Counted from the stretch's first letter, positions 1 to 50,939 are shown. The stretch is 50,939 nt of DNA from an uncultured Caryophanales bacterium (GCA_946623125.1 CAMOQR010000006.1:1-50939), one strand, 5' to 3'. Numbers and translations are program-made. Notes: generated from the letters alone by a model not told the origin.

Positions 1-89
1 ACTATATTCGTATTTTAGCAGGAGATACCGTAATGATAGAACTATCGCCTTATGACTTAACACGTGGGCGTATAACCTATCGTAAATAA
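1..89 (+). CDS. infA: Translation initiation factor IF-1, C-terminal part
   Basis: This is the 3' end of a gene that begins before the window. The open frame reads from position 3 and ends at TAA 87-89. The visible residues include ILAGDTV and [13 protein letters not shown], which is the conserved C-terminal end of the IF-1 OB-fold. IF-1 binds the ribosomal A site during initiation. The position directly before rpmJ, rpsM, rpsK, rpoA and rplQ is the standard Firmicutes order and supports the call. Confidence 0.95.
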
Positions 90-102
90 TAGGAGGGATA
101 AA

Positions 103-216
103 ATGAAAGTAAAAGCATCAGTAAAACCAATTTGCGAAAAATGTAAAGTTGTTAAACGCAAAGGAAAAGTAAGAATTATTTGTGAAAATCCAAAGCACAA
201 ACAAGTTCAAGGTTAA
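103..216 (+). CDS. rpmJ: 50S ribosomal protein L36
   Basis: A 37-residue ORF with a strong AGGAGG ribosome binding site just upstream. It starts [15 protein letters not shown] and contains the zinc-binding set C11, C14, C27 and H32 typical of the zinc-containing (C+) form of L36. The length is exactly that of the family. L36 binds 23S rRNA in the large subunit. It lies between infA and rpsM as in other Firmicutes, presumably in one transcript. Confidence 0.96.
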
Positions 217-231
217 TTAGGAGGTGTAAGA

Positions 232-600
232 ATGGCACGTATTAAAGGTGTAGATATTCCAAATGATAAACATATATGTATTTCATTAACATATATCTAT
301 GGAATTGGAAGAAGTTTAGCAAAAACAATATTAAACAATGTAGGAATTAATCCAGAGACAAAGACAAAAGATTTATCACAAGATGATTTAGTTAAAATTC
401 GTGATGAAATTAATAAACATCTTACAGAAGGAGATCTTCGTCGTGAAGTAAGTATGAATATTAAGACTAAGATGGAAATTAATTCATATCAAGGAAGTCG
501 TCATAAAAAAGGATTACCTGTAAGAGGACAAAGAACTAATCGTAATGCTCGTACTCGTAAGGGTAAAGGAAAGACTGTAGCAAATAAGAAGAAAGTTTAG
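232..600 (+). CDS. rpsM: 30S ribosomal protein S13
   Basis: A 122-aa protein of the normal S13 length. It begins [14 protein letters not shown], followed by the helix-hairpin region YGIGRSLA and the conserved basic tail ([17 protein letters not shown]). S13 lies in the head of the small subunit and contacts the large subunit and tRNA. The start at 232 has an AGGAGG site at about 221. It is 16 nt after rpmJ and 31 nt before rpsK, so the genes are almost certainly cotranscribed. Confidence 0.97.
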
Positions 601-631
601 TAAATAGTTTATAAAAAAGGAGGTAAGACTT

Positions 632-1015
632 ATGGCTTATAAAACAAGAAAGAAAAAAGTAAAAAAGAATGTACCAGAAGGAATTGCACATGTTCATTCA
701 ACATTCAATAATACAATCACAACAATAACAGATAAAGATGGAAATGTAATAAGTTGGGCATCATCTGGTGCAATTGGTTTCAAAGGAAGTAAAAAATCAA
801 CTCCATTCGCTGCCGGAATGGCTGCAGAGGCTGCTGGAAAAGTAGCATTTGACATGGGAATGAGAAAAGTTGAAGTTCGTGTAAAAGGTTTAGGACCAGG
901 ACGTGAAACAGCAATACGTTCACTACAAACTGCAGGACTTGAAGTAACAGCAATTGCAGATGTTACACCAATCCCACATAATGGATGCCGTCCACCAAAA
1001 CGTCCACGTGGATAG
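632..1015 (+). CDS. rpsK: 30S ribosomal protein S11
   Basis: A 127-aa S11 with the family landmarks [29 protein letters not shown] and the C-terminal [17 protein letters not shown]11 sits on the platform of the small subunit near the mRNA exit. An AAAGGAGG site precedes the ATG. Order and spacing between rpsM and rpoA are canonical. The long antisense frame opposite it is a shadow. Confidence 0.97.
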
Positions 1016-1060
1016 TAATTTTTAAGGTTTGTTTTAAAAAAGTAAAGGGAGGTTAGTTTC

Positions 1061-2011
1061 ATGTTACAATTTGAAAAACCAATATATAAAATAACGGATT
1101 CAATAGAAAACAATTTCTATGGAAGATTTGAATTAGAACCATTAGAAAGAGGATTTGGTACTACAATAGGAAATGCATTAAGAAGAGTAATGTTATCATC
1201 TCTTCCAGGAAGTGCAATCAGTAGTATAAAAATAGATGGAGTATTACATGAATTCCAAACAATGGATGGAGTTTATGAAGATGTAACTACTATTATTTTA
1301 AATCTTAAAGGAGTAGTATTTAAGAATCATTCTAATGAGGATAAGGTTGTAAGAATTAATACAACAAAAGAAGGAGAAATAACAGCAGCTGATATTGAAC
1401 ATGATGCAGATATCGAAGTAATTAATCAAGATAAAGTAATTTGTCATTTATCAAAGGGTGCTTCATTTAATATGGAAATGACAGTAACAAATGGTCGTGG
1501 ATATGTTAGAAGTGAAGACAATAAGAAAATTCATGATATTAAAAAAGTAGGAGAAATTGCTATTGATTCTCTATACTCTCCAATTGAAAGAGTATCTTAT
1601 GAAGTAGGAAATGCTCGTGTTGGACAAGATGAAAGTTATGATAAATTAATAATGGATGTTTGGACAAATGGATCAATTAAACCAGAAGAAGCAATTGCTC
1701 TTGCATCACGCATATTAATAGAACATCTTGAAATCGTTACTGATTTATCTTCCATTGCAGATGTCAGTGGAATGATGATTGAAAAAACAGAAGATCCAAA
1801 AGTAAAAGCACTAGAAACATCAATTGAAGACTTAGATTTCTCTGTAAGAGCATATAATTGCTTAAAGAGAGCAGGAATTCACACATTACAAGACCTTGTA
1901 AATAAGAGTGAATCTGATATGATGAAAATCCGTAACTTAGGTAAAAAATCTCTAAAAGAAGTTTTAGACAAAATTAGAGATATGGGTCTAGTACTACGTG
2001 ATGATGACTAA
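1061..2011 (+). CDS. rpoA: DNA-directed RNA polymerase subunit alpha
   Basis: A 316-aa protein of the usual RpoA length. The N-terminal dimerisation domain includes [23 protein letters not shown] (residues about 26-48). The C-terminal domain (about 250-316) has the UP-element-binding helices and the conserved [12 protein letters not shown]. It assembles RNA polymerase and contacts AT-rich UP elements and activators. The start has a GGGAGG site. The gene lies between rpsK and rplQ, as in all Firmicutes. Confidence 0.97.
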
Positions 2012-2028
2012 AAGAAGGAGGAAATACA

Positions 2029-2442
2029 ATGGCATATAGAAAATTAGGTAGAGATAATAAGCATAGAAGAAGTATGCTTGCTACTTTAACAAAGCAAGTT
2101 GTAATGAACGAAAGTATTACTACTACTGAGACAAGAGCAAAAGAAACAAGAAAATTTGTTGAAAAAATGATTACATATGGTAAAAAAGGAGATTTAGTAT
2201 CTCGCCGTAAAGCATTAGCATTTTTACATAATGATACAGAAGTAGTAAACAAAATATTTAATGACTTAGCAAAACGTTATGAAAACCGTAATGGTGGTTA
2301 TACGCAAATTTTAAAATTAGATGAAAGACGTGGAGATGACGCTTTAATGGTAATTTTAAGATTAGTTGAAGAACCAAAAAAAGAAGAAAAAAAGGAAGAA
2401 AAGAAGCCTGCTAAGAAATCAACAAAGAAAGAAGATAAATAA
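2029..2442 (+). CDS. rplQ: 50S ribosomal protein L17
   Basis: A 137-aa L17 beginning [17 protein letters not shown], with the typical internal NRNGGYTQI motif (about 87-95). The core ends near residue 117, and the last 20 or so residues are a Lys/Glu-rich tail not seen in shorter homologues such as the B. subtilis protein. L17 lies near the peptide exit tunnel. The gene starts 17 nt after rpoA with a strong GGAGG site, and a hairpin terminator follows at once, so it ends the operon. Confidence 0.97.
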
Positions 2443-2466
2443 AAAGCAAGAAATTGCTTTTTTTTT
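2441..2466 (+). terminator. Rho-independent terminator of the rplQ operon
   Basis: A short hairpin (AAAGCAA / TTGCTTT with loop GAAA) starts at the rplQ stop codon and runs into a T-tract of about nine. It closes the infA-rplQ transcript. Confidence 0.85.
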
Positions 2467-2522
2467 ACTAAAAAAGTCAAATGATACTGATGATAATGGT
2501 AGAAAATAGCATTTTTATTTGA

Positions 2523-2528
2523 TATAAT
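2523..2528 (+). promoter_or_regulatory. Likely -10 element for the SDR gene
   Basis: A perfect TATAAT lies 21 bp upstream of the ATG at 2549. No good -35 is seen at the expected distance (TAGAAA at 2500-2505), so only the -10 is supported. Confidence 0.5.
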
Positions 2529-2548
2529 ATTATCAAGTAGGTGATTAT

Positions 2549-3307
2549 ATGAAAGCACTAATAACGGGAGCATCATCAGGAATAGGTCTAGATATGGCAA
2601 GATATCTTGCAACAAAAAATTGTGAACTAATCTTAGTAGCAAGAAATAAAGAAAAATTAGAAGAGTTACAGGAAAACTTACCTACTAAGACTACAATAAT
2701 AGTTGCCGACTTATCAAATGAACAAAGGGTAAAAGATTTATATGTAATCGCAAAAAAAGAAAATATTGATATTTTAATAAATAATGCTGGATTAGGGGAC
2801 TTTGGATACTTAACAGATACTGATTTAAACAAGGATATGGAGTTAATTAATACTAATATTAAGGCTGTTCATATTTTAACAAAATATATTGTAAAAGATA
2901 TGGAAAAAAGAGAAACAGATACTTATATTTTAAATGTATCATCATCAGCAGCATTTCAACCAGGACCATTAATGAGTACATATTATGCAACGAAATCATA
3001 TGTGTATCAACTAACTGAAGCGTTATATTATGAAGAGAAAAAGAAGAAAACTAAAGTTCATGTTTCTGTACTATGTCCAGGACCAGTAGAGACTAATTTT
3101 AATAATGTAGCAGGAGTTCATTTTTCTATAAAGCCAATGACAAGTACATATGTTGCAAAATATGCAATAGATAAAATGTTTGAAGAAAAAATGTTAATAA
3201 TACCAGGATTTAAAATGAAATGTGCAAAATTCTTTAGCAGATTTGTACCAGATAAAGTTTTATTAGGAATGATTTATAAAATACAAAAAAGAAAAGCCAG
3301 CAAATAG
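2549..3307 (+). CDS. Short-chain dehydrogenase/reductase (SDR), DltE-like
   Basis: A 252-aa classical SDR. The Rossmann cofactor motif TGASSGIG is at residues 6-13, NNAG at 78-81, the catalytic Ser in the VSSSAAF stretch at about 131-133, and YxxxK at Y145-K149. The A29-R32 region after beta-2 (LVARNKEKL) suggests NADPH preference, which is inference. The C-terminus is basic and may touch the membrane. The substrate cannot be told from sequence. The gene sits alone between the rplQ terminator and its own hairpin, with a -10 box upstream. Confidence 0.88.
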   Translation: MKALITGASSGIGLDMARYLATKNCELILVARNKEKLEELQENLPTKTTIIVADLSNEQRVKDLYVIAKKENIDILINNAGLGDFGYLTDTDLNKDMELINTNIKAVHILTKYIVKDMEKRETDTYILNVSSSAAFQPGPLMSTYYATKSYVYQLTEALYYEEKKKKTKVHVSVLCPGPVETNFNNVAGVHFSIKPMTSTYVAKYAIDKMFEEKMLIIPGFKMKCAKFFSRFVPDKVLLGMIYKIQKRKASK

Positions 3308-3316
3308 TTGGCTTTT
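3292..3316 (+). terminator. Hairpin overlapping the SDR stop codon
   Basis: AAAAGCCA (3292-3299) pairs with TGGCTTTT (3309-3316). The TAG stop at 3305-3307 lies in the loop. Only four T residues follow, so termination may be partial and the downstream genes could be reached by read-through. Confidence 0.55.
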
Positions 3317-3339
3317 AAAATCGAAGGGGGATCATAAAA

Positions 3340-4134
3340 ATGGAAGTAATTCTAAATATTAACAATTTAGAATATAAATATTTAAATGATCAATATATCT
3401 TTACTAATTTATGTCTGTATATAGAAAAAAACAAGATAACGACCATCTCAGGTTCAAATAATTGTGGTAAAACAACATTATTAAAACTATTAAGTATAAA
3501 TCGTTATCAAAAAAAAGGCTGTATCATTATAAATGGAAAGGATATCACAGATTATAATCAAAAAGAATACAATGAGATGGTTCAAGCAGTATTTCCTAAT
3601 ATCAATAATATAGAAGAAAAACAATTAATGGATGAAATTCAAAATCACACTAATAATAAAGATGAAGAAAAAGTAAAATATATACTGAAAGAATTAGAAT
3701 TAGATAAAAAAAGAAACAAAGAAATCTCAAAATGGGAACCATCAGAAATAATAAAACTACAAATTGCAAAAGCAATATTAAATAGCAATAGTATTGTTTT
3801 AATAGATAGTATTGATCAGTACTGTTCCAAAAAAGAGATTGAGAAAATTTATTTGTTTTTAAAAAAATGTATTGAAAAATATGATTTGACCTTTATAATA
3901 ACAAGTGTTGATTTGAGGGAGTCATTATATACTGATGATTTATATATTTTGAACAATGGTTCAATTCTTCTTCATGGAGATCCTTTAAAAGTACTAGAAA
4001 AAGATAATATAATCAATAAAGCAGGATTAAAAATACCATTTATGATAGACTTATCAGTTAAATTAAAAGATTATGATTTAATCAATAAAATAGAATTAGA
4101 CGAAGGAAAATTAATAGATACATTATGGAAATAA
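3340..4134 (+). CDS. Degenerate ABC ATPase in the ecfA1 position
   Basis: A 264-aa ABC-type nucleotide-binding domain occupying the place of ecfA1 (cbiO1) between rplQ and truA. The Walker A is intact (GSNNCGKTT, 38-46). Other catalytic elements are changed. The Q-loop Gln is replaced (VFPNINN near 84-90), and the LSGGE-like signature reads WEPSE at 132-136. The Walker B Asp (D156) is kept, but Ser157 replaces the catalytic Glu, and the switch His is Ser189. It may therefore still bind ATP but is unlikely to hydrolyse it normally. It overlaps the next gene by 10 bp. In the normal system, EcfA1/A2 energise vitamin uptake with EcfT and S components. Confidence 0.75.
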   Translation: MEVILNINNLEYKYLNDQYIFTNLCLYIEKNKITTISGSNNCGKTTLLKLLSINRYQKKGCIIINGKDITDYNQKEYNEMVQAVFPNINNIEEKQLMDEIQNHTNNKDEEKVKYILKELELDKKRNKEISKWEPSEIIKLQIAKAILNSNSIVLIDSIDQYCSKKEIEKIYLFLKKCIEKYDLTFIITSVDLRESLYTDDLYILNNGSILLHGDPLKVLEKDNIINKAGLKIPFMIDLSVKLKDYDLINKIELDEGKLIDTLWK

Positions 4135-4841
4135 AAGAAAATGCAATGAAATATACAATTAAAAATCATAAAATGAATGGTATTGTGACAAATCATCCAA
4201 ATGATTTGATTTCACTAATGAAATCTTTTTCAACAGAAACAGTGGAAAAAACAGAAATTATACCAGAAATAATGGAGATAAAAAATTCATATAAGAATGT
4301 GTATGAATGTTTTCGATATACAATATACAACAAACAACTATTCCCAAAAGATGAGAATAAGAAAATATTAGATGCATTAAGAATTGTAGGTTTAAAAGAA
4401 GATATACTATCACTAGGATTAATGGATATATCATCATCAGAGAAGAAACAATTACAAATTGCACTTGCCCTATTAAGCAATCCCGATACAATTATTTTAG
4501 TAGAACCTTTTAAATCTATGGATTTTCAAAATGAAAAATTAATGACATTTTTGTTTCAAAAAATAGTGGAAAAATTTAAAAAAACAATCATAATCATTAC
4601 AGAAGATTTAGAATCTGTTCTAAAAAATGATAATCATATCATAATTTTTAAAAATGACAAATTTATTATAGAAGGAACGAAAGAAGAAATTATAAAAAAT
4701 ATTGAATTACTTAGAAAACATAAAGTAATTTTACCTGAAATTATAGAATTTATATATTTAGCCAAAAAAAGAAAAAATGTAAGGATAGACTATTCTTATG
4801 ATGTAAGAGATTTAATAAAAGATATATATAAACATGTATAG
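4125..4841 (+). CDS. Degenerate ABC ATPase in the ecfA2 position
   Basis: A 238-aa protein aligning with the second half of an EcfA ATPase. There is no Walker A: the N-terminal 30 residues have no GxxxxGK. The signature is ISSSE at 102-106, followed by KKQLQIALALL as in ECF ATPases. The Walker B Asp is Val126 while the Glu is kept (E127). The switch His is Glu160. It should not bind ATP in the usual way. The start at 4125 overlaps the upstream gene by 10 bp; an in-frame ATG at 4146 is an alternative with a poor site. No ecfT follows before truA. It may be a pseudo-ATPase pair with the upstream gene. Confidence 0.7.
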   Translation: MEIKENAMKYTIKNHKMNGIVTNHPNDLISLMKSFSTETVEKTEIIPEIMEIKNSYKNVYECFRYTIYNKQLFPKDENKKILDALRIVGLKEDILSLGLMDISSSEKKQLQIALALLSNPDTIILVEPFKSMDFQNEKLMTFLFQKIVEKFKKTIIIITEDLESVLKNDNHIIIFKNDKFIIEGTKEEIIKNIELLRKHKVILPEIIEFIYLAKKRKNVRIDYSYDVRDLIKDIYKHV

Positions 4842-4853
4842 AAAGGAAAAAAT

Positions 4854-5588
4854 ATGAGATACCTAATTAAATTTTCATATGATGGATCAAATTACTCCGG
4901 ATATCAAACACAGGCAGGAAAAGAAACAATTCAAGAAAAACTAGAAAATGCATTAACTATTGTAAATAATCATAAAAAAACAATTGCAGTAGCAACAGGT
5001 AGAACGGACAAAGGAGTCCATGCTCTTGCACAATATGCTCATGCAGATATTGATGTAGCAATAACGGAAAAGAAATTAAAAAGAGCCTTAAATAGTAATT
5101 TACCAGATGACATACATGTAATAGAGACAATGCAAGTTCCAAATACTTTTCATGCAAGATATCAAGTCAAAGAAAAAACATATTTATACCGAATCAACAT
5201 AGGGGAGTACAATCCTATCGAACGAAACCATGTTTTTCAATACAATTATCAATTAAATGTAGAAAAAATGAAAGAAGCCATTAAATGTTTTGAAGGAGAG
5301 CATGACTTCAGAGCGTTTGTAACGGATAATAAAGAAAAAGAAAACTGTATCAGAACAATAATAGAGACTAAAATAGAACAAAAAAAAGATGAAATTGATA
5401 TAACATTCCGAGGCAATGGTTTTTTAAGATATCAAGTACGCAATATGGTTGGAATTTTAATTAGAATAGGAGAAAACAAGCTTACAAAAGAAGAATTAAT
5501 AAAGATTATAGAGAGTAAAGATAGAACAAAATCTGGAAAAACAGCTCCTGCAGCAGGCCTTTATTTAATAGATGTAAAATATCAATAA
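4854..5588 (+). CDS. truA: tRNA pseudouridine(38-40) synthase
   Basis: A 244-aa protein of normal TruA length. It has the catalytic loop TGRTDKGVHA with the nucleophile D52, the N-terminal YDGSNYSGYQ, and the C-terminal FLRYQVRNMVG motif. It isomerises U38-U40 in tRNA anticodon stem-loops. The ATG has a GAAAGG site and lies 12 nt after the pseudo-ATPase gene, so the three genes are probably one transcript, ending at the hairpin at 5620-5648. The location before rplM-rpsI is canonical. Confidence 0.95.
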   Translation: MRYLIKFSYDGSNYSGYQTQAGKETIQEKLENALTIVNNHKKTIAVATGRTDKGVHALAQYAHADIDVAITEKKLKRALNSNLPDDIHVIETMQVPNTFHARYQVKEKTYLYRINIGEYNPIERNHVFQYNYQLNVEKMKEAIKCFEGEHDFRAFVTDNKEKENCIRTIIETKIEQKKDEIDITFRGNGFLRYQVRNMVGILIRIGENKLTKEELIKIIESKDRTKSGKTAPAAGLYLIDVKYQ

Positions 5589-5619
5589 AAAAGAAAATGA
5601 AAATTAAGATAAAAACTCG

Positions 5620-5648
5620 AAAAAGTATTGATTTTTAATACTTTTTTT
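5620..5648 (+). terminator. Terminator after truA
   Basis: AAAAAGTATT (5620-5629) pairs with AATACTTTTT (5637-5646) around loop GATTTTT, and a T-tract follows. Its loop contains the -35 element of the rplM promoter, so the two signals overlap physically. Confidence 0.75.
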
Positions 5649-5656
5649 AGTATAAT
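5628..5656 (+). promoter_or_regulatory. rplM-rpsI promoter
   Basis: TTGATT at 5628-5633, a 17-bp spacer, then a perfect TATAAT at 5651-5656. The predicted start, about 5663, falls just before the L13 leader structure. Confidence 0.85.
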
Positions 5657-5663
5657 TTTAATC

Positions 5664-5726
5664 GGTACATTTAATCCCCACATAGATTGAACCGTGGGAA
5701 AGTTCAATTTAAATGTAAAGGAGAAA
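5664..5726 (+). promoter_or_regulatory. L13-type ribosomal protein leader with pseudoknot
   Basis: The untranslated leader of rplM folds well by hand. Outer stem TACATTTAA (5666-5674) pairs with TTAAATGTA (5709-5717). Inner stem CCCAC (5677-5681) pairs with GTGGG (5694-5698). The inner loop ATTGAAC (5686-5692) can pair with GTTCAAT (5702-5708), making a pseudoknot. The outer stem ends against the AAAGGAG ribosome binding site (5717-5723). This matches the known L13 leader of Firmicutes, in which the ribosomal protein is thought to repress its own operon. The match to that family is from memory of its layout, not from a search. Confidence 0.75.
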
Positions 5727-5731
5727 AAAAT

Positions 5732-6163
5732 ATGACAAGTTATATGCAAAAAAAGGAAACAATTGAGCGTAAGTGGTATGTAATCGATGCTGAAGGAAAA
5801 TCTTTAGGTAGAGTTGCTTCTTTAGCAGCAACATATTTACGTGGAAAACACAAACCAACTTATACTCCACATATTGATTGTGGTGATAACATTATTATTA
5901 TCAATGCACAAAAAGTTAATTTAACTGGAAACAAATTAGATAATAAAATGTATTATAATCATTCACAATATACTGGAGGATTAAGAGAGAGAACTGCAAG
6001 AACTATGAGAGAAGAATATCCAGTTGAAATGGTAGAAAGAGCTGTAAAAGGTATGCTACCACACAATAGACTAGGAAGAGACATGTATAGAAAACTACAT
6101 GTATATGCTGGTGCAGAACATGAACAACAAGCACAAAAACCAGAAGTATTGGAAGTTAAGTAG
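5732..6163 (+). CDS. rplM: 50S ribosomal protein L13
   Basis: A 143-aa L13 when started at the ATG at 5732 (MTSYMQKKE), which has an AAAGGAG site 8 nt upstream. A frame-open ATG at 5687 would add 15 residues, but these lie inside the leader pseudoknot, so it is rejected. Landmarks are [28 protein letters not shown], and [19 protein letters not shown] near residues 107-125. L13 is an early assembly protein of the large subunit. It is paired with rpsI, 13 nt downstream. Confidence 0.96.
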
Positions 6164-6176
6164 GAGGGTTTAAAGT

Positions 6177-6602
6177 ATGGCTAAAGAAAAGAAAAATGTA
6201 TATACTGGTACTGGTCATAGAAAGACTAGTATAGCAAGAGTAACATTAACTCCAGGAAAAGGAAAAATCACAGTTAATGGAAGAGATGTAAGAGAATATT
6301 TTCCATCAGAAATCTGTGTTATGGATTTAACTCAACCACTTGAACTAACAAATACAAAAGAAATGTTTGATGTAGATGCTAAAGTAAGTGGTGGAGGATT
6401 CCAAGGACAAACAGGAGCAATTCGTTTAGGAATTACAAGAGCATTATTAGATTATGATAAAACAACTCCAGCAGATTCTGAAAATAGTTTTAGAAAAACT
6501 CTTAAAGTTGCAGGATTCATCACTAGAGATTCACGTAAGAAAGAACGTAAGAAACCAGGTTTAAAGAAAGCACGTCGTGCTCCACAATTCTCAAAGAGAT
6601 AA
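6177..6602 (+). CDS. rpsI: 30S ribosomal protein S9
   Basis: A 141-aa S9, about ten residues longer than the B. subtilis protein through extra residues at the N-terminus. It has [29 protein letters not shown], and the basic C-terminal tail ending in APQFSKR, which reaches the P-site tRNA. The AGGAGG site precedes the ATG. It is cotranscribed with rplM and closed by the hairpin at 6613-6639. Confidence 0.97.
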
Positions 6603-6612
6603 TTTGCATTTC

Positions 6613-6639
6613 AAAAGTCCGTATATACGGGCTTTTTTT
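6613..6639 (+). terminator. Terminator after rpsI
   Basis: AAAAGTCCGTA (6613-6623) pairs with TACGGGCTTTT (6626-6636) with one G-T pair, followed by a T-tract. It ends the rplM-rpsI transcript. Confidence 0.88.
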
Positions 6640-6686
6640 GTACCCAAAAAAAGACACAAAACATAAAATAATACGAGGAGGATTAT

Positions 6687-7025
6687 ATGTTTAATATTGA
6701 TTTTTTAAAAAATGCTCTTATAATATCCATCGTATTAAGTTCTATAACATGTACTTTTGTTCAAAAAACAAAAGGTTTTTTCAAAAGCAGTGAATATATT
6801 ACTATTTATTCCTTAATTATAAATATCTTTATTAGTATTCTTTTTTGTAAAACATTTACTAATATAGATTTACCTAATAGTCTATGGATCGGATTATTTT
6901 CCTTTTTAGGAGCAGATTCTATATATAAATCATTAGAAGGAAAAATCTCTTCTTATTCCGATATTTTAAATAAAAAAGAAATAACAATATCAGAAGATAA
7001 TATTATCAATAAGGGGGATAAATAA
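6687..7025 (+). CDS. Holin-like small membrane protein
   Basis: A 112-aa protein with two or three membrane segments (about 9-25, 40-58 and a weaker one near 63-80) and a charged C-terminal tail, which is the usual architecture of phage holins. A strong GAGGAGG site precedes the ATG. Its stop overlaps the start of an M23 peptidase gene by one base (7025), the arrangement of a holin-endolysin pair. No other phage genes lie nearby, so it may be domesticated. I recognise the type rather than a specific holin family. Confidence 0.6.
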   Translation: MFNIDFLKNALIISIVLSSITCTFVQKTKGFFKSSEYITIYSLIINIFISILFCKTFTNIDLPNSLWIGLFSFLGADSIYKSLEGKISSYSDILNKKEITISEDNIINKGDK

Positions 7026-7684
7026 TGGAAAAACCAATATTTCCCGCAAAGACAATGAGAATAACACAAGGATATAATGAAGGAACCCATGTTGATAGTT
7101 ATGCAATTGATAATGCAGATATTGACTATGGTATAAGCAATATCTATGCACCATTTACTGGAATTATTAAGAAAATATATACCAATGATGCAAATGAAGT
7201 ATGGTTAGAAAGTATAGAACCGGTAGAATATCCAGATGGAACAATAGATTACTTAACAATGATGTTTGCACATGCAAATAATATTGATCATTTATTTGTT
7301 GGAAAAAAAATAAATATGGGAGAAATATTTTATAAGGAAGGAACAAAAGGAAATGTAACAGGTGCGCATTGCCATATGGAATGCGGGCAAGGTAAATTTA
7401 CAAATAATGGTTGGCATAAAAATAATGCTGGGTATTGGAGTATTAATAACGGTAAAAAACCAGAAGAATGCTTGTGGATAGATGATACTATTACAATAAA
7501 AGAATCTTATTCATATAATTTTAGAAAAATAGAAAAAGAAGAACCTATCATAGAAAATAAAAAATCCACAGAAACTGTGGAAAAAAAAGAAAGCAAAGAT
7601 TTTATATTTGTAGCCCCAAAGAAAGACTTATACGGAGTATACTTAAAAGAAAATCAAAAACTAATTATTAAATCATCCGAGTAA
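7025..7684 (+). CDS. M23-family peptidase (endolysin-like)
   Basis: A 219-aa protein with an M23 (LytM/lysostaphin-type) domain in its first 150 residues. The predicted zinc ligands are H23 and D29 in the THVDSYAID stretch and the second His of the GAHCHME motif near residues 118-124. Such enzymes cut peptide cross-links in peptidoglycan. There is no signal peptide, which fits release through the adjacent holin-like protein. A Glu/Lys-rich linker and short C-terminal domain follow. The 3' end overlaps the convergent ZIP gene by 12 bp. Confidence 0.75.
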   Translation: MEKPIFPAKTMRITQGYNEGTHVDSYAIDNADIDYGISNIYAPFTGIIKKIYTNDANEVWLESIEPVEYPDGTIDYLTMMFAHANNIDHLFVGKKINMGEIFYKEGTKGNVTGAHCHMECGQGKFTNNGWHKNNAGYWSINNGKKPEECLWIDDTITIKESYSYNFRKIEKEEPIIENKKSTETVEKKESKDFIFVAPKKDLYGVYLKENQKLIIKSSE

Positions 7685-8458
7685 AATCTCTAATGCCATC
7701 ATTCCGGTAAATCCAATCATTAAGATAAAGGCCATTAGGTCTTTCTTTTTGTTTGTTTGACTCTCTGGAATTAACTCTAAAACAGTAACAAATAACATAG
7801 CACCAGATGCAAAAGACAATACAAAAGGTAGAATAGTATGAATTTTTAATACGAGGAATGCACCTAACATAGCAGAAATTGGTTCCACTAATCCACTAAT
7901 AACTCCAAATAGAAAAGACTTAAAACAACTAACACCATCTCTCCGCATTGGTAAACTGATAGCAGATCCTTCTGGAAAATTTTGAATGGCTATTCCAATT
8001 GTAAGTGATACTGCTGAAAAAAAAGTACCACCAAAAGGAATCATACCAAATGCAACACCTATTGCGAGTCCCTCAGGTATATTATGTAGAGTAATAGATG
8101 TAAATAATAATAGACATCTTTTTAAATTAAACACAGAATGTTCTTCAAAAGAAAATTTTGAAAAAATATGATTACATAAATAGATAAATAATCCTCCAAC
8201 AAGGAATCCTAAGAAAACAAATAAAAAAATATTTTTCTTCATGGATATAGTCATATCAATGGCTGGATTCAAAAGGGAAAAGAAGGCAGAAGAAAGCATA
8301 ATACCCGCAGAGATAGAAAGCATAGAATCCATAACATCTTTTTTGATAGTACGAAAGAAAAATACAATAGCAGCACCAAGAGAAGTTATAAAAAAAGAAA
8401 ACACACCTCCAACTAAAGCAAGATAAAGTGGATGAATCTCAGAAATAATTTTTAACAA
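7673..8458 (-). CDS. ZIP-family divalent metal transporter
   Basis: A 261-aa protein with about eight membrane segments and the ZIP signature HNIPEGLAIGVAFG in TM4, plus the second metal-site helix NFPEGSAISLP in TM5. ZIP proteins bring zinc, iron or manganese into the cytoplasm. The start codon appears to be TTG at 8458 with a GGTGA site 8 nt upstream; the next in-frame Met is at residue 43, inside the fold. It ends with TGA, overlapping the M23 gene tail to tail. It is of GufA/ZupT type by length. Confidence 0.88.
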   Translation of the reverse strand: MLKIISEIHPLYLALVGGVFSFFITSLGAAIVFFFRTIKKDVMDSMLSISAGIMLSSAFFSLLNPAIDMTISMKKNIFLFVFLGFLVGGLFIYLCNHIFSKFSFEEHSVFNLKRCLLLFTSITLHNIPEGLAIGVAFGMIPFGGTFFSAVSLTIGIAIQNFPEGSAISLPMRRDGVSCFKSFLFGVISGLVEPISAMLGAFLVLKIHTILPFVLSFASGAMLFVTVLELIPESQTNKKKDLMAFILMIGFTGMMALEILLG

Positions 8459-8531
8459 TATACATCACCAATGTAAAATATGCAAAATGATAAAAATTGT
8501 TAAAAAGTAAATTGGAAAAATGATAAATGTA

Positions 8532-8560
8532 TTGTAAAAAAAAGAAAAAAAAGATATAAT
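8532..8560 (+). promoter_or_regulatory. Promoter of the type VII secretion operon
   Basis: TTGTAA at 8532-8537, a 17-bp spacer and TATAAT at 8555-8560, followed by a GGGGTGAG site and the GTG start of essC at 8597. The ZIP gene is transcribed away on the other strand. Confidence 0.75.
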
Positions 8561-8596
8561 AAAATCGTATAATTAGAATAATAGGGGTGAGTACCA

Positions 8597-11500
8597 GTGA
8601 TTGTTCGTTTAATCAAGAAAAAGAAAATTTACAACTTTACATTACCAACTAAAATCTCCGGTAATTATTGGATTACTGACAATGACTATTTGGGAAACGT
8701 AAGAAACCTTATTAACGTTGAAGAAGAAGATGGAAAATGGAAAATAAAAAGTGACTTTGAAACTAAGATAATGTCTGGAGAAGTAGAAGTAGAATCTGCA
8801 TACTTAAAAGACTACAGCCTTTATTTTTTGAAAATTAATACTGATAATGAATATGTTATTCTATATTGTTCTCCAACATTAGACAAAGAAAGCTTTCGTT
8901 TAAGATTAAAGAATCAAAAAGAATTATTAATAGGAAATCAAAATAAATGTGCAATAACTTATAACTTTCCTTTAATTTCAAGAGAACATGCAAAATTATA
9001 TTACAATAACGGTGTATGGATTATTCAAGATTTAGGAAGTAAATATGGAACTTATGTAAATAATAATGCAATCACAACAAAGAAATTGGAATATGGTGAT
9101 ATTATTTTTATTATGGGATTAAAAATAATTGTATTAAAAGATACCATAATTGTTAATAATATAGGTCAAAATCTATTAATTAATGGAGGATACTTAGAAT
9201 CTGTCGCCTCTATTAATCAAAAACAAGTTGTAATGGATAATCCAGATGAAGAAGCAATTGAATTTTATAAAGAAGATGATTATTTTTATAGAGCCCCAAG
9301 ATTTAAAACAGGAATTCAGGATGCAGTAATTACAATCGATCCGCCTCCAGGAGGAGGAGACGAGAGTGGAGAAAAGACTCCATTAATCTATACTTTAGGA
9401 CCAATGCTTACTATGGCAATGTCATCCATGACAACTGGTATTAGTGCCTTACAAGGAGTTGTAAATGGTACATCAGATTGGTCAACAGCAGCACCTGCTC
9501 TATTAATGACTGGAGCAATGATGACAACCATGATTGTATGGCCTAACCTACAATCAAGATATCAAAGAAAGCTTGCAAAAAGAGCAGCTAAAGAAAGAAC
9601 GGTAAAATACTTAAAATATCTTGATACAAAAAAAGAAGAAATTCAAGGAGAAATGAAAATCCAAAGACAAATCTTAATTGATAACTATCTTCCTCTAGAT
9701 CAAACAAAAGAAATAATTTATCAAAAGAAAAGAAACTTATGGGAAAGAGAAATTGCTCAAGCAGATTTTTTGGATTTAAGACTTGGAGTAGGATCTACAG
9801 AACTAAGAGGTTCAGTAAATATTCCAGACAAACACTTTGAAATAAAGACCGATGAATTATTAAAAGAAGTATATAAAGTAGGAGCACAATCAAAAACATT
9901 AGAAAACGTTCCGGTATCATTAAACTTTATTAGTCGTAATATTGTTGCAATTATTGGTACCGCTGCTAATAAAAAACAGTTTATTGAAGGATTACTATTA
10001 CAGATTTTAGCATACCATAGTTATGAAGACTTAAAGATAGTCGTATTTACAAATGAACAAAACGAGAGTAACTGGGACTTCTTAAAAATTACTCCACACT
10101 GCTGGAACAATAGTAAAACATTCCGTTACTTTGCTGCAAATTTAGATGAAGCAAAAGAAATATCTCTTGAACTAGAAAAAGAAATGCAACAAAGAAAATT
10201 TAGAGATAACAATGGAAAAATGGAAGAAAATTCTGAAGACTATCATTCTTATAAACCATATTATTTAATCATAACAGACGATTATAAAATGGTAAGAGAT
10301 ACAGAATTAATAAAAGATGTTGCAGAAATGTCAATCAATGTTGGATTCAGTTTAGTAGTAATCAGTCCACGATTAATCAATATTCCTAACGAATGTAAAG
10401 CCTTTGTAAGTATAGGAGATAAAAAATCTGGAGTATTTGAAAACGAATTAGTTGCAAACAAGCAAAAAGAGTTTGTAGCAGATTTTGATCCAACATTAAA
10501 TATATATGAATGCTGTAAAATAATTGCCAATATCCCAATTGATATAGCCAAAGAAGAACAAGCACTACCTACCAGCATTTCATTCCTTGAAATGTATAAT
10601 GTAGGTATGGTAGAACAGTTAAATATTCTTAATAGATGGAAAACAAATGATCCAACAAAATCATTACAAGCACCTATTGGATTAGATAAATCAAGAGAAT
10701 TATTTAAACTAGATTTACATGAAAAAGCACATGGCCCACATGGATTAATTGCTGGTATGACTGGTTCTGGTAAATCAGAATTTATCATTAGTTATATCTT
10801 ATCTATGGCAATGAACTATCATCCATATGAAGTTCAATTTGTTTTGATTGACTATAAAGGTGGAGGTTTAACAGGAGCATTTGAAAACCGTGAAACAGGA
10901 ATGAAACTACCACACTTAGCAGGAACAATTACCAACTTGGATACAGTAGAAATGAATCGTTCCTTAGCATCAATTCAATCAGAGCTACGAAAACGTCAAC
11001 GACAATTTAACGTAGCAAGAGATAAATTAAATGAAAGTACAATTGATATTTATAAATATCAAAGTCTATTTAGAAGAGGTCTTGTAGATAAACCAATTTC
11101 CCACTTATTTATTATTTCAGATGAGTTTGCCGAATTAAAAGATCAAAGACCAGAATTCATGGAACAATTAATTTCTACTGCCCGTATCGGACGTTCCTTA
11201 GGAGTTCACTTAATTCTAGCAACCCAGAAGCCAAGTGGTGTTGTTAATGACCAAATCTGGTCAAACTCAAAATTTAGAGTATGTTTAAGGGTTCAGGATA
11301 AATCAGACAGTATGGATATGATCAAATGTCCAGATGCAGCAGAATTAAAAAATACTGGTAGATTTTATTTACAAGTAGGTTATAATGAGTTGTTTGCAAT
11401 GGGACAAGCAGCATGGGCAGGAGCACAGTATTATCCAACTGAAAAAAGAAAGAAAAAAGTAGACCAATCCATTACAATTGTAGATAATGTAGGATCTACT

Positions 11501-13171
11501 ATCAAATCATTAGACACAAAACAAAATGAGGTCGTTGTTCAGTCACAAGGAGAAGAAATTACAAACATTATTCAATATATTATTGCTGAATCTAAAAAAG
11601 AAAATATCCAAGTAGAACAACTATGGTTACCAAGAATTCCAGATGTAATATACATTGAAGATTTAAAAGCAAAATATCATTATCAACCAGTAAAGAATTT
11701 TATTAATCCAATTATTGGAGAATATGATGATCCAGATAATCAGTCACAAAATATCTTAACATTACCTTTATCTACAGAAGGAAATACAATTGTATTTGGA
11801 TCTGCTGGTAATGGTAAAGAATTATTATTAACTGGACTTATTTATTCTGCAATGACAATGTATAATTCTAATGAAGTTAACTTCTATATTCTTGATTTTG
11901 GAGCAGAAACTTTAACAATGTTTAAAAATGCACCACACGTAGGAGAAGTTATTTTATCATCAGAGGCAGAAAAAATTGCAAACTTATTTAAGCTAATTAA
12001 TCAAATTCTAGAAGATAGAAAAAAACTATTTACAGATTATAATGGATCATTTGACTTTTATCTAAATCATGGAGGAAAACAAATTCCATTAATCGTAGTA
12101 ATTATCAATAATGTAGAAGCATTCTTAGAAACATATGAAGATTATGAAGAAATAATTGGTCAAATGACCAGAGATTGCTTAAAATATGGTGTAGTATTTG
12201 TATTCTCAACAAATGGACCAAATACAGTAAGATATAAATTAAGACAGAACTTCAGACAAAATGTATTATTACAATTTAATGATCCAATGGATTATTCTTC
12301 CGTAATTCCAGGAGTACGTAAAAAAGAACCATCAAAAGTATATGGTCGTGGTTTAATATCTTTATCTGGTATTTTTGAATTTCAAACTGCATATTCCTAT
12401 AAAGAAGAAAAAATGAGTGATTACATTAAAGTAATATCTGAAAAATTAAATAAAGTATGTAGTTTTAAAGCACAACATATTCCAATATTACCAGATGTTG
12501 TTTCAGCAGAATATGTATCTCAATACCTAGGTAAGATAAATAAGATTCCAGTAGGAGTTGAAAAAGAATCTCTAAATATCTCAACAATTGATTTAAGTAA
12601 CAAATTTATCTATAATATTACAGGTGATGATATTACCGGCGAACCTAAATTTATTAGAGGATTTGTTAAGAATTTAGTAACAATTGAAAATTCAGAAGCA
12701 ATTGTATTCGATCCTAATAATTTACTAGAAGGTTTTGAATATGAAAGAGTAACTTATAGTACAGATGACTGCAATAACTCTATTACAAAACTAAAAACAG
12801 AATTTGAAAGTGCAGACCCTGCAAAAACAATTTTCTGTATGTTAATCAATGTACAATCTTTCCTTAGTAAAATAGAACCTGCATTAAAAACTGAAATAAC
12901 AGATATTATTCAAAATTCAAAAGCAAAAGGAAATATTCGTTATATTGTAGTAGATACAATTGATGTTATTAAAAATATTAACTTCGAGCCATGGTACAAA
13001 GGAAATGCTGATATGGCAGAAGGAGTATGGATTGGAAATGGAATTGGAAACCAATTCACATTAAAAGTAACAACAAATGCAAGAGCATTAAGAGCAGAAG
13101 TTGCTCCTGGATTTGGATATACAATCAAAAAAGGAAAAGCCGAAATGACAAAATTAATGTCCGACGAATAG
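8597..13171 (+). CDS. essC: Type VII secretion ATPase EssC (FHA, FtsK/SpoIIIE domains)
   Basis: A 1524-aa EssC/YukB-type protein, the motor of Firmicutes type VII secretion (T7SSb). The order is an N-terminal region with an FHA fold (about 102-180, with the SREHAKL and GSKYGTYVNN motifs), then two membrane helices (about 263-287 and 297-316). Three ATPase-like domains follow. D1 has Walker A GMTGSGKS at 720-727 and Walker B with D842/E843. D2 has Walker A GSAGNGKE at 1068-1075. D3 near residues 1340-1524 has no good Walker A. The length is about that of S. aureus EssC. The start is GTG. The partners EsaA, EssA and EssB are not in this window. Confidence 0.93.
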   Translation: MIVRLIKKKKIYNFTLPTKISGNYWITDNDYLGNVRNLINVEEEDGKWKIKSDFETKIMSGEVEVESAYLKDYSLYFLKINTDNEYVILYCSPTLDKESFRLRLKNQKELLIGNQNKCAITYNFPLISREHAKLYYNNGVWIIQDLGSKYGTYVNNNAITTKKLEYGDIIFIMGLKIIVLKDTIIVNNIGQNLLINGGYLESVASINQKQVVMDNPDEEAIEFYKEDDYFYRAPRFKTGIQDAVITIDPPPGGGDESGEKTPLIYTLGPMLTMAMSSMTTGISALQGVVNGTSDWSTAAPALLMTGAMMTTMIVWPNLQSRYQRKLAKRAAKERTVKYLKYLDTKKEEIQGEMKIQRQILIDNYLPLDQTKEIIYQKKRNLWEREIAQADFLDLRLGVGSTELRGSVNIPDKHFEIKTDELLKEVYKVGAQSKTLENVPVSLNFISRNIVAIIGTAANKKQFIEGLLLQILAYHSYEDLKIVVFTNEQNESNWDFLKITPHCWNNSKTFRYFAANLDEAKEISLELEKEMQQRKFRDNNGKMEENSEDYHSYKPYYLIITDDYKMVRDTELIKDVAEMSINVGFSLVVISPRLINIPNECKAFVSIGDKKSGVFENELVANKQKEFVADFDPTLNIYECCKIIANIPIDIAKEEQALPTSISFLEMYNVGMVEQLNILNRWKTNDPTKSLQAPIGLDKSRELFKLDLHEKAHGPHGLIAGMTGSGKSEFIISYILSMAMNYHPYEVQFVLIDYKGGGLTGAFENRETGMKLPHLAGTITNLDTVEMNRSLASIQSELRKRQRQFNVARDKLNESTIDIYKYQSLFRRGLVDKPISHLFIISDEFAELKDQRPEFMEQLISTARIGRSLGVHLILATQKPSGVVNDQIWSNSKFRVCLRVQDKSDSMDMIKCPDAAELKNTGRFYLQVGYNELFAMGQAAWAGAQYYPTEKRKKKVDQSITIVDNVGSTIKSLDTKQNEVVVQSQGEEITNIIQYIIAESKKENIQVEQLWLPRIPDVIYIEDLKAKYHYQPVKNFINPIIGEYDDPDNQSQNILTLPLSTEGNTIVFGSAGNGKELLLTGLIYSAMTMYNSNEVNFYILDFGAETLTMFKNAPHVGEVILSSEAEKIANLFKLINQILEDRKKLFTDYNGSFDFYLNHGGKQIPLIVVIINNVEAFLETYEDYEEIIGQMTRDCLKYGVVFVFSTNGPNTVRYKLRQNFRQNVLLQFNDPMDYSSVIPGVRKKEPSKVYGRGLISLSGIFEFQTAYSYKEEKMSDYIKVISEKLNKVCSFKAQHIPILPDVVSAEYVSQYLGKINKIPVGVEKESLNISTIDLSNKFIYNITGDDITGEPKFIRGFVKNLVTIENSEAIVFDPNNLLEGFEYERVTYSTDDCNNSITKLKTEFESADPAKTIFCMLINVQSFLSKIEPALKTEITDIIQNSKAKGNIRYIVVDTIDVIKNINFEPWYKGNADMAEGVWIGNGIGNQFTLKVTTNARALRAEVAPGFGYTIKKGKAEMTKLMSDE

Positions 13172-13181
13172 GAGAAAAAAT

Positions 13182-13436
13182 ATGAATAATAAAATATTAA
13201 TTGAATTAGAAGTACCTCTAATTGAAAAAAAATATGATATGTTCATTCCTATTAATAAAAAAGTAGGAACAATAAAATCATTAATAGAAAATTCTCTTAT
13301 GGAATTATCTGATAATGCATATGCACCAAGAGCAGATACAAATTTTTATAGTAAAGACACAGGAGATATTTATGATGTAAATAAAACAGTAAGAGAAACG
13401 GATTTAAAAAATGGATCAAGAATTATACTAATATAA
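13182..13436 (+). CDS. yukD: YukD/EsaB-type ubiquitin-like protein
   Basis: An 84-aa protein with the beta-grasp pattern of YukD/EsaB: two N-terminal strands (ILIELEV, YDMFIPI), a helix (IKSLIENSLMEL), and a C-terminal strand ending SRIILI. EsaB is a cytoplasmic regulatory partner of the type VII system and is not conjugated to targets. It lies 10 nt after essC with a GGAG site, clearly in one operon. Length and context agree with the family. Confidence 0.88.
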   Translation: MNNKILIELEVPLIEKKYDMFIPINKKVGTIKSLIENSLMELSDNAYAPRADTNFYSKDTGDIYDVNKTVRETDLKNGSRIILI

Positions 13437-13447
13437 GGAGGCATACT

Positions 13448-14008
13448 ATGAATGAATATAATCAATATGTTACAGCAGTAAACAAAATTTTTGATTATTT
13501 ATCAAAAATGAAGGCTGGCTGGAAAAGTAAAGATAATGACAATTATCAAGAAAAAATTGAAGAATTCAGAAGTGCCGTTATTAGTAATGCAGAAAAATTT
13601 AAAACAGGGGGAGCAATGGTAGGACAGATTCCTGGACAACCAGGAGCAGTTGGGATGCAACAGCAACCTGAAGTAAAACTAGAAATTGCTCCACCACCAA
13701 CAACCGCACCAATAACACCTGCATCATCCGAATCAGAAGAACCTGCTGAAGAAGAAAAAGAAGTAGATCCGGAGGCTCCAATTTCATCCTTTACCGCACC
13801 AGAAAGTCTCCCAGGATCGGGAACTACAACAACATCAGATGGACAATTAAGATTCATTGCAAGAGAACCAGAACCTGAAAGAGTATCTGCTATAGAAATC
13901 CCAACAGTAAACTTAGGTAAAATTGATGAAAAATTAGATACTCCAGATGATGATGATTATGAAGATGATGATGACGACAACAAGGAGGATAAATCAAATG
14001 ATAGATAA
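13448..14008 (+). CDS. Acidic Pro-rich T7SS-operon protein with WXG-like N-terminus
   Basis: A 186-aa protein of unknown family. The first 55 residues are helical and resemble half of a WXG100 protein: GWKSKDNDNYQEKIEEF at 24-40 has the W and the following aromatic in the right places, but Ser replaces the Gly of WxG. From about 56 it becomes low complexity (GQIPGQPGAVGMQQQ, then PPPTTAP). It ends in a very acidic tail with long Asp runs (about 165-180). There is no signal peptide or membrane segment. A strong AAGGAGG site precedes the ATG. It is between yukD and a small helical gene, so a role as a T7SS substrate, chaperone or cytoplasmic adaptor is plausible. Confidence 0.6.
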   Translation: MNEYNQYVTAVNKIFDYLSKMKAGWKSKDNDNYQEKIEEFRSAVISNAEKFKTGGAMVGQIPGQPGAVGMQQQPEVKLEIAPPPTTAPITPASSESEEPAEEEKEVDPEAPISSFTAPESLPGSGTTTTSDGQLRFIAREPEPERVSAIEIPTVNLGKIDEKLDTPDDDDYEDDDDDNKEDKSNDR

Positions 14009-14204
14009 ACTTACCTATGAACAAGTAGAAGAAATAATAAGAGGAATGAGAGAACAAAATAATATTATTAAAAAACTCTTAGAAAACAGAAGCCTACAAG
14101 AATTGAATGATTTTACAGATTCCATAGAAGGATATTGTAAATTTTTAGAAGGTATTATTGAACTAAATAAAGATGCAGATATAGCCATTAAAGGACTAGT
14201 ATAA
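13998..14204 (+). CDS. Small helical T7SS-operon protein
   Basis: A 68-aa protein starting MIDKLTYEQVEEI at the ATG at 13998, which has a GGAGGAT site 8 nt upstream. An earlier in-frame ATG at 13947 would translate the acidic tail of the previous gene out of frame and is rejected. The gene overlaps the previous stop by 11 bp. It is predicted to be almost all alpha-helix, without membrane segments. I do not recognise the family. Tight coupling suggests it acts with the acidic protein. A bidirectional terminator follows immediately. Confidence 0.65.
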   Translation: MIDKLTYEQVEEIIRGMREQNNIIKKLLENRSLQELNDFTDSIEGYCKFLEGIIELNKDADIAIKGLV

Positions 14205-14233
14205 AAAAGGACTTTCATTATGAAAGTCCTTTT
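14205..14233. terminator. Bidirectional terminator after the T7SS operon
   Basis: A perfect 13-bp stem (AAAAGGACTTTCA / TGAAAGTCCTTTT) with loop TTA. The loop is the TAA stop codon of the minus-strand gene at 14218. It has a six-T run on the minus strand and four on the plus strand. Confidence 0.85.
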
Positions 14234-15252
14234 ATCATACGATAAATTTTACATTTAGGAAAATAATATCCTAATATCTGATAATAATAACAACCATTTT
14301 TTTCCATACAAGTAGATCCATAAATACTAAGTCCTAAAGAATTCCCAACACCCTTTGTAATAAACTCTAAGTTATCTTTATTCACAATAATACAGAAATC
14401 AGAAGAAGGAAGATTTAAAGTACTTTTAACTTCATTTAAAGAAAAACACTTTTCTCCAAAATAAATAGTACCAGTATTAGAAACAATGCGAATAGAAGAT
14501 GATGAACTTAAAGATATTTTAAATTTTTCATTTAAATCATGATAAGAATATGAAAGTACATGGATATAATTAGAAGATGCTAAATCCCATAGACTTTTAA
14601 CTTTTGATAAATAAGGATATTTTTTATTATCCAATGTTTCTCCTCCATTAGAAAAATGGATAAATGGTAAAACAATTTCATCATAGTAAGATAAATAGAT
14701 TCCTTGACAATCATTAATAATATGATTAAGACGCTTAATAATACTATCAAAATTTGAAAATTTATTTTGATAAGAAGAAAAAGAAGAATATTCTAAAAAA
14801 GAATTATTAGAAGGAATCGAATGGTTTGAATTCATCATCTCATATGCATAACTATTAAAAAGAACACAAATTGCTTTTAATACTTCATCTCCTAAATAAT
14901 CAGAATAAAATGACAATAAAGCACTAAGCAAAAACTCTCTTAAAGAAACAGTAATAATTTGATGATTCTTTTGTTTGATAAGAATAGAATAATGATCAGC
15001 CATATAACGTGGATCTACTTCATAATCTTTATAATTTAAATTAACTTTTTTCACAATAAAACCATCAACTACTAGATAAATAAGATTTCCTCTAAAAGGA
15101 ATTCGATTTGCTTTAATAAATTGTTGAGAAATATTCTTTAACTGAATATCATCAAGATCCGTTAATTCTTTTGAAAACTCGTATTGAAAACTCATATATA
15201 AATATAAAACATCTTCTCCACCAATATTTTTTATTTCATAGTTTGTAAACAT
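14218..15252 (-). CDS. SpoIID-like protein lacking the catalytic Glu
   Basis: A 344-aa protein recognisably related to SpoIID/LytB. Matches are the central helix region EFLLSALLSF..LGDEVLKAICVLFNSYAY (about 106-137), an FSNGGET stretch like the family's SSSGG, and a C-terminal GNSLGLSIYGS..YYYQILGYYFP in place of GHGVGMSQYGA..YxxILxxYYP. The catalytic Glu of SpoIID falls on Phe115, and the GHG His is not conserved. There is no signal peptide. SpoIID is a lytic transglycosylase of spore engulfment; this copy is probably not one. The start at 15252 has a GGGTGA site; a longer frame to 15318 adds a Phe-rich stretch without a good site. Confidence 0.65.
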   Translation of the reverse strand: MFTNYEIKNIGGEDVLYLYMSFQYEFSKELTDLDDIQLKNISQQFIKANRIPFRGNLIYLVVDGFIVKKVNLNYKDYEVDPRYMADHYSILIKQKNHQIITVSLREFLLSALLSFYSDYLGDEVLKAICVLFNSYAYEMMNSNHSIPSNNSFLEYSSFSSYQNKFSNFDSIIKRLNHIINDCQGIYLSYYDEIVLPFIHFSNGGETLDNKKYPYLSKVKSLWDLASSNYIHVLSYSYHDLNEKFKISLSSSSSIRIVSNTGTIYFGEKCFSLNEVKSTLNLPSSDFCIIVNKDNLEFITKGVGNSLGLSIYGSTCMEKNGCYYYQILGYYFPKCKIYRMIKGLS

Positions 15253-15307
15253 AAAATCACCCAGTAATAGTATGAAAAAAAATGAATAAAATATACAAAA
15301 AAAAGAA

Positions 15308-16276
15308 TTAAAATTCAAAATATTTTAATTCTCTATTATCATTACAATCTAATCCAGAAATATAACTTAAATTAGTAAAAATTTGTTCTAAATCAATAGA
15401 CTTATTATTTAAATAATCATAACTAGCACACATTAATACTTTTGCAAATTTAATAGATTTAAGGTATAAATCTACGAAAGACTCATTACTAGTTTGATTA
15501 TAGATAGCAGGGTGCCTCCAAGTAGCATGATTAGAATTTAAAAAGTTATGCTTATCTTCTAAAGGATAATGGTAACTAATTGCTTCAAAACGATAAGTAC
15601 CATCAGTAGTAAAAGAATCTACAAGTTTATAAATAAATTTCTTAATACCATAGCGATCTTTACGAAACAAACGTAATGCTGTTTTCATTTGCTTTAATGA
15701 CTTATAATAAATAGAGCTCATATCATTTATTTGAAAAGTATTATAAAAAGCATAATCAATGGTTTTATTAAGTTCTTCAGAAAAAGGTTTTGTATCAAAA
15801 CAAAAACCAGTAAGATCAAATTTATAAGGATTACATTTAGCCCTTCTTGATATCATATCATTATCAAGAAATGTTTCCATAAAAGCATGAATATTATTAT
15901 ATTTATGAGTACTAGGAATACTTTTATGAAATACACCTGTACGATACACAATATAAGGGTGTAAGGTAGAATCTAGAGCATAATGACAAATAAATCCTAA
16001 TAGAAAAGAATAAGTATCTTTATCTTTTATATTATTATCTTTCATATAACGTAAAAGATTTAAAAAGAATTCCTGTGATTGACAAGCATGAAAATGATAT
16101 TGAAAACGTCTTATTTTTTTACCAGGAAAAATAGAAAATAAATTATAAAACATTAAACTATCTACACTCTGTCCAAACATTTTACAACGATCTATATCTA
16201 AATAAGATTGTATTTCCTCTGGTAATATATCATAAATATCTTTTGTAAAAAAAGCATGAGTTACAGTTGCAGGCAT
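15308..16276 (-). CDS. Zinc-dependent phospholipase C-like protein
   Basis: A 322-aa protein of the zinc-dependent phospholipase C/S1-P1 type. It starts MPATVTHAFFT, where the His after a short N-terminal stretch is a typical first ligand. It has H98, D102 and H106 in ICHYALDSTLHPY and further His residues (HAFMETFLD, SNHATWRHP). There is no signal peptide, so it may act inside the cell, unlike secreted phospholipase C. The start has a GGGGGGAT site. It lies 55 nt upstream of the SpoIID-like gene on the same strand and is probably cotranscribed. The true substrate is unknown. Confidence 0.75.
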   Translation of the reverse strand: MPATVTHAFFTKDIYDILPEEIQSYLDIDRCKMFGQSVDSLMFYNLFSIFPGKKIRRFQYHFHACQSQEFFLNLLRYMKDNNIKDKDTYSFLLGFICHYALDSTLHPYIVYRTGVFHKSIPSTHKYNNIHAFMETFLDNDMISRRAKCNPYKFDLTGFCFDTKPFSEELNKTIDYAFYNTFQINDMSSIYYKSLKQMKTALRLFRKDRYGIKKFIYKLVDSFTTDGTYRFEAISYHYPLEDKHNFLNSNHATWRHPAIYNQTSNESFVDLYLKSIKFAKVLMCASYDYLNNKSIDLEQIFTNLSYISGLDCNDNRELKYFEF

Positions 16277-16360
16277 ATAATCCCCCCTAAAAACAAATTA
16301 TAGTTTATATTATATCACATAAAAAGTATAAATTTTACTACTTTTTAGAAATAATTATGA

Positions 16361-16366
16361 TATAAT
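16361..16366 (+). promoter_or_regulatory. Likely -10 element for the Abi-HtrA operon
   Basis: TATAAT lies 19 bp upstream of the ATG at 16385, with a GGGTGAG ribosome binding site between. No convincing -35 is seen. Confidence 0.5.
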
Positions 16367-16384
16367 TTATAATAGGGTGAGAAT

Positions 16385-17341
16385 ATGATAGAAAAACAGT
16401 TTAAAAACTTAGATGAACAAGTCGAAATATTCAAACACAAGGGAATGATTATAAAAGATGAAAAGTATACAAAACAAGTTTTACTAAGAGAAAATTATTT
16501 CTTTTTAAATGGATATAGACATTTATTCTTAATATCAGAAACAGATAAAAGATTTAAAGAAGGTACAACTTTTGAAGAAATGTATAGCCTATTTTTATTT
16601 GATCGTTCCTTTAGAAATGTACTTTTTAAGTACTTATTAGTAATTGAAAATAACTTAAAATCTATTACTTCTTACCAATTATCAAAAAAATATGGATATA
16701 GAGAAAGAGATTATTTAAAACCAAAAAACTTTACACAAGAACCACAAAGACAAGCTCAATTAGATGATTTGTTAAAAAAGATGAAAAGACAAATTAGAGT
16801 AAATGGTTCACAACATAGTGCAACTCTACACTATGTATCAAATTATGGATATATTCCATTATGGATATTAGTTAAAGTATTATCATTTGGAATTGTAAGT
16901 GAATTGTTTTCTGTACTAAAAAAAGAAGATCAAAAAGATATAGCAAAAGTATATGAAATAAGTCCAGAGACAATGATGGTATATTTACCAATTTTAGCAA
17001 ATTATAGAAATCTATGTGCTCATGAAGATATCTTATATGAAAACAAAACACAAAAATCAATAGATGATACAGTATTCCATCAGTTATTAAGAATAAAAAA
17101 AATGGATGATGAATTTATACAAGGAAAAAATGATTTATTTGCATTAATTATTATTATGAAACAAATGCTAAGTTCAGAAGATTTTAAAAATATGACAGTA
17201 GAACTAGATAATATTATAGAAACATTAAATTATAATTTAAATACAATAGAAATTGGAGCTGTACTAAATAAAATGGGATTTCCAATCAATTGGAAAGATT
17301 TAGCCAATATTGAAAGGAGTAGAATAGATGATGAGTCATAA
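16385..17341 (+). CDS. Abi family protein (AbiD/AbiF-type, HEPN motif)
   Basis: A 318-aa protein of the Abi_2 type, a family containing lactococcal abortive-infection proteins AbiD and AbiF. Typical features are the N-terminal L..RGM-like entry (FKHKGMIIKDE), FLFDRSFRNVLFKYLLVIENNLKS at about 70-93, and the C-terminal YRNLCAHEDILY, which supplies an RxxxxH motif (R208, H213) as in HEPN ribonucleases. Related proteins cause growth arrest on phage infection, but function here is inferred. It overlaps the htrA-like gene by 14 bp. Confidence 0.8.
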   Translation: MIEKQFKNLDEQVEIFKHKGMIIKDEKYTKQVLLRENYFFLNGYRHLFLISETDKRFKEGTTFEEMYSLFLFDRSFRNVLFKYLLVIENNLKSITSYQLSKKYGYRERDYLKPKNFTQEPQRQAQLDDLLKKMKRQIRVNGSQHSATLHYVSNYGYIPLWILVKVLSFGIVSELFSVLKKEDQKDIAKVYEISPETMMVYLPILANYRNLCAHEDILYENKTQKSIDDTVFHQLLRIKKMDDEFIQGKNDLFALIIIMKQMLSSEDFKNMTVELDNIIETLNYNLNTIEIGAVLNKMGFPINWKDLANIERSRIDDES

Positions 17342-18392
17342 GAAAAGTATTCTTCTTATTACCTCATCTTTTTTTATAGGAAGTATTATTACCTTGGCAA
17401 TTATCTTTTCCATATACTTATCACAAGTTGGCAAACAAATATCTTGTCAAAATAACTCTATTGCAGATGCTGTGGAAAAAGTATATGACGAAGTTGTATC
17501 AATTGAAACATACGACTATAGTACAAAGAAATCATCAGGAACAGGCTTTGTATATCAGATAAAAAATCAAAAAGCCTATATTTTAACAAACGAACATATC
17601 ATAAAAGGAGAGGACATAAGAATTATCACATCAAAAGAAGAAATACTAGAGGGAAACTTATTAGGAAAAGATGCCTATTTAGACTTAGCCATCATAGAGG
17701 TAAAAACAAAATATTTCAAAAAAGCATTAACCTTAGGGAAAAGTACAGAAACAAAACTAGGAGATATCGTATTTACAATAGGATCTCCACTTGGATCAGA
17801 TTACAGAGGAAGCGTAACATCTGGGATATTATCTGGTAAAAATAGATTTGTAGAAACGATGATTAATGATGAGGAAAAATGGGGAATGAGAATGCTTCAA
17901 ATAGATGCATCTATCAATCCTGGAAATAGTGGAGGTCCACTAATGAATCAAAGGGGAGAAGTCATTGGAATCTGTACTATGAAATTGATTCAAAATGATA
18001 TAGAAGGAATGTCTTTTGCCATACCAATCGAAGATGCAATAAAACATATGAAAGAATTAGAAAAGAATAATAAAAAGAAGATTTCAGAGATAGGAATTGA
18101 GATGGCAAATATTAATGATAGTTCAGTTCTATACAGTAATGATATAACAATACCAGATGAGATAAAAGAAGGCGTTGTTATATTAGAAACGAAAAAGGAA
18201 AGTTCTGCAGAAAAAGCAAAATTAAAAAAGGGAGATATTATTACAATAATTAATCAAACTAAGATAAAAAATACCACTCAGTTAAAATATGAACTTTATA
18301 ATTATGATGTTGAAGATTATATAACAATTACATATATTCGAGATGGAAAACAAAAACATACAAAATTAAAAATAGATAGTTCAATAGAATAG
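17328..18392 (+). CDS. HtrA/DegP-like membrane serine protease with PDZ domain
   Basis: A 354-aa protein with an N-terminal membrane anchor (about 8-31) and a trypsin-like domain with the triad H90 (LTNEH), D119 (YLDLAI) and S201 (NPGNSGGP). One C-terminal PDZ domain follows (about 265-350, with AEKAKLKKGDII). HtrA proteases degrade or process misfolded proteins at the outer face of the membrane. The start at 17328 has an AGGAG site inside the end of the abi gene. The two overlap by 14 bp and must be translated from one mRNA. The terminator hairpin includes the stop codon. Confidence 0.92.
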   Translation: MMSHKKSILLITSSFFIGSIITLAIIFSIYLSQVGKQISCQNNSIADAVEKVYDEVVSIETYDYSTKKSSGTGFVYQIKNQKAYILTNEHIIKGEDIRIITSKEEILEGNLLGKDAYLDLAIIEVKTKYFKKALTLGKSTETKLGDIVFTIGSPLGSDYRGSVTSGILSGKNRFVETMINDEEKWGMRMLQIDASINPGNSGGPLMNQRGEVIGICTMKLIQNDIEGMSFAIPIEDAIKHMKELEKNNKKKISEIGIEMANINDSSVLYSNDITIPDEIKEGVVILETKKESSAEKAKLKKGDIITIINQTKIKNTTQLKYELYNYDVEDYITITYIRDGKQKHTKLKIDSSIE

Positions 18393-18408
18393 AACTATTT
18401 ATTTTTTT
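18369..18408 (+). terminator. Terminator after the HtrA gene
   Basis: AAAATAGATAGTTC (18369-18382) pairs with GAACTATTTATTTT (18392-18405) as a 14-bp stem with one G-T pair. The TAG stop codon of the protease gene is in the loop. Confidence 0.8.
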
Positions 18409-18420
18409 ATGGAAAAATGA

Positions 18421-18426
18421 TATAAT
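18421..18426 (+). promoter_or_regulatory. -10 element for the corA-like gene
   Basis: A perfect TATAAT lies directly downstream of the preceding terminator and about 30 bp upstream of the start codon. The -35 (TTTATT at 18398-18403) is weak and lies inside the terminator stem. Confidence 0.5.
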
Positions 18427-18456
18427 AAATACCGCTAAATAAAGGGGATGAATCGA

Positions 18457-19401
18457 ATGCTAAAAATATTTAAAACAAGTTCTGTTGAAAAGACATTAAA
18501 AAAGAGTAAAAAAATTACCATAGATTGTTGGATTGATTTAACATCACCTACAACAAGTGAAATAGAAACAGTTGTTGAAAAAACAAGAGTGGATAAAGAT
18601 CTAATCTTAAAAATGTTAGACGATAATGAGAGACCCCGTGTTGAACAGAGTGAAAATGCAACATTAGTTGTAATTGATACACCATTTTTAGAAGCAGGAG
18701 AAGTATCTCATACTTATACTACATATCCCTTAGGAATTATCATTTCAGAGAATAATTATGTAATCACGGTATCACCTAAAAAAATCAATATATTAAGTGA
18801 TTTTAAACAAAATAAAGTAAAAGATTTTCGAACTGCTAAAAAAATTAGATTTTTAATACAAATTCTTTTAAAAACATCTAATTTTTATTTAAGAGCATTA
18901 AAACAAGTAAATGAAGATATTGAACGAAAAGAAGAAGTACTAAAAAAATCTACAGAGAATAAAGATTTGATTGATTTATTACAAATTGAAAAAACATTAG
19001 TATATTTTATTACCTCTCTAAAGGCAAATGACTTAGTGCTTGAAAAACTATCAAAAGGAACTATACTACCCTTATATGAAGGGGATAAAGATTTATTGGA
19101 AGATGCCATTATTGAGAATAAACAAGCAATAGAAATGAGTGAAATTAATAGAGATATTTTATCATCGATAACAGATACGTATGCAACAATTGTTTCAAAC
19201 AATTTAAATAATATTATGAAGTTTCTAGCCGGAGCAACTATAGTTTTGTCTATACCTACTATGATATCTTCATTTCTTGGAATGAATATACCATTAGGAA
19301 TAATTTCGACTAGTCCTTATTCTTTTTTAGGAATCATTATTGTATCAACAATTTTGTCAGTTATTATCGCAATTATTTTAAAGAAAAAGAATATGTTGTA
19401 G
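18457..19401 (+). CDS. corA: CorA-family magnesium/divalent cation channel
   Basis: A 314-aa protein with a large cytoplasmic N-terminal domain and two C-terminal membrane helices. The family GMN motif (FLGMNIP) lies at the end of the first helix, near residue 275. CorA forms a pentameric Mg2+ channel. The start is placed at 18457 because the GGGG site is 9 nt upstream; the ATG at 18448 directly abuts that site. It stands alone, between its own -10 box and the next gene. Shorter GMN-loop variants can carry other ions. Confidence 0.88.
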   Translation: MLKIFKTSSVEKTLKKSKKITIDCWIDLTSPTTSEIETVVEKTRVDKDLILKMLDDNERPRVEQSENATLVVIDTPFLEAGEVSHTYTTYPLGIIISENNYVITVSPKKINILSDFKQNKVKDFRTAKKIRFLIQILLKTSNFYLRALKQVNEDIERKEEVLKKSTENKDLIDLLQIEKTLVYFITSLKANDLVLEKLSKGTILPLYEGDKDLLEDAIIENKQAIEMSEINRDILSSITDTYATIVSNNLNNIMKFLAGATIVLSIPTMISSFLGMNIPLGIISTSPYSFLGIIIVSTILSVIIAIILKKKNML

Positions 19402-19451
19402 AATTTTCTTTAATATTTCTATATAATGATTATAGAAAAGAAGGGATGAAT

Positions 19452-20096
19452 ATGAAGGATAATATAAAAATATTTTTAAGAAATACATTTATATTTTTTA
19501 TTGTAGCAATTGTTATATTTTTCATGACTAACAAAGATAAGACATATCCAAATCAAAATTATAATATTCCTAGATATATTAGTAATATAGATATGGATAA
19601 TGATGGAATAGATGATCAAACAGATATTTTGGAAAATGCTAAAGAATATATTAAAACAAAACCAAAATATAAAAGTAAGTATTATGATACCGGATATCCT
19701 AATGATGAATATGGTGTATGTACGGATGTAGTCGCAATAGCTCTAAAGAATGCCGGGTATGATTTACAGGAATTAGTAAATGAAGATATTTTGAAGAACC
19801 AAAAGAATTATTCCATAGAAAAAGTGGATAAAAATATTGACTTTAGAAGAGTAAAAAATTTAATTGTATATTTTAAGAATAATTATCAATCTCTAACACT
19901 TGATCCAAACGATATTGAAAATTGGCAAGGTGGAGATATTGTTATATTTAAAAAACATATAGGAATAGTCTCTGATAAAAGAAATAATAAAGGGATTAAC
20001 TATATAATTCATCATGCAAATCCATATCAAACACATTATGAAGAAGATATATTAGGAAAAAGAAAAGACATTGTAGGACATTATAGAATTAGTTAA
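19452..20096 (+). CDS. DUF1287-type membrane-anchored NlpC/P60-like protein
   Basis: A 214-aa protein with an N-terminal membrane helix (about 9-25) and an extracellular domain resembling DUF1287. The proposed active Cys is in YGVCTDVVAIAL and the His in GGDIVIFKKHIGIV, followed by IHHANP. This order (Cys near the start of a helix, His in a following strand) is that of papain-like NlpC/P60 folds, so a wall-related hydrolase or amidase is possible. The start at 19452 fits the AAGGG site better than the ATG at 19446, which abuts it. It is monocistronic as far as can be seen. Confidence 0.7.
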   Translation: MKDNIKIFLRNTFIFFIVAIVIFFMTNKDKTYPNQNYNIPRYISNIDMDNDGIDDQTDILENAKEYIKTKPKYKSKYYDTGYPNDEYGVCTDVVAIALKNAGYDLQELVNEDILKNQKNYSIEKVDKNIDFRRVKNLIVYFKNNYQSLTLDPNDIENWQGGDIVIFKKHIGIVSDKRNNKGINYIIHHANPYQTHYEEDILGKRKDIVGHYRIS

Positions 20097-20121
20097 TAAA
20101 AAATATCTTTTTAAAATTGTA

Positions 20122-20150
20122 TTGACAAAAAGAGTAAAAAAGAGTAAATT
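20122..20150 (+). promoter_or_regulatory. Promoter of the small ORF, with direct repeat in its spacer
   Basis: TTGACA at 20122-20127, a 17-bp spacer and TAAATT at 20145-20150. The spacer holds two copies of AAAGAGTAAA in a 10-bp period, which could be an operator. The start would fall near 20157. Confidence 0.65.
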
Positions 20151-20182
20151 CTTCTTTAATAAACCAAAAGGGGAAAGACGAT

Positions 20183-20320
20183 ATGAATAGATGCATAATA
20201 TATGAAAAATATTTATACAGAAAAAGAAACATAGTTAGACACTGTCTTTTCTCTGACTCATTTTTAGTATGCAATATGATGATTAAAAATGAAATAGAAT
20301 TTGAAACGGTAATTGATTAA
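20183..20320 (+). CDS. Small ORF of 45 aa, unknown function
   Basis: A 45-codon frame with an AGGGGA site 8 nt before the ATG, its own consensus promoter and its own terminator, whose loop holds the stop codon. It starts MNRCIIYEKYLYRKRNIV, with a basic N-terminal half, a short hydrophobic stretch (LFSDSFLVC) and an acidic end (EIEFETVID). It has three Cys. I recognise no family. The same transcript could instead be a small RNA of about 180 nt; codon use cannot decide this at such length. It lies just upstream of the nucleotidase operon. Confidence 0.4.
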   Translation: MNRCIIYEKYLYRKRNIVRHCLFSDSFLVCNMMIKNEIEFETVID

Positions 20321-20343
20321 ATAGAATTAATTGCCGTTTTTTT
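20305..20343 (+). terminator. Terminator of the small ORF
   Basis: AACGGTAATT (20305-20314) pairs with AATTGCCGTT (20329-20338) with one G-T pair, followed by a seven-T run. The TAA stop of the small ORF is in the loop. It separates the small transcript from the next operon or acts as an attenuator for it. Confidence 0.8.
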
Positions 20344-20366
20344 GTATATATAAAGGAGGTATAAAT

Positions 20367-20948
20367 ATGAGAATAGGAATCGATATAGATGATACAGTAA
20401 CAAATTCAAGTGATACTTTTATTAAATATGCAATTCAATATAACAAAGAAAAAAATATCAAGCATGAAATAGATTCGACAACTCTTGATACGAAAAAATC
20501 CTTTGGATGGGAAAAAGAGAATGTAGAGGAATTCTTAAATAAATATTTAGAAGAATTATTAAGAAATGTTGATGCTAAAAAAGAATCAATTAAAATAATT
20601 AATCAATTAAAACAAGAAGGAAATGAAATATACTTTATCACCGCAAGAAGTGAAAGGGAAATAAAAGGAGAAATGTTTAAACTAACAGAAGAGTGGCTAA
20701 AGAATAATAATTATCAATATGATTTGCTAGAAATTGATAGCCATGAAAAAGAAAAATCCTGTAAAAAATATGGAATAGATATTTTTATAGATGATAGCTA
20801 TAAAAACTGTACGCGAATAAAAAAAGAATTAAATATTCCTACATTATTGTATGCAACACGATATAACAACACGGTAAGCAAAGATTTAATAAGAGTAAAT
20901 AATTGGTTTGAAATATATGATTTTATCAAGAAGGAGAGAAAAAAATGA
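20367..20948 (+). CDS. HAD-family 5'(3')-deoxyribonucleotidase-like phosphatase
   Basis: A 193-aa protein beginning MRIGIDIDDTVTNS. This is HAD motif I with the nucleophile D6 and general acid D8. Motif II is in FITARSERE (Thr), and motif IV is in DIFIDDSYKNC. The pattern fits the NT5C-like branch that dephosphorylates nucleoside monophosphates. The start is set by the AAAGGAGG site at about 20353; an upstream in-frame codon at 20331 lies in the T-run of the terminator. It ends with TGA overlapping the next ATG (ATGA), so it is coupled to the HIT-like gene. Confidence 0.8.
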   Translation: MRIGIDIDDTVTNSSDTFIKYAIQYNKEKNIKHEIDSTTLDTKKSFGWEKENVEEFLNKYLEELLRNVDAKKESIKIINQLKQEGNEIYFITARSEREIKGEMFKLTEEWLKNNNYQYDLLEIDSHEKEKSCKKYGIDIFIDDSYKNCTRIKKELNIPTLLYATRYNNTVSKDLIRVNNWFEIYDFIKKERKK

Positions 20949-21577
20949 CTAAAAAAAAGGAACCATTAGAGTTTTATGATGAAGAAAAAAGAGAAGATTT
21001 TCCAAAAGAACCTGAAGGCATGAGATTTGTATATTTTTATGGAGGTACAAAAAATTATAGAGGATATTTAGTCCCAGAAAATTTATCAAGAGCAGATTTT
21101 ATGGAAATGTATCCAGAATATATTCCCGAACAAAATATTCCAATATATGAACATAATGGAATAATCTTAAGAGCAGATCCAAAATTTCCTTGCCCAGGTT
21201 TTTATATATTATCACTTTCAAAAACATATAAAGCGTTTGATCTATTAGATGATATAACATTTCTTAGATTTTCATTCATTTTAAAAAAAGCAAAAGAAGC
21301 AATGAGAAATGCTTTGGGATTAAACTATGCCCATCTTTTATCAAACGAAAAATCAGACCCTTACGTTAATGTTCATTTTTGGTTAGTACCAGTAAACGGA
21401 ACAACATCACCAGATTTATTAGATTTTGATGTAAAAGAATACTTAAATAGCTTTATCCCAAAAGAAGAGATTAATAAAATTATAGATTATAACAACAAAA
21501 TGAGAGATTATTTTAAAAAAATAAATTTAGAAAAACTAGATGATGAATTAACAGAAAAAATATCATATTTAAAGTAA
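20945..21577 (+). CDS. HIT-like protein with reduced His motif
   Basis: A 210-aa protein. The stretch PCPGFYILSLSKTYKAFDLL near 78-98, then a long helix and YAHLLSNEKSDPYVNVHFWLVPV near 118-140, resemble a HIT-family fold (pG-h-lv, helix, HxHxH). Only the middle His of the HxHxH triad remains (NVHFW), which in HIT hydrolases is the nucleophile. HIT enzymes cleave nucleotide phosphoramidates or dinucleotides. Its stop/start coupling with the upstream nucleotidase gene makes a nucleotide substrate plausible. The assignment is by pattern only. Confidence 0.5.
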   Translation: MTKKKEPLEFYDEEKREDFPKEPEGMRFVYFYGGTKNYRGYLVPENLSRADFMEMYPEYIPEQNIPIYEHNGIILRADPKFPCPGFYILSLSKTYKAFDLLDDITFLRFSFILKKAKEAMRNALGLNYAHLLSNEKSDPYVNVHFWLVPVNGTTSPDLLDFDVKEYLNSFIPKEEINKIIDYNNKMRDYFKKINLEKLDDELTEKISYLK

Positions 21578-21602
21578 TAATAAAATATAAGGGGATGATA
21601 TA

Positions 21603-22451
21603 ATGCATTTAAATATATTTGTAAGTCAAAGATGTTTTGTGTATTGTAAGGGATGTTATAGTCATTCAAGAGAAGAAAAATGTGGAGAAATGCTTGATAC
21701 AAATAACATTTTGAATTTTCTAAAATATGCTTATAAAAAAGGAATAAAAAAATTGACAATATGTGGTGGAGATCCATTAACAAGACCAGATATTATGGAT
21801 TTATTAAAACAAATAAAGAAAATAGGATATTATATATCACTAGATACATTGGGAAGTTCAATATTAAAAGATATTAAAATAAATACAAAATTAACCATTC
21901 CTAAAACAGATGCAAAAATTCTTTCAAGAACAGTAGATATGATTGGAATACCAATAGATGGATCCACTAATGATATTTTTACAATGTTTAGACCAACGAA
22001 AGAAGATATTGTAAAACAACAAATAGATATATGTAATGAATTACATAAATATGGAGCAAATATCTGTATAAATACAGTTCTTCATAAAGGAAATATAGAA
22101 GACATTTTTGAAATTGCAAAAATAATTCATTCTTTAGAATATGTCAAAAAATGGCAAGTATTTGAATATGAACCATTTGGAAAATATGGTATAATGAATA
22201 AACATTTATTTGAAATAAGTGATAATAAGTTTTTAGAAATAAAAAATAAAATAGAAAAAGATTATAATGATGAAAGAATACAATTTAAAAATTCAAAGTT
22301 AAGGAATAAATTGTATATTCTAATTGATAATTCAGGAGACTCTTATATTTCATCTACTTGTAATTTAAAAAGAAATAATAGAAAGATTATAGGAAATATT
22401 AAAGAGGAAAAAGACTGGCCTAAGATTATTAAATACCTGAAAATGAAATAG
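21603..22451 (+). CDS. Radical SAM protein
   Basis: A 282-aa radical SAM enzyme. It has the CxxxCxxC [4Fe-4S] motif at C11, C15 and C18 (CFVYCKGC), the GGDPL motif after strand two (about 55-59), and the later strands ICINTVLHKGN and KKWQVFEYEPFG. There is no SPASM extension, as the length is only that of the core. The WQVF strand resembles the corresponding strand in viperin-like and MoaA-like enzymes, but this is not enough to assign a reaction. It lies between the HIT-like and asnS genes, with a GGGGATG site and small gaps. The substrate may be a nucleotide. Confidence 0.78.
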   Translation: MHLNIFVSQRCFVYCKGCYSHSREEKCGEMLDTNNILNFLKYAYKKGIKKLTICGGDPLTRPDIMDLLKQIKKIGYYISLDTLGSSILKDIKINTKLTIPKTDAKILSRTVDMIGIPIDGSTNDIFTMFRPTKEDIVKQQIDICNELHKYGANICINTVLHKGNIEDIFEIAKIIHSLEYVKKWQVFEYEPFGKYGIMNKHLFEISDNKFLEIKNKIEKDYNDERIQFKNSKLRNKLYILIDNSGDSYISSTCNLKRNNRKIIGNIKEEKDWPKIIKYLKMK

Positions 22452-22461
22452 GAGTAAATTT

Positions 22462-23853
22462 ATGAAACATATTGATATAAAAAAAATACTAAATAATAAT
22501 GAATTTATAGACAAAGAAGTTGTAGTATGTGGATGGATAAAATCAATTAGGAATTCTAAGAATGTATGCTTTATAGAGCTAAATGATGGAACCTCCTTTA
22601 AAAACTTACAATTAGTTGTTGAAAAAGATCAATTTCCAAAAGAAGAAATAAATAATCTAAAAATAGGATCTTCTGTAATGATGAAGGGAACAATAGTAAA
22701 ATCATTAAGAGATAATCAAAGTGTTGAATTAAAAATAAATAACTTTAAAGTATTAGGAAATTGTCCAAGTGATTATCCAATCCAAAAGAAAAAACAAAAC
22801 TTAGAAACATTGAGAGAAATGCCACATTTAAGGGTAAGAACGAATACATTTAACGCATTGTTTAGAGTAAGAGGAGTATTATCCAAAGCCATTCATGATT
22901 ACTTTCAAGAAAATGGTTATACATATGTAAATCCTCCCATTATAACATCAAGTATGTGTGAAGGAGCAGGAGATTTATTTAGACTAACAACTCTTGATAT
23001 TGATGAAATATCAAAAAATAAATATAATCCAGATATCGATAAAGACGACTTTTTTGGTAGAAAAGTTTCTTTATCTGTATCAGGACAATTAGAAGCAGAA
23101 GCAATGATTTATGGATTAAATAGGGTATATACTTTTGCTCCATCGTTTAGAGCAGATAATTCCAATACGAAAAAACACTTAGCTGAATTTTGGATAATAG
23201 AACCAGAGGCTGCTTTTACAAATATTGAAGAAATAAAAGAAGATGTAAAAGGTATTTTTAAATATGTTATAACAAGGGTGTTAAAGGAATGTCCCGAAGA
23301 AATAGCTTTTTTTACTAAGTACTATGATCATAATTTAACAGATAAATTATTAAAATCTTTAGAAACGGATTTTGTAGATTTAGACTATACAGATGCAATT
23401 AGGATTCTAAAAGAATCTATGAAAGATTTTGAATATCCAATTAGTTGGGGAAACGGATTAAAAGCAGAACATATTAAATACTTAACAGAAGAGATATTTA
23501 AAAAACCAATATTTATAAATAATTCTCCAAAAGAAATAAAACCGTTCTATATAAAAGTAAATGATGATGAAAAAACAGTAGCCTCATCTGATCTTTATTT
23601 TCCAGAGATTGGAGATATTATAGGAGCATCTGAAAAAGAATCAGATTATGATAAACTCTTAAATAGAATAAGAGAATTAGGAATGGATGAGAATGATTAT
23701 AAATGGTATTTAGAGATTAGAAAGTATGGGTCTATTCCACATAGTGGATTTGGGCTAGGATTAGAGAGATTATTAATGTATACAACTGGAATTGAAAACA
23801 TAAGAGATACCATTCCATTTCCAAGAACAAAAGTTAAAAAATTTATTATGTAG
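22462..23853 (+). CDS. asnS: Asparaginyl-tRNA synthetase
   Basis: A 463-aa class IIb synthetase. It has an N-terminal OB-fold anticodon-binding domain (VVCGWIKSIRNSKNVCFIELNDG), class II motif 2 at about FRADNSNTKKHLAEFWIIEPE, and motif 3 GFGLGLERLLMY near the C-terminus. It charges tRNA-Asn. The length and motifs are complete, so it looks functional. It is in the middle of an operon with a radical SAM enzyme upstream (10-nt gap) and an S51 peptidase downstream (8-nt gap), which is an unusual setting. No T-box leader is visible upstream. Confidence 0.93.
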   Translation: MKHIDIKKILNNNEFIDKEVVVCGWIKSIRNSKNVCFIELNDGTSFKNLQLVVEKDQFPKEEINNLKIGSSVMMKGTIVKSLRDNQSVELKINNFKVLGNCPSDYPIQKKKQNLETLREMPHLRVRTNTFNALFRVRGVLSKAIHDYFQENGYTYVNPPIITSSMCEGAGDLFRLTTLDIDEISKNKYNPDIDKDDFFGRKVSLSVSGQLEAEAMIYGLNRVYTFAPSFRADNSNTKKHLAEFWIIEPEAAFTNIEEIKEDVKGIFKYVITRVLKECPEEIAFFTKYYDHNLTDKLLKSLETDFVDLDYTDAIRILKESMKDFEYPISWGNGLKAEHIKYLTEEIFKKPIFINNSPKEIKPFYIKVNDDEKTVASSDLYFPEIGDIIGASEKESDYDKLLNRIRELGMDENDYKWYLEIRKYGSIPHSGFGLGLERLLMYTTGIENIRDTIPFPRTKVKKFIM

Positions 23854-23861
23854 GAGGATAT

Positions 23862-24632
23862 ATGAAAAAAATAGTAGCGATAGGTGGAGGAGAAAATGGA
23901 AGAACAGCAGAAGATGGGAAAAAGTTAGACTATGAAACATATGAAATAGATAAAGAAATTATAAGATTAACAAATAAAGAAAAACCAAACTTTTTATTTA
24001 TTTGTCATGCATTTTCTTTTTCGAAAGAAATTCAAGATAGCTATTATGACACAATGAAAAAAATATATGGAGATATATTTGGATGTCATTGTAAGCATTT
24101 AAGAAGTGATGAATTAGATGATATAGAAAAAGTAAAAGAAAAAGTTGATTGGGCAGATATTATTTATGAAGGGGGAGGAGACACAGATTCTATGATTAAA
24201 CTTTGGAAAAAAACAAAGTTTGATAAAGTACTATATAATGCATGGCAACAAGAAAAAGTAATTTGTGGAATCTCAGCAGGAGCAGTATGTTGGTTCAATT
24301 CTTGCAATTCTGATAATGAAGATAATTTTGAAGTTGTTAATTGCCTAGATTGGTTTCCTTTCTTTATGACTCCACATGTAGATGAAAAAGGAAGATATGC
24401 ATCAACAGAACAACAATTAAAAGATAATAAAAAAATTGGATTATTATTAACAAATCGGTCAGCAATAGAAATAATAGATGATCAATATAGAGTTATTTTT
24501 AGTAAATTCAAAAAGAAAGATTTAAAAAAGCCGTTTATTATAAAAGCATATTGGAATAAAGATCAATATAGAAATCAAAAATTAACAAATGAAATTCATT
24601 TTAAAAATATTAATAATCTATTAAAAAAATAA
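23862..24632 (+). CDS. Peptidase S51 (peptidase E-like) family protein
   Basis: A 256-aa protein of the S51/class I glutamine amidotransferase-like fold. It begins KKIVAIGGGENGR and has EGGGDTDSM at about 103-111. The nucleophile elbow GISAGAVCWF carries S138, and a conserved DWFPFFMTPHVDEKGR lies near 164-179. S51 enzymes split Asp-X dipeptides or cyanophycin. The gene is 8 nt after asnS and ends the operon at the terminator at 24631. Its pairing with AsnRS hints at peptide- or Asn-derived chemistry, which is inference. Confidence 0.85.
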   Translation: MKKIVAIGGGENGRTAEDGKKLDYETYEIDKEIIRLTNKEKPNFLFICHAFSFSKEIQDSYYDTMKKIYGDIFGCHCKHLRSDELDDIEKVKEKVDWADIIYEGGGDTDSMIKLWKKTKFDKVLYNAWQQEKVICGISAGAVCWFNSCNSDNEDNFEVVNCLDWFPFFMTPHVDEKGRYASTEQQLKDNKKIGLLLTNRSAIEIIDDQYRVIFSKFKKKDLKKPFIIKAYWNKDQYRNQKLTNEIHFKNINNLLKK

Positions 24633-24662
24633 GCAATATTGCGAAATGTAATATTGCTTTTT
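24631..24662 (+). terminator. Terminator of the nucleotidase-asnS-S51 operon
   Basis: AAGCAATATT (24631-24640) pairs with AATATTGCTT (24650-24659), loop GCGAAATGT, then a short T-run. Confidence 0.8.
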
Positions 24663-24718
24663 ATATGGAAACAAAGCACATAAAATAGGATTAAACATAT
24701 TTTATTATAGGTGATTTT

Positions 24719-25936
24719 ATGAATAATGAATTAATAATTGTAGATGCTGGTCATGGAGGAATGGACAGTGGAGCAGTTGGGAATGGGTTAGAAGAAAAAG
24801 ACCTAACACTACAAGTGGCAAAATATATTTATGAAAGATTACAAGAACTAGGTATTCCATCTGTTATAACTAGAACAGAAGATGAATATTTACCAAAATC
24901 AGCAAGAATTAATAGAATTAGAACCTTAACAAACAATAATCCCAATACCATATTAATATCTAATCACATAAATGCAGGAGGTGCAGAGGGAGCTGAAGTA
25001 GTTTATTCTTTGAGAAATAATCCTACTTTTGCAAATCTAATATTAGAAAAAATCGGACAAAAAGGTCAAATAAAAAGAAAGACCTATCAAAGGAGACTTC
25101 CTGAAAATCCAAATCAAGATTATTATTACATCTTAAGAGAAACCAATTCTAAAGAACCAGTACTAATTGAATATGGTTTTATTGATAATACAAAAGATGC
25201 TCAAAAATTAAAGAATAATATTATAGATTATGGAGAAGCAGTAGTAGAAGCCATTGCAGAATACTTAGGGTATCCTTATAAACAAAACATAAATAATGAA
25301 GAGTATATTGTTCAAAAAGGAGATACCCTATACTCTATAGGAAGAAGATTTAATATTTCAGTTGATGAATTAAAAAAGATTAATAATCTAACAAGTAACT
25401 CATTAATAGTAGGTCAAAAAATACTGTTAAGTAAACAAAATATGATGCCAAACCCAAATTATATAGTTCAAAAAGGAGATACTTTGTATTCTATTTCTAA
25501 AAACAATAACATCTCAATTGAAGATATTATAGAAATGAATCAATTAACAAATAGTAATTTAAGTGTAGGACAAGAATTATTTATACCAACAAAAGAAGAT
25601 AAAATAGAAGAAGAGATAATAACAGCACCAGATGATTATGAAATTTACGAAGTAAAAAGAGGAGATAGTCTATGGTTAATCTCCCAAAAATATAATATAA
25701 CAGTACCAGATTTAATAGAGTTAAATAATCTGCAAAACTTAACTTTACAAATAGGACAAAAAATATTAGTACCAAAACAAGAAATTGCAAATTTAGATCA
25801 ATATATTGTTCAACCAGGAGACACTTTATGGTCTATTGCTAAAAAATTCAATACTTCTGTAGATGACCTAAAAAGAATTAATAATTTAGATAGTAATCTA
25901 TTATCAATAGGGCAATTAATTATGATACAAAAATAA
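24719..25936 (+). CDS. N-acetylmuramoyl-L-alanine amidase (Amidase_3) with four LysM repeats
   Basis: A 405-aa protein. The catalytic Amidase_3 domain (about 1-185) has the zinc ligands H12 (DAGHGG), E26 and H83 (SNHINAGG), and the active Glu in LIEYGFID near 153. Four LysM repeats follow, each starting with the sequence YIVQKGDTL or close to it (about 197-240, 248-290, 305-352 and 360-404). LysM binds glycan strands. No signal peptide is visible, which is odd for a wall hydrolase; it may use a non-classical route such as the holin-like or T7SS export. A GTGAT-type weak site precedes the ATG. Confidence 0.92.
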   Translation: MNNELIIVDAGHGGMDSGAVGNGLEEKDLTLQVAKYIYERLQELGIPSVITRTEDEYLPKSARINRIRTLTNNNPNTILISNHINAGGAEGAEVVYSLRNNPTFANLILEKIGQKGQIKRKTYQRRLPENPNQDYYYILRETNSKEPVLIEYGFIDNTKDAQKLKNNIIDYGEAVVEAIAEYLGYPYKQNINNEEYIVQKGDTLYSIGRRFNISVDELKKINNLTSNSLIVGQKILLSKQNMMPNPNYIVQKGDTLYSISKNNNISIEDIIEMNQLTNSNLSVGQELFIPTKEDKIEEEIITAPDDYEIYEVKRGDSLWLISQKYNITVPDLIELNNLQNLTLQIGQKILVPKQEIANLDQYIVQPGDTLWSIAKKFNTSVDDLKRINNLDSNLLSIGQLIMIQK

Positions 25937-25959
25937 AAGAACCATTTGGTTCTTTTTTT
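25935..25959. terminator. Terminator between convergent genes
   Basis: AAAAGAACC / GGTTCTTTT with loop ATTT, and a T-run of seven for the plus strand. It lies between the amidase and the minus-strand thioredoxin-like gene; the minus strand has four T residues. Confidence 0.8.
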
Positions 25960-25965
25960 CATTTA

Positions 25966-26529
25966 TTAATTAGTTGATTGTCTTGCTTTATAAATTCCAA
26001 AACATACTCCACCAACAACAACTAAGATAGCAAGTAAAGCAACAACATCTTTACCATTTGACTTTTCTTCAACTGTTGGAGTAGCACCAGAATCTACTAA
26101 TGAAATAACATCATATCTTTCTTCAACAGGTTGATCATAAACAGAATCAATTTGAGCCTTAATTTCATCAGCCATAGAAGACTCAGCAAAACCAACCCAT
26201 GATTTATCTCCAATAATAATATATGGAACACCAGTAGCTGTTTCACTTTCTCCACGTACTTCAGCAACTTTTTTCATTAACTCAGCATTGTCAGAATTAT
26301 ACCATGTTTCATAATCAACTATTTTGAATTTACTACCATACTCTTCTTTAATAGAATCAAACCATTCTTCAGCCTCTTGACAATGAGGACAACCTTCTCC
26401 ACGGAAGAAATAAACAATAGCCTTATTATCTTCAGTATTTTCTCCTTCTTCTTCTCCTTCAGCCCTAACAGCAAATGGAATAATTAACATCATAGCAAAT
26501 AACAAAACGAAGTATTTAAAATTTTTCAT
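25966..26529 (-). CDS. Exported thioredoxin-like membrane protein (CPHC)
   Basis: A 187-aa protein with a signal peptide (about 1-22, AFAVRAEG-type cleavage region), an acidic spacer, and a thioredoxin fold with the redox motif C47-P-H-C50 as in DsbA. The family cis-Pro lies in TGVPYIIIG, and a C-terminal membrane helix sits at about 163-181. It probably works as a thiol-disulfide oxidoreductase on the outer face of the membrane. The start has a perfect AGGAGG site. It is downstream of a radical SAM gene on the same strand (76-nt gap) and precedes the bidirectional terminator. Confidence 0.85.
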   Translation of the reverse strand: MKNFKYFVLLFAMMLIIPFAVRAEGEEEGENTEDNKAIVYFFRGEGCPHCQEAEEWFDSIKEEYGSKFKIVDYETWYNSDNAELMKKVAEVRGESETATGVPYIIIGDKSWVGFAESSMADEIKAQIDSVYDQPVEERYDVISLVDSGATPTVEEKSNGKDVVALLAILVVVGGVCFGIYKARQSTN

Positions 26530-26605
26530 ACTAATAACCTCCTAGAACAATAATAACATAAATACAATAAAATTAAAAATAAAAATCAAAAATTTCACAA
26601 ATTTA

Positions 26606-27496
26606 TCACAAGATACTCATATCAAAATCTGGGATAAAGCTTTCACTTGCAGCCTCTCCCTCTTGTATAAAAGCATTATTAACCCCAAGCTCTAAAGCAT
26701 ATTGAATAACCTCATTATACTCTTCTTCTGTAACATGACGATTTAAATTTTCATAGATACAAGGATTAACCGGTGTATATTGATTCATAATACTAATAAG
26801 GATTTGATCTTTATAAGTATGATATAAATATTCGATTATTTTTTTAGCATCATAGGTATGTCCCGGTAATATTAAAACCCGAACAATTAACCCTTTCTTC
26901 ATCATACCATCGTCATCTATTTGAAAAGAACCAACCTGACGAAACATCTCATCAATAGCCATTGTTGCAGTATCAAAATAATTCTTGCATCCAGAATAAT
27001 TCAAAGCCAAGGAATCATCATAATATTTTAAATCTGCCAAATAAATATCAACAAGATTCTTCATCATCATTAAAGTACCAAGGTTTTCATAACTACTTGT
27101 ATTATAAACAACCGGTATTTTCAATTCTTTGTCTTTAATACGATGAAGAACTTTTGCAATAATAGGGACATAATGAGTAGGGGTAACTAAATTAATATTG
27201 TGAGCTCCCATTTCTTGCAATTTTAAAATAATTTCTTTTAATTTCTTATGGGAAACAATTTTCCCATACCCATCAAGACTTATTTTTTTATTCTGACAAT
27301 AAATACATTTTAAATTACAATGAGAAAAGAAAATAGTACCACTTCCTTTTTCTCCTGAGAGAACTGGTTCTTCCCACATATGAAGACTATAATAAGCAAT
27401 TCTTAACTTATCTGTAGCACCACATGCTCCAACTTTCTCATAACGATTTACTCCACAATTTCTAGGACATAACATACAATTCTTTAATATATTCAT
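26606..27496 (-). CDS. PflA-like radical SAM protein
   Basis: A 296-aa radical SAM protein. The N-terminus carries a conserved set CMLCPRNCGVNR..GACG (C7, C10, C14, C25), probably a metal site. The core motif CNLKCIYCQN (C60, C64, C67) is the SAM cluster. The family resembles pyruvate formate-lyase activase and its YyaJ/MMO-type relatives; the modified partner is unknown. The ATG at 27496 has an AGAGG site. A longer frame to 27541 begins in the terminator of the upstream gene. It ends with TGA. Confidence 0.85.
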   Translation of the reverse strand: MNILKNCMLCPRNCGVNRYEKVGACGATDKLRIAYYSLHMWEEPVLSGEKGSGTIFFSHCNLKCIYCQNKKISLDGYGKIVSHKKLKEIILKLQEMGAHNINLVTPTHYVPIIAKVLHRIKDKELKIPVVYNTSSYENLGTLMMMKNLVDIYLADLKYYDDSLALNYSGCKNYFDTATMAIDEMFRQVGSFQIDDDGMMKKGLIVRVLILPGHTYDAKKIIEYLYHTYKDQILISIMNQYTPVNPCIYENLNRHVTEEEYNEVIQYALELGVNNAFIQEGEAASESFIPDFDMSIL

Positions 27497-27523
27497 AATA
27501 AAACCTCTAGAATATTCTAACAT

Positions 27524-27550
27524 AAAAAAAGAAAACTCCAAAGAGTTTTA
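27524..27550 (-). terminator. Terminator of the minus-strand gene at 27548
   Basis: AAAACTC (27532-27538) pairs with GAGTTTT (27543-27549); on the minus strand a seven-T run follows. The outer end of the stem overlaps the TAA stop codon of the tail-anchored protein gene. Confidence 0.75.
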
Positions 27551-27991
27551 CATTTGTAATAAATAAAGAACTGCAATACCAATAAAACACAAAGAAAAAG
27601 TAATCAACGCAAGAGTCGTAATAATAATATTATTAATATAACCTTCTTCATTAAAATCTTTTTTCTTTTTTATAAATACAGGATGTTGTACCATTTCATT
27701 TCTATCTTTTGTTTCTTCCCTTATTTGATTATCTTCTAACATAAGAGACAAGTCATCAGAAGATTCCTGTTTTTCTTCATTTTTTTTACTAAGAAGAGTA
27801 TCCATAAACTGTTCATTGACCTCTTCTATTGTTAAATTAGAATCTAAATAAGTATCAAGCGTTTCTTGAATAAATTGATCAATTGGTTTATCATGCAAAA
27901 ACTCAAACTTTTCATAATATCTTTTTGCCATAATAGATAACTGATCTTTTCTTAAATCTCGTTGATCTTTTTCATTAAATGCAACGTTCAC
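27548..27991 (-). CDS. Tail-anchored protein of unknown function
   Basis: A 147-aa protein with a helical N-terminal cytoplasmic part (1-60), an acidic and polar linker, and a single C-terminal membrane helix (about 122-144, NIIITTLALITFSLCFIGIAVLYLL) with almost no residues after it, so it is tail-anchored. The start is GTG at 27991 with an AGGATGTG site. It has its own promoter just upstream. I recognise no family. Gene order suggests membrane or envelope work, not more. Confidence 0.7.
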   Translation of the reverse strand: MNVAFNEKDQRDLRKDQLSIMAKRYYEKFEFLHDKPIDQFIQETLDTYLDSNLTIEEVNEQFMDTLLSKKNEEKQESSDDLSLMLEDNQIREETKDRNEMVQHPVFIKKKKDFNEEGYINNIIITTLALITFSLCFIGIAVLYLLQM

Positions 27992-28010
27992 ATTACCACA
28001 TCCTAATATT

Positions 28011-28038
28011 ATTATATCAAAAATTTAAAAGATAACAA
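28011..28038 (-). promoter_or_regulatory. Promoter of the tail-anchored protein gene
   Basis: Read on the minus strand: TTGTTA (28038-28033), a 16-bp spacer, TATAAT (28016-28011). It lies about 20 bp upstream of the GTG start, so the mRNA leader is short. Confidence 0.65.
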
Positions 28039-28046
28039 TTATATTT

Positions 28047-29582
28047 TTAATAACCATTATGTATATGATCTAAAATGATATGAATTAATAACCAAATAGA
28101 AAGACAAACTACAAAGAAAAATAATATTTGTTTTTGAATTCCTTCACTAAAACATAAACAAACAATTAAAACAGAATCCAAGATAGTAAGAATTAATTCA
28201 TGTAATAATTTTTCAATTTTATCAACATGATTAGCAGAATCTGAGAATTCTACTTTAAATTTAATTTCTCCATTCGAAATAGAAGTAATTAAATTAGATA
28301 CCTCTCCTGGTAATCTTAATAAACCAGAGGTACTATTCACAATATTCTGTCCAACTTTTTTTAAAGAAGATATAGATAAAACATTTGTAATAGAATCATT
28401 TTTAATTTTATTTCCTAATACTTCCAATAAATTAAGATTAGGATCTAAATCTTCTAGTACAGATTCTATAATACAGATTCCACGTACTAACATCGTAATA
28501 TCGTGATCCAATATTAATCCAAATTCTCTTAAAAGAGAAAACGCTTCATGAGAAAATTTCATGATATTAATTTCGTTTAAAGAAGCGGATCCATATCGAA
28601 TTAATATTCTACGAATCTCACTTTGTAATTTCATATGATCGATTTCTTTTGTAACAGTACACATATCAATCAGAATACGAGTAACTTCTAAATAATTAGC
28701 CTCAATGATTGCCTTCATGCATTCTTTTAATAAATCACGATTTTTTTTAGATAGTTCTCCCATCATTCCAAGATCAATATAGATAATTTTATCATTAGAA
28801 ACCATAATATTATCTGGATGAGGATCAGCATGAAAAAATCCATCATCTAAAGCCTGATGTATATAGTTTTCACTTAATAATAAAGCAATGTTTTCTAGAG
28901 AATAACCTTCCTCCAGTAGTTTATCACGATGATGAATAAAGATTCCATCAATATATTCCATGACAATTGTCTCTTCTGTACATAAGTCTACATATACTTT
29001 AGGAGAAGAAATATAATTAATAGATAAAGAATTATGATAAAACTGTACAAGATTTGTTACTTCATTTTTAAAATCCAATTCTTGTAATGTAGTATTATAT
29101 AGTTCCTCTAATAAAGCATTAAAATCTATCACTTTTATAAAACTATTTAAATGAAGAATACTAACAGCCTGTTGAAAAAGTTGAATATCACTTTTCATAA
29201 TCTCATCTATATTAGGCCTTTTAATTTTAACAACAACTTTTTCTCCATTTAATAAGTTAGCAATATGTACTTGAGCAATAGATGCAGAACCAATAGGGGT
29301 AGCATCTATACTCTTAAATACAGAATGATAATCTTGATAACAACGATTTAATATATTCTCAATTTCAGAAAAAGAAAGAGGTAAAGTACTACTACGTAAT
29401 TTACTTAATTCTTGAATATAATCTTGAGGAAGTAAATCAATTCTAGTAGATAGTATTTGTCCAACTTTAATAAAAGTAGGTCCTAATTCCTCAAATATTT
29501 TACAAAGCTTTTGAGGAGTAATACCATCTGTAATTTTATTCTCTCTTAAAATATGAATAATTTCTTTTAATCTTCCATTCAT
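28047..29582 (-). CDS. AarF/UbiB (ABC1) family kinase-like protein
   Basis: A 511-aa protein of the ABC1/ADCK/UbiB family. It has the KxGQ motif in FIKVGQILSTR near 37-47, the family's Ala-rich P-loop replacement PIGSASIAQVH near 97-107, the catalytic HADPHPDN near 267-274, and DLGMM. Two C-terminal membrane helices (about 463-505) match UbiB. Relatives act in quinone and lipid metabolism as atypical kinases or ATPases. The start has a GAGGGG site. It is 27 nt after the zinc-ribbon membrane gene on the same strand. Confidence 0.9.
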   Translation of the reverse strand: MNGRLKEIIHILRENKITDGITPQKLCKIFEELGPTFIKVGQILSTRIDLLPQDYIQELSKLRSSTLPLSFSEIENILNRCYQDYHSVFKSIDATPIGSASIAQVHIANLLNGEKVVVKIKRPNIDEIMKSDIQLFQQAVSILHLNSFIKVIDFNALLEELYNTTLQELDFKNEVTNLVQFYHNSLSINYISSPKVYVDLCTEETIVMEYIDGIFIHHRDKLLEEGYSLENIALLLSENYIHQALDDGFFHADPHPDNIMVSNDKIIYIDLGMMGELSKKNRDLLKECMKAIIEANYLEVTRILIDMCTVTKEIDHMKLQSEIRRILIRYGSASLNEINIMKFSHEAFSLLREFGLILDHDITMLVRGICIIESVLEDLDPNLNLLEVLGNKIKNDSITNVLSISSLKKVGQNIVNSTSGLLRLPGEVSNLITSISNGEIKFKVEFSDSANHVDKIEKLLHELILTILDSVLIVCLCFSEGIQKQILFFFVVCLSIWLLIHIILDHIHNGY

Positions 29583-29609
29583 AAAATCCCCTCAGTATTC
29601 CAATAATAA

Positions 29610-30176
29610 TTAAAGTAAAAAGAAATAAGAATAAATATATTCTCTAGCAATAACAAAAGAAATGATTGCAATACTACCAAATATAAAATATTTTAATCCA
29701 GTAAGCATATTATCTAAACGATAAGAATCCTGTATGATTTCTTTATAATCGTAAGGATTTTTTTTCATAACTTTTCTTAGTTTACGTTCAAGTAATTTTG
29801 TATAAATCATATTCCCAATAGATGCCCATACATAACGATTAATAATGATAAAAAGGACATTAAAAAATCGAACAAGATAAGTAAATACAAAAATATGATT
29901 AAAAACAAGCATAAACATTGTAAGTGCAAGATCGAAAAAAAACAAAATAAAGCCAGTAATATAAAAGTTATGACTCAAAATATAAGAAGGACCTAAAATA
30001 CCCGCAGCTAACCAATTTGAGTTTCTTGCATAATAATCATATTTTGTCCCAAAATAATATTCTAAAAGGCTGTGTTCATGTACTTTGTCAGCCTCAATAA
30101 ACTGACCATTTCTCATATAGCCACAGTGGGTGCAAAAATTCTTTCTCATACTAAAACCACAATTAGGGCAGAACAT
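29610..30176 (-). CDS. Zinc-ribbon membrane protein
   Basis: A 188-aa protein with an N-terminal zinc ribbon (CPNC..CTHC, C3, C6, C15, C18), then a soluble stretch and four or so membrane segments (about 55-75, 76-97, 100-120 and 160-185). The start is set at the ATG at 30176, with the AGGTAGG site 8 nt upstream; a GTG further up is not needed. Function is unknown. It lies between the 197-aa membrane protein and the UbiB-like gene on the minus strand, probably in one transcript. Confidence 0.72.
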   Translation of the reverse strand: MFCPNCGFSMRKNFCTHCGYMRNGQFIEADKVHEHSLLEYYFGTKYDYYARNSNWLAAGILGPSYILSHNFYITGFILFFFDLALTMFMLVFNHIFVFTYLVRFFNVLFIIINRYVWASIGNMIYTKLLERKLRKVMKKNPYDYKEIIQDSYRLDNMLTGLKYFIFGSIAIISFVIAREYIYSYFFLL

Positions 30177-30224
30177 AATTAACACCTACCTTTATAATAT
30201 TATACCTCAAAAAAAATATAAAAA

Positions 30225-30818
30225 CTATTCTTTTATTTCAAATTCAACATCCATTAATAAATTCTGAGTAATAGCCTCTCTTTCATACTTAACATCACTT
30301 AAAGTATAAATAATAGAATCCATTGCTTCCCATAAAGAAAAAGAAAACAAAAAACTAAATACCGCCATAAAAAACTTATAATTTGTAAAAACATATAAAA
30401 AGGCATAAAAGAATAAAGAAAAAAATCCAAATAAAATTAAAAATACAATTTTATTACGATACTTCGCATATTCTTTTTGTATTTTATATAATTCAATTGC
30501 ATAATGTTCTTTCATAACATGTTTAATAATATCTTGCTCTTTAGGAGTAAATTCACATCCAGTAATAATCAATTTAATAGGTACATCATTCCCTAACATA
30601 GATGTTTTATCTTCTATATATTCATAAACATCCTTTTCAAGATCTATTTGATGTCCAATAGTCCAAGTATCAAATATTTCACTTTTCTCTTGAACATTTA
30701 AAAAGATTTTTGCTTCTCCATTATCGGTTAAGAATTCATTATGAATATAACCATCTAAATACTGTTCATTAGAATATTGGTGAATTTTATCTTTCATTTT
30801 TTTTTGAAAATTATTCAT
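30225..30818 (-). CDS. Membrane protein of unknown function, 197 aa
   Basis: A 197-aa protein with a soluble N-terminal region (about 1-115) rich in charged residues. Two closely spaced membrane helices follow (about 120-140 and 145-162, FLILFGFFSLFFYAFLYV and FFMAVFSFLFSFSLW), then a soluble tail. The start at the ATG 30818 has a GGTAGGTG site. It is the first gene of a minus-strand group and diverges from the aquaporin gene. I recognise no family. Confidence 0.7.
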   Translation of the reverse strand: MNNFQKKMKDKIHQYSNEQYLDGYIHNEFLTDNGEAKIFLNVQEKSEIFDTWTIGHQIDLEKDVYEYIEDKTSMLGNDVPIKLIITGCEFTPKEQDIIKHVMKEHYAIELYKIQKEYAKYRNKIVFLILFGFFSLFFYAFLYVFTNYKFFMAVFSFLFSFSLWEAMDSIIYTLSDVKYEREAITQNLLMDVEFEIKE

Positions 30819-30891
30819 CTTCAACACCTACCATAAATAGAATATCATAATTTATGGAAAATTTGGAAAACAATAAGAGAAATTTTATTGT

Positions 30892-30920
30892 TTGACAGGA
30901 AAAAAGATAAGAATTAAAAT
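30892..30920 (+). promoter_or_regulatory. Aquaporin gene promoter
   Basis: TTGACA at 30892-30897, a 17-bp spacer and TAAAAT at 30915-30920, followed by the AGGAG site at 30931. Confidence 0.85.
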
Positions 30921-30943
30921 GATAATAGAAAGGAGTGTATGGG

Positions 30944-31603
30944 ATGAAAAAATATATAGCAGAGTTTATAGGAACATTTACACTAGTTTTTTTGGGAACA
31001 GGAGTGGCAATTGTATCTGATGGCAATCTAGTAGCAACATCTCTAGCATTTGGTCTTGCCATTATTGCATCAGCCTATGTAATAGGAGATATATCTGGTT
31101 GTCATGTGAATCCTGCTGTTTCATTAGCAATGTTAATATCTAAAAAAATGACAAAAAAAGACTTCATTGGTTATGTATTATTTCAAGTCTTAGGAGCAGT
31201 ATTTGCAACAGGATTTTTATATGGCATTTTAATCGGAACAAGTATTGGAGTAACATCACTTGGTGCAAATGGATTTGAATCATTATCTGCAAGTAACATC
31301 TCAATTGTTGGAGCCATAATGACAGAGATAATCCTAACTTTTGTATTTATATATACCATTTTAGGTGTAACTAGTGATAAAAAATATGCTAGTGTATCAG
31401 GAATTGTAATTGGCCTTACCTTAACTTTTGTTCATTTAATTGGTATTCCTTTAACAGGAACATCTGTAAATCCAGCAAGAAGTCTTGCTCCAGCCTTATT
31501 CTTAGGTGGAGAAGCCTTAAAACAAGTTTGGGTGTTTATCGTAGCACCATTACTTGGTTCTGCACTTGCTGCATGTACTTATCATTTTTTAAACGAAAAA
31601 TAA
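30944..31603 (+). CDS. Aquaporin (MIP family)
   Basis: A 219-aa MIP channel with six membrane segments and two NPA motifs (HVNPAVS, about residue 60, and SVNPARS, about 176). The selectivity-filter residues look like a water channel: His and Thr in FVHLIGIPLTGTS and the Arg after the second NPA. It probably is AqpZ-like rather than a glycerol facilitator, as it lacks the GlpF insertion and Asp after the second NPA. The start at 30944 fits the AGGAG site; the GTG at 30935 would overlap the site. Confidence 0.9.
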   Translation: MKKYIAEFIGTFTLVFLGTGVAIVSDGNLVATSLAFGLAIIASAYVIGDISGCHVNPAVSLAMLISKKMTKKDFIGYVLFQVLGAVFATGFLYGILIGTSIGVTSLGANGFESLSASNISIVGAIMTEIILTFVFIYTILGVTSDKKYASVSGIVIGLTLTFVHLIGIPLTGTSVNPARSLAPALFLGGEALKQVWVFIVAPLLGSALAACTYHFLNEK

Positions 31604-31648
31604 ATGATAAAAATTATACGTAAAATATAAGAAAAATGTAAAGAAAAA

Positions 31649-31677
31649 TTTACGTCAAAAAAAGAATATGCTAAAAT
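31649..31677 (+). promoter_or_regulatory. Promoter of the TasA-SipW cluster
   Basis: TTTACG at 31649-31654, a 17-bp spacer, TAAAAT at 31672-31677. An AGGAGG site follows at about 31685. The cluster 31699-36821 is probably read from here. Confidence 0.7.
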
Positions 31678-31698
31678 ACACAATAGGAGGTAGAAAAT

Positions 31699-32280
31699 AT
31701 GAGAAAAGAAAATATGATTCAAAGCGTTGTAATGGTAATGTTGGCTGTTACAGTATTAGCAATGTCAGTAGGTTTTGCTGCATTCAATCAAACATTAAAT
31801 ATCAATGGGAAAGCAACTTTTTCAAAGGCAACATGGGATGTTCACTTTGATACAGACTCTTTTAGTGAAACATCAACAATAAAATCAGATAAAGCAAAGT
31901 TACAAGTAGGTAATACTGCAATATCATATGAAGTAACTTTACCAAAGCCAGGTTCAACATATTCATTTACAGTTAACGCTAAAAACTATGGAACAATTGA
32001 TGCAGCATTAAAAAAGATTACAATTACACCAGTTTTAACAGAAGATCAAAAGAAATTTATTTCATATGAAGTAAATTACAATGGAACAAAATATGAAGCA
32101 ACAACTGACAACTTAGATATCGCATTAGCAGGAGATTCAACTGGAAATGGGAATGGGGCAACACATCCAGTAGTTGTAACAATTACATATAAAATGCCAA
32201 CAGAAGCAACAGCACTTCCTCAAGAAGACGTTACACTTGATATGACAGTTGCTTTAGACTATGAAGATAAAGCAAATTAA
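31699..32280 (+). CDS. TasA/camelysin-like SipW-dependent exported protein
   Basis: A 193-aa protein with a SipW-class signal: short basic start, hydrophobic helix (about 8-27) and the conserved stretch SVGFAAFNQTLNINGKATF right after it. The mature part (about 30-193) is beta-rich, as in TasA, CalY and camelysin, with the YSFTVNAKNYGTIDAALKKI and DVTLDMTVALDYED blocks. TasA forms amyloid-like fibres in biofilm matrix, and camelysins are related surface proteins. It is first in the cluster, directly followed by a signal peptidase of the same system. The start has an AGGAGG site. Confidence 0.82.
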   Translation: MRKENMIQSVVMVMLAVTVLAMSVGFAAFNQTLNINGKATFSKATWDVHFDTDSFSETSTIKSDKAKLQVGNTAISYEVTLPKPGSTYSFTVNAKNYGTIDAALKKITITPVLTEDQKKFISYEVNYNGTKYEATTDNLDIALAGDSTGNGNGATHPVVVTITYKMPTEATALPQEDVTLDMTVALDYEDKAN

Positions 32281-32301
32281 TAAAAAAGAACAAAACCAAG
32301 A

Positions 32302-32337
32302 TTGATAAGAATTACCCGTTTAGGTAATTCTTATCAA
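32302..32337 (+). other. 15-bp perfect intercistronic hairpin
   Basis: TTGATAAGAATTACC (32302-32316) and GGTAATTCTTATCAA (32323-32337) form a perfect 15-bp stem with loop CGTTTA. There is no T-run after it, so it is not a regular terminator. It probably marks an mRNA processing or stability boundary between the small exported protein and the signal peptidase gene, keeping the first highly expressed. Confidence 0.75.
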
Positions 32338-32356
32338 CATAATTGGGGTTGAGACC

Positions 32357-33484
32357 ATGAAAAAAAATGAAATATACATACTAGAAGCAATACTATTTGT
32401 TTGTATCATAATATTTAATATTGTATATAAAAATTATATTTACCTAAATCTTTCTATAACAACAATTGGAATCTATTTCATAGTGAGATTTGGTTTAATG
32501 AAAGATAATAACTACTTGAAAAAAGGGGCAATAAGACTTGTTATATCTTCTTTACTAACATATTTTATAACAATCTATGCTTTAGGATTATTGCTAGGAT
32601 ATCAAAAAACAATCTTTTCATTTAAATTATCCTATTTAATGAAAGTTGTTTTAATAGAAGCATTTTTAATTGTTATGGAAGAATTAATAAGATATATCAT
32701 AAGTAGAAATACCCCACATCAAAAATTACCAATAATTATATACACATTAATACTAGCAGTATTAAATATTATAATAGAAATAAATGGATATAACTTATCA
32801 GATAATGAGGCGAAGTTTATTTTTCTTTCAACAGTCATAGTACCTGTATTATGCAGAGAAGCCATTTGTTCCTATATCACATACAAGATATCTTATGTAC
32901 CAAGTCTAATATTTAAGTTATCAATTGTGCTATATCAATATATATTTCCAATTATTCCAAATTTAGGGAATTATTTATATGCAACAACAAACACTTTACT
33001 ACCATATGTGATTTATATATTAATCAAAAAATTTCATGACTATAAAGACAATGAAAAAACATATCATAAAAAAGCCAACAAACGTTTAGCAACAATTCCA
33101 TTATTAACATTATTAATAATTTTAATAATATTAATATCAGGAGTATTTAAACACACCATGATAGCAGTTGGATCTAATTCAATGGTACCAACCTATGAAA
33201 GAGGAGATGCCATTATTTATGAAAAAAGAGATATCAAAAATATAAAAGTAGGAGAAATCATAGCATTTCGAAAAGATGGAAGAATTATTACACATCGAAT
33301 TATAAGTATGAAAAATAGTAATAATAAATACACTATAAAAACAAAAGGAGATGCGAATAGAACACCAGATGCTTTTATTGTAGAAGATAAAGAAATCTTA
33401 GGAGTTGTAAAATTTAGAATAAAGTATATTGGATTTCCAACCTTATGGTTCAATGATTTATATACTGGGAAGGGGACAGAGTAG
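32357..33484 (+). CDS. SipW-type signal peptidase with N-terminal membrane domain
   Basis: A 375-aa protein. The C-terminal part (about 250-375) is an S26B signal peptidase: membrane anchor at about 246-264, catalytic Ser S275 in SNSMVPTYERGD, His H313 in ITHRII in place of the usual Lys, and the box GDANRTPD at 331-338. This is the ER-type pattern of SipW, the peptidase that processes TasA-like proteins. The first 240 residues hold seven or eight membrane segments, unlike the short SipW of B. subtilis; the role is unknown. An EExxR motif lies at about 108-112. Cotranscribed with its likely substrates. Confidence 0.85.
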   Translation: MKKNEIYILEAILFVCIIIFNIVYKNYIYLNLSITTIGIYFIVRFGLMKDNNYLKKGAIRLVISSLLTYFITIYALGLLLGYQKTIFSFKLSYLMKVVLIEAFLIVMEELIRYIISRNTPHQKLPIIIYTLILAVLNIIIEINGYNLSDNEAKFIFLSTVIVPVLCREAICSYITYKISYVPSLIFKLSIVLYQYIFPIIPNLGNYLYATTNTLLPYVIYILIKKFHDYKDNEKTYHKKANKRLATIPLLTLLIILIILISGVFKHTMIAVGSNSMVPTYERGDAIIYEKRDIKNIKVGEIIAFRKDGRIITHRIISMKNSNNKYTIKTKGDANRTPDAFIVEDKEILGVVKFRIKYIGFPTLWFNDLYTGKGTE

Positions 33485-33487
33485 TAT

Positions 33488-34534
33488 ATGACCTATGCAA
33501 AAAGACAATATATCATCTTTATATTTTTCTTAATAACCTTATGTCTAGGTTCTTTTTGCATAGTTAGAAGTGTCAATAATAAAAAAATTATTACTCTAAA
33601 TTATCAAGAAAACAATAACATTGACTATAAAGTATATTTAAAAGAAAATAACTTCTTTGATGAAAAATATATGGAAAAAGGAAAAACCTATATCACGAGT
33701 CTAATTGATTATATAAAAATAGATTATTCTTATAACATAAAATTTGATCAAGAAGTAAATGCAGATTATACTTATCAAATTAAAGCCAAAATTGAAGCAA
33801 ATAAAACAGATAATGAAGCAGAAAATTATTGGGAAAAAGAATATGTCATTACAGAAGAAAATAAAGGAAGTATAAAAAATAAAACGAATTTATCTATTAA
33901 TCAATCAGTAAATGTAGATTATAATAAATACAATAATATATTAAAAGATTTTAAAAATTCACTAGGTCTAACAAATTCAGATGGAATATTAAAAGTATAT
34001 TTAGAAGTAAAAGAAAAAATAAATGGAGAAGAAATAGAAACTCCTATTAATAGTAAAATGATTTTACGTCTACCACTATCACAACTTGCAATTGAGGCAA
34101 CAATTGAAAGTGATGTAAATAATAGAACAAATGAAATTAGAAAAGTTGTAGAAGAAAAAAATCCAGCAATTATTTTAATTGGAGTAATCGGAGTAATTTT
34201 ATTACTAATGAGTATTACCTTTATATGGATTTTAATAAGAAATAAAAAAATATATTCTATTAATAATCGTTATGAATTAGAGTTAAAAAAAATTCTAACA
34301 ACATATGATAGTATCATTGTAAATGTAGAAGAAAAGCCTTCTCTTGAAGATTATAATGTAATTCAAGTAGAAAGTTTTGAAGAATTAATTGATGCGCATA
34401 GTGAAATTAGAATGCCTATTAATTATTACAAAGGAGTAAACTATAGTTCTTTTATCTTATTAAATGATAAATCAGCATGGGAATATGATTTAGTAAAAAA
34501 TAATAAAAAAAGGAGTGCCAAACATGAAAGGTAA
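33488..34534 (+). CDS. DUF5305-like membrane-anchored protein
   Basis: A 348-aa protein, 3 nt after the signal peptidase gene. It has an N-terminal membrane helix (about 8-28), an extracellular domain with the repeated YKVYLKENNFFDEKYMEKG-type pattern (about 47-66), and YITSLIDYIKIDYSYN. A second membrane helix is at about 228-251 and a cytoplasmic tail follows. I recall such DUF5305 proteins beside SipW genes in archaea and clostridia; the name is from memory. It likely helps place or fold the exported TasA-like proteins. Its last 11 bp overlap the next gene. Confidence 0.65.
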   Translation: MTYAKRQYIIFIFFLITLCLGSFCIVRSVNNKKIITLNYQENNNIDYKVYLKENNFFDEKYMEKGKTYITSLIDYIKIDYSYNIKFDQEVNADYTYQIKAKIEANKTDNEAENYWEKEYVITEENKGSIKNKTNLSINQSVNVDYNKYNNILKDFKNSLGLTNSDGILKVYLEVKEKINGEEIETPINSKMILRLPLSQLAIEATIESDVNNRTNEIRKVVEEKNPAIILIGVIGVILLLMSITFIWILIRNKKIYSINNRYELELKKILTTYDSIIVNVEEKPSLEDYNVIQVESFEELIDAHSEIRMPINYYKGVNYSSFILLNDKSAWEYDLVKNNKKRSAKHER

Positions 34535-36821
34535 GGAAACTACTATCGTTACTGTGTTAGCACTTTTTTGTTTTCTATTTATGAGCATTGGATATGCAAT
34601 GTATGGAGCAAATGCAACAGTAACGGGACAAGCAAAATTTATAAAAAATGGAAAAACATCTATAACAAGTGCAATTTTATCAGATTATAAAAATCTAGAA
34701 AATCCAGAAAATCCACAAGTAGATGGAAATAGAATCTCATTTGATTTAAATTTTAATGTTGCAAGAACAGAAGAAGCCTTAAATGATCAATATTATGCAA
34801 CTTATACAATTACAATAACAAATGATTCATTTTTAGATTATACATTTGAAACTGGTAATTTTGTACCAAGCCTAAATACATCGAATAATGAAGATATAAG
34901 TGTATCGTATAAAATGGAAGGAATTGAACCAAATGAGGTAATTCCATCAAAAGAGGCTAAGACGTTTACATTAACCATTACTATGATTCCTAATAACGTA
35001 GGAAACTTCAATGTATCAGGAGATACAGAATTTAATGGTGATGAAAACCAAGAAACTGGTTCATTAATAGGTACGATTCCAAAAAATATAACAGGATCTT
35101 TAAAAAATAATAATGATAGAATGGAAATAACAGCATCTATTATTAACTCTTATGAAAATGATAAGAATTATAACATTAAAATAAATAGTAATAAATTTGA
35201 ATTGGTTGATGAAAATGATAATGCACTACAAACATATACGATTGGTGCTAACCAAGAACAAGAAACTAAGTTCTATATTAAATTAAAAGAGGATGCAAGA
35301 TTTGCTGTAGAAACACAAAGTATTAATATATTTTTTGAACCGGAAGATGGAACACAGACAAGTATGGGAGTAGTAACCATAGAAGTAAGTAAAGATACAA
35401 CAATTGTTGATGTAACACCACCAACAATAAGCAGTGTAGAAGCCTCTTTCCAAGCAGCAAAAGGAAATGTATTAGTTTCTTATCAAGCAAATGATAACGT
35501 TCAAATAGATCACTTTACAATTGAGGCATACAAGGTAACAGACGGAGTAGGAACTCTATATTCAACAAATACGGCAACCGGTGATACAACAAATTATACC
35601 GTAACGAATCTTGAAGATGGAGACTATTACTTTAAAGTAATTGCAGAAGATACAAGCGGCTTAACAACAGAAAAACAAACAGATACAAGTAATTATTTAT
35701 GGACGATGCCAATTACAATTTCAATTTCAGGAGGATCTCCAAACGGAAATTACACAGTAGATTATGGACAACCATATACAGTAAACATAACCGCAAATAA
35801 TAATAGAGCAGTTCCTAGTAGTTTAACTGTAAAAATGAATGATGTGACATTAGGTGAAAATGATTATTCTTATACAGTAAGAAATGGAACGGGTACATTT
35901 AGTATTAATAGCGTAACTGGTAAACTAGATATTAGTGGAGAAACAACAGATTCAACTTGTTTAATCAAAGGAACAAAAATAAAATTAGCAAATGGAAAAG
36001 AAAAAAATATTGAAGATATAAAATATGATGATTTACTATTAGTTTGGAACTATGAAACAGGAAAAGTAACAAAAGAATATCCATTATGGATTGAAAAACC
36101 AAAATCAACAACAACTTATACAAGAATAACGTTTAGTGATAAATCATATATTAATATATATGGAGATCATGCATTCTTCAGTTATGATAAAGAGAAGTTT
36201 GTTCAATCCACAAATACAGAAGATTTTCATATAGGTACAAATATTTTAAAACTAACAAAATCCAATAAACTAAAAAAGGTAAAAGTAACAAACATTGAAA
36301 CTAGCGAAGAAGAAACAACATATTATTTTGTAGCATCTACAAGATACTATAATGTAATTAGTAATGATTTTATAACAACAGATCGTTATACAGATATTAC
36401 AAATCTATATCCATTTGATAATAATATTACATGGAAAAACACTAGTAAAATGAAAATTCTTGATTATAAATACTTAGAAGATGTTTTACCATATTATTTA
36501 TATAAAGGATTTAGAGCAGGAGAAGTTGCAGTCTTATTAGCAAACAACAAAACCAACCTAGAGGAGTTTAAAAAGTATATAAAAACATCAATTATATCAG
36601 AGAATATGCTACAAGAACCTATCATGAAAGAAAATGATCGATACTGGGCAGTAACTACAGATACTGGTAAAGATAAAAAACTAGTAAAAGAAGGGGATTA
36701 TATTACATTACCAAAAAAGAAAAATATAAAATATTGGTATAGTACATCTGAAAACAAAAAGTATAAACCAGGAGAAAAAGTACAAGTATGGACTGGAATG
36801 CATTTTGAATCAGTAAAATAA
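34524..36821 (+). CDS. Large TasA-like exported protein with C-terminal Hint domain
   Basis: A 765-aa protein. The N-terminus has a SipW-type signal (hydrophobic 6-25, then SIGYAMYGANATVTGQAKF). A TasA-like beta region (about 30-290) and a Fn3-like repeat (about 295-395, TPPTISSVEASF..YYFKVIAEDTSGL) follow. Then a Hint domain starts at C479 (CLIKGTKIKLANGKEKNIEDIKYDDLLL), with GDHAFF as the His-containing block and YYNVISNDFI (N614) near its end. About 145 residues follow. Hint domains self-cleave at the Cys, so the protein may be split or cross-linked outside the cell. The start at 34524 has an AGGAG site; 11-bp overlap with the previous gene. Confidence 0.8.
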   Translation: MKGKETTIVTVLALFCFLFMSIGYAMYGANATVTGQAKFIKNGKTSITSAILSDYKNLENPENPQVDGNRISFDLNFNVARTEEALNDQYYATYTITITNDSFLDYTFETGNFVPSLNTSNNEDISVSYKMEGIEPNEVIPSKEAKTFTLTITMIPNNVGNFNVSGDTEFNGDENQETGSLIGTIPKNITGSLKNNNDRMEITASIINSYENDKNYNIKINSNKFELVDENDNALQTYTIGANQEQETKFYIKLKEDARFAVETQSINIFFEPEDGTQTSMGVVTIEVSKDTTIVDVTPPTISSVEASFQAAKGNVLVSYQANDNVQIDHFTIEAYKVTDGVGTLYSTNTATGDTTNYTVTNLEDGDYYFKVIAEDTSGLTTEKQTDTSNYLWTMPITISISGGSPNGNYTVDYGQPYTVNITANNNRAVPSSLTVKMNDVTLGENDYSYTVRNGTGTFSINSVTGKLDISGETTDSTCLIKGTKIKLANGKEKNIEDIKYDDLLLVWNYETGKVTKEYPLWIEKPKSTTTYTRITFSDKSYINIYGDHAFFSYDKEKFVQSTNTEDFHIGTNILKLTKSNKLKKVKVTNIETSEEETTYYFVASTRYYNVISNDFITTDRYTDITNLYPFDNNITWKNTSKMKILDYKYLEDVLPYYLYKGFRAGEVAVLLANNKTNLEEFKKYIKTSIISENMLQEPIMKENDRYWAVTTDTGKDKKLVKEGDYITLPKKKNIKYWYSTSENKKYKPGEKVQVWTGMHFESVK

Positions 36822-36851
36822 AAATATCCACAAGTAATTGTGGATATTTTT
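36821..36851. terminator. Bidirectional terminator after the TasA cluster
   Basis: AAAATATCCACAA pairs with TTGTGGATATTTT (loop GTAA), T-runs on both strands. A near-identical stem is used at 44011-44047. Confidence 0.85.
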
Positions 36852-37803
36852 ATGACTTAATAAAAGTTTTAATAAAAGAAGAACAAGAAATATTATCACC
36901 ATAAATTTCAAAATGATTTAATAATTCTTCTAAGGATTGATCAGCATCAAATACATTCTGACAATATCTTAAAATTTCATTTTTTTGTTTATTAGAACCT
37001 AATAAATACAACTTAAATAAAGAAAATGCTTTCAAAGTAGATAATAAATATTGACTATTAGCACAATAATCATAATCATCATAGTCATCATCAATAGAAT
37101 TTTCATATAGATACATTGAGTAATAACTAACTAATAATTGATTAATTCGATCTACTAAATCAAATTGAAAAGTATTAGCATCTAATTCAAAAGCATATAA
37201 TAATTCAATAAAAATACTAAGAACTTCCATATTATAATAATCACGAATAATTCCCTTTTTAGATGCTAACTGAGTATGAGCAATCTCATGTATATAAGTA
37301 ACAGCAGTCATAGAAGTATTCAATTTTGGTAATAATATTTTTTCAAAATAAATATTAATTTTATTCAAAATTTCTGAAAAATCTTTTTCATTTGATAAAG
37401 GTTCAGGCAGAACAACAAGACTTCCATTATAAAAATCTGTTTCCATAAAATGAACAGGTAATAAAAATGGATCAATTTTGATAGATGAATAATTATAATA
37501 ATCAATAAATTCACCTGTAGAACATAGTCTTCTATTTTTAAAAACTGTTTCATAACTAGAATGACTCATGTATCCAATTTTATGTGTCTTAAAAAGGTAA
37601 TTGAAATATTCTTGAGTGTTTTTTCGTATATTAGATAAGGAAATGATAGGAAGAGAAAGAGATGAAAGATCTGGAGTATCTATTTGAGAAATAGAAAAAA
37701 GTTCTTGGGCTACTTCAAGTGATACCTCATATTTCAATAAGTCAGTATCGTTTCCATATAATAACAAAAATAATTTTAAATCATTCATTGTATATTTACC
37801 CAT
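36850..37803 (-). CDS. Putative zinc metallopeptidase (HExxH)
   Basis: A 317-aa protein with the zincin motif HEIAH in TYIHEIAHTQLASKKG near 168-172 and a downstream EVLSIFIELLYAFEL that could supply the third ligand Glu, as in M3-like zincins. The N-terminal half (about 1-150) is not recognised. There is no signal peptide or membrane segment, so it is probably cytoplasmic. A long acidic stretch (DDDYDDYDY) lies near 240. The start is uncertain: the ATG at 37803 has a close GGTGGG, and the ATG at 37788 is an alternative. Confidence 0.68.
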   Translation of the reverse strand: MGKYTMNDLKLFLLLYGNDTDLLKYEVSLEVAQELFSISQIDTPDLSSLSLPIISLSNIRKNTQEYFNYLFKTHKIGYMSHSSYETVFKNRRLCSTGEFIDYYNYSSIKIDPFLLPVHFMETDFYNGSLVVLPEPLSNEKDFSEILNKINIYFEKILLPKLNTSMTAVTYIHEIAHTQLASKKGIIRDYYNMEVLSIFIELLYAFELDANTFQFDLVDRINQLLVSYYSMYLYENSIDDDYDDYDYCANSQYLLSTLKAFSLFKLYLLGSNKQKNEILRYCQNVFDADQSLEELLNHFEIYGDNISCSSFIKTFIKS

Positions 37804-37910
37804 AACCCACCACAAGGCGTATTATAACAAATAAGTCTATACATTTAAAGAAAAATATTATAAAATACAGCTATAAAAAATCATGTTAAATAATGATAAA
37901 GGAGAAACTT

Positions 37911-39317
37911 ATGCCAGAAAAAGAGATAAAAATAGTAGATACGGATAATAAAGAAAAGCACGGAGAAAACAGATGCCCTCAATGTGGAGCAAGTGATGTA
38001 ACCTATAATACAAAAAAAGGAAAATTAGTTTGTAATTATTGCTATACAGAGTTTGAAGCAGAAGAAGTAGAAGGAATCGAAAAAGAAGCCAAAAATTTAA
38101 AAGAAGAAATAAGAGGCTCTGGAACAAAAGATATTGATAAAAATGCAGACGATATTATTACATTAAGATGTGGAGGATGTGGAGCAGAGGTTGTAATTAA
38201 TACAAGTGAGGCAACAAACGCAAGATGCCACTGGTGTAGAAGTATTCTATCAGTTAATGCTCAGGTAGATAACGGAGCCATACCAGATGTTGTTTTACCA
38301 TTTAAACTAGAAAAAGAAGATGCTCAAAAGAAGATTCAAGCATTTGTTGATAAAAGACAATTTTATGCAAATAATACCTTTAAAAAAGAGTTTACGACAA
38401 ATAACATTATGGGAGTATATTTCCCATACATGTTAGTAGATGCTAATTGTCATGGTAAATTCCACGGAAAAGGAGAACATTTAGTAAGAAAATACACAGT
38501 AAAAGTAGATGACAAAGAAGAAACAAGATATGATGCAGATTTATATGAAATAGACAGAGAGTTTGACATATCAATTGACGATTTGTCAATTGAATCAAGT
38601 TCCGATAAATTGGATAAATCAAATAAAAGTAAAACAACAAATGTTATTAACTCTATCATGCCATTTGACACAGAAAATTGTGTCAAATATAAAGCCAATT
38701 ATCTTGCAGGATACTCATCAGAAAAAAGAGATGTAAATATAAGAAATATTGAACCAAAAGTAGATAAACAATTAAAAGATATTACAAGACATGCTTTAAA
38801 TAAAGAAGTAAAATTCTATGACCGTGGTGTCATGTGGGAAAAGGAAGAACTAGACATTAAAGGAAAACAATGGATAAGTGCCTATTTACCAGTATGGTTA
38901 TATTCCTATCAGGACCCAGGAAAAGTACTTCATTATGTTGCAGTAAACGCAAGAACTGGAGAGGTCATGGGAAGTATTCCAATGAATAAGAAAAAGTTAG
39001 CATTAATAAGTTTATTTATTGATCTAGTGATATTCTTAATTGCTTTCCTTCTGGGAAACTATGGTAGTCAAGGATTATCCATTATATGTTATATTATGTT
39101 AATTATTGGACCAATTTATTATGGAGTAAAATCTTCTAAATATCGAAATGCATCAGCAAGACATACTTATGAAAAAGAAACGAAACAAGAAATCACCAAT
39201 GTAAAATCAGTAGACAATTTATTAAAACATAAAAAAGACTTATCAAATTCAAGTATGACCGGTGCCAATAATAATAAATTAGAAGGAGAACATATAAAAA
39301 TAGTAAAGGATGAGTAA
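37911..39317 (+). CDS. Zinc-ribbon membrane protein (TFIIB-type ribbon)
   Basis: A 468-aa protein with two N-terminal zinc ribbons: CPQCGASD..CNYC (about 17-41) and CGGCGAEV..CHWC (about 85-108). A large mixed domain (about 120-345) follows with conserved YFPYMLVDANCHG and LPVWLYSYQDPGKVLHYVAVNARTGEV. Two C-terminal membrane helices are at about 362-382 and 388-407. Such proteins are often called TFIIB-type zinc ribbon and are seen beside ESX genes. The start at 37911 has an AAAGGAG site. It precedes the ESX-like substrate gene. Confidence 0.75.
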   Translation: MPEKEIKIVDTDNKEKHGENRCPQCGASDVTYNTKKGKLVCNYCYTEFEAEEVEGIEKEAKNLKEEIRGSGTKDIDKNADDIITLRCGGCGAEVVINTSEATNARCHWCRSILSVNAQVDNGAIPDVVLPFKLEKEDAQKKIQAFVDKRQFYANNTFKKEFTTNNIMGVYFPYMLVDANCHGKFHGKGEHLVRKYTVKVDDKEETRYDADLYEIDREFDISIDDLSIESSSDKLDKSNKSKTTNVINSIMPFDTENCVKYKANYLAGYSSEKRDVNIRNIEPKVDKQLKDITRHALNKEVKFYDRGVMWEKEELDIKGKQWISAYLPVWLYSYQDPGKVLHYVAVNARTGEVMGSIPMNKKKLALISLFIDLVIFLIAFLLGNYGSQGLSIICYIMLIIGPIYYGVKSSKYRNASARHTYEKETKQEITNVKSVDNLLKHKKDLSNSSMTGANNNKLEGEHIKIVKDE

Positions 39318-39346
39318 AATATTCACATTTTGTGAATATTTTTTTT
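39318..39346 (+). terminator. Terminator after the zinc-ribbon gene
   Basis: AATATTCACA / TGTGAATATT with a TTT loop and eight T residues at the end. Confidence 0.85.
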
Positions 39347-39415
39347 AAGAAAAAAAGACTATTTCCTCATAAAATGATAAAATAATAATAGGATAATCTA
39401 TTCAGGAGGGATAGT

Positions 39416-39730
39416 ATGAATGAATATGATATAAAAGATTATGGAATATTTAGTGATGCTATAGCAACAACAAAAAATTATATTGAAACAATTAGAGATG
39501 CAGAAAATACAATTAGTAATGCAAAAACAAAAATTGGAAATGAAAGTATCTTTATGGGGCCAATTCAAGAAAATTGTATGGAAGAGTTTCAAAATGTAAC
39601 CCAGAGTCTAACAGGGTATACATCAGACTATGAAAAATTGAATAATTACTTAACCGCAACCAGTCAGTCCTATCAAAAAGCAGATACGGATGCGACCAAA
39701 ACAATATCTGATACAGTTTATAGAGCATAA
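39416..39730 (+). CDS. WXG100/ESX-like small secreted protein
   Basis: A 104-aa all-helical protein of ESX/WXG100 size. The turn between the two helices reads FMGPIQENC (about 46-54), with FxG in place of WxG. The C-terminus has the type VII signal YxxxD (Y86-D90, YQKAD) expected right after the second helix. WXG100 proteins leave the cell as dimers through EssC. A strong AGGAGGG site precedes the ATG, and a terminator follows at once. It lies 25 kb from essC in this window but is a good substrate candidate. Confidence 0.75.
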   Translation: MNEYDIKDYGIFSDAIATTKNYIETIRDAENTISNAKTKIGNESIFMGPIQENCMEEFQNVTQSLTGYTSDYEKLNNYLTATSQSYQKADTDATKTISDTVYRA

Positions 39731-39762
39731 AAAAATAGTTTTCAAGAGAAAACTATTTTTTT
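39729..39762. terminator. Bidirectional terminator
   Basis: AAAAATAGTTTTC (39731-39743) / GAAAACTATTTTT (39748-39760), loop AAGA. Serves the ESX-like gene and the convergent deacetylase gene. Confidence 0.88.
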
Positions 39763-40732
39763 ATTTATGAATCATATTACTTTCGTAAAATAAAGGAAAC
39801 ATTTGATATCCATTATTCTTTAGATAATCAATTGCATCAGGAAGTATCTCCGTAGTAATTCCATTATAATCATGAAATAAGATTACTTCTATATTCTCAT
39901 CAATTGAAGATGTAAAAATATCCCAAGCCTGTTCTCTAGAATCAAGTCGCCCTCCGTCTCCATCTTTCGCATTCCAATCAACCCAGCCATATCCTCTTTC
40001 TCTTAAACGCTCAATAATAGGATCCTTTAAATTTTTAGCAGTAGGACTACCACCAGGAAATCTTAAAATATTTGTAACATAGCCGCCAGTTAACTCTTTA
40101 ACAAGGTCTTCCTGTTTCACAACAGCATCCATAAAAGAATCTGTACTATTATATAATCCTCTAAAAATAGCATGAGTATAAGTATGATTAGCAATGGTAT
40201 GGCCTTTCTTTAAATACTCAGGATAACGAATCCAACAATTTTCACTCTTATTATCGTAGCAATATTCTCCATTAATATTTGTAGTAAAAAAAGTTGCTTT
40301 CACATCATATTGATCTAAAATATCAAAAATACGATAAGTATTATAATAAGGACCATCATCAAAAGTTAAATAAGCAATCTTTTTATCAGATTCTCCCCGA
40401 ATAATTGCATCTTCCATTTCTTTAATCTTTTTAAAATAATTCTTCTTTATATCTTCAATAGAAGAGTCTAGATTCTGATATTTATGATAATCATCAACTA
40501 ATACTTGATACTCCTTCTTTTCTTTTTTTAATTGTTTTTTTAATTCAGATATTTCCATTTCACGGGTAGAATATTGTTTTTTTAAGGAAGAGGCATGGAA
40601 ATATAACAGAATAGAAATCCCAATAAATAAAATCATAAAAAATAAAAGATAATAAAAAGAATGGGATGAATGTAAAAATTTAGTAGTTTTATGATTTAAT
40701 TGTTTTTTACTTTTTGATACTCTTTTTTCCAT
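39761..40732 (-). CDS. Membrane-anchored polysaccharide deacetylase (CE4/NodB)
   Basis: A 323-aa protein with an N-terminal membrane helix (about 27-46), a coiled-coil spacer (about 50-115) and a NodB domain. Motif 1 is TFDDGP (D125, D126) and motif 2 is H183xxxH187 (NHTYTH). The later RFPGGS and an HDYNG motif are as in the family. CE4 enzymes deacetylate peptidoglycan or other surface glycans; the long coiled coil could hold the domain in the wall. The start overlaps an 88-aa coiled-coil gene by 37 bp, and they are certainly cotranscribed. Confidence 0.9.
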   Translation of the reverse strand: MEKRVSKSKKQLNHKTTKFLHSSHSFYYLLFFMILFIGISILLYFHASSLKKQYSTREMEISELKKQLKKEKKEYQVLVDDYHKYQNLDSSIEDIKKNYFKKIKEMEDAIIRGESDKKIAYLTFDDGPYYNTYRIFDILDQYDVKATFFTTNINGEYCYDNKSENCWIRYPEYLKKGHTIANHTYTHAIFRGLYNSTDSFMDAVVKQEDLVKELTGGYVTNILRFPGGSPTAKNLKDPIIERLRERGYGWVDWNAKDGDGGRLDSREQAWDIFTSSIDENIEVILFHDYNGITTEILPDAIDYLKNNGYQMFPLFYESNMIHK

Positions 40733-40962
40733 AATTCTAATAATCCCACCTTATCTTCAGATTCCATACGAATTTTCTTCATTTTCTCTTCTAAATCTTT
40801 TGACTTACTATGAATAGAATCCATCTCTTTTTTTATTTTTTCTTCTTCCTGAGAAAAGACTGACAAATTAGAATAATGAACACATTCAAAAATAAGAAAA
40901 GAACTAATCAAGAAGAAAACAATTGTCACAAAAAAAGTTACAACGAAAAAAAACTTCTTCAT
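40696..40962 (-). CDS. Small membrane-anchored coiled-coil protein
   Basis: An 88-aa protein with an N-terminal membrane helix (about 4-27) and a charged coiled coil (about 38-85, with EEEKIKKEMDSIHSKSKDLEEKMKKI). It has the same anchor-plus-coiled-coil layout as the start of the downstream deacetylase, whose gene it overlaps by 37 bp. The two may form one complex. The layout resembles division proteins such as FtsL or FtsB, but no sequence feature proves that. A GGTGAT site precedes the ATG. Confidence 0.65.
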   Translation of the reverse strand: MKKFFFVVTFFVTIVFFLISSFLIFECVHYSNLSVFSQEEEKIKKEMDSIHSKSKDLEEKMKKIRMESEDKVGLLELWKKEYQKVKNN

Positions 40963-41046
40963 AATATCACCACATTTATTTTATCGACAATCAAAATAAA
41001 AGTAAAGAGTGTAAGAAATCTCCTTTTCTTTTTTACAAAAACATGA

Positions 41047-41052
41047 TATAAT
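41047..41052 (+). promoter_or_regulatory. -10 element of the LCP gene
   Basis: TATAAT 30 bp upstream of the start. The -35 is poor (TTTTCT at 41024-41029). Confidence 0.5.
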
Positions 41053-41081
41053 AACCGTGATTTGAAAAGGGGGATGCCTTT

Positions 41082-42488
41082 ATGAAAAAAATAGTATTAA
41101 AAAATATCTTAAGTTTACTGGTCTTTTTCATTGTATTATTAACAATAATAGAAATATTTCAATTAGACATATTACCAAATAAGTATTTAATAATTTTTTT
41201 AGTATCAGAAATATTTTTATATGGATTATGTGTTTTACTATATAACTTAAAAAAGAAAGTTTGGATTATTCTTGGAATAATCTTCTTTATCATTACAATT
41301 ATAGGAAATATAGGTCTATATTATTATTTAGATAAAACAAATAAATATATGGATAATAATTTTGCAATAAAGTCTTATTTTGTAAAAACAAAATATTATG
41401 TAATAGCCAATACAAATAATGAGATTAATGGAGTAGAAGAATTATCAAAAGATACAACAATTGAATATTATAAGTTTAGTAGAGCAATTGATTTAGCCAT
41501 GAAAAAACTTGGAAAATATCAATATCATAGTACAGATAATGCATATGATACAATGTTAAAGGTAATGAATGAGAATAAATATTTCTTAATATCTCAAGCA
41601 GATTATACATTTATATTAGAAGCAAGTAATGAAATGGATGAATCTTATTTTAAAATTATCAACGAATTTGATGTCTTAGAAGAAAAAAAGATGAATGAAA
41701 AAACTCCTGAAGTATTTAATGTTTATATTAATGGATTAGATTATTCAGGAAACAGAAGGGATTATAATTTAATTGCAACAATTAATACGAAGACACAAAA
41801 AGTAGTATTAACATCCATTCCAAGAGATTTCTATATTGATATTCCAGCATATGGAATGAAAGATTCTCTAACAGCATTAGGAACTGTAGATCCAGAAATA
41901 TCAAAAGAAGCCTTAGAAAACCTATTTGACATTAAAATAGATTATATGATTAATCTATATACAGAAAGTTTAGTAAAAGTAGTTGATACCATTGGTGGAG
42001 TAGAATTTTGTTCAAATAGTAACTTTTATACAAGTCATGATATGACATTAGGAAGTTATGATGACTATGGAGAAAAATTATATGTTACAAGAGGATGCAG
42101 AACATATAATGGATTAGAAGCCCTTGCCATCGCAAGAGAGAGAGTACATATTAAAAATGGAGATCGTGCAAGACAAGATAATTGTAGACAAATTTTAATT
42201 AATGTTGTAAAGAAATTAGCATCTATTACAACGTTAACAAACTATGAAGAAGTATTAAACTCTTTTGAAGGACTATATACAACAAATATTAATAAAAAAG
42301 CCATTACAAATCTAATTAAAATAGGAATTAATAATCCAAACTTTGAAATCATAGAACAAAGTGTAGATGGAGTAGATGGAAAAGGAACTGGAAGACTTGG
42401 AACAGGTATTGTATGGACATTAGAGCCAAAAATGGATACCGTAGAAAATGCATCTAACAAAATTAAAGAAATCATGAATGAAAAATAA
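41082..42488 (+). CDS. LytR-CpsA-Psr (LCP) family protein
   Basis: A 468-aa protein with three N-terminal membrane helices (about 7-25, 33-50 and 57-83), an accessory domain (about 95-210), and an LCP domain (about 215-465). The LCP domain has the family motifs LDYSGNRRDYNLIATIN, SIPRDFYIDIP and LEALAIARERVHIKNGDRARQ, with the Arg residues that bind the pyrophosphate of the polyprenyl donor. LCP enzymes attach teichoic acids or capsule to peptidoglycan. It starts with a GGGGG site and has its own terminator. Confidence 0.92.
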   Translation: MKKIVLKNILSLLVFFIVLLTIIEIFQLDILPNKYLIIFLVSEIFLYGLCVLLYNLKKKVWIILGIIFFIITIIGNIGLYYYLDKTNKYMDNNFAIKSYFVKTKYYVIANTNNEINGVEELSKDTTIEYYKFSRAIDLAMKKLGKYQYHSTDNAYDTMLKVMNENKYFLISQADYTFILEASNEMDESYFKIINEFDVLEEKKMNEKTPEVFNVYINGLDYSGNRRDYNLIATINTKTQKVVLTSIPRDFYIDIPAYGMKDSLTALGTVDPEISKEALENLFDIKIDYMINLYTESLVKVVDTIGGVEFCSNSNFYTSHDMTLGSYDDYGEKLYVTRGCRTYNGLEALAIARERVHIKNGDRARQDNCRQILINVVKKLASITTLTNYEEVLNSFEGLYTTNINKKAITNLIKIGINNPNFEIIEQSVDGVDGKGTGRLGTGIVWTLEPKMDTVENASNKIKEIMNEK

Positions 42489-42508
42489 AGTCCATTAGGA
42501 CTTTTTTT
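42487..42508 (+). terminator. Terminator of the LCP gene
   Basis: AAAGTCC (42487-42493) / GGACTTT (42498-42504), loop ATTA, T-run to 42508. Confidence 0.82.
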
Positions 42509-42557
42509 ATTTCAAAAAAGAAATATTAAGGTATAATGAAAATAAGGAGTAAATAAA

Positions 42558-43184
42558 ATGAAAGAATATATAGAAAAAGATCAAAAATTTACCATAAAAG
42601 AATTAATTTGTATTGGATGTATGGTATTTGTAATTTCAGGGATATTTGGATGGGTATATGAATTTTTCTTTTATTATATGAATAGTGGATTTCAAAAGTT
42701 TTATATGAGAGGAGGAAACTATCTACCTTGGATTAATATCTATATGTATGGATCTTTTTTAATCATTTTCTTAACATATAAAAGAAGGAAAAAACCATTA
42801 CAAGTATTTTTGATAAGCGTCGTATCAACAGGAATTCTAGAGTATTTATCAGGAGCCATTCTCTATGGTATGCTTGGATGGACAAAATGTTGGGACTATA
42901 ACCAAGAAATATTAAATTTTGGAAATATTGGTGGATATGTTTGCTTAAGAAGTGTACTAGTTTTTGGATTATGTGGATTATTACTAATATATGGAATACT
43001 ACCAGTATTAATAAAGATAGTAAAGAAGAGCACTATTAAAATATTGTTACCAATAACAATATGTATTGCTTGTATCTTTGCAGTAGATGAGGTCTATAAT
43101 TTAATATTTGATTCTTATTTTTCCCTTCCGGGAGCCCATGAATATTATGAATCAAAAGGATGGGAATATCTATATTTTAAATAA
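42558..43184 (+). CDS. CmpB-type putative ABC transporter permease
   Basis: A 208-aa protein with five or six membrane segments. It has the family signature GGNYLPWINIYMYGSF near 56-71 and EYLSGAILYGMLGWTKCWDYNQ near 97-118, seen in the CmpB-type family (PF06541). The name permease comes from databases; no ATPase partner lies here, and function is unproven. An ATAAGGAG site precedes the ATG. A Sel1-repeat gene follows after 33 nt and is likely cotranscribed. Confidence 0.78.
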   Translation: MKEYIEKDQKFTIKELICIGCMVFVISGIFGWVYEFFFYYMNSGFQKFYMRGGNYLPWINIYMYGSFLIIFLTYKRRKKPLQVFLISVVSTGILEYLSGAILYGMLGWTKCWDYNQEILNFGNIGGYVCLRSVLVFGLCGLLLIYGILPVLIKIVKKSTIKILLPITICIACIFAVDEVYNLIFDSYFSLPGAHEYYESKGWEYLYFK

Positions 43185-43217
43185 TATGATATAATATAGG
43201 GCAAAAGAGGTGATACT

Positions 43218-44012
43218 ATGAAAGAAGGAAAATCAAAACAATTATTGACAGAAGAAGACTTTGAAGCAATTAAAAATAAGAACCATGAGTATTTAAATAG
43301 TGTAGGAGCAGATTATTATGGACAAGGAGAATACGAAAAAGCAAGAATTTATTATGAGTTAGCATCTACATTAGGAGATACAAATTCTCCAACAAATCTT
43401 GGATATATTTATATGTATGGAAGAGATGTCCCAATTGACTATTCTGTTGCGATAGCGTTTTATCAAATAGGAGCAGAACAAGGAAATATTGATGCTTTTT
43501 ATAAACTAGGAAACATCTATCAAAGTGGAAAAGGAGTAAAAAAAGATCCTGTATTAGCACTACAATATTATGATGAGGCACTTAACCGATTAAAAAAAGA
43601 AGATCCTCAAGATCCAGAAGATTACCCAAGTTTATTTTTCACTCTTGCAAGAGAAATGATGCCAGGAGGATTAAAAGAAAAAAATCTTGGTAGAGCATAT
43701 GATTATTTATTAATTGCTAAAGAAGGATATGAAAGACAAATCAATCACTTTGGGGCAGGTTATTACAAAGATATTTTAGAAGAGACAAATAAAACATTAA
43801 ATAATCCTGTTTTCGACAATATTAGAAAACAAGAAGTACAAGCACCAAAATATGAATTATATCAAGATGAATATATGATGAAAGAAACATCAACATCTGG
43901 AGAATTAATCGATGTAAGATACAAATATGAAAAACAAGAAAATCAATATATATTAGAAGATAAAAATCATGAGTATCATGAAGTATATGAAAGTGAATTA
44001 GAAAGAGTATAA
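43218..44012 (+). CDS. Sel1-repeat (TPR-like) protein
   Basis: A 264-aa protein with at least three Sel1/TPR-like repeats, for example YYGQGEYEKARIYYELASTLGD (about 34-55) and the AIAFYQIGAEQGNIDAFYKLGNIYQSGKGV repeat (about 75-104). These repeats build a curved helical surface for binding proteins. The C-terminal quarter (about 190-264) is charged and unrelated. There is no signal peptide, so it is cytoplasmic. A GAGGTGAT site precedes the ATG. The partner is unknown. Confidence 0.8.
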   Translation: MKEGKSKQLLTEEDFEAIKNKNHEYLNSVGADYYGQGEYEKARIYYELASTLGDTNSPTNLGYIYMYGRDVPIDYSVAIAFYQIGAEQGNIDAFYKLGNIYQSGKGVKKDPVLALQYYDEALNRLKKEDPQDPEDYPSLFFTLAREMMPGGLKEKNLGRAYDYLLIAKEGYERQINHFGAGYYKDILEETNKTLNNPVFDNIRKQEVQAPKYELYQDEYMMKETSTSGELIDVRYKYEKQENQYILEDKNHEYHEVYESELERV

Positions 44013-44047
44013 AAAAATATCCACAACTAATTGTGGATATTTTTTTT
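44011..44047. terminator. Bidirectional terminator between Sel1 and mutY
   Basis: A stem of AAAAAATATCCACAA / TTGTGGATATTTTTT with loop CTAA. The TAG stop codon of mutY falls in the loop on the minus strand. The inner stem is the same as at 36821-36851. Confidence 0.85.
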
Positions 44048-45052
44048 AAGCTCTTCTAAAAAAGGGGTAAAAGCAGAAGGAAGAGCATAATCATTTTCAA
44101 TTTCTTCTAAAGTGACCCATAAATAAGAATCAATATAATGATCTAATTCAATATAATAACTATTCATAAACCATTTCTTATGAGTAAAGATATGTGTATT
44201 TGTAATTCCTAACTTTACAGATAAAAGGTCAGGAAATAGCCTATGAATATCTTCATAAGTAAGAAAACCTTGATAATTTGGAAATTCCCACATATTTTTT
44301 AAAAGCCCTTCTTTTCTTTTACAAATAGCAAATTTATGATTACATTTTAATAGTAATAAAGTATACTCTTCCTCTAATTTTTCTTTTGATTTAATTTTTC
44401 TAGGAATAAGAGACTCTCTTCCATTTAAATGTGCTTTACAATGATACTTTACAGGGCATAAATCACATTTAGGATTCCCATTTGGAATACAAATAACCTC
44501 TCCTAATTCCATCATTCCTTGGTTAAAATCTCCAGAGTTTTCTGGTAGGATAGAGCGGATTTCATTCCCAATTTGCTTCTTTGTCTTTGGATTAGAGATA
44601 TCAAGATCTAAATCACAAATTCTAGAATAAACTCTCATAACGTTTCCATCAATGGCAACCTCAGGAAGATGAAAACAAATAGATGAAATTGCCCCAGCAG
44701 TGTATTCCCCAATTCCAGGAAGAGATAAAATATCGGAATAGGTATGAGGAAATTCTCCATCATAGTCTTCCATAATTTTAATTGCAGCCTTTTTAAGATT
44801 TCTCGCTCTAGAATAATAACCTAATCCTTCCCATAGTTTTAATAACTCATCTTCAGATATGATACTTAAAGCCTTAATATTAGGTAAACGTTTCATAAAA
44901 CGTTGATAATAATCAATAACCGCCTCAATTCTAGTCTGTTGTAGCATAATCTCACTTATCCATACATGATAAGGATCATGATCCATCCTCCAAGGAAGCA
45001 TTCTTTTATTATCACAATACCATTTTAAAATTAATTCAACACAATTCATCAT
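44027..45052 (-). CDS. mutY: A/G-specific adenine glycosylase
   Basis: A 341-aa MutY with the complete pattern: WxxLQQTR-like MLQQTRIEAV, the helix-hairpin-helix LPGIGEYTAG, the catalytic Asp in AIDGNVMRVYSR, and a [4Fe-4S] loop with Cys residues in ICIPNGNPKCDLCPVKYHC. A C-terminal NUDIX-like domain (about 230-340) recognises 8-oxoG. It removes A opposite 8-oxoG. The ATG at 45052 falls on the expected start of transcription from its promoter, so the mRNA is probably leaderless. The ATG at 45049 is the alternative. Confidence 0.94.
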   Translation of the reverse strand: MMNCVELILKWYCDNKRMLPWRMDHDPYHVWISEIMLQQTRIEAVIDYYQRFMKRLPNIKALSIISEDELLKLWEGLGYYSRARNLKKAAIKIMEDYDGEFPHTYSDILSLPGIGEYTAGAISSICFHLPEVAIDGNVMRVYSRICDLDLDISNPKTKKQIGNEIRSILPENSGDFNQGMMELGEVICIPNGNPKCDLCPVKYHCKAHLNGRESLIPRKIKSKEKLEEEYTLLLLKCNHKFAICKRKEGLLKNMWEFPNYQGFLTYEDIHRLFPDLLSVKLGITNTHIFTHKKWFMNSYYIELDHYIDSYLWVTLEEIENDYALPSAFTPFLEELKKNIHN

Positions 45053-45058
45053 GCAAAA

Positions 45059-45088
45059 ATTATAACAAAATATATCTCCAATATTCAA
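45059..45088 (-). promoter_or_regulatory. mutY promoter
   Basis: Read on the minus strand: TTGAAT (45088-45083), 18-bp spacer, TATAAT (45064-45059). The first transcribed base would be about 45052, which is the A of the ATG. No ribosome binding site fits between. Confidence 0.75.
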
Positions 45089-45115
45089 TAGAAAGTATAA
45101 ATCAAATAAAAAATT

Positions 45116-45124
45116 TGATATACT
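45116..45124 (+). promoter_or_regulatory. Extended -10 of the mgtA gene
   Basis: TG-A-TATACT (45116-45124) is an extended -10. The start at 45141 has an AAGGTGAT site. No -35 is seen. It lies back to back with the mutY promoter. Confidence 0.6.
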
Positions 45125-45140
45125 AATAAAAGGTGATAAT

Positions 45141-47696
45141 ATGAATGAATTAATAGAGTATAAAGATTTAGCAAATAAATCAAAAGAAGAAATACTAAAA
45201 GAATTTCAAACATCAGAAGAAGGATTAACAAAAGAAGAGATAAGAAAAAGACTAGAAGAATATGGAGAAAATATTGCGACAAAGAAAACAAAAAGAACAG
45301 CCTTATTTTTTATTATAGAAAGTTTTAAAGATAAATTTGTATTAATTTTAATTGTACTTGCTGCAATAGATTTTATGACAAATGATACGATAGGTGCATT
45401 AATCATTTTAGGAATAACCATTATTAGTGTAATTATTCGTTTTAGCCAAGACTATTCAACTTATAAATTTAATGAAAAACTACAAGAAAGAATTAAAATA
45501 TTCACAGATGTTATACGAGAAAATCAAAATAAAGAAATTAGGCAAGAAAAAGTTGTATGTGGAGATATTATCACATTAAGTGCAGGGTCTGTAATACCTG
45601 CTGACTTATATTTATATGAGAGTAAAGATTTATTTGTTAATCAGTCATCTTTTACAGGAGAAAGTGAATCTGTTGAAAAAATAGCAAATAAAAGAAGTGA
45701 TACAACAGATCCGATTGATATGTCAAATATTTGTCTAATGGGATGTAATGTAATAAGTGGTCAAGGAAAAGGAATTGTTATAAAAACTGGGCTAAACACT
45801 TATATGGGAAAAATGAATATCAAAAAAGAAGTTGTAAAAGAAGAAACTTCCTTTGACAAGGGAATGAATCATATTACAGGATTACTAATAAGATACATGG
45901 TAGTCATATCCGTTCTAGTTTTCATCATATATGGTATGATTCGTGGAAACATCAAAGAAGCAGTTTTATTCGCATTATCCGTTGCGGTAGGAATAACTCC
46001 AAGTATGTTACCTATGATTGTAAATGTAAACTTAACAAAAGGAAGTAAAGCACTTGCTAAAAAAAATACATTAGTAAAAAGTATAAAATCAATTCAAAAT
46101 TTAGGTTCAATGGACATATTATGTACAGATAAGACAGGAACATTAACTAAAAATAATATTGAATTACAAAAATATATTAATGTAAAAGGAGAAGATGATG
46201 AATACGTATTAAAATGTGCTTATGTAAATAGTAATTTAAGTACAGGATATAAAAATATTGTAGATAAAGCCATTATTCAATACGCAAAAAGTCATAATGT
46301 AGATATTGCAAGTTATAAAAAAATAGATGAAATACCATTTGATTATATTAGAAAAAGATCATCCATTGTAGTAGAAAATGATAAGACATATTCTGTAATT
46401 GCCAAAGGAGCCTTAGAAGAAATAGTAAAAGTATGTGACATGGCATTAATAGATCAAAAAGAAGTACCAATTTCTAATGAAATCATAAAAAGAGTAAATG
46501 ATAAAGCAGAAGAACTTGCTAAAACAGGAATGCAAGTAATAGCACTTGCTGTAAAACATGAGTATAAAGGAAAAGATATTTTTAATGTAGAAGATGAAAA
46601 AGAATTAACATTAATTGGATTAATTGCCTTTTTAGACCCACCAAAACCATCAGCAGAAAAGACAATAAAAAAATTAAAAGAATATGGTGTAGATATAAAA
46701 ATACTAACAGGAGATAATGCATATGCTACTAAAAGTATCTGTAATGCTGTTGGAATTAATAGTAAAATAATAACAGGAAAAGAAATAGAAAAATTAAATG
46801 ATCATGAATTATCTAAAATAGTAGAAGAAATTGATATATATGCTAGAATGAATCCCTTACAAAAAGAAAGAGTAGTATCAATACTAAGAAAAAATGGACA
46901 TTCTGTAGGTTATATGGGAGATGGAGTAAATGATGCTCCTGCATTATCAGCATCTGATGTAGGAATAAGCGTAGATAGTGGAACAGACATTGCAAAAGAA
47001 TCAAGTGATATCATATTATTGGAACAAAATCTAGAAGTAATTCATAACGGAGTAATAGAAGGAAGAAAAGTATATGGAAATATTTTAAAATATATGAAAC
47101 TAGCTCTAAGTCAAGACTTTGGAGATGTTTTCAGTATTATGATTGCAAGTATATGCTTACCATTTCTTCCACTATTACCAATACAAATGTTAATTCAAGA
47201 TTTTATTGTAGAATTATCTCAAATAGGAATCCCATATGATAATGTAGATGAAGATTTTATAAAAAAGGTTAGAAAATGGGATATTAAATCTATCAGTAAA
47301 TTTATGACAATCTTTGGAATTATTTCATCTATAACAGATGTAGTAGCATTTATCATATTTTGGTTTATCTTCAAATATAATACAATAGAAAAACAAGCAT
47401 ACTTTCAAACAGCATGGTTTGTAGAATGTATTATTTCAGAAACATTAATGATTTTCTATATCAGAACAAATCATATAACAAAATCAAAACCAAGTAATAC
47501 TTTACTATTACTAACAGGTATGACAGTTTTATCAACTATACTAGTTCCTATTGCAATAAGTAATATTGAAGGATTTAATTTTGTAATATTACCAAGTAAT
47601 TATTACATCTATTTAATAGGATTAGTACTCCTATATGGATTAATTGCCCAAGTAGTAAAGAAAATATATATTAAAAAATATCAAGAATGGTTATAG
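45141..47696 (+). CDS. mgtA: Magnesium-type P-type ATPase (MgtA-like)
   Basis: An 851-aa P-type ATPase of type P3B. It has the actuator motif TGES in NQSSFTGESESV, the TM4 motif GITPSMLPMIVNVNL specific to MgtA-like pumps, the phosphorylation motif DKTGTLT, and the ATP-binding and hinge motifs GDGVNDAPALSASDVG. About ten membrane helices. It imports Mg2+ in related bacteria. No M-box or MgtL-type leader fits, as the leader is only about 10-15 nt. guaD follows after 12 nt and is probably cotranscribed. Confidence 0.92.
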   Translation: MNELIEYKDLANKSKEEILKEFQTSEEGLTKEEIRKRLEEYGENIATKKTKRTALFFIIESFKDKFVLILIVLAAIDFMTNDTIGALIILGITIISVIIRFSQDYSTYKFNEKLQERIKIFTDVIRENQNKEIRQEKVVCGDIITLSAGSVIPADLYLYESKDLFVNQSSFTGESESVEKIANKRSDTTDPIDMSNICLMGCNVISGQGKGIVIKTGLNTYMGKMNIKKEVVKEETSFDKGMNHITGLLIRYMVVISVLVFIIYGMIRGNIKEAVLFALSVAVGITPSMLPMIVNVNLTKGSKALAKKNTLVKSIKSIQNLGSMDILCTDKTGTLTKNNIELQKYINVKGEDDEYVLKCAYVNSNLSTGYKNIVDKAIIQYAKSHNVDIASYKKIDEIPFDYIRKRSSIVVENDKTYSVIAKGALEEIVKVCDMALIDQKEVPISNEIIKRVNDKAEELAKTGMQVIALAVKHEYKGKDIFNVEDEKELTLIGLIAFLDPPKPSAEKTIKKLKEYGVDIKILTGDNAYATKSICNAVGINSKIITGKEIEKLNDHELSKIVEEIDIYARMNPLQKERVVSILRKNGHSVGYMGDGVNDAPALSASDVGISVDSGTDIAKESSDIILLEQNLEVIHNGVIEGRKVYGNILKYMKLALSQDFGDVFSIMIASICLPFLPLLPIQMLIQDFIVELSQIGIPYDNVDEDFIKKVRKWDIKSISKFMTIFGIISSITDVVAFIIFWFIFKYNTIEKQAYFQTAWFVECIISETLMIFYIRTNHITKSKPSNTLLLLTGMTVLSTILVPIAISNIEGFNFVILPSNYYIYLIGLVLLYGLIAQVVKKIYIKKYQEWL

Positions 47697-47708
47697 GAGA
47701 AGAAAAAT

Positions 47709-48173
47709 ATGAAAGATTATATGGATATTGCGATAGAACTATCCAAAGAAAATTTTGAAAAACACTATGGAGGACCATTTGGTGCCTGTATTGTAAAGAA
47801 TGGAAAAATTATTGGAAAAGGAATGAATCAAGTAATAAAAGAAAATGATCCAACAGCCCATGCAGAAATAGTTGCAATAAGAGATGCCTGTAAAGAACTA
47901 AATACATATGATTTATCAGATTGTGAGTTATATACATCATGCTTTCCATGTCCAATGTGTCTATCAGCCATTATTTGGTCAAATATAAAAACAGTATATT
48001 ATGCAAATACAAAAGAAGATGCAAACGACATTGGATTTAGAGATGATTTTATATATGACTATATTAAGAATCTATCAAATGAAAGTATCTTAAAATTAAC
48101 ACCAATGAATAGAGAAGAAGCAATTAAGGTTTTTGAACAATATAAAAGTCAAAAAGACAAAATTATCTATTAA
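47709..48173 (+). CDS. guaD: Guanine deaminase
   Basis: A 154-aa cytidine-deaminase-fold protein. The zinc and catalytic residues are H51 and E53 (HAE) and C81 and C84 (PCPMC). The C-terminal GFRDDFIYDYI is characteristic of bacterial guanine deaminase and differs from tRNA adenosine deaminase TadA. It turns guanine into xanthine. It is 12 nt after the mgtA gene, with a GGAGAAG site. The pairing with a magnesium pump has no obvious meaning. Confidence 0.88.
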   Translation: MKDYMDIAIELSKENFEKHYGGPFGACIVKNGKIIGKGMNQVIKENDPTAHAEIVAIRDACKELNTYDLSDCELYTSCFPCPMCLSAIIWSNIKTVYYANTKEDANDIGFRDDFIYDYIKNLSNESILKLTPMNREEAIKVFEQYKSQKDKIIY

Positions 48174-48195
48174 AAAAAGAAAAATAGATAAGAAA

Positions 48196-48212
48196 TGTCG
48201 AAAAATGTCGAA
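48196..48212 (+). promoter_or_regulatory. Tandem TGTCGAA boxes (Spo0A-like)
   Basis: Two perfect copies of TGTCGAA (48196-48202 and 48206-48212), same strand, 10 bp apart from start to start. They end 7 bp before the -35 of the next promoter. This is the consensus and tandem layout of Spo0A binding sites. Other factors could use the same word, and whether the organism has Spo0A cannot be told here. Confidence 0.6.
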
Positions 48213-48219
48213 CTAAAAA

Positions 48220-48247
48220 TTGATTTTTTTGAAAAAAGGTGTATACT
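48220..48247 (+). promoter_or_regulatory. Promoter of the DUF5684 gene
   Basis: TTGATT at 48220-48225, 16-bp spacer, TATACT at 48242-48247, then an AAGGAGG site at 48257 and the ATG at 48269. Confidence 0.75.
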
Positions 48248-48268
48248 AAAAGCATAAGGAGGAGTAGT

Positions 48269-48769
48269 ATGTATTACAATGACTATGGTTTAAATGAACC
48301 AAATGCGGTAGAAGGAATACTTCGTGGTGCAAGCGTAGCAGTAATAATTGGAGTAATCTTTATTGCACTTATTGCATTAGCAGTATGTGTATTAATGATT
48401 GTTGCAAACTGCAAAATTTTTAAGAAGGCTGGGGAAACTTGGTGGAAAGGACTTATCCCAATTTATAATTCATGGGTAGAAACAAAAATTGCTGGATTAG
48501 CATGGTGGTGGTTCCTAATCTTTGCTGGCTTAACTGCTGTAATGGGAAGTGGTAAAGATGTAAATTATGTTATATCTATGGGATTACTTTTAACATCATT
48601 TAACTATAACTACAATATGGCAAAGAAATTTGGTAAATCAAATGGATTTGCAGTATTATGCACTATTTTACCAATCATTGGATTACCAATATTAGCATTT
48701 GGTAGTGCAACATACAATAAAGAAACTGCTGTAGATAAAAACGGTATTTTCTCAACAAAAAACTGGTAA
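48269..48769 (+). CDS. DUF5684-like small membrane protein
   Basis: A 166-aa protein with four or so membrane segments (about 22-50, 72-87, 90-105 and 123-145). It has the conserved motif KIFKKAGETWWKGLIPIYNSWVE between the first and second segments, which I recall from DUF5684 proteins. The start at the ATG 48269 has an AAGGAGG site; an upstream ATG-like codon at 48239 lies inside the promoter. It sits behind two Spo0A-like boxes and before a terminator, so it is a single gene unit. Function is unknown. Confidence 0.72.
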   Translation: MYYNDYGLNEPNAVEGILRGASVAVIIGVIFIALIALAVCVLMIVANCKIFKKAGETWWKGLIPIYNSWVETKIAGLAWWWFLIFAGLTAVMGSGKDVNYVISMGLLLTSFNYNYNMAKKFGKSNGFAVLCTILPIIGLPILAFGSATYNKETAVDKNGIFSTKNW

Positions 48770-48776
48770 GAGATGA

Positions 48777-48808
48777 AAAACTGATATAGAAAATATATCA
48801 GTTTTTTT
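48777..48808 (+). terminator. Terminator of the DUF5684 gene
   Basis: CTGATATA (48781-48788) / TATATCAG (48794-48801) with flanking A and T runs; T-run to 48808. Confidence 0.85.
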
Positions 48809-48849
48809 ATACATAATATTAGTGTATAATACAAGAAAGGAGAGATAAT

Positions 48850-49350
48850 ATGATATTAGAATATAATAATATTACCATAACACTAGAAGAACTAAAAAAA
48901 GTAGATAGAACAAACCCATATAAGGTAGTAGGAGCCTTAATACAAGTATTAGGAGATTATAATCCTAAAAAGAATGATTCATTCTATGAAAAATTACAAT
49001 ATTTATTTGGAGATTTTCAACCAATAAGTGAAATGATGAGGCAACAAATAAAAGATAGAATGTTGCAAAATGACAAATATTCTTATATAGGAAAGTCTTA
49101 TTTTATAGGATCAACTCCAGAAAATGATTATAATCCACCAAAACCATATAAAATAGAAGTAAAAGAAGGTCCTTATACCGACAATGAAGAGGGCTTTAAA
49201 AGACTATTTGTAAAAAGTGGAGGAGCAGATCATGATAGACCAATAACTCTAAGACTTGCAAAAGACGGAAACTTCTATCTTTGGAGTGATTCTCTAATTG
49301 GTTTACTAACAGATATTCGTCCTAAAGAATCAACAAATATCTGGGCATAA
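48850..49350 (+). CDS. Conserved hypothetical protein, possibly DUF6935
   Basis: A 166-aa soluble protein. The C-terminal half has FVKSGGADHDRPITLRLAKDGNFYLWSD and ends with LTDIRPKESTNIWA, a pattern I recall in DUF6935 proteins, where the fold is thought to be a small alpha/beta domain. The N-terminal half is helical (about 12-75). There is no signal peptide. The start has an AAAGGAGAG site and a TATAAT lies about 20 bp upstream. The next gene starts 1 nt after its stop. Confidence 0.55.
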   Translation: MILEYNNITITLEELKKVDRTNPYKVVGALIQVLGDYNPKKNDSFYEKLQYLFGDFQPISEMMRQQIKDRMLQNDKYSYIGKSYFIGSTPENDYNPPKPYKIEVKEGPYTDNEEGFKRLFVKSGGADHDRPITLRLAKDGNFYLWSDSLIGLLTDIRPKESTNIWA

Positions 49351-49351
49351 A

Positions 49352-49954
49352 ATGAAAAAAATGAAAATAATAATTGTAATATTTTCTTTAATCCTTTTAT
49401 TGATTCTAGGAATCTATATTATATTTTTATTCTTAAAAAAAGATATTATGGATGGTGGAAATATGACTTATGAAAAAACACAATTGGAAGAATTAAAAAA
49501 CATTCCAAAGAACTATGATAAATTAATAAGTATAGTCTATTCAAATAGTGGAGATATGAATGGTAATATTCATAAAATAACATTAGATATAGAAAAACAA
49601 ATAATCATAACAGAAGATAAAACAATACATAGTGATCCATTAGAAGTAAAAGAATATAAAATAGAAAAAGAAGAGATAGAAAAGATAAAAAGAGATATTA
49701 ATACTTATAATTTTCCAATGTGGAAAGATTTAGAAAAAGACAATGATATGATTGCTTTAGATGCTGCATCAGAAGGAATAACTTTTGAATATAACAATGA
49801 AGGAATAGGTGGAAATTCTAAAGAATGGTATCATATCGATTTTTCAACAAAAATGACGAAAGAAACAAGAAAAGTATTAGTAAATTTTAAAAATAACTTT
49901 AAAAAATTAATAAATAAAGACAATTTTATAAAAGAATATCTAAAAGAAGAATAA
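49352..49954 (+). CDS. Membrane-anchored protein of unknown function
   Basis: A 200-aa protein with one N-terminal membrane helix (about 6-29) and an extracellular part that is mixed and charged. Nothing in it is recognised. It starts 1 nt after the stop of the upstream gene, so translation is coupled; another in-frame ATG lies at 49361. The pair is probably a small operon that ends at the bidirectional terminator at 49955. Confidence 0.65.
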   Translation: MKKMKIIIVIFSLILLLILGIYIIFLFLKKDIMDGGNMTYEKTQLEELKNIPKNYDKLISIVYSNSGDMNGNIHKITLDIEKQIIITEDKTIHSDPLEVKEYKIEKEEIEKIKRDINTYNFPMWKDLEKDNDMIALDAASEGITFEYNNEGIGGNSKEWYHIDFSTKMTKETRKVLVNFKNNFKKLINKDNFIKEYLKEE

Positions 49955-49986
49955 AAAAGAAATTACATAAGGTAATTTCTTTTTTT
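49955..49986. terminator. Bidirectional terminator
   Basis: AAAGAAATTAC / GTAATTTCTTT, loop ATAAG, with T-runs both ways. Confidence 0.83.
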
Positions 49987-50479
49987 AATCAAAGAAAAAA
50001 TCTTTTATAAAGTCAATTGGTAAAGTACCATTAACATAAACATAATACCCAACAAAAGCAATAGCAGCAATAACTAATATTCGAATAATCCATTTTTTTA
50101 TTTTTCTCTTTTTAAATCTTTTGTTCTTCTTAGGAGCAACCTTATTTTGATTAACCTTAGAATTATTAACTTTAGGTATAGCATCCTCTACAACTTCTGC
50201 ATCATCTGAAAACTTAAAATCATTAGGGATAACAATATTATTAGAATCATAATTATAAACTGGTTGAGGTTGAGTAGGTGGATTATTAACTGGTGTTGGT
50301 TCAACAATTTGATTATTCATAGGTTGAACAGTATCAGGAGTACTAACTTGTTGTGGAACAACAGCAGCATAAGAACTTTGAACAGGAGTTGGTGTATTGT
50401 TATTAGATAAAGTATTACCACATTGACTACATACTGGAATACCATCTTGATTATTAAAACCACATTTAGGACAAACCAT
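49985..50479 (-). CDS. Zinc-ribbon protein with Pro/Gln linker and membrane anchor
   Basis: A 164-aa protein with an N-terminal zinc ribbon (C3, C6, C17, C20: CPKCG..CSQCG). A Pro/Asn/Gln/Val-rich linker (about 24-95) and a basic patch (KKNKRFKKRKIKK) follow, then a C-terminal membrane helix (about 131-148). The ribbon is on the cytoplasmic side by the positive-inside rule. It is one of three unrelated membrane proteins with zinc ribbons in the window. The start has an AGGTGATT site. Confidence 0.75.
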   Translation of the reverse strand: MVCPKCGFNNQDGIPVCSQCGNTLSNNNTPTPVQSSYAAVVPQQVSTPDTVQPMNNQIVEPTPVNNPPTQPQPVYNYDSNNIVIPNDFKFSDDAEVVEDAIPKVNNSKVNQNKVAPKKNKRFKKRKIKKWIIRILVIAAIAFVGYYVYVNGTLPIDFIKDFFFD

Positions 50480-50590
50480 TCAAATCACCTTCTTCTATCC
50501 TCTCTATAAAATATATTAACACAAATAAATAACTTTATTCAATAAATCAAAGAATAAATAACAAGATTTGACAATTATTAGAAAGAAAAA

Positions 50591-50704
50591 ATGAAAATAA
50601 TAGAATTTGAAGACAAATATAGAGATGATTTAATATATATGGTATTAAGTGCTAAAAATGCTCTTGGTAGAATTCCAAAATTAAATGAAGATCTTAGATA
50701 TTAG
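50591..50704 (+). pseudogene. Remnant of a GNAT acetyltransferase gene (N-terminal 37 codons)
   Basis: A 37-codon frame whose translation matches the start of a GNAT N-acetyltransferase: MKIIEFEDKYRDDLIYM, then ALGRIPKLNEDL. This part normally leads into the rest of a domain of about 150 residues, but here it stops at TAG 50702 and nothing related follows before the lipoprotein promoter. It is likely the left-over end of a deleted gene. The AGAAAG site upstream is weak. Confidence 0.6.
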
Positions 50705-50725
50705 AACAAACATTTTTGTCTAATC

Positions 50726-50754
50726 TTGTCAATAATTGTTGAATTTGATAAAAT
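50726..50754 (+). promoter_or_regulatory. Promoter of the VanY-like lipoprotein gene
   Basis: TTGTCA at 50726-50731, 17-bp spacer, TAAAAT at 50749-50754. An AGGAGG site follows at about 50769. Confidence 0.75.
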
Positions 50755-50779
50755 AATGATGACAAATAGGAGGAGAAAT

Positions 50780-50939
50780 ATGAAAAAAAATAAAATATTA
50801 TTAGTTGCATTATTATTAGTAACAGGATTATTTGCTACAGCATGTGATAACAAAGAAAAGAATGATAATGAGAGTTATGATTATTTAGTACTTGTTAATA
50901 AGTATTCACAATTACCAGATGATTGGGAAAAGAATGTTG
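50780..50939 (+). CDS. Lipoprotein, VanY-like (M15B) carboxypeptidase, partial
   Basis: The first 53 codons of a gene that runs out of the window. It has a lipoprotein signal (MKKNKILLVALLLVTGLFATAC, with lipobox ATAC at C22) and then an acidic spacer. The stretch YLVLVNKYSQLPDDWEKN is the typical start of D-Ala-D-Ala carboxypeptidases of the VanY type. These trim peptidoglycan peptides outside the membrane. A strong AGGAGG site precedes the ATG. The catalytic motifs are beyond the window end. Confidence 0.7.
   Translation, partial: MKKNKILLVALLLVTGLFATACDNKEKNDNESYDYLVLVNKYSQLPDDWEKNV

Follow-up and report, generated by a model that had tools for sequence, protein, structure and literature searches.

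Fibres of the SipW/TasA type are a main matrix system of Gram-positive bacteria. In the fibre operons TasA/TapA/SipW of Bacillus and CalY/TasA/CapP of Bacillus cereus (PMC10151520, PMC9674648, PMC13082335), a signal peptidase is encoded together with exported proteins; an aromatic residue at P2' is a feature of TasA's SipW signal (PMC10269814), and TapA starts the TasA fibres by donor-strand complementation (PMC10151520). Among Hint domains, that of Hedgehog performs the first acyl shift only and then transfers cholesterol (PMC7664689, PMC4031507), type B BILs, which have no block G, cleave without splicing, and a block-B Thr assists the N-terminal step in inteins (PMC4031507). Here, we describe a locus in which a Hint domain ends a protein of a SipW-type operon. 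The initial annotation of this DNA knew of no described TasA-Hint fusion, and no paper containing both "Hint domain" and "SipW" was found in the open-access literature.

The window, i.e., the whole stretch of 50,939 nucleotides that was analysed, is one entire contig of an uncultured Caryophanales bacterium, the genome of which has a completeness of 71%. At 31699-36821, four open reading frames on the + strand encode proteins of 193, 375, 348, and 765 amino acids (aa), with the following features:

31685..31690, + strand: Shine-Dalgarno AGGAGG of the 193-aa gene (sequence)
31699..32280, + strand: 193-aa SipW-signal protein (open reading frame; aromatic P2' in the sequence; low-confidence all-beta model)
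31780, + strand: predicted mature start of the 193-aa protein, A28-F29 (sequence)
32301..32338, + strand: 15-bp RNA hairpin in the gap separating the 193-aa gene from that of the peptidase (z -6.5)
32357..33484, + strand: archaeal-type signal peptidase I (SipW-like), 375 aa (TIGR02228, 90.9 bits)
33488..34534, + strand: DUF5305 protein, 348 aa (PF17231, E 1.3e-22)
34524..36821, + strand: 765-aa exported protein with C-terminal Hint and post-Hint module (open reading frame, profile searches)
36818..36853, + strand: 16-bp hairpin with A/T flanks, likely a bidirectional terminator (z -7.1)

The genes of the peptidase, the DUF5305 protein, and the 765-aa protein are spaced by 3 nt or overlap, the last of them starting at ATG 34524 with AAGGAG immediately 5', and a strong hairpin (z -7.1) stands at the 3' end of the unit. 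Given this spacing and the 3' hairpin, the four genes likely form one transcription unit, as had been proposed; a promoter scan gave fewer matches than in shuffled sequence and hence no promoter evidence. The hairpin at 32301..32338 recurs in position in five relatives, the stem being near-identical in four and different in the fifth, and would be consistent with a higher transcript abundance for the 193-aa gene.

Homologues of the 765-aa protein were found in 17 of the 78 other genomes searched and also in the named rumen MAG contigs L025 and L026. The same four genes keep their order and orientation at 14 loci in different genomes (L025, L029-L032, and L034-L042), with L026 and L033, where the Hint gene stands alone, as the exceptions; the genes downstream of the cassette are not conserved among loci. 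The conservation in 14 further genomes excludes a chance arrangement, these four genes form a real unit, and the homologue search for the fusion, a check suggested with the initial annotation, has placed the Hint protein of this SipW system in operons of all 14.

The 375-aa protein scores 90.9 bits with the archaeal-type signal peptidase model TIGR02228 (cut-off, 51.85) and falls below the Bacillus SipW equivalog NF046067 (54 bits vs a cut-off of 190), and the 348-aa protein reaches 80.8 bits with PF17231 (DUF5305; cut-off, 29), so that the SipW-type peptidase and the DUF5305-like protein read earlier from the sequence were both recovered. The two exported proteins also have the SipW-type signals ascribed to them, namely SVGFA/AF in the 193-aa protein and SIGYA/MY in the 765-aa protein (the slash marks the predicted cut), with aromatic P2' in both. 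Furthermore, the 193-aa protein and the N-terminal domain of the 765-aa protein are homologues (hhalign probability 98, E 6.7e-14, the leader adding to the alignment). The label "TasA-like" for the 193-aa protein, in contrast, could not be established: no TasA or camelysin model was matched in profile searches (PF12389 and NF046066), an hhalign alignment to TasA covered 20 columns only, and a fold search with its all-beta, low-confidence model (pLDDT 61.5) had TasA (8aur) at rank 27 with E 0.01. Archaeal bundling-pili AbpX, at E 0.038, is only a lead. Homology to TasA is hence left without confirmation for this protein, which is presumed to be a fibre-forming subunit.

The 765-aa protein is composed of a partner-like domain, an Ig/Fn3 region, the Hint domain, and a conserved C-terminal module, in this order:

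34524..34598, + strand: predicted SipW-type signal peptide (SIGYA/MY), residues 1-25 (sequence)
34560..34994, + strand: partner-like domain, about residues 13-157 (hhalign to the 193-aa protein)
35421..35693, + strand: Ig/Fn3-like region, about residues 300-390 (PF07495, E 1e-4, below its cut-off)
35958..36380, + strand: Hint core, residues 479-619 (profile, model, fold search)
35958..35960, + strand: C479, the predicted Hint nucleophile and the one cysteine left after predicted maturation
36168..36170, + strand: H549, block-B histidine (59/60 modules)
36375..36380, + strand: T618-T619, at the site of the terminal His-Asn in inteins (structural end near 1at0 residue 402)
36381..36818, + strand: conserved post-Hint module, residues 620-765, with a helical and then a beta part

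The Fn3-like repeat noted earlier finds a weak counterpart in PF07495 (Y_Y_Y) but stays below the cut-off of that model. Within the family, the Hint core is the best-conserved part of the aligned sequences, with a mean pairwise identity of 50% as compared with 39% in the post-Hint region and 35% over the first 304 residues of the N-terminal part.

The Hint domain itself, which the initial annotation had started from C479, is supported by profiles and fold alike. Pfam PF01079 matched the 765-aa protein alone at E 7e-4, below the cut-off, and family members at 2e-6 at best, and a profile of 25 family sequences matched ciliate BIL domains at E 1.6e-8. An AlphaFold2 model of residues 470-765 (16 sequences), the construct suggested for comparison with Hint/BIL folds, predicts the Hint horseshoe with a core pLDDT near 90 and the post-Hint region with low confidence. 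In a fold search, the Hint model retrieved BIL2 at Z 16.4 and BIL, intein, and Hedgehog matches at Z 15-16; those to Hedgehog lie at Z 15.0-15.4, with residues 258-402 of 1at0 aligned on residues 10-153 of the model (Z 15.0). By hhalign, the family gave no real match to one Hedgehog Hint sequence, and direct sequence homology to Hedgehog was not obtained in this comparison.

Sixty Hint modules were compared, 25 from close relatives, 23 from the wider class, and 12 from phages; they are mutually related, and their counts are not those of independent events. Cys1 is present in 60/60 modules and the block-B His in 59/60, whereas the terminal His-Asn of inteins and the block-B Thr (B:7) occur in 0/60, and F:4 holds a residue other than Asp. 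The domain thus has the horseshoe fold, Cys1, and block-B His of the HINT superfamily and, as a Hint without intein block G, would in its sequence belong to BIL type B. Replacement of C479 and N614 in close homologues had been named in advance as evidence against a Hint reaction: C479 is invariant, but residue 614, taken earlier for the catalytic Asn, is N/D/E in 13/10/2 homologues, and the His-Asn position is occupied by T618-T619 in the window's protein, so that N614 was discarded as a terminal Asn. The equivalent of Asp303, a residue verified in the Hedgehog sequence, is E524 by ungapped spacing from Cys1 only; this position is Glu in 21/25 close relatives and Lys in the phage copies, because of which we put no weight on E524. 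Also, the predicted mature protein has no Cys besides C479, and several homologues contain none anywhere in the protein but that of the Hint; C479 is therefore not retained for disulphides.

The module was further found in 30 of 395 genomes of the class, the weakest of these matches (L092-L094) being ordinary Hint domains with a terminal His-Asn. In other families of Bacilli, it terminates large surface proteins, and in metagenomic viral contigs it terminates phage structural proteins. The best viral-structure match was a Gaeavirus Hint protein (211 columns aligned); tblastn found no copy of the module in cultured phages, and a PHROGs search gave weak matches to unknown families only. The gene directly upstream encodes a SipW-leader protein of 199-236 aa in 15 of the 21 wider-class Hint genes with an intact start (counted by eye), and a second copy in L100 has a SipW-leader partner of 802 aa. 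In L117-L121, the partner and Hint pair closes an ABC/SipW cluster that also encodes one or two further SipW-signal proteins, a SipW-like peptidase (a label resting, in L119 and L120, on a genome-level archaeal-type peptidase search), a membrane protein, an ABC ATPase, a permease, and a lipoprotein. A Hint paralogue in L044 has as neighbours sipW and the gene of a protein that passes both camelysin PF12389 and SipW-signal TIGR04088, and sipW adjoins a Hint gene in L045. An archaeal-type peptidase above cut-off is present in 16/20 Hint genomes vs 7/20 others (p 0.01), which is supportive only, the 20 control genomes not being matched by family. A signal-motif control gave 14 matches, among which 10 were SipW-signal genes beside Hint genes and one was the L044 camelysin; it was thus contaminated by Hint-adjacent partner genes and led to the discovery of the partner gene. 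Judging from these gene neighbourhoods, the Hint/SipW link is wider than the four-gene operon.

Upon the computed features, namely the operon, the signals, the fold, the invariant Cys and His, the absent His-Asn, the post-Hint module, and the SipW link, we put forward a mechanism in which the cleavage, the resolution of a thioester, the acceptor, and an anchoring or capping role are what we infer. The operon would export the 193-aa protein as a fibre-type subunit together with a larger companion having a homologous N-terminal domain, and the dedicated SipW-type peptidase would mature both. Outside the cell, the Hint module of the companion would fold, and C479 would attack the preceding 478/479 peptide bond, moving residues about 26-478 onto C479 as a thioester with the assistance of H549; a thioester is proposed there since Cys1 and His are kept and His-Asn is lost, which would leave the first acyl-shift step only. 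With no intein His-Asn end to carry it further, the reaction would halt at the thioester, which a nucleophile from outside would resolve. The Hint domain and the conserved C-terminal module (the C-terminal 287 residues) would then depart, and the N-terminal part would stay behind, most likely bound by the C-terminus thus created to an acceptor in the cell envelope or matrix. The attached companion may anchor or cap the fibre, by analogy with the fibre-starting TapA (PMC10151520).

We hold this self-shedding at C479, most likely ending in attachment and in anchoring or capping, as a tentative reading somewhat short of an even chance. Pointing to it are the counts of Cys1 (60/60), His (59/60), and His-Asn (0/60), the conserved order and orientation of the cassette, the fold match of the Hint (BIL2 at Z 16.4, Hedgehog at 15.0-15.4), the sole-Cys pattern, the best-conserved Hint core (50%), the homology of the N-terminal domain to the partner, and the links to SipW systems. 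Against it stand the absence of the block-B Thr in 60/60 modules, the Lys at the Asp303 equivalent in phages, the missing hhalign match to the single Hedgehog Hint, the low-confidence model of the post-Hint region, and the presence of sortases in the genus, which makes a new route of anchoring unnecessary a priori.

Alternatively, the C479 thioester might merely be hydrolysed, with the Hint and post-Hint regions acting as a self-removing pro-domain or intramolecular chaperone that prevents assembly of the fibre companion until export and nothing being attached. The Cys/His/no-His-Asn pattern fits such hydrolysis too, the module is found at the end of structural proteins from unrelated systems (phage contigs and large surface proteins of Bacilli) as a generic pro-domain would, and type B BILs without block G cleave without splicing (PMC4031507). 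Plain hydrolysis would, however, not need a differently built post-Hint region, which is conserved over long distances, and we regard it as possible, if rather unlikely; attachment is slightly favoured over it because the distinct post-Hint module is conserved and the companion is placed in the operon as TapA is. A catalytically dead Hint, kept for a stable structural or adhesive role, would account for the loss of the block-B Thr in all copies and for an F:4 position that is not Asp, but it is improbable in view of the near-complete retention of Cys1 and His, the Hint Cys as the only cysteine in several homologues, and the Hint core as the most conserved part. Hint domains precede toxin tips in polymorphic-toxin systems, and the domain might likewise free a C-terminal toxin here; the post-Hint region is, nonetheless, homologous throughout and not exchanged, no toxin family was matched in the Pfam search, and the loci have no conserved downstream immunity-gene candidate, and this arrangement was rejected as highly improbable on its conserved, non-variable C-terminal tip. 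An intein or type-A BIL, splicing or C-cleaving, would have the same Hint fold but has next to no likelihood: with His-Asn absent in all 60 modules and N614 not conserved (N/D/E), protein splicing is unlikely and the joining suggested earlier finds no support by way of splicing or of BIL-A chemistry, whereas thioester activation of the 478/479 bond would remain, and cleavage or a Hedgehog-like transfer, also suggested earlier, may still take place.

A broader reading, in which a class-wide single-Cys Hint without splicing chemistry would be the bacterial counterpart of Hedgehog autoprocessing, cutting SipW-exported companions and linking them covalently to an acceptor independently of sortase, is doubtful. 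Sortase matches number five in the window's genome and at least three in every same-genus genome searched; a simple replacement of sortase was thus rejected. If the attachment through the C479 thioester is true, the self-processing Hint in fibre operons would offer a testable covalent mechanism for fixing or capping the fibre base and a sortase-independent route of covalent attachment, would carry Hedgehog-like chemistry over to the assembly of bacterial surfaces, and would supply protein ligation work with a natural Hint that has a single cysteine.

In comparison with the Bacillus TasA/TapA/SipW and CalY/TasA/CapP operons (PMC10151520, PMC9674648, PMC13082335), the locus likewise combines an archaeal-type signal peptidase of its own with small exported beta proteins, whose signals have an aromatic P2', and with a companion in the same operon, one per operon as in TapA/TasA (PMC10151520); it differs in adding the DUF5305 protein and the Hint-ended companion and in a 193-aa protein that misses the TasA/camelysin models. 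With type B BILs, it shares the common Hint fold, Cys1, and the absence of the block G His-Asn (PMC4031507), whereas the Hint of the window ends its protein with a conserved post-Hint module and lies inside a SipW fibre system. Bacterial secreted proteins likewise ending in Hint were described by Burglin in 2008 (PMC2362128) from Myxococcus, Stigmatella, Serratia, and others; the passages that describe them give two upstream cysteines and no SipW link. Finally, while the window's family has no hhalign match to a single Hedgehog Hint sequence, no block-B Thr, and no Hedge domain, it resembles Hedgehog Hog in being secreted and in carrying a C-terminal Hint with Cys1 and His, without His-Asn, that is followed by a further region and superposes on 1at0 at Z 15.

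Within the four-gene unit, the 193-aa gene and the gene of the SipW-like peptidase are separated by a strong hairpin, whose position was found to be kept in five relatives; also, another gene of the window encodes a small helical-looking protein:

32301-32338, strong hairpin between the 193-aa gene and the peptidase gene
39416-39730, 104-aa protein resembling, by eye, a WXG100-type helical protein

In genomes of the genus (e.g., G023, G027, and G013), relatives of the 193-aa protein that carry a SipW signal form a large expansion, with up to 52 matches per genome. Several of these, located in other SipW operons (loci L122 and L123), continue into a fused C-terminal part that contains WWLRS...GVSPAFRI and looks lectin-like.

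As for the Hint protein, loci L026 and L033 have it with a different N-terminal domain and without the 193-aa, peptidase, and DUF5305 genes, and its gene there adjoins those that look like ftsE/ftsX. In loci L117-L121, a Hint protein belongs to a conserved cluster together with SipW-signal proteins, a SipW-like peptidase, an ABC transporter, an 810-aa protein, and a Flg_new lipoprotein. We also noticed a second Hint protein in the window's own genome (G000:C10:41518-42507; L002 and L048), which possesses InlB-type repeats and a transmembrane segment. A polybasic insert (such as KKKKKKRRKK) is present in its Hint and in the Hints of L022 and L023.

While tblastn found no Hint plus post-Hint module in cultured phages, phage structural proteins in metagenomic viral contigs (L049-L066), judged by eye to be collagen-like and LamG-like, terminate in this same module.
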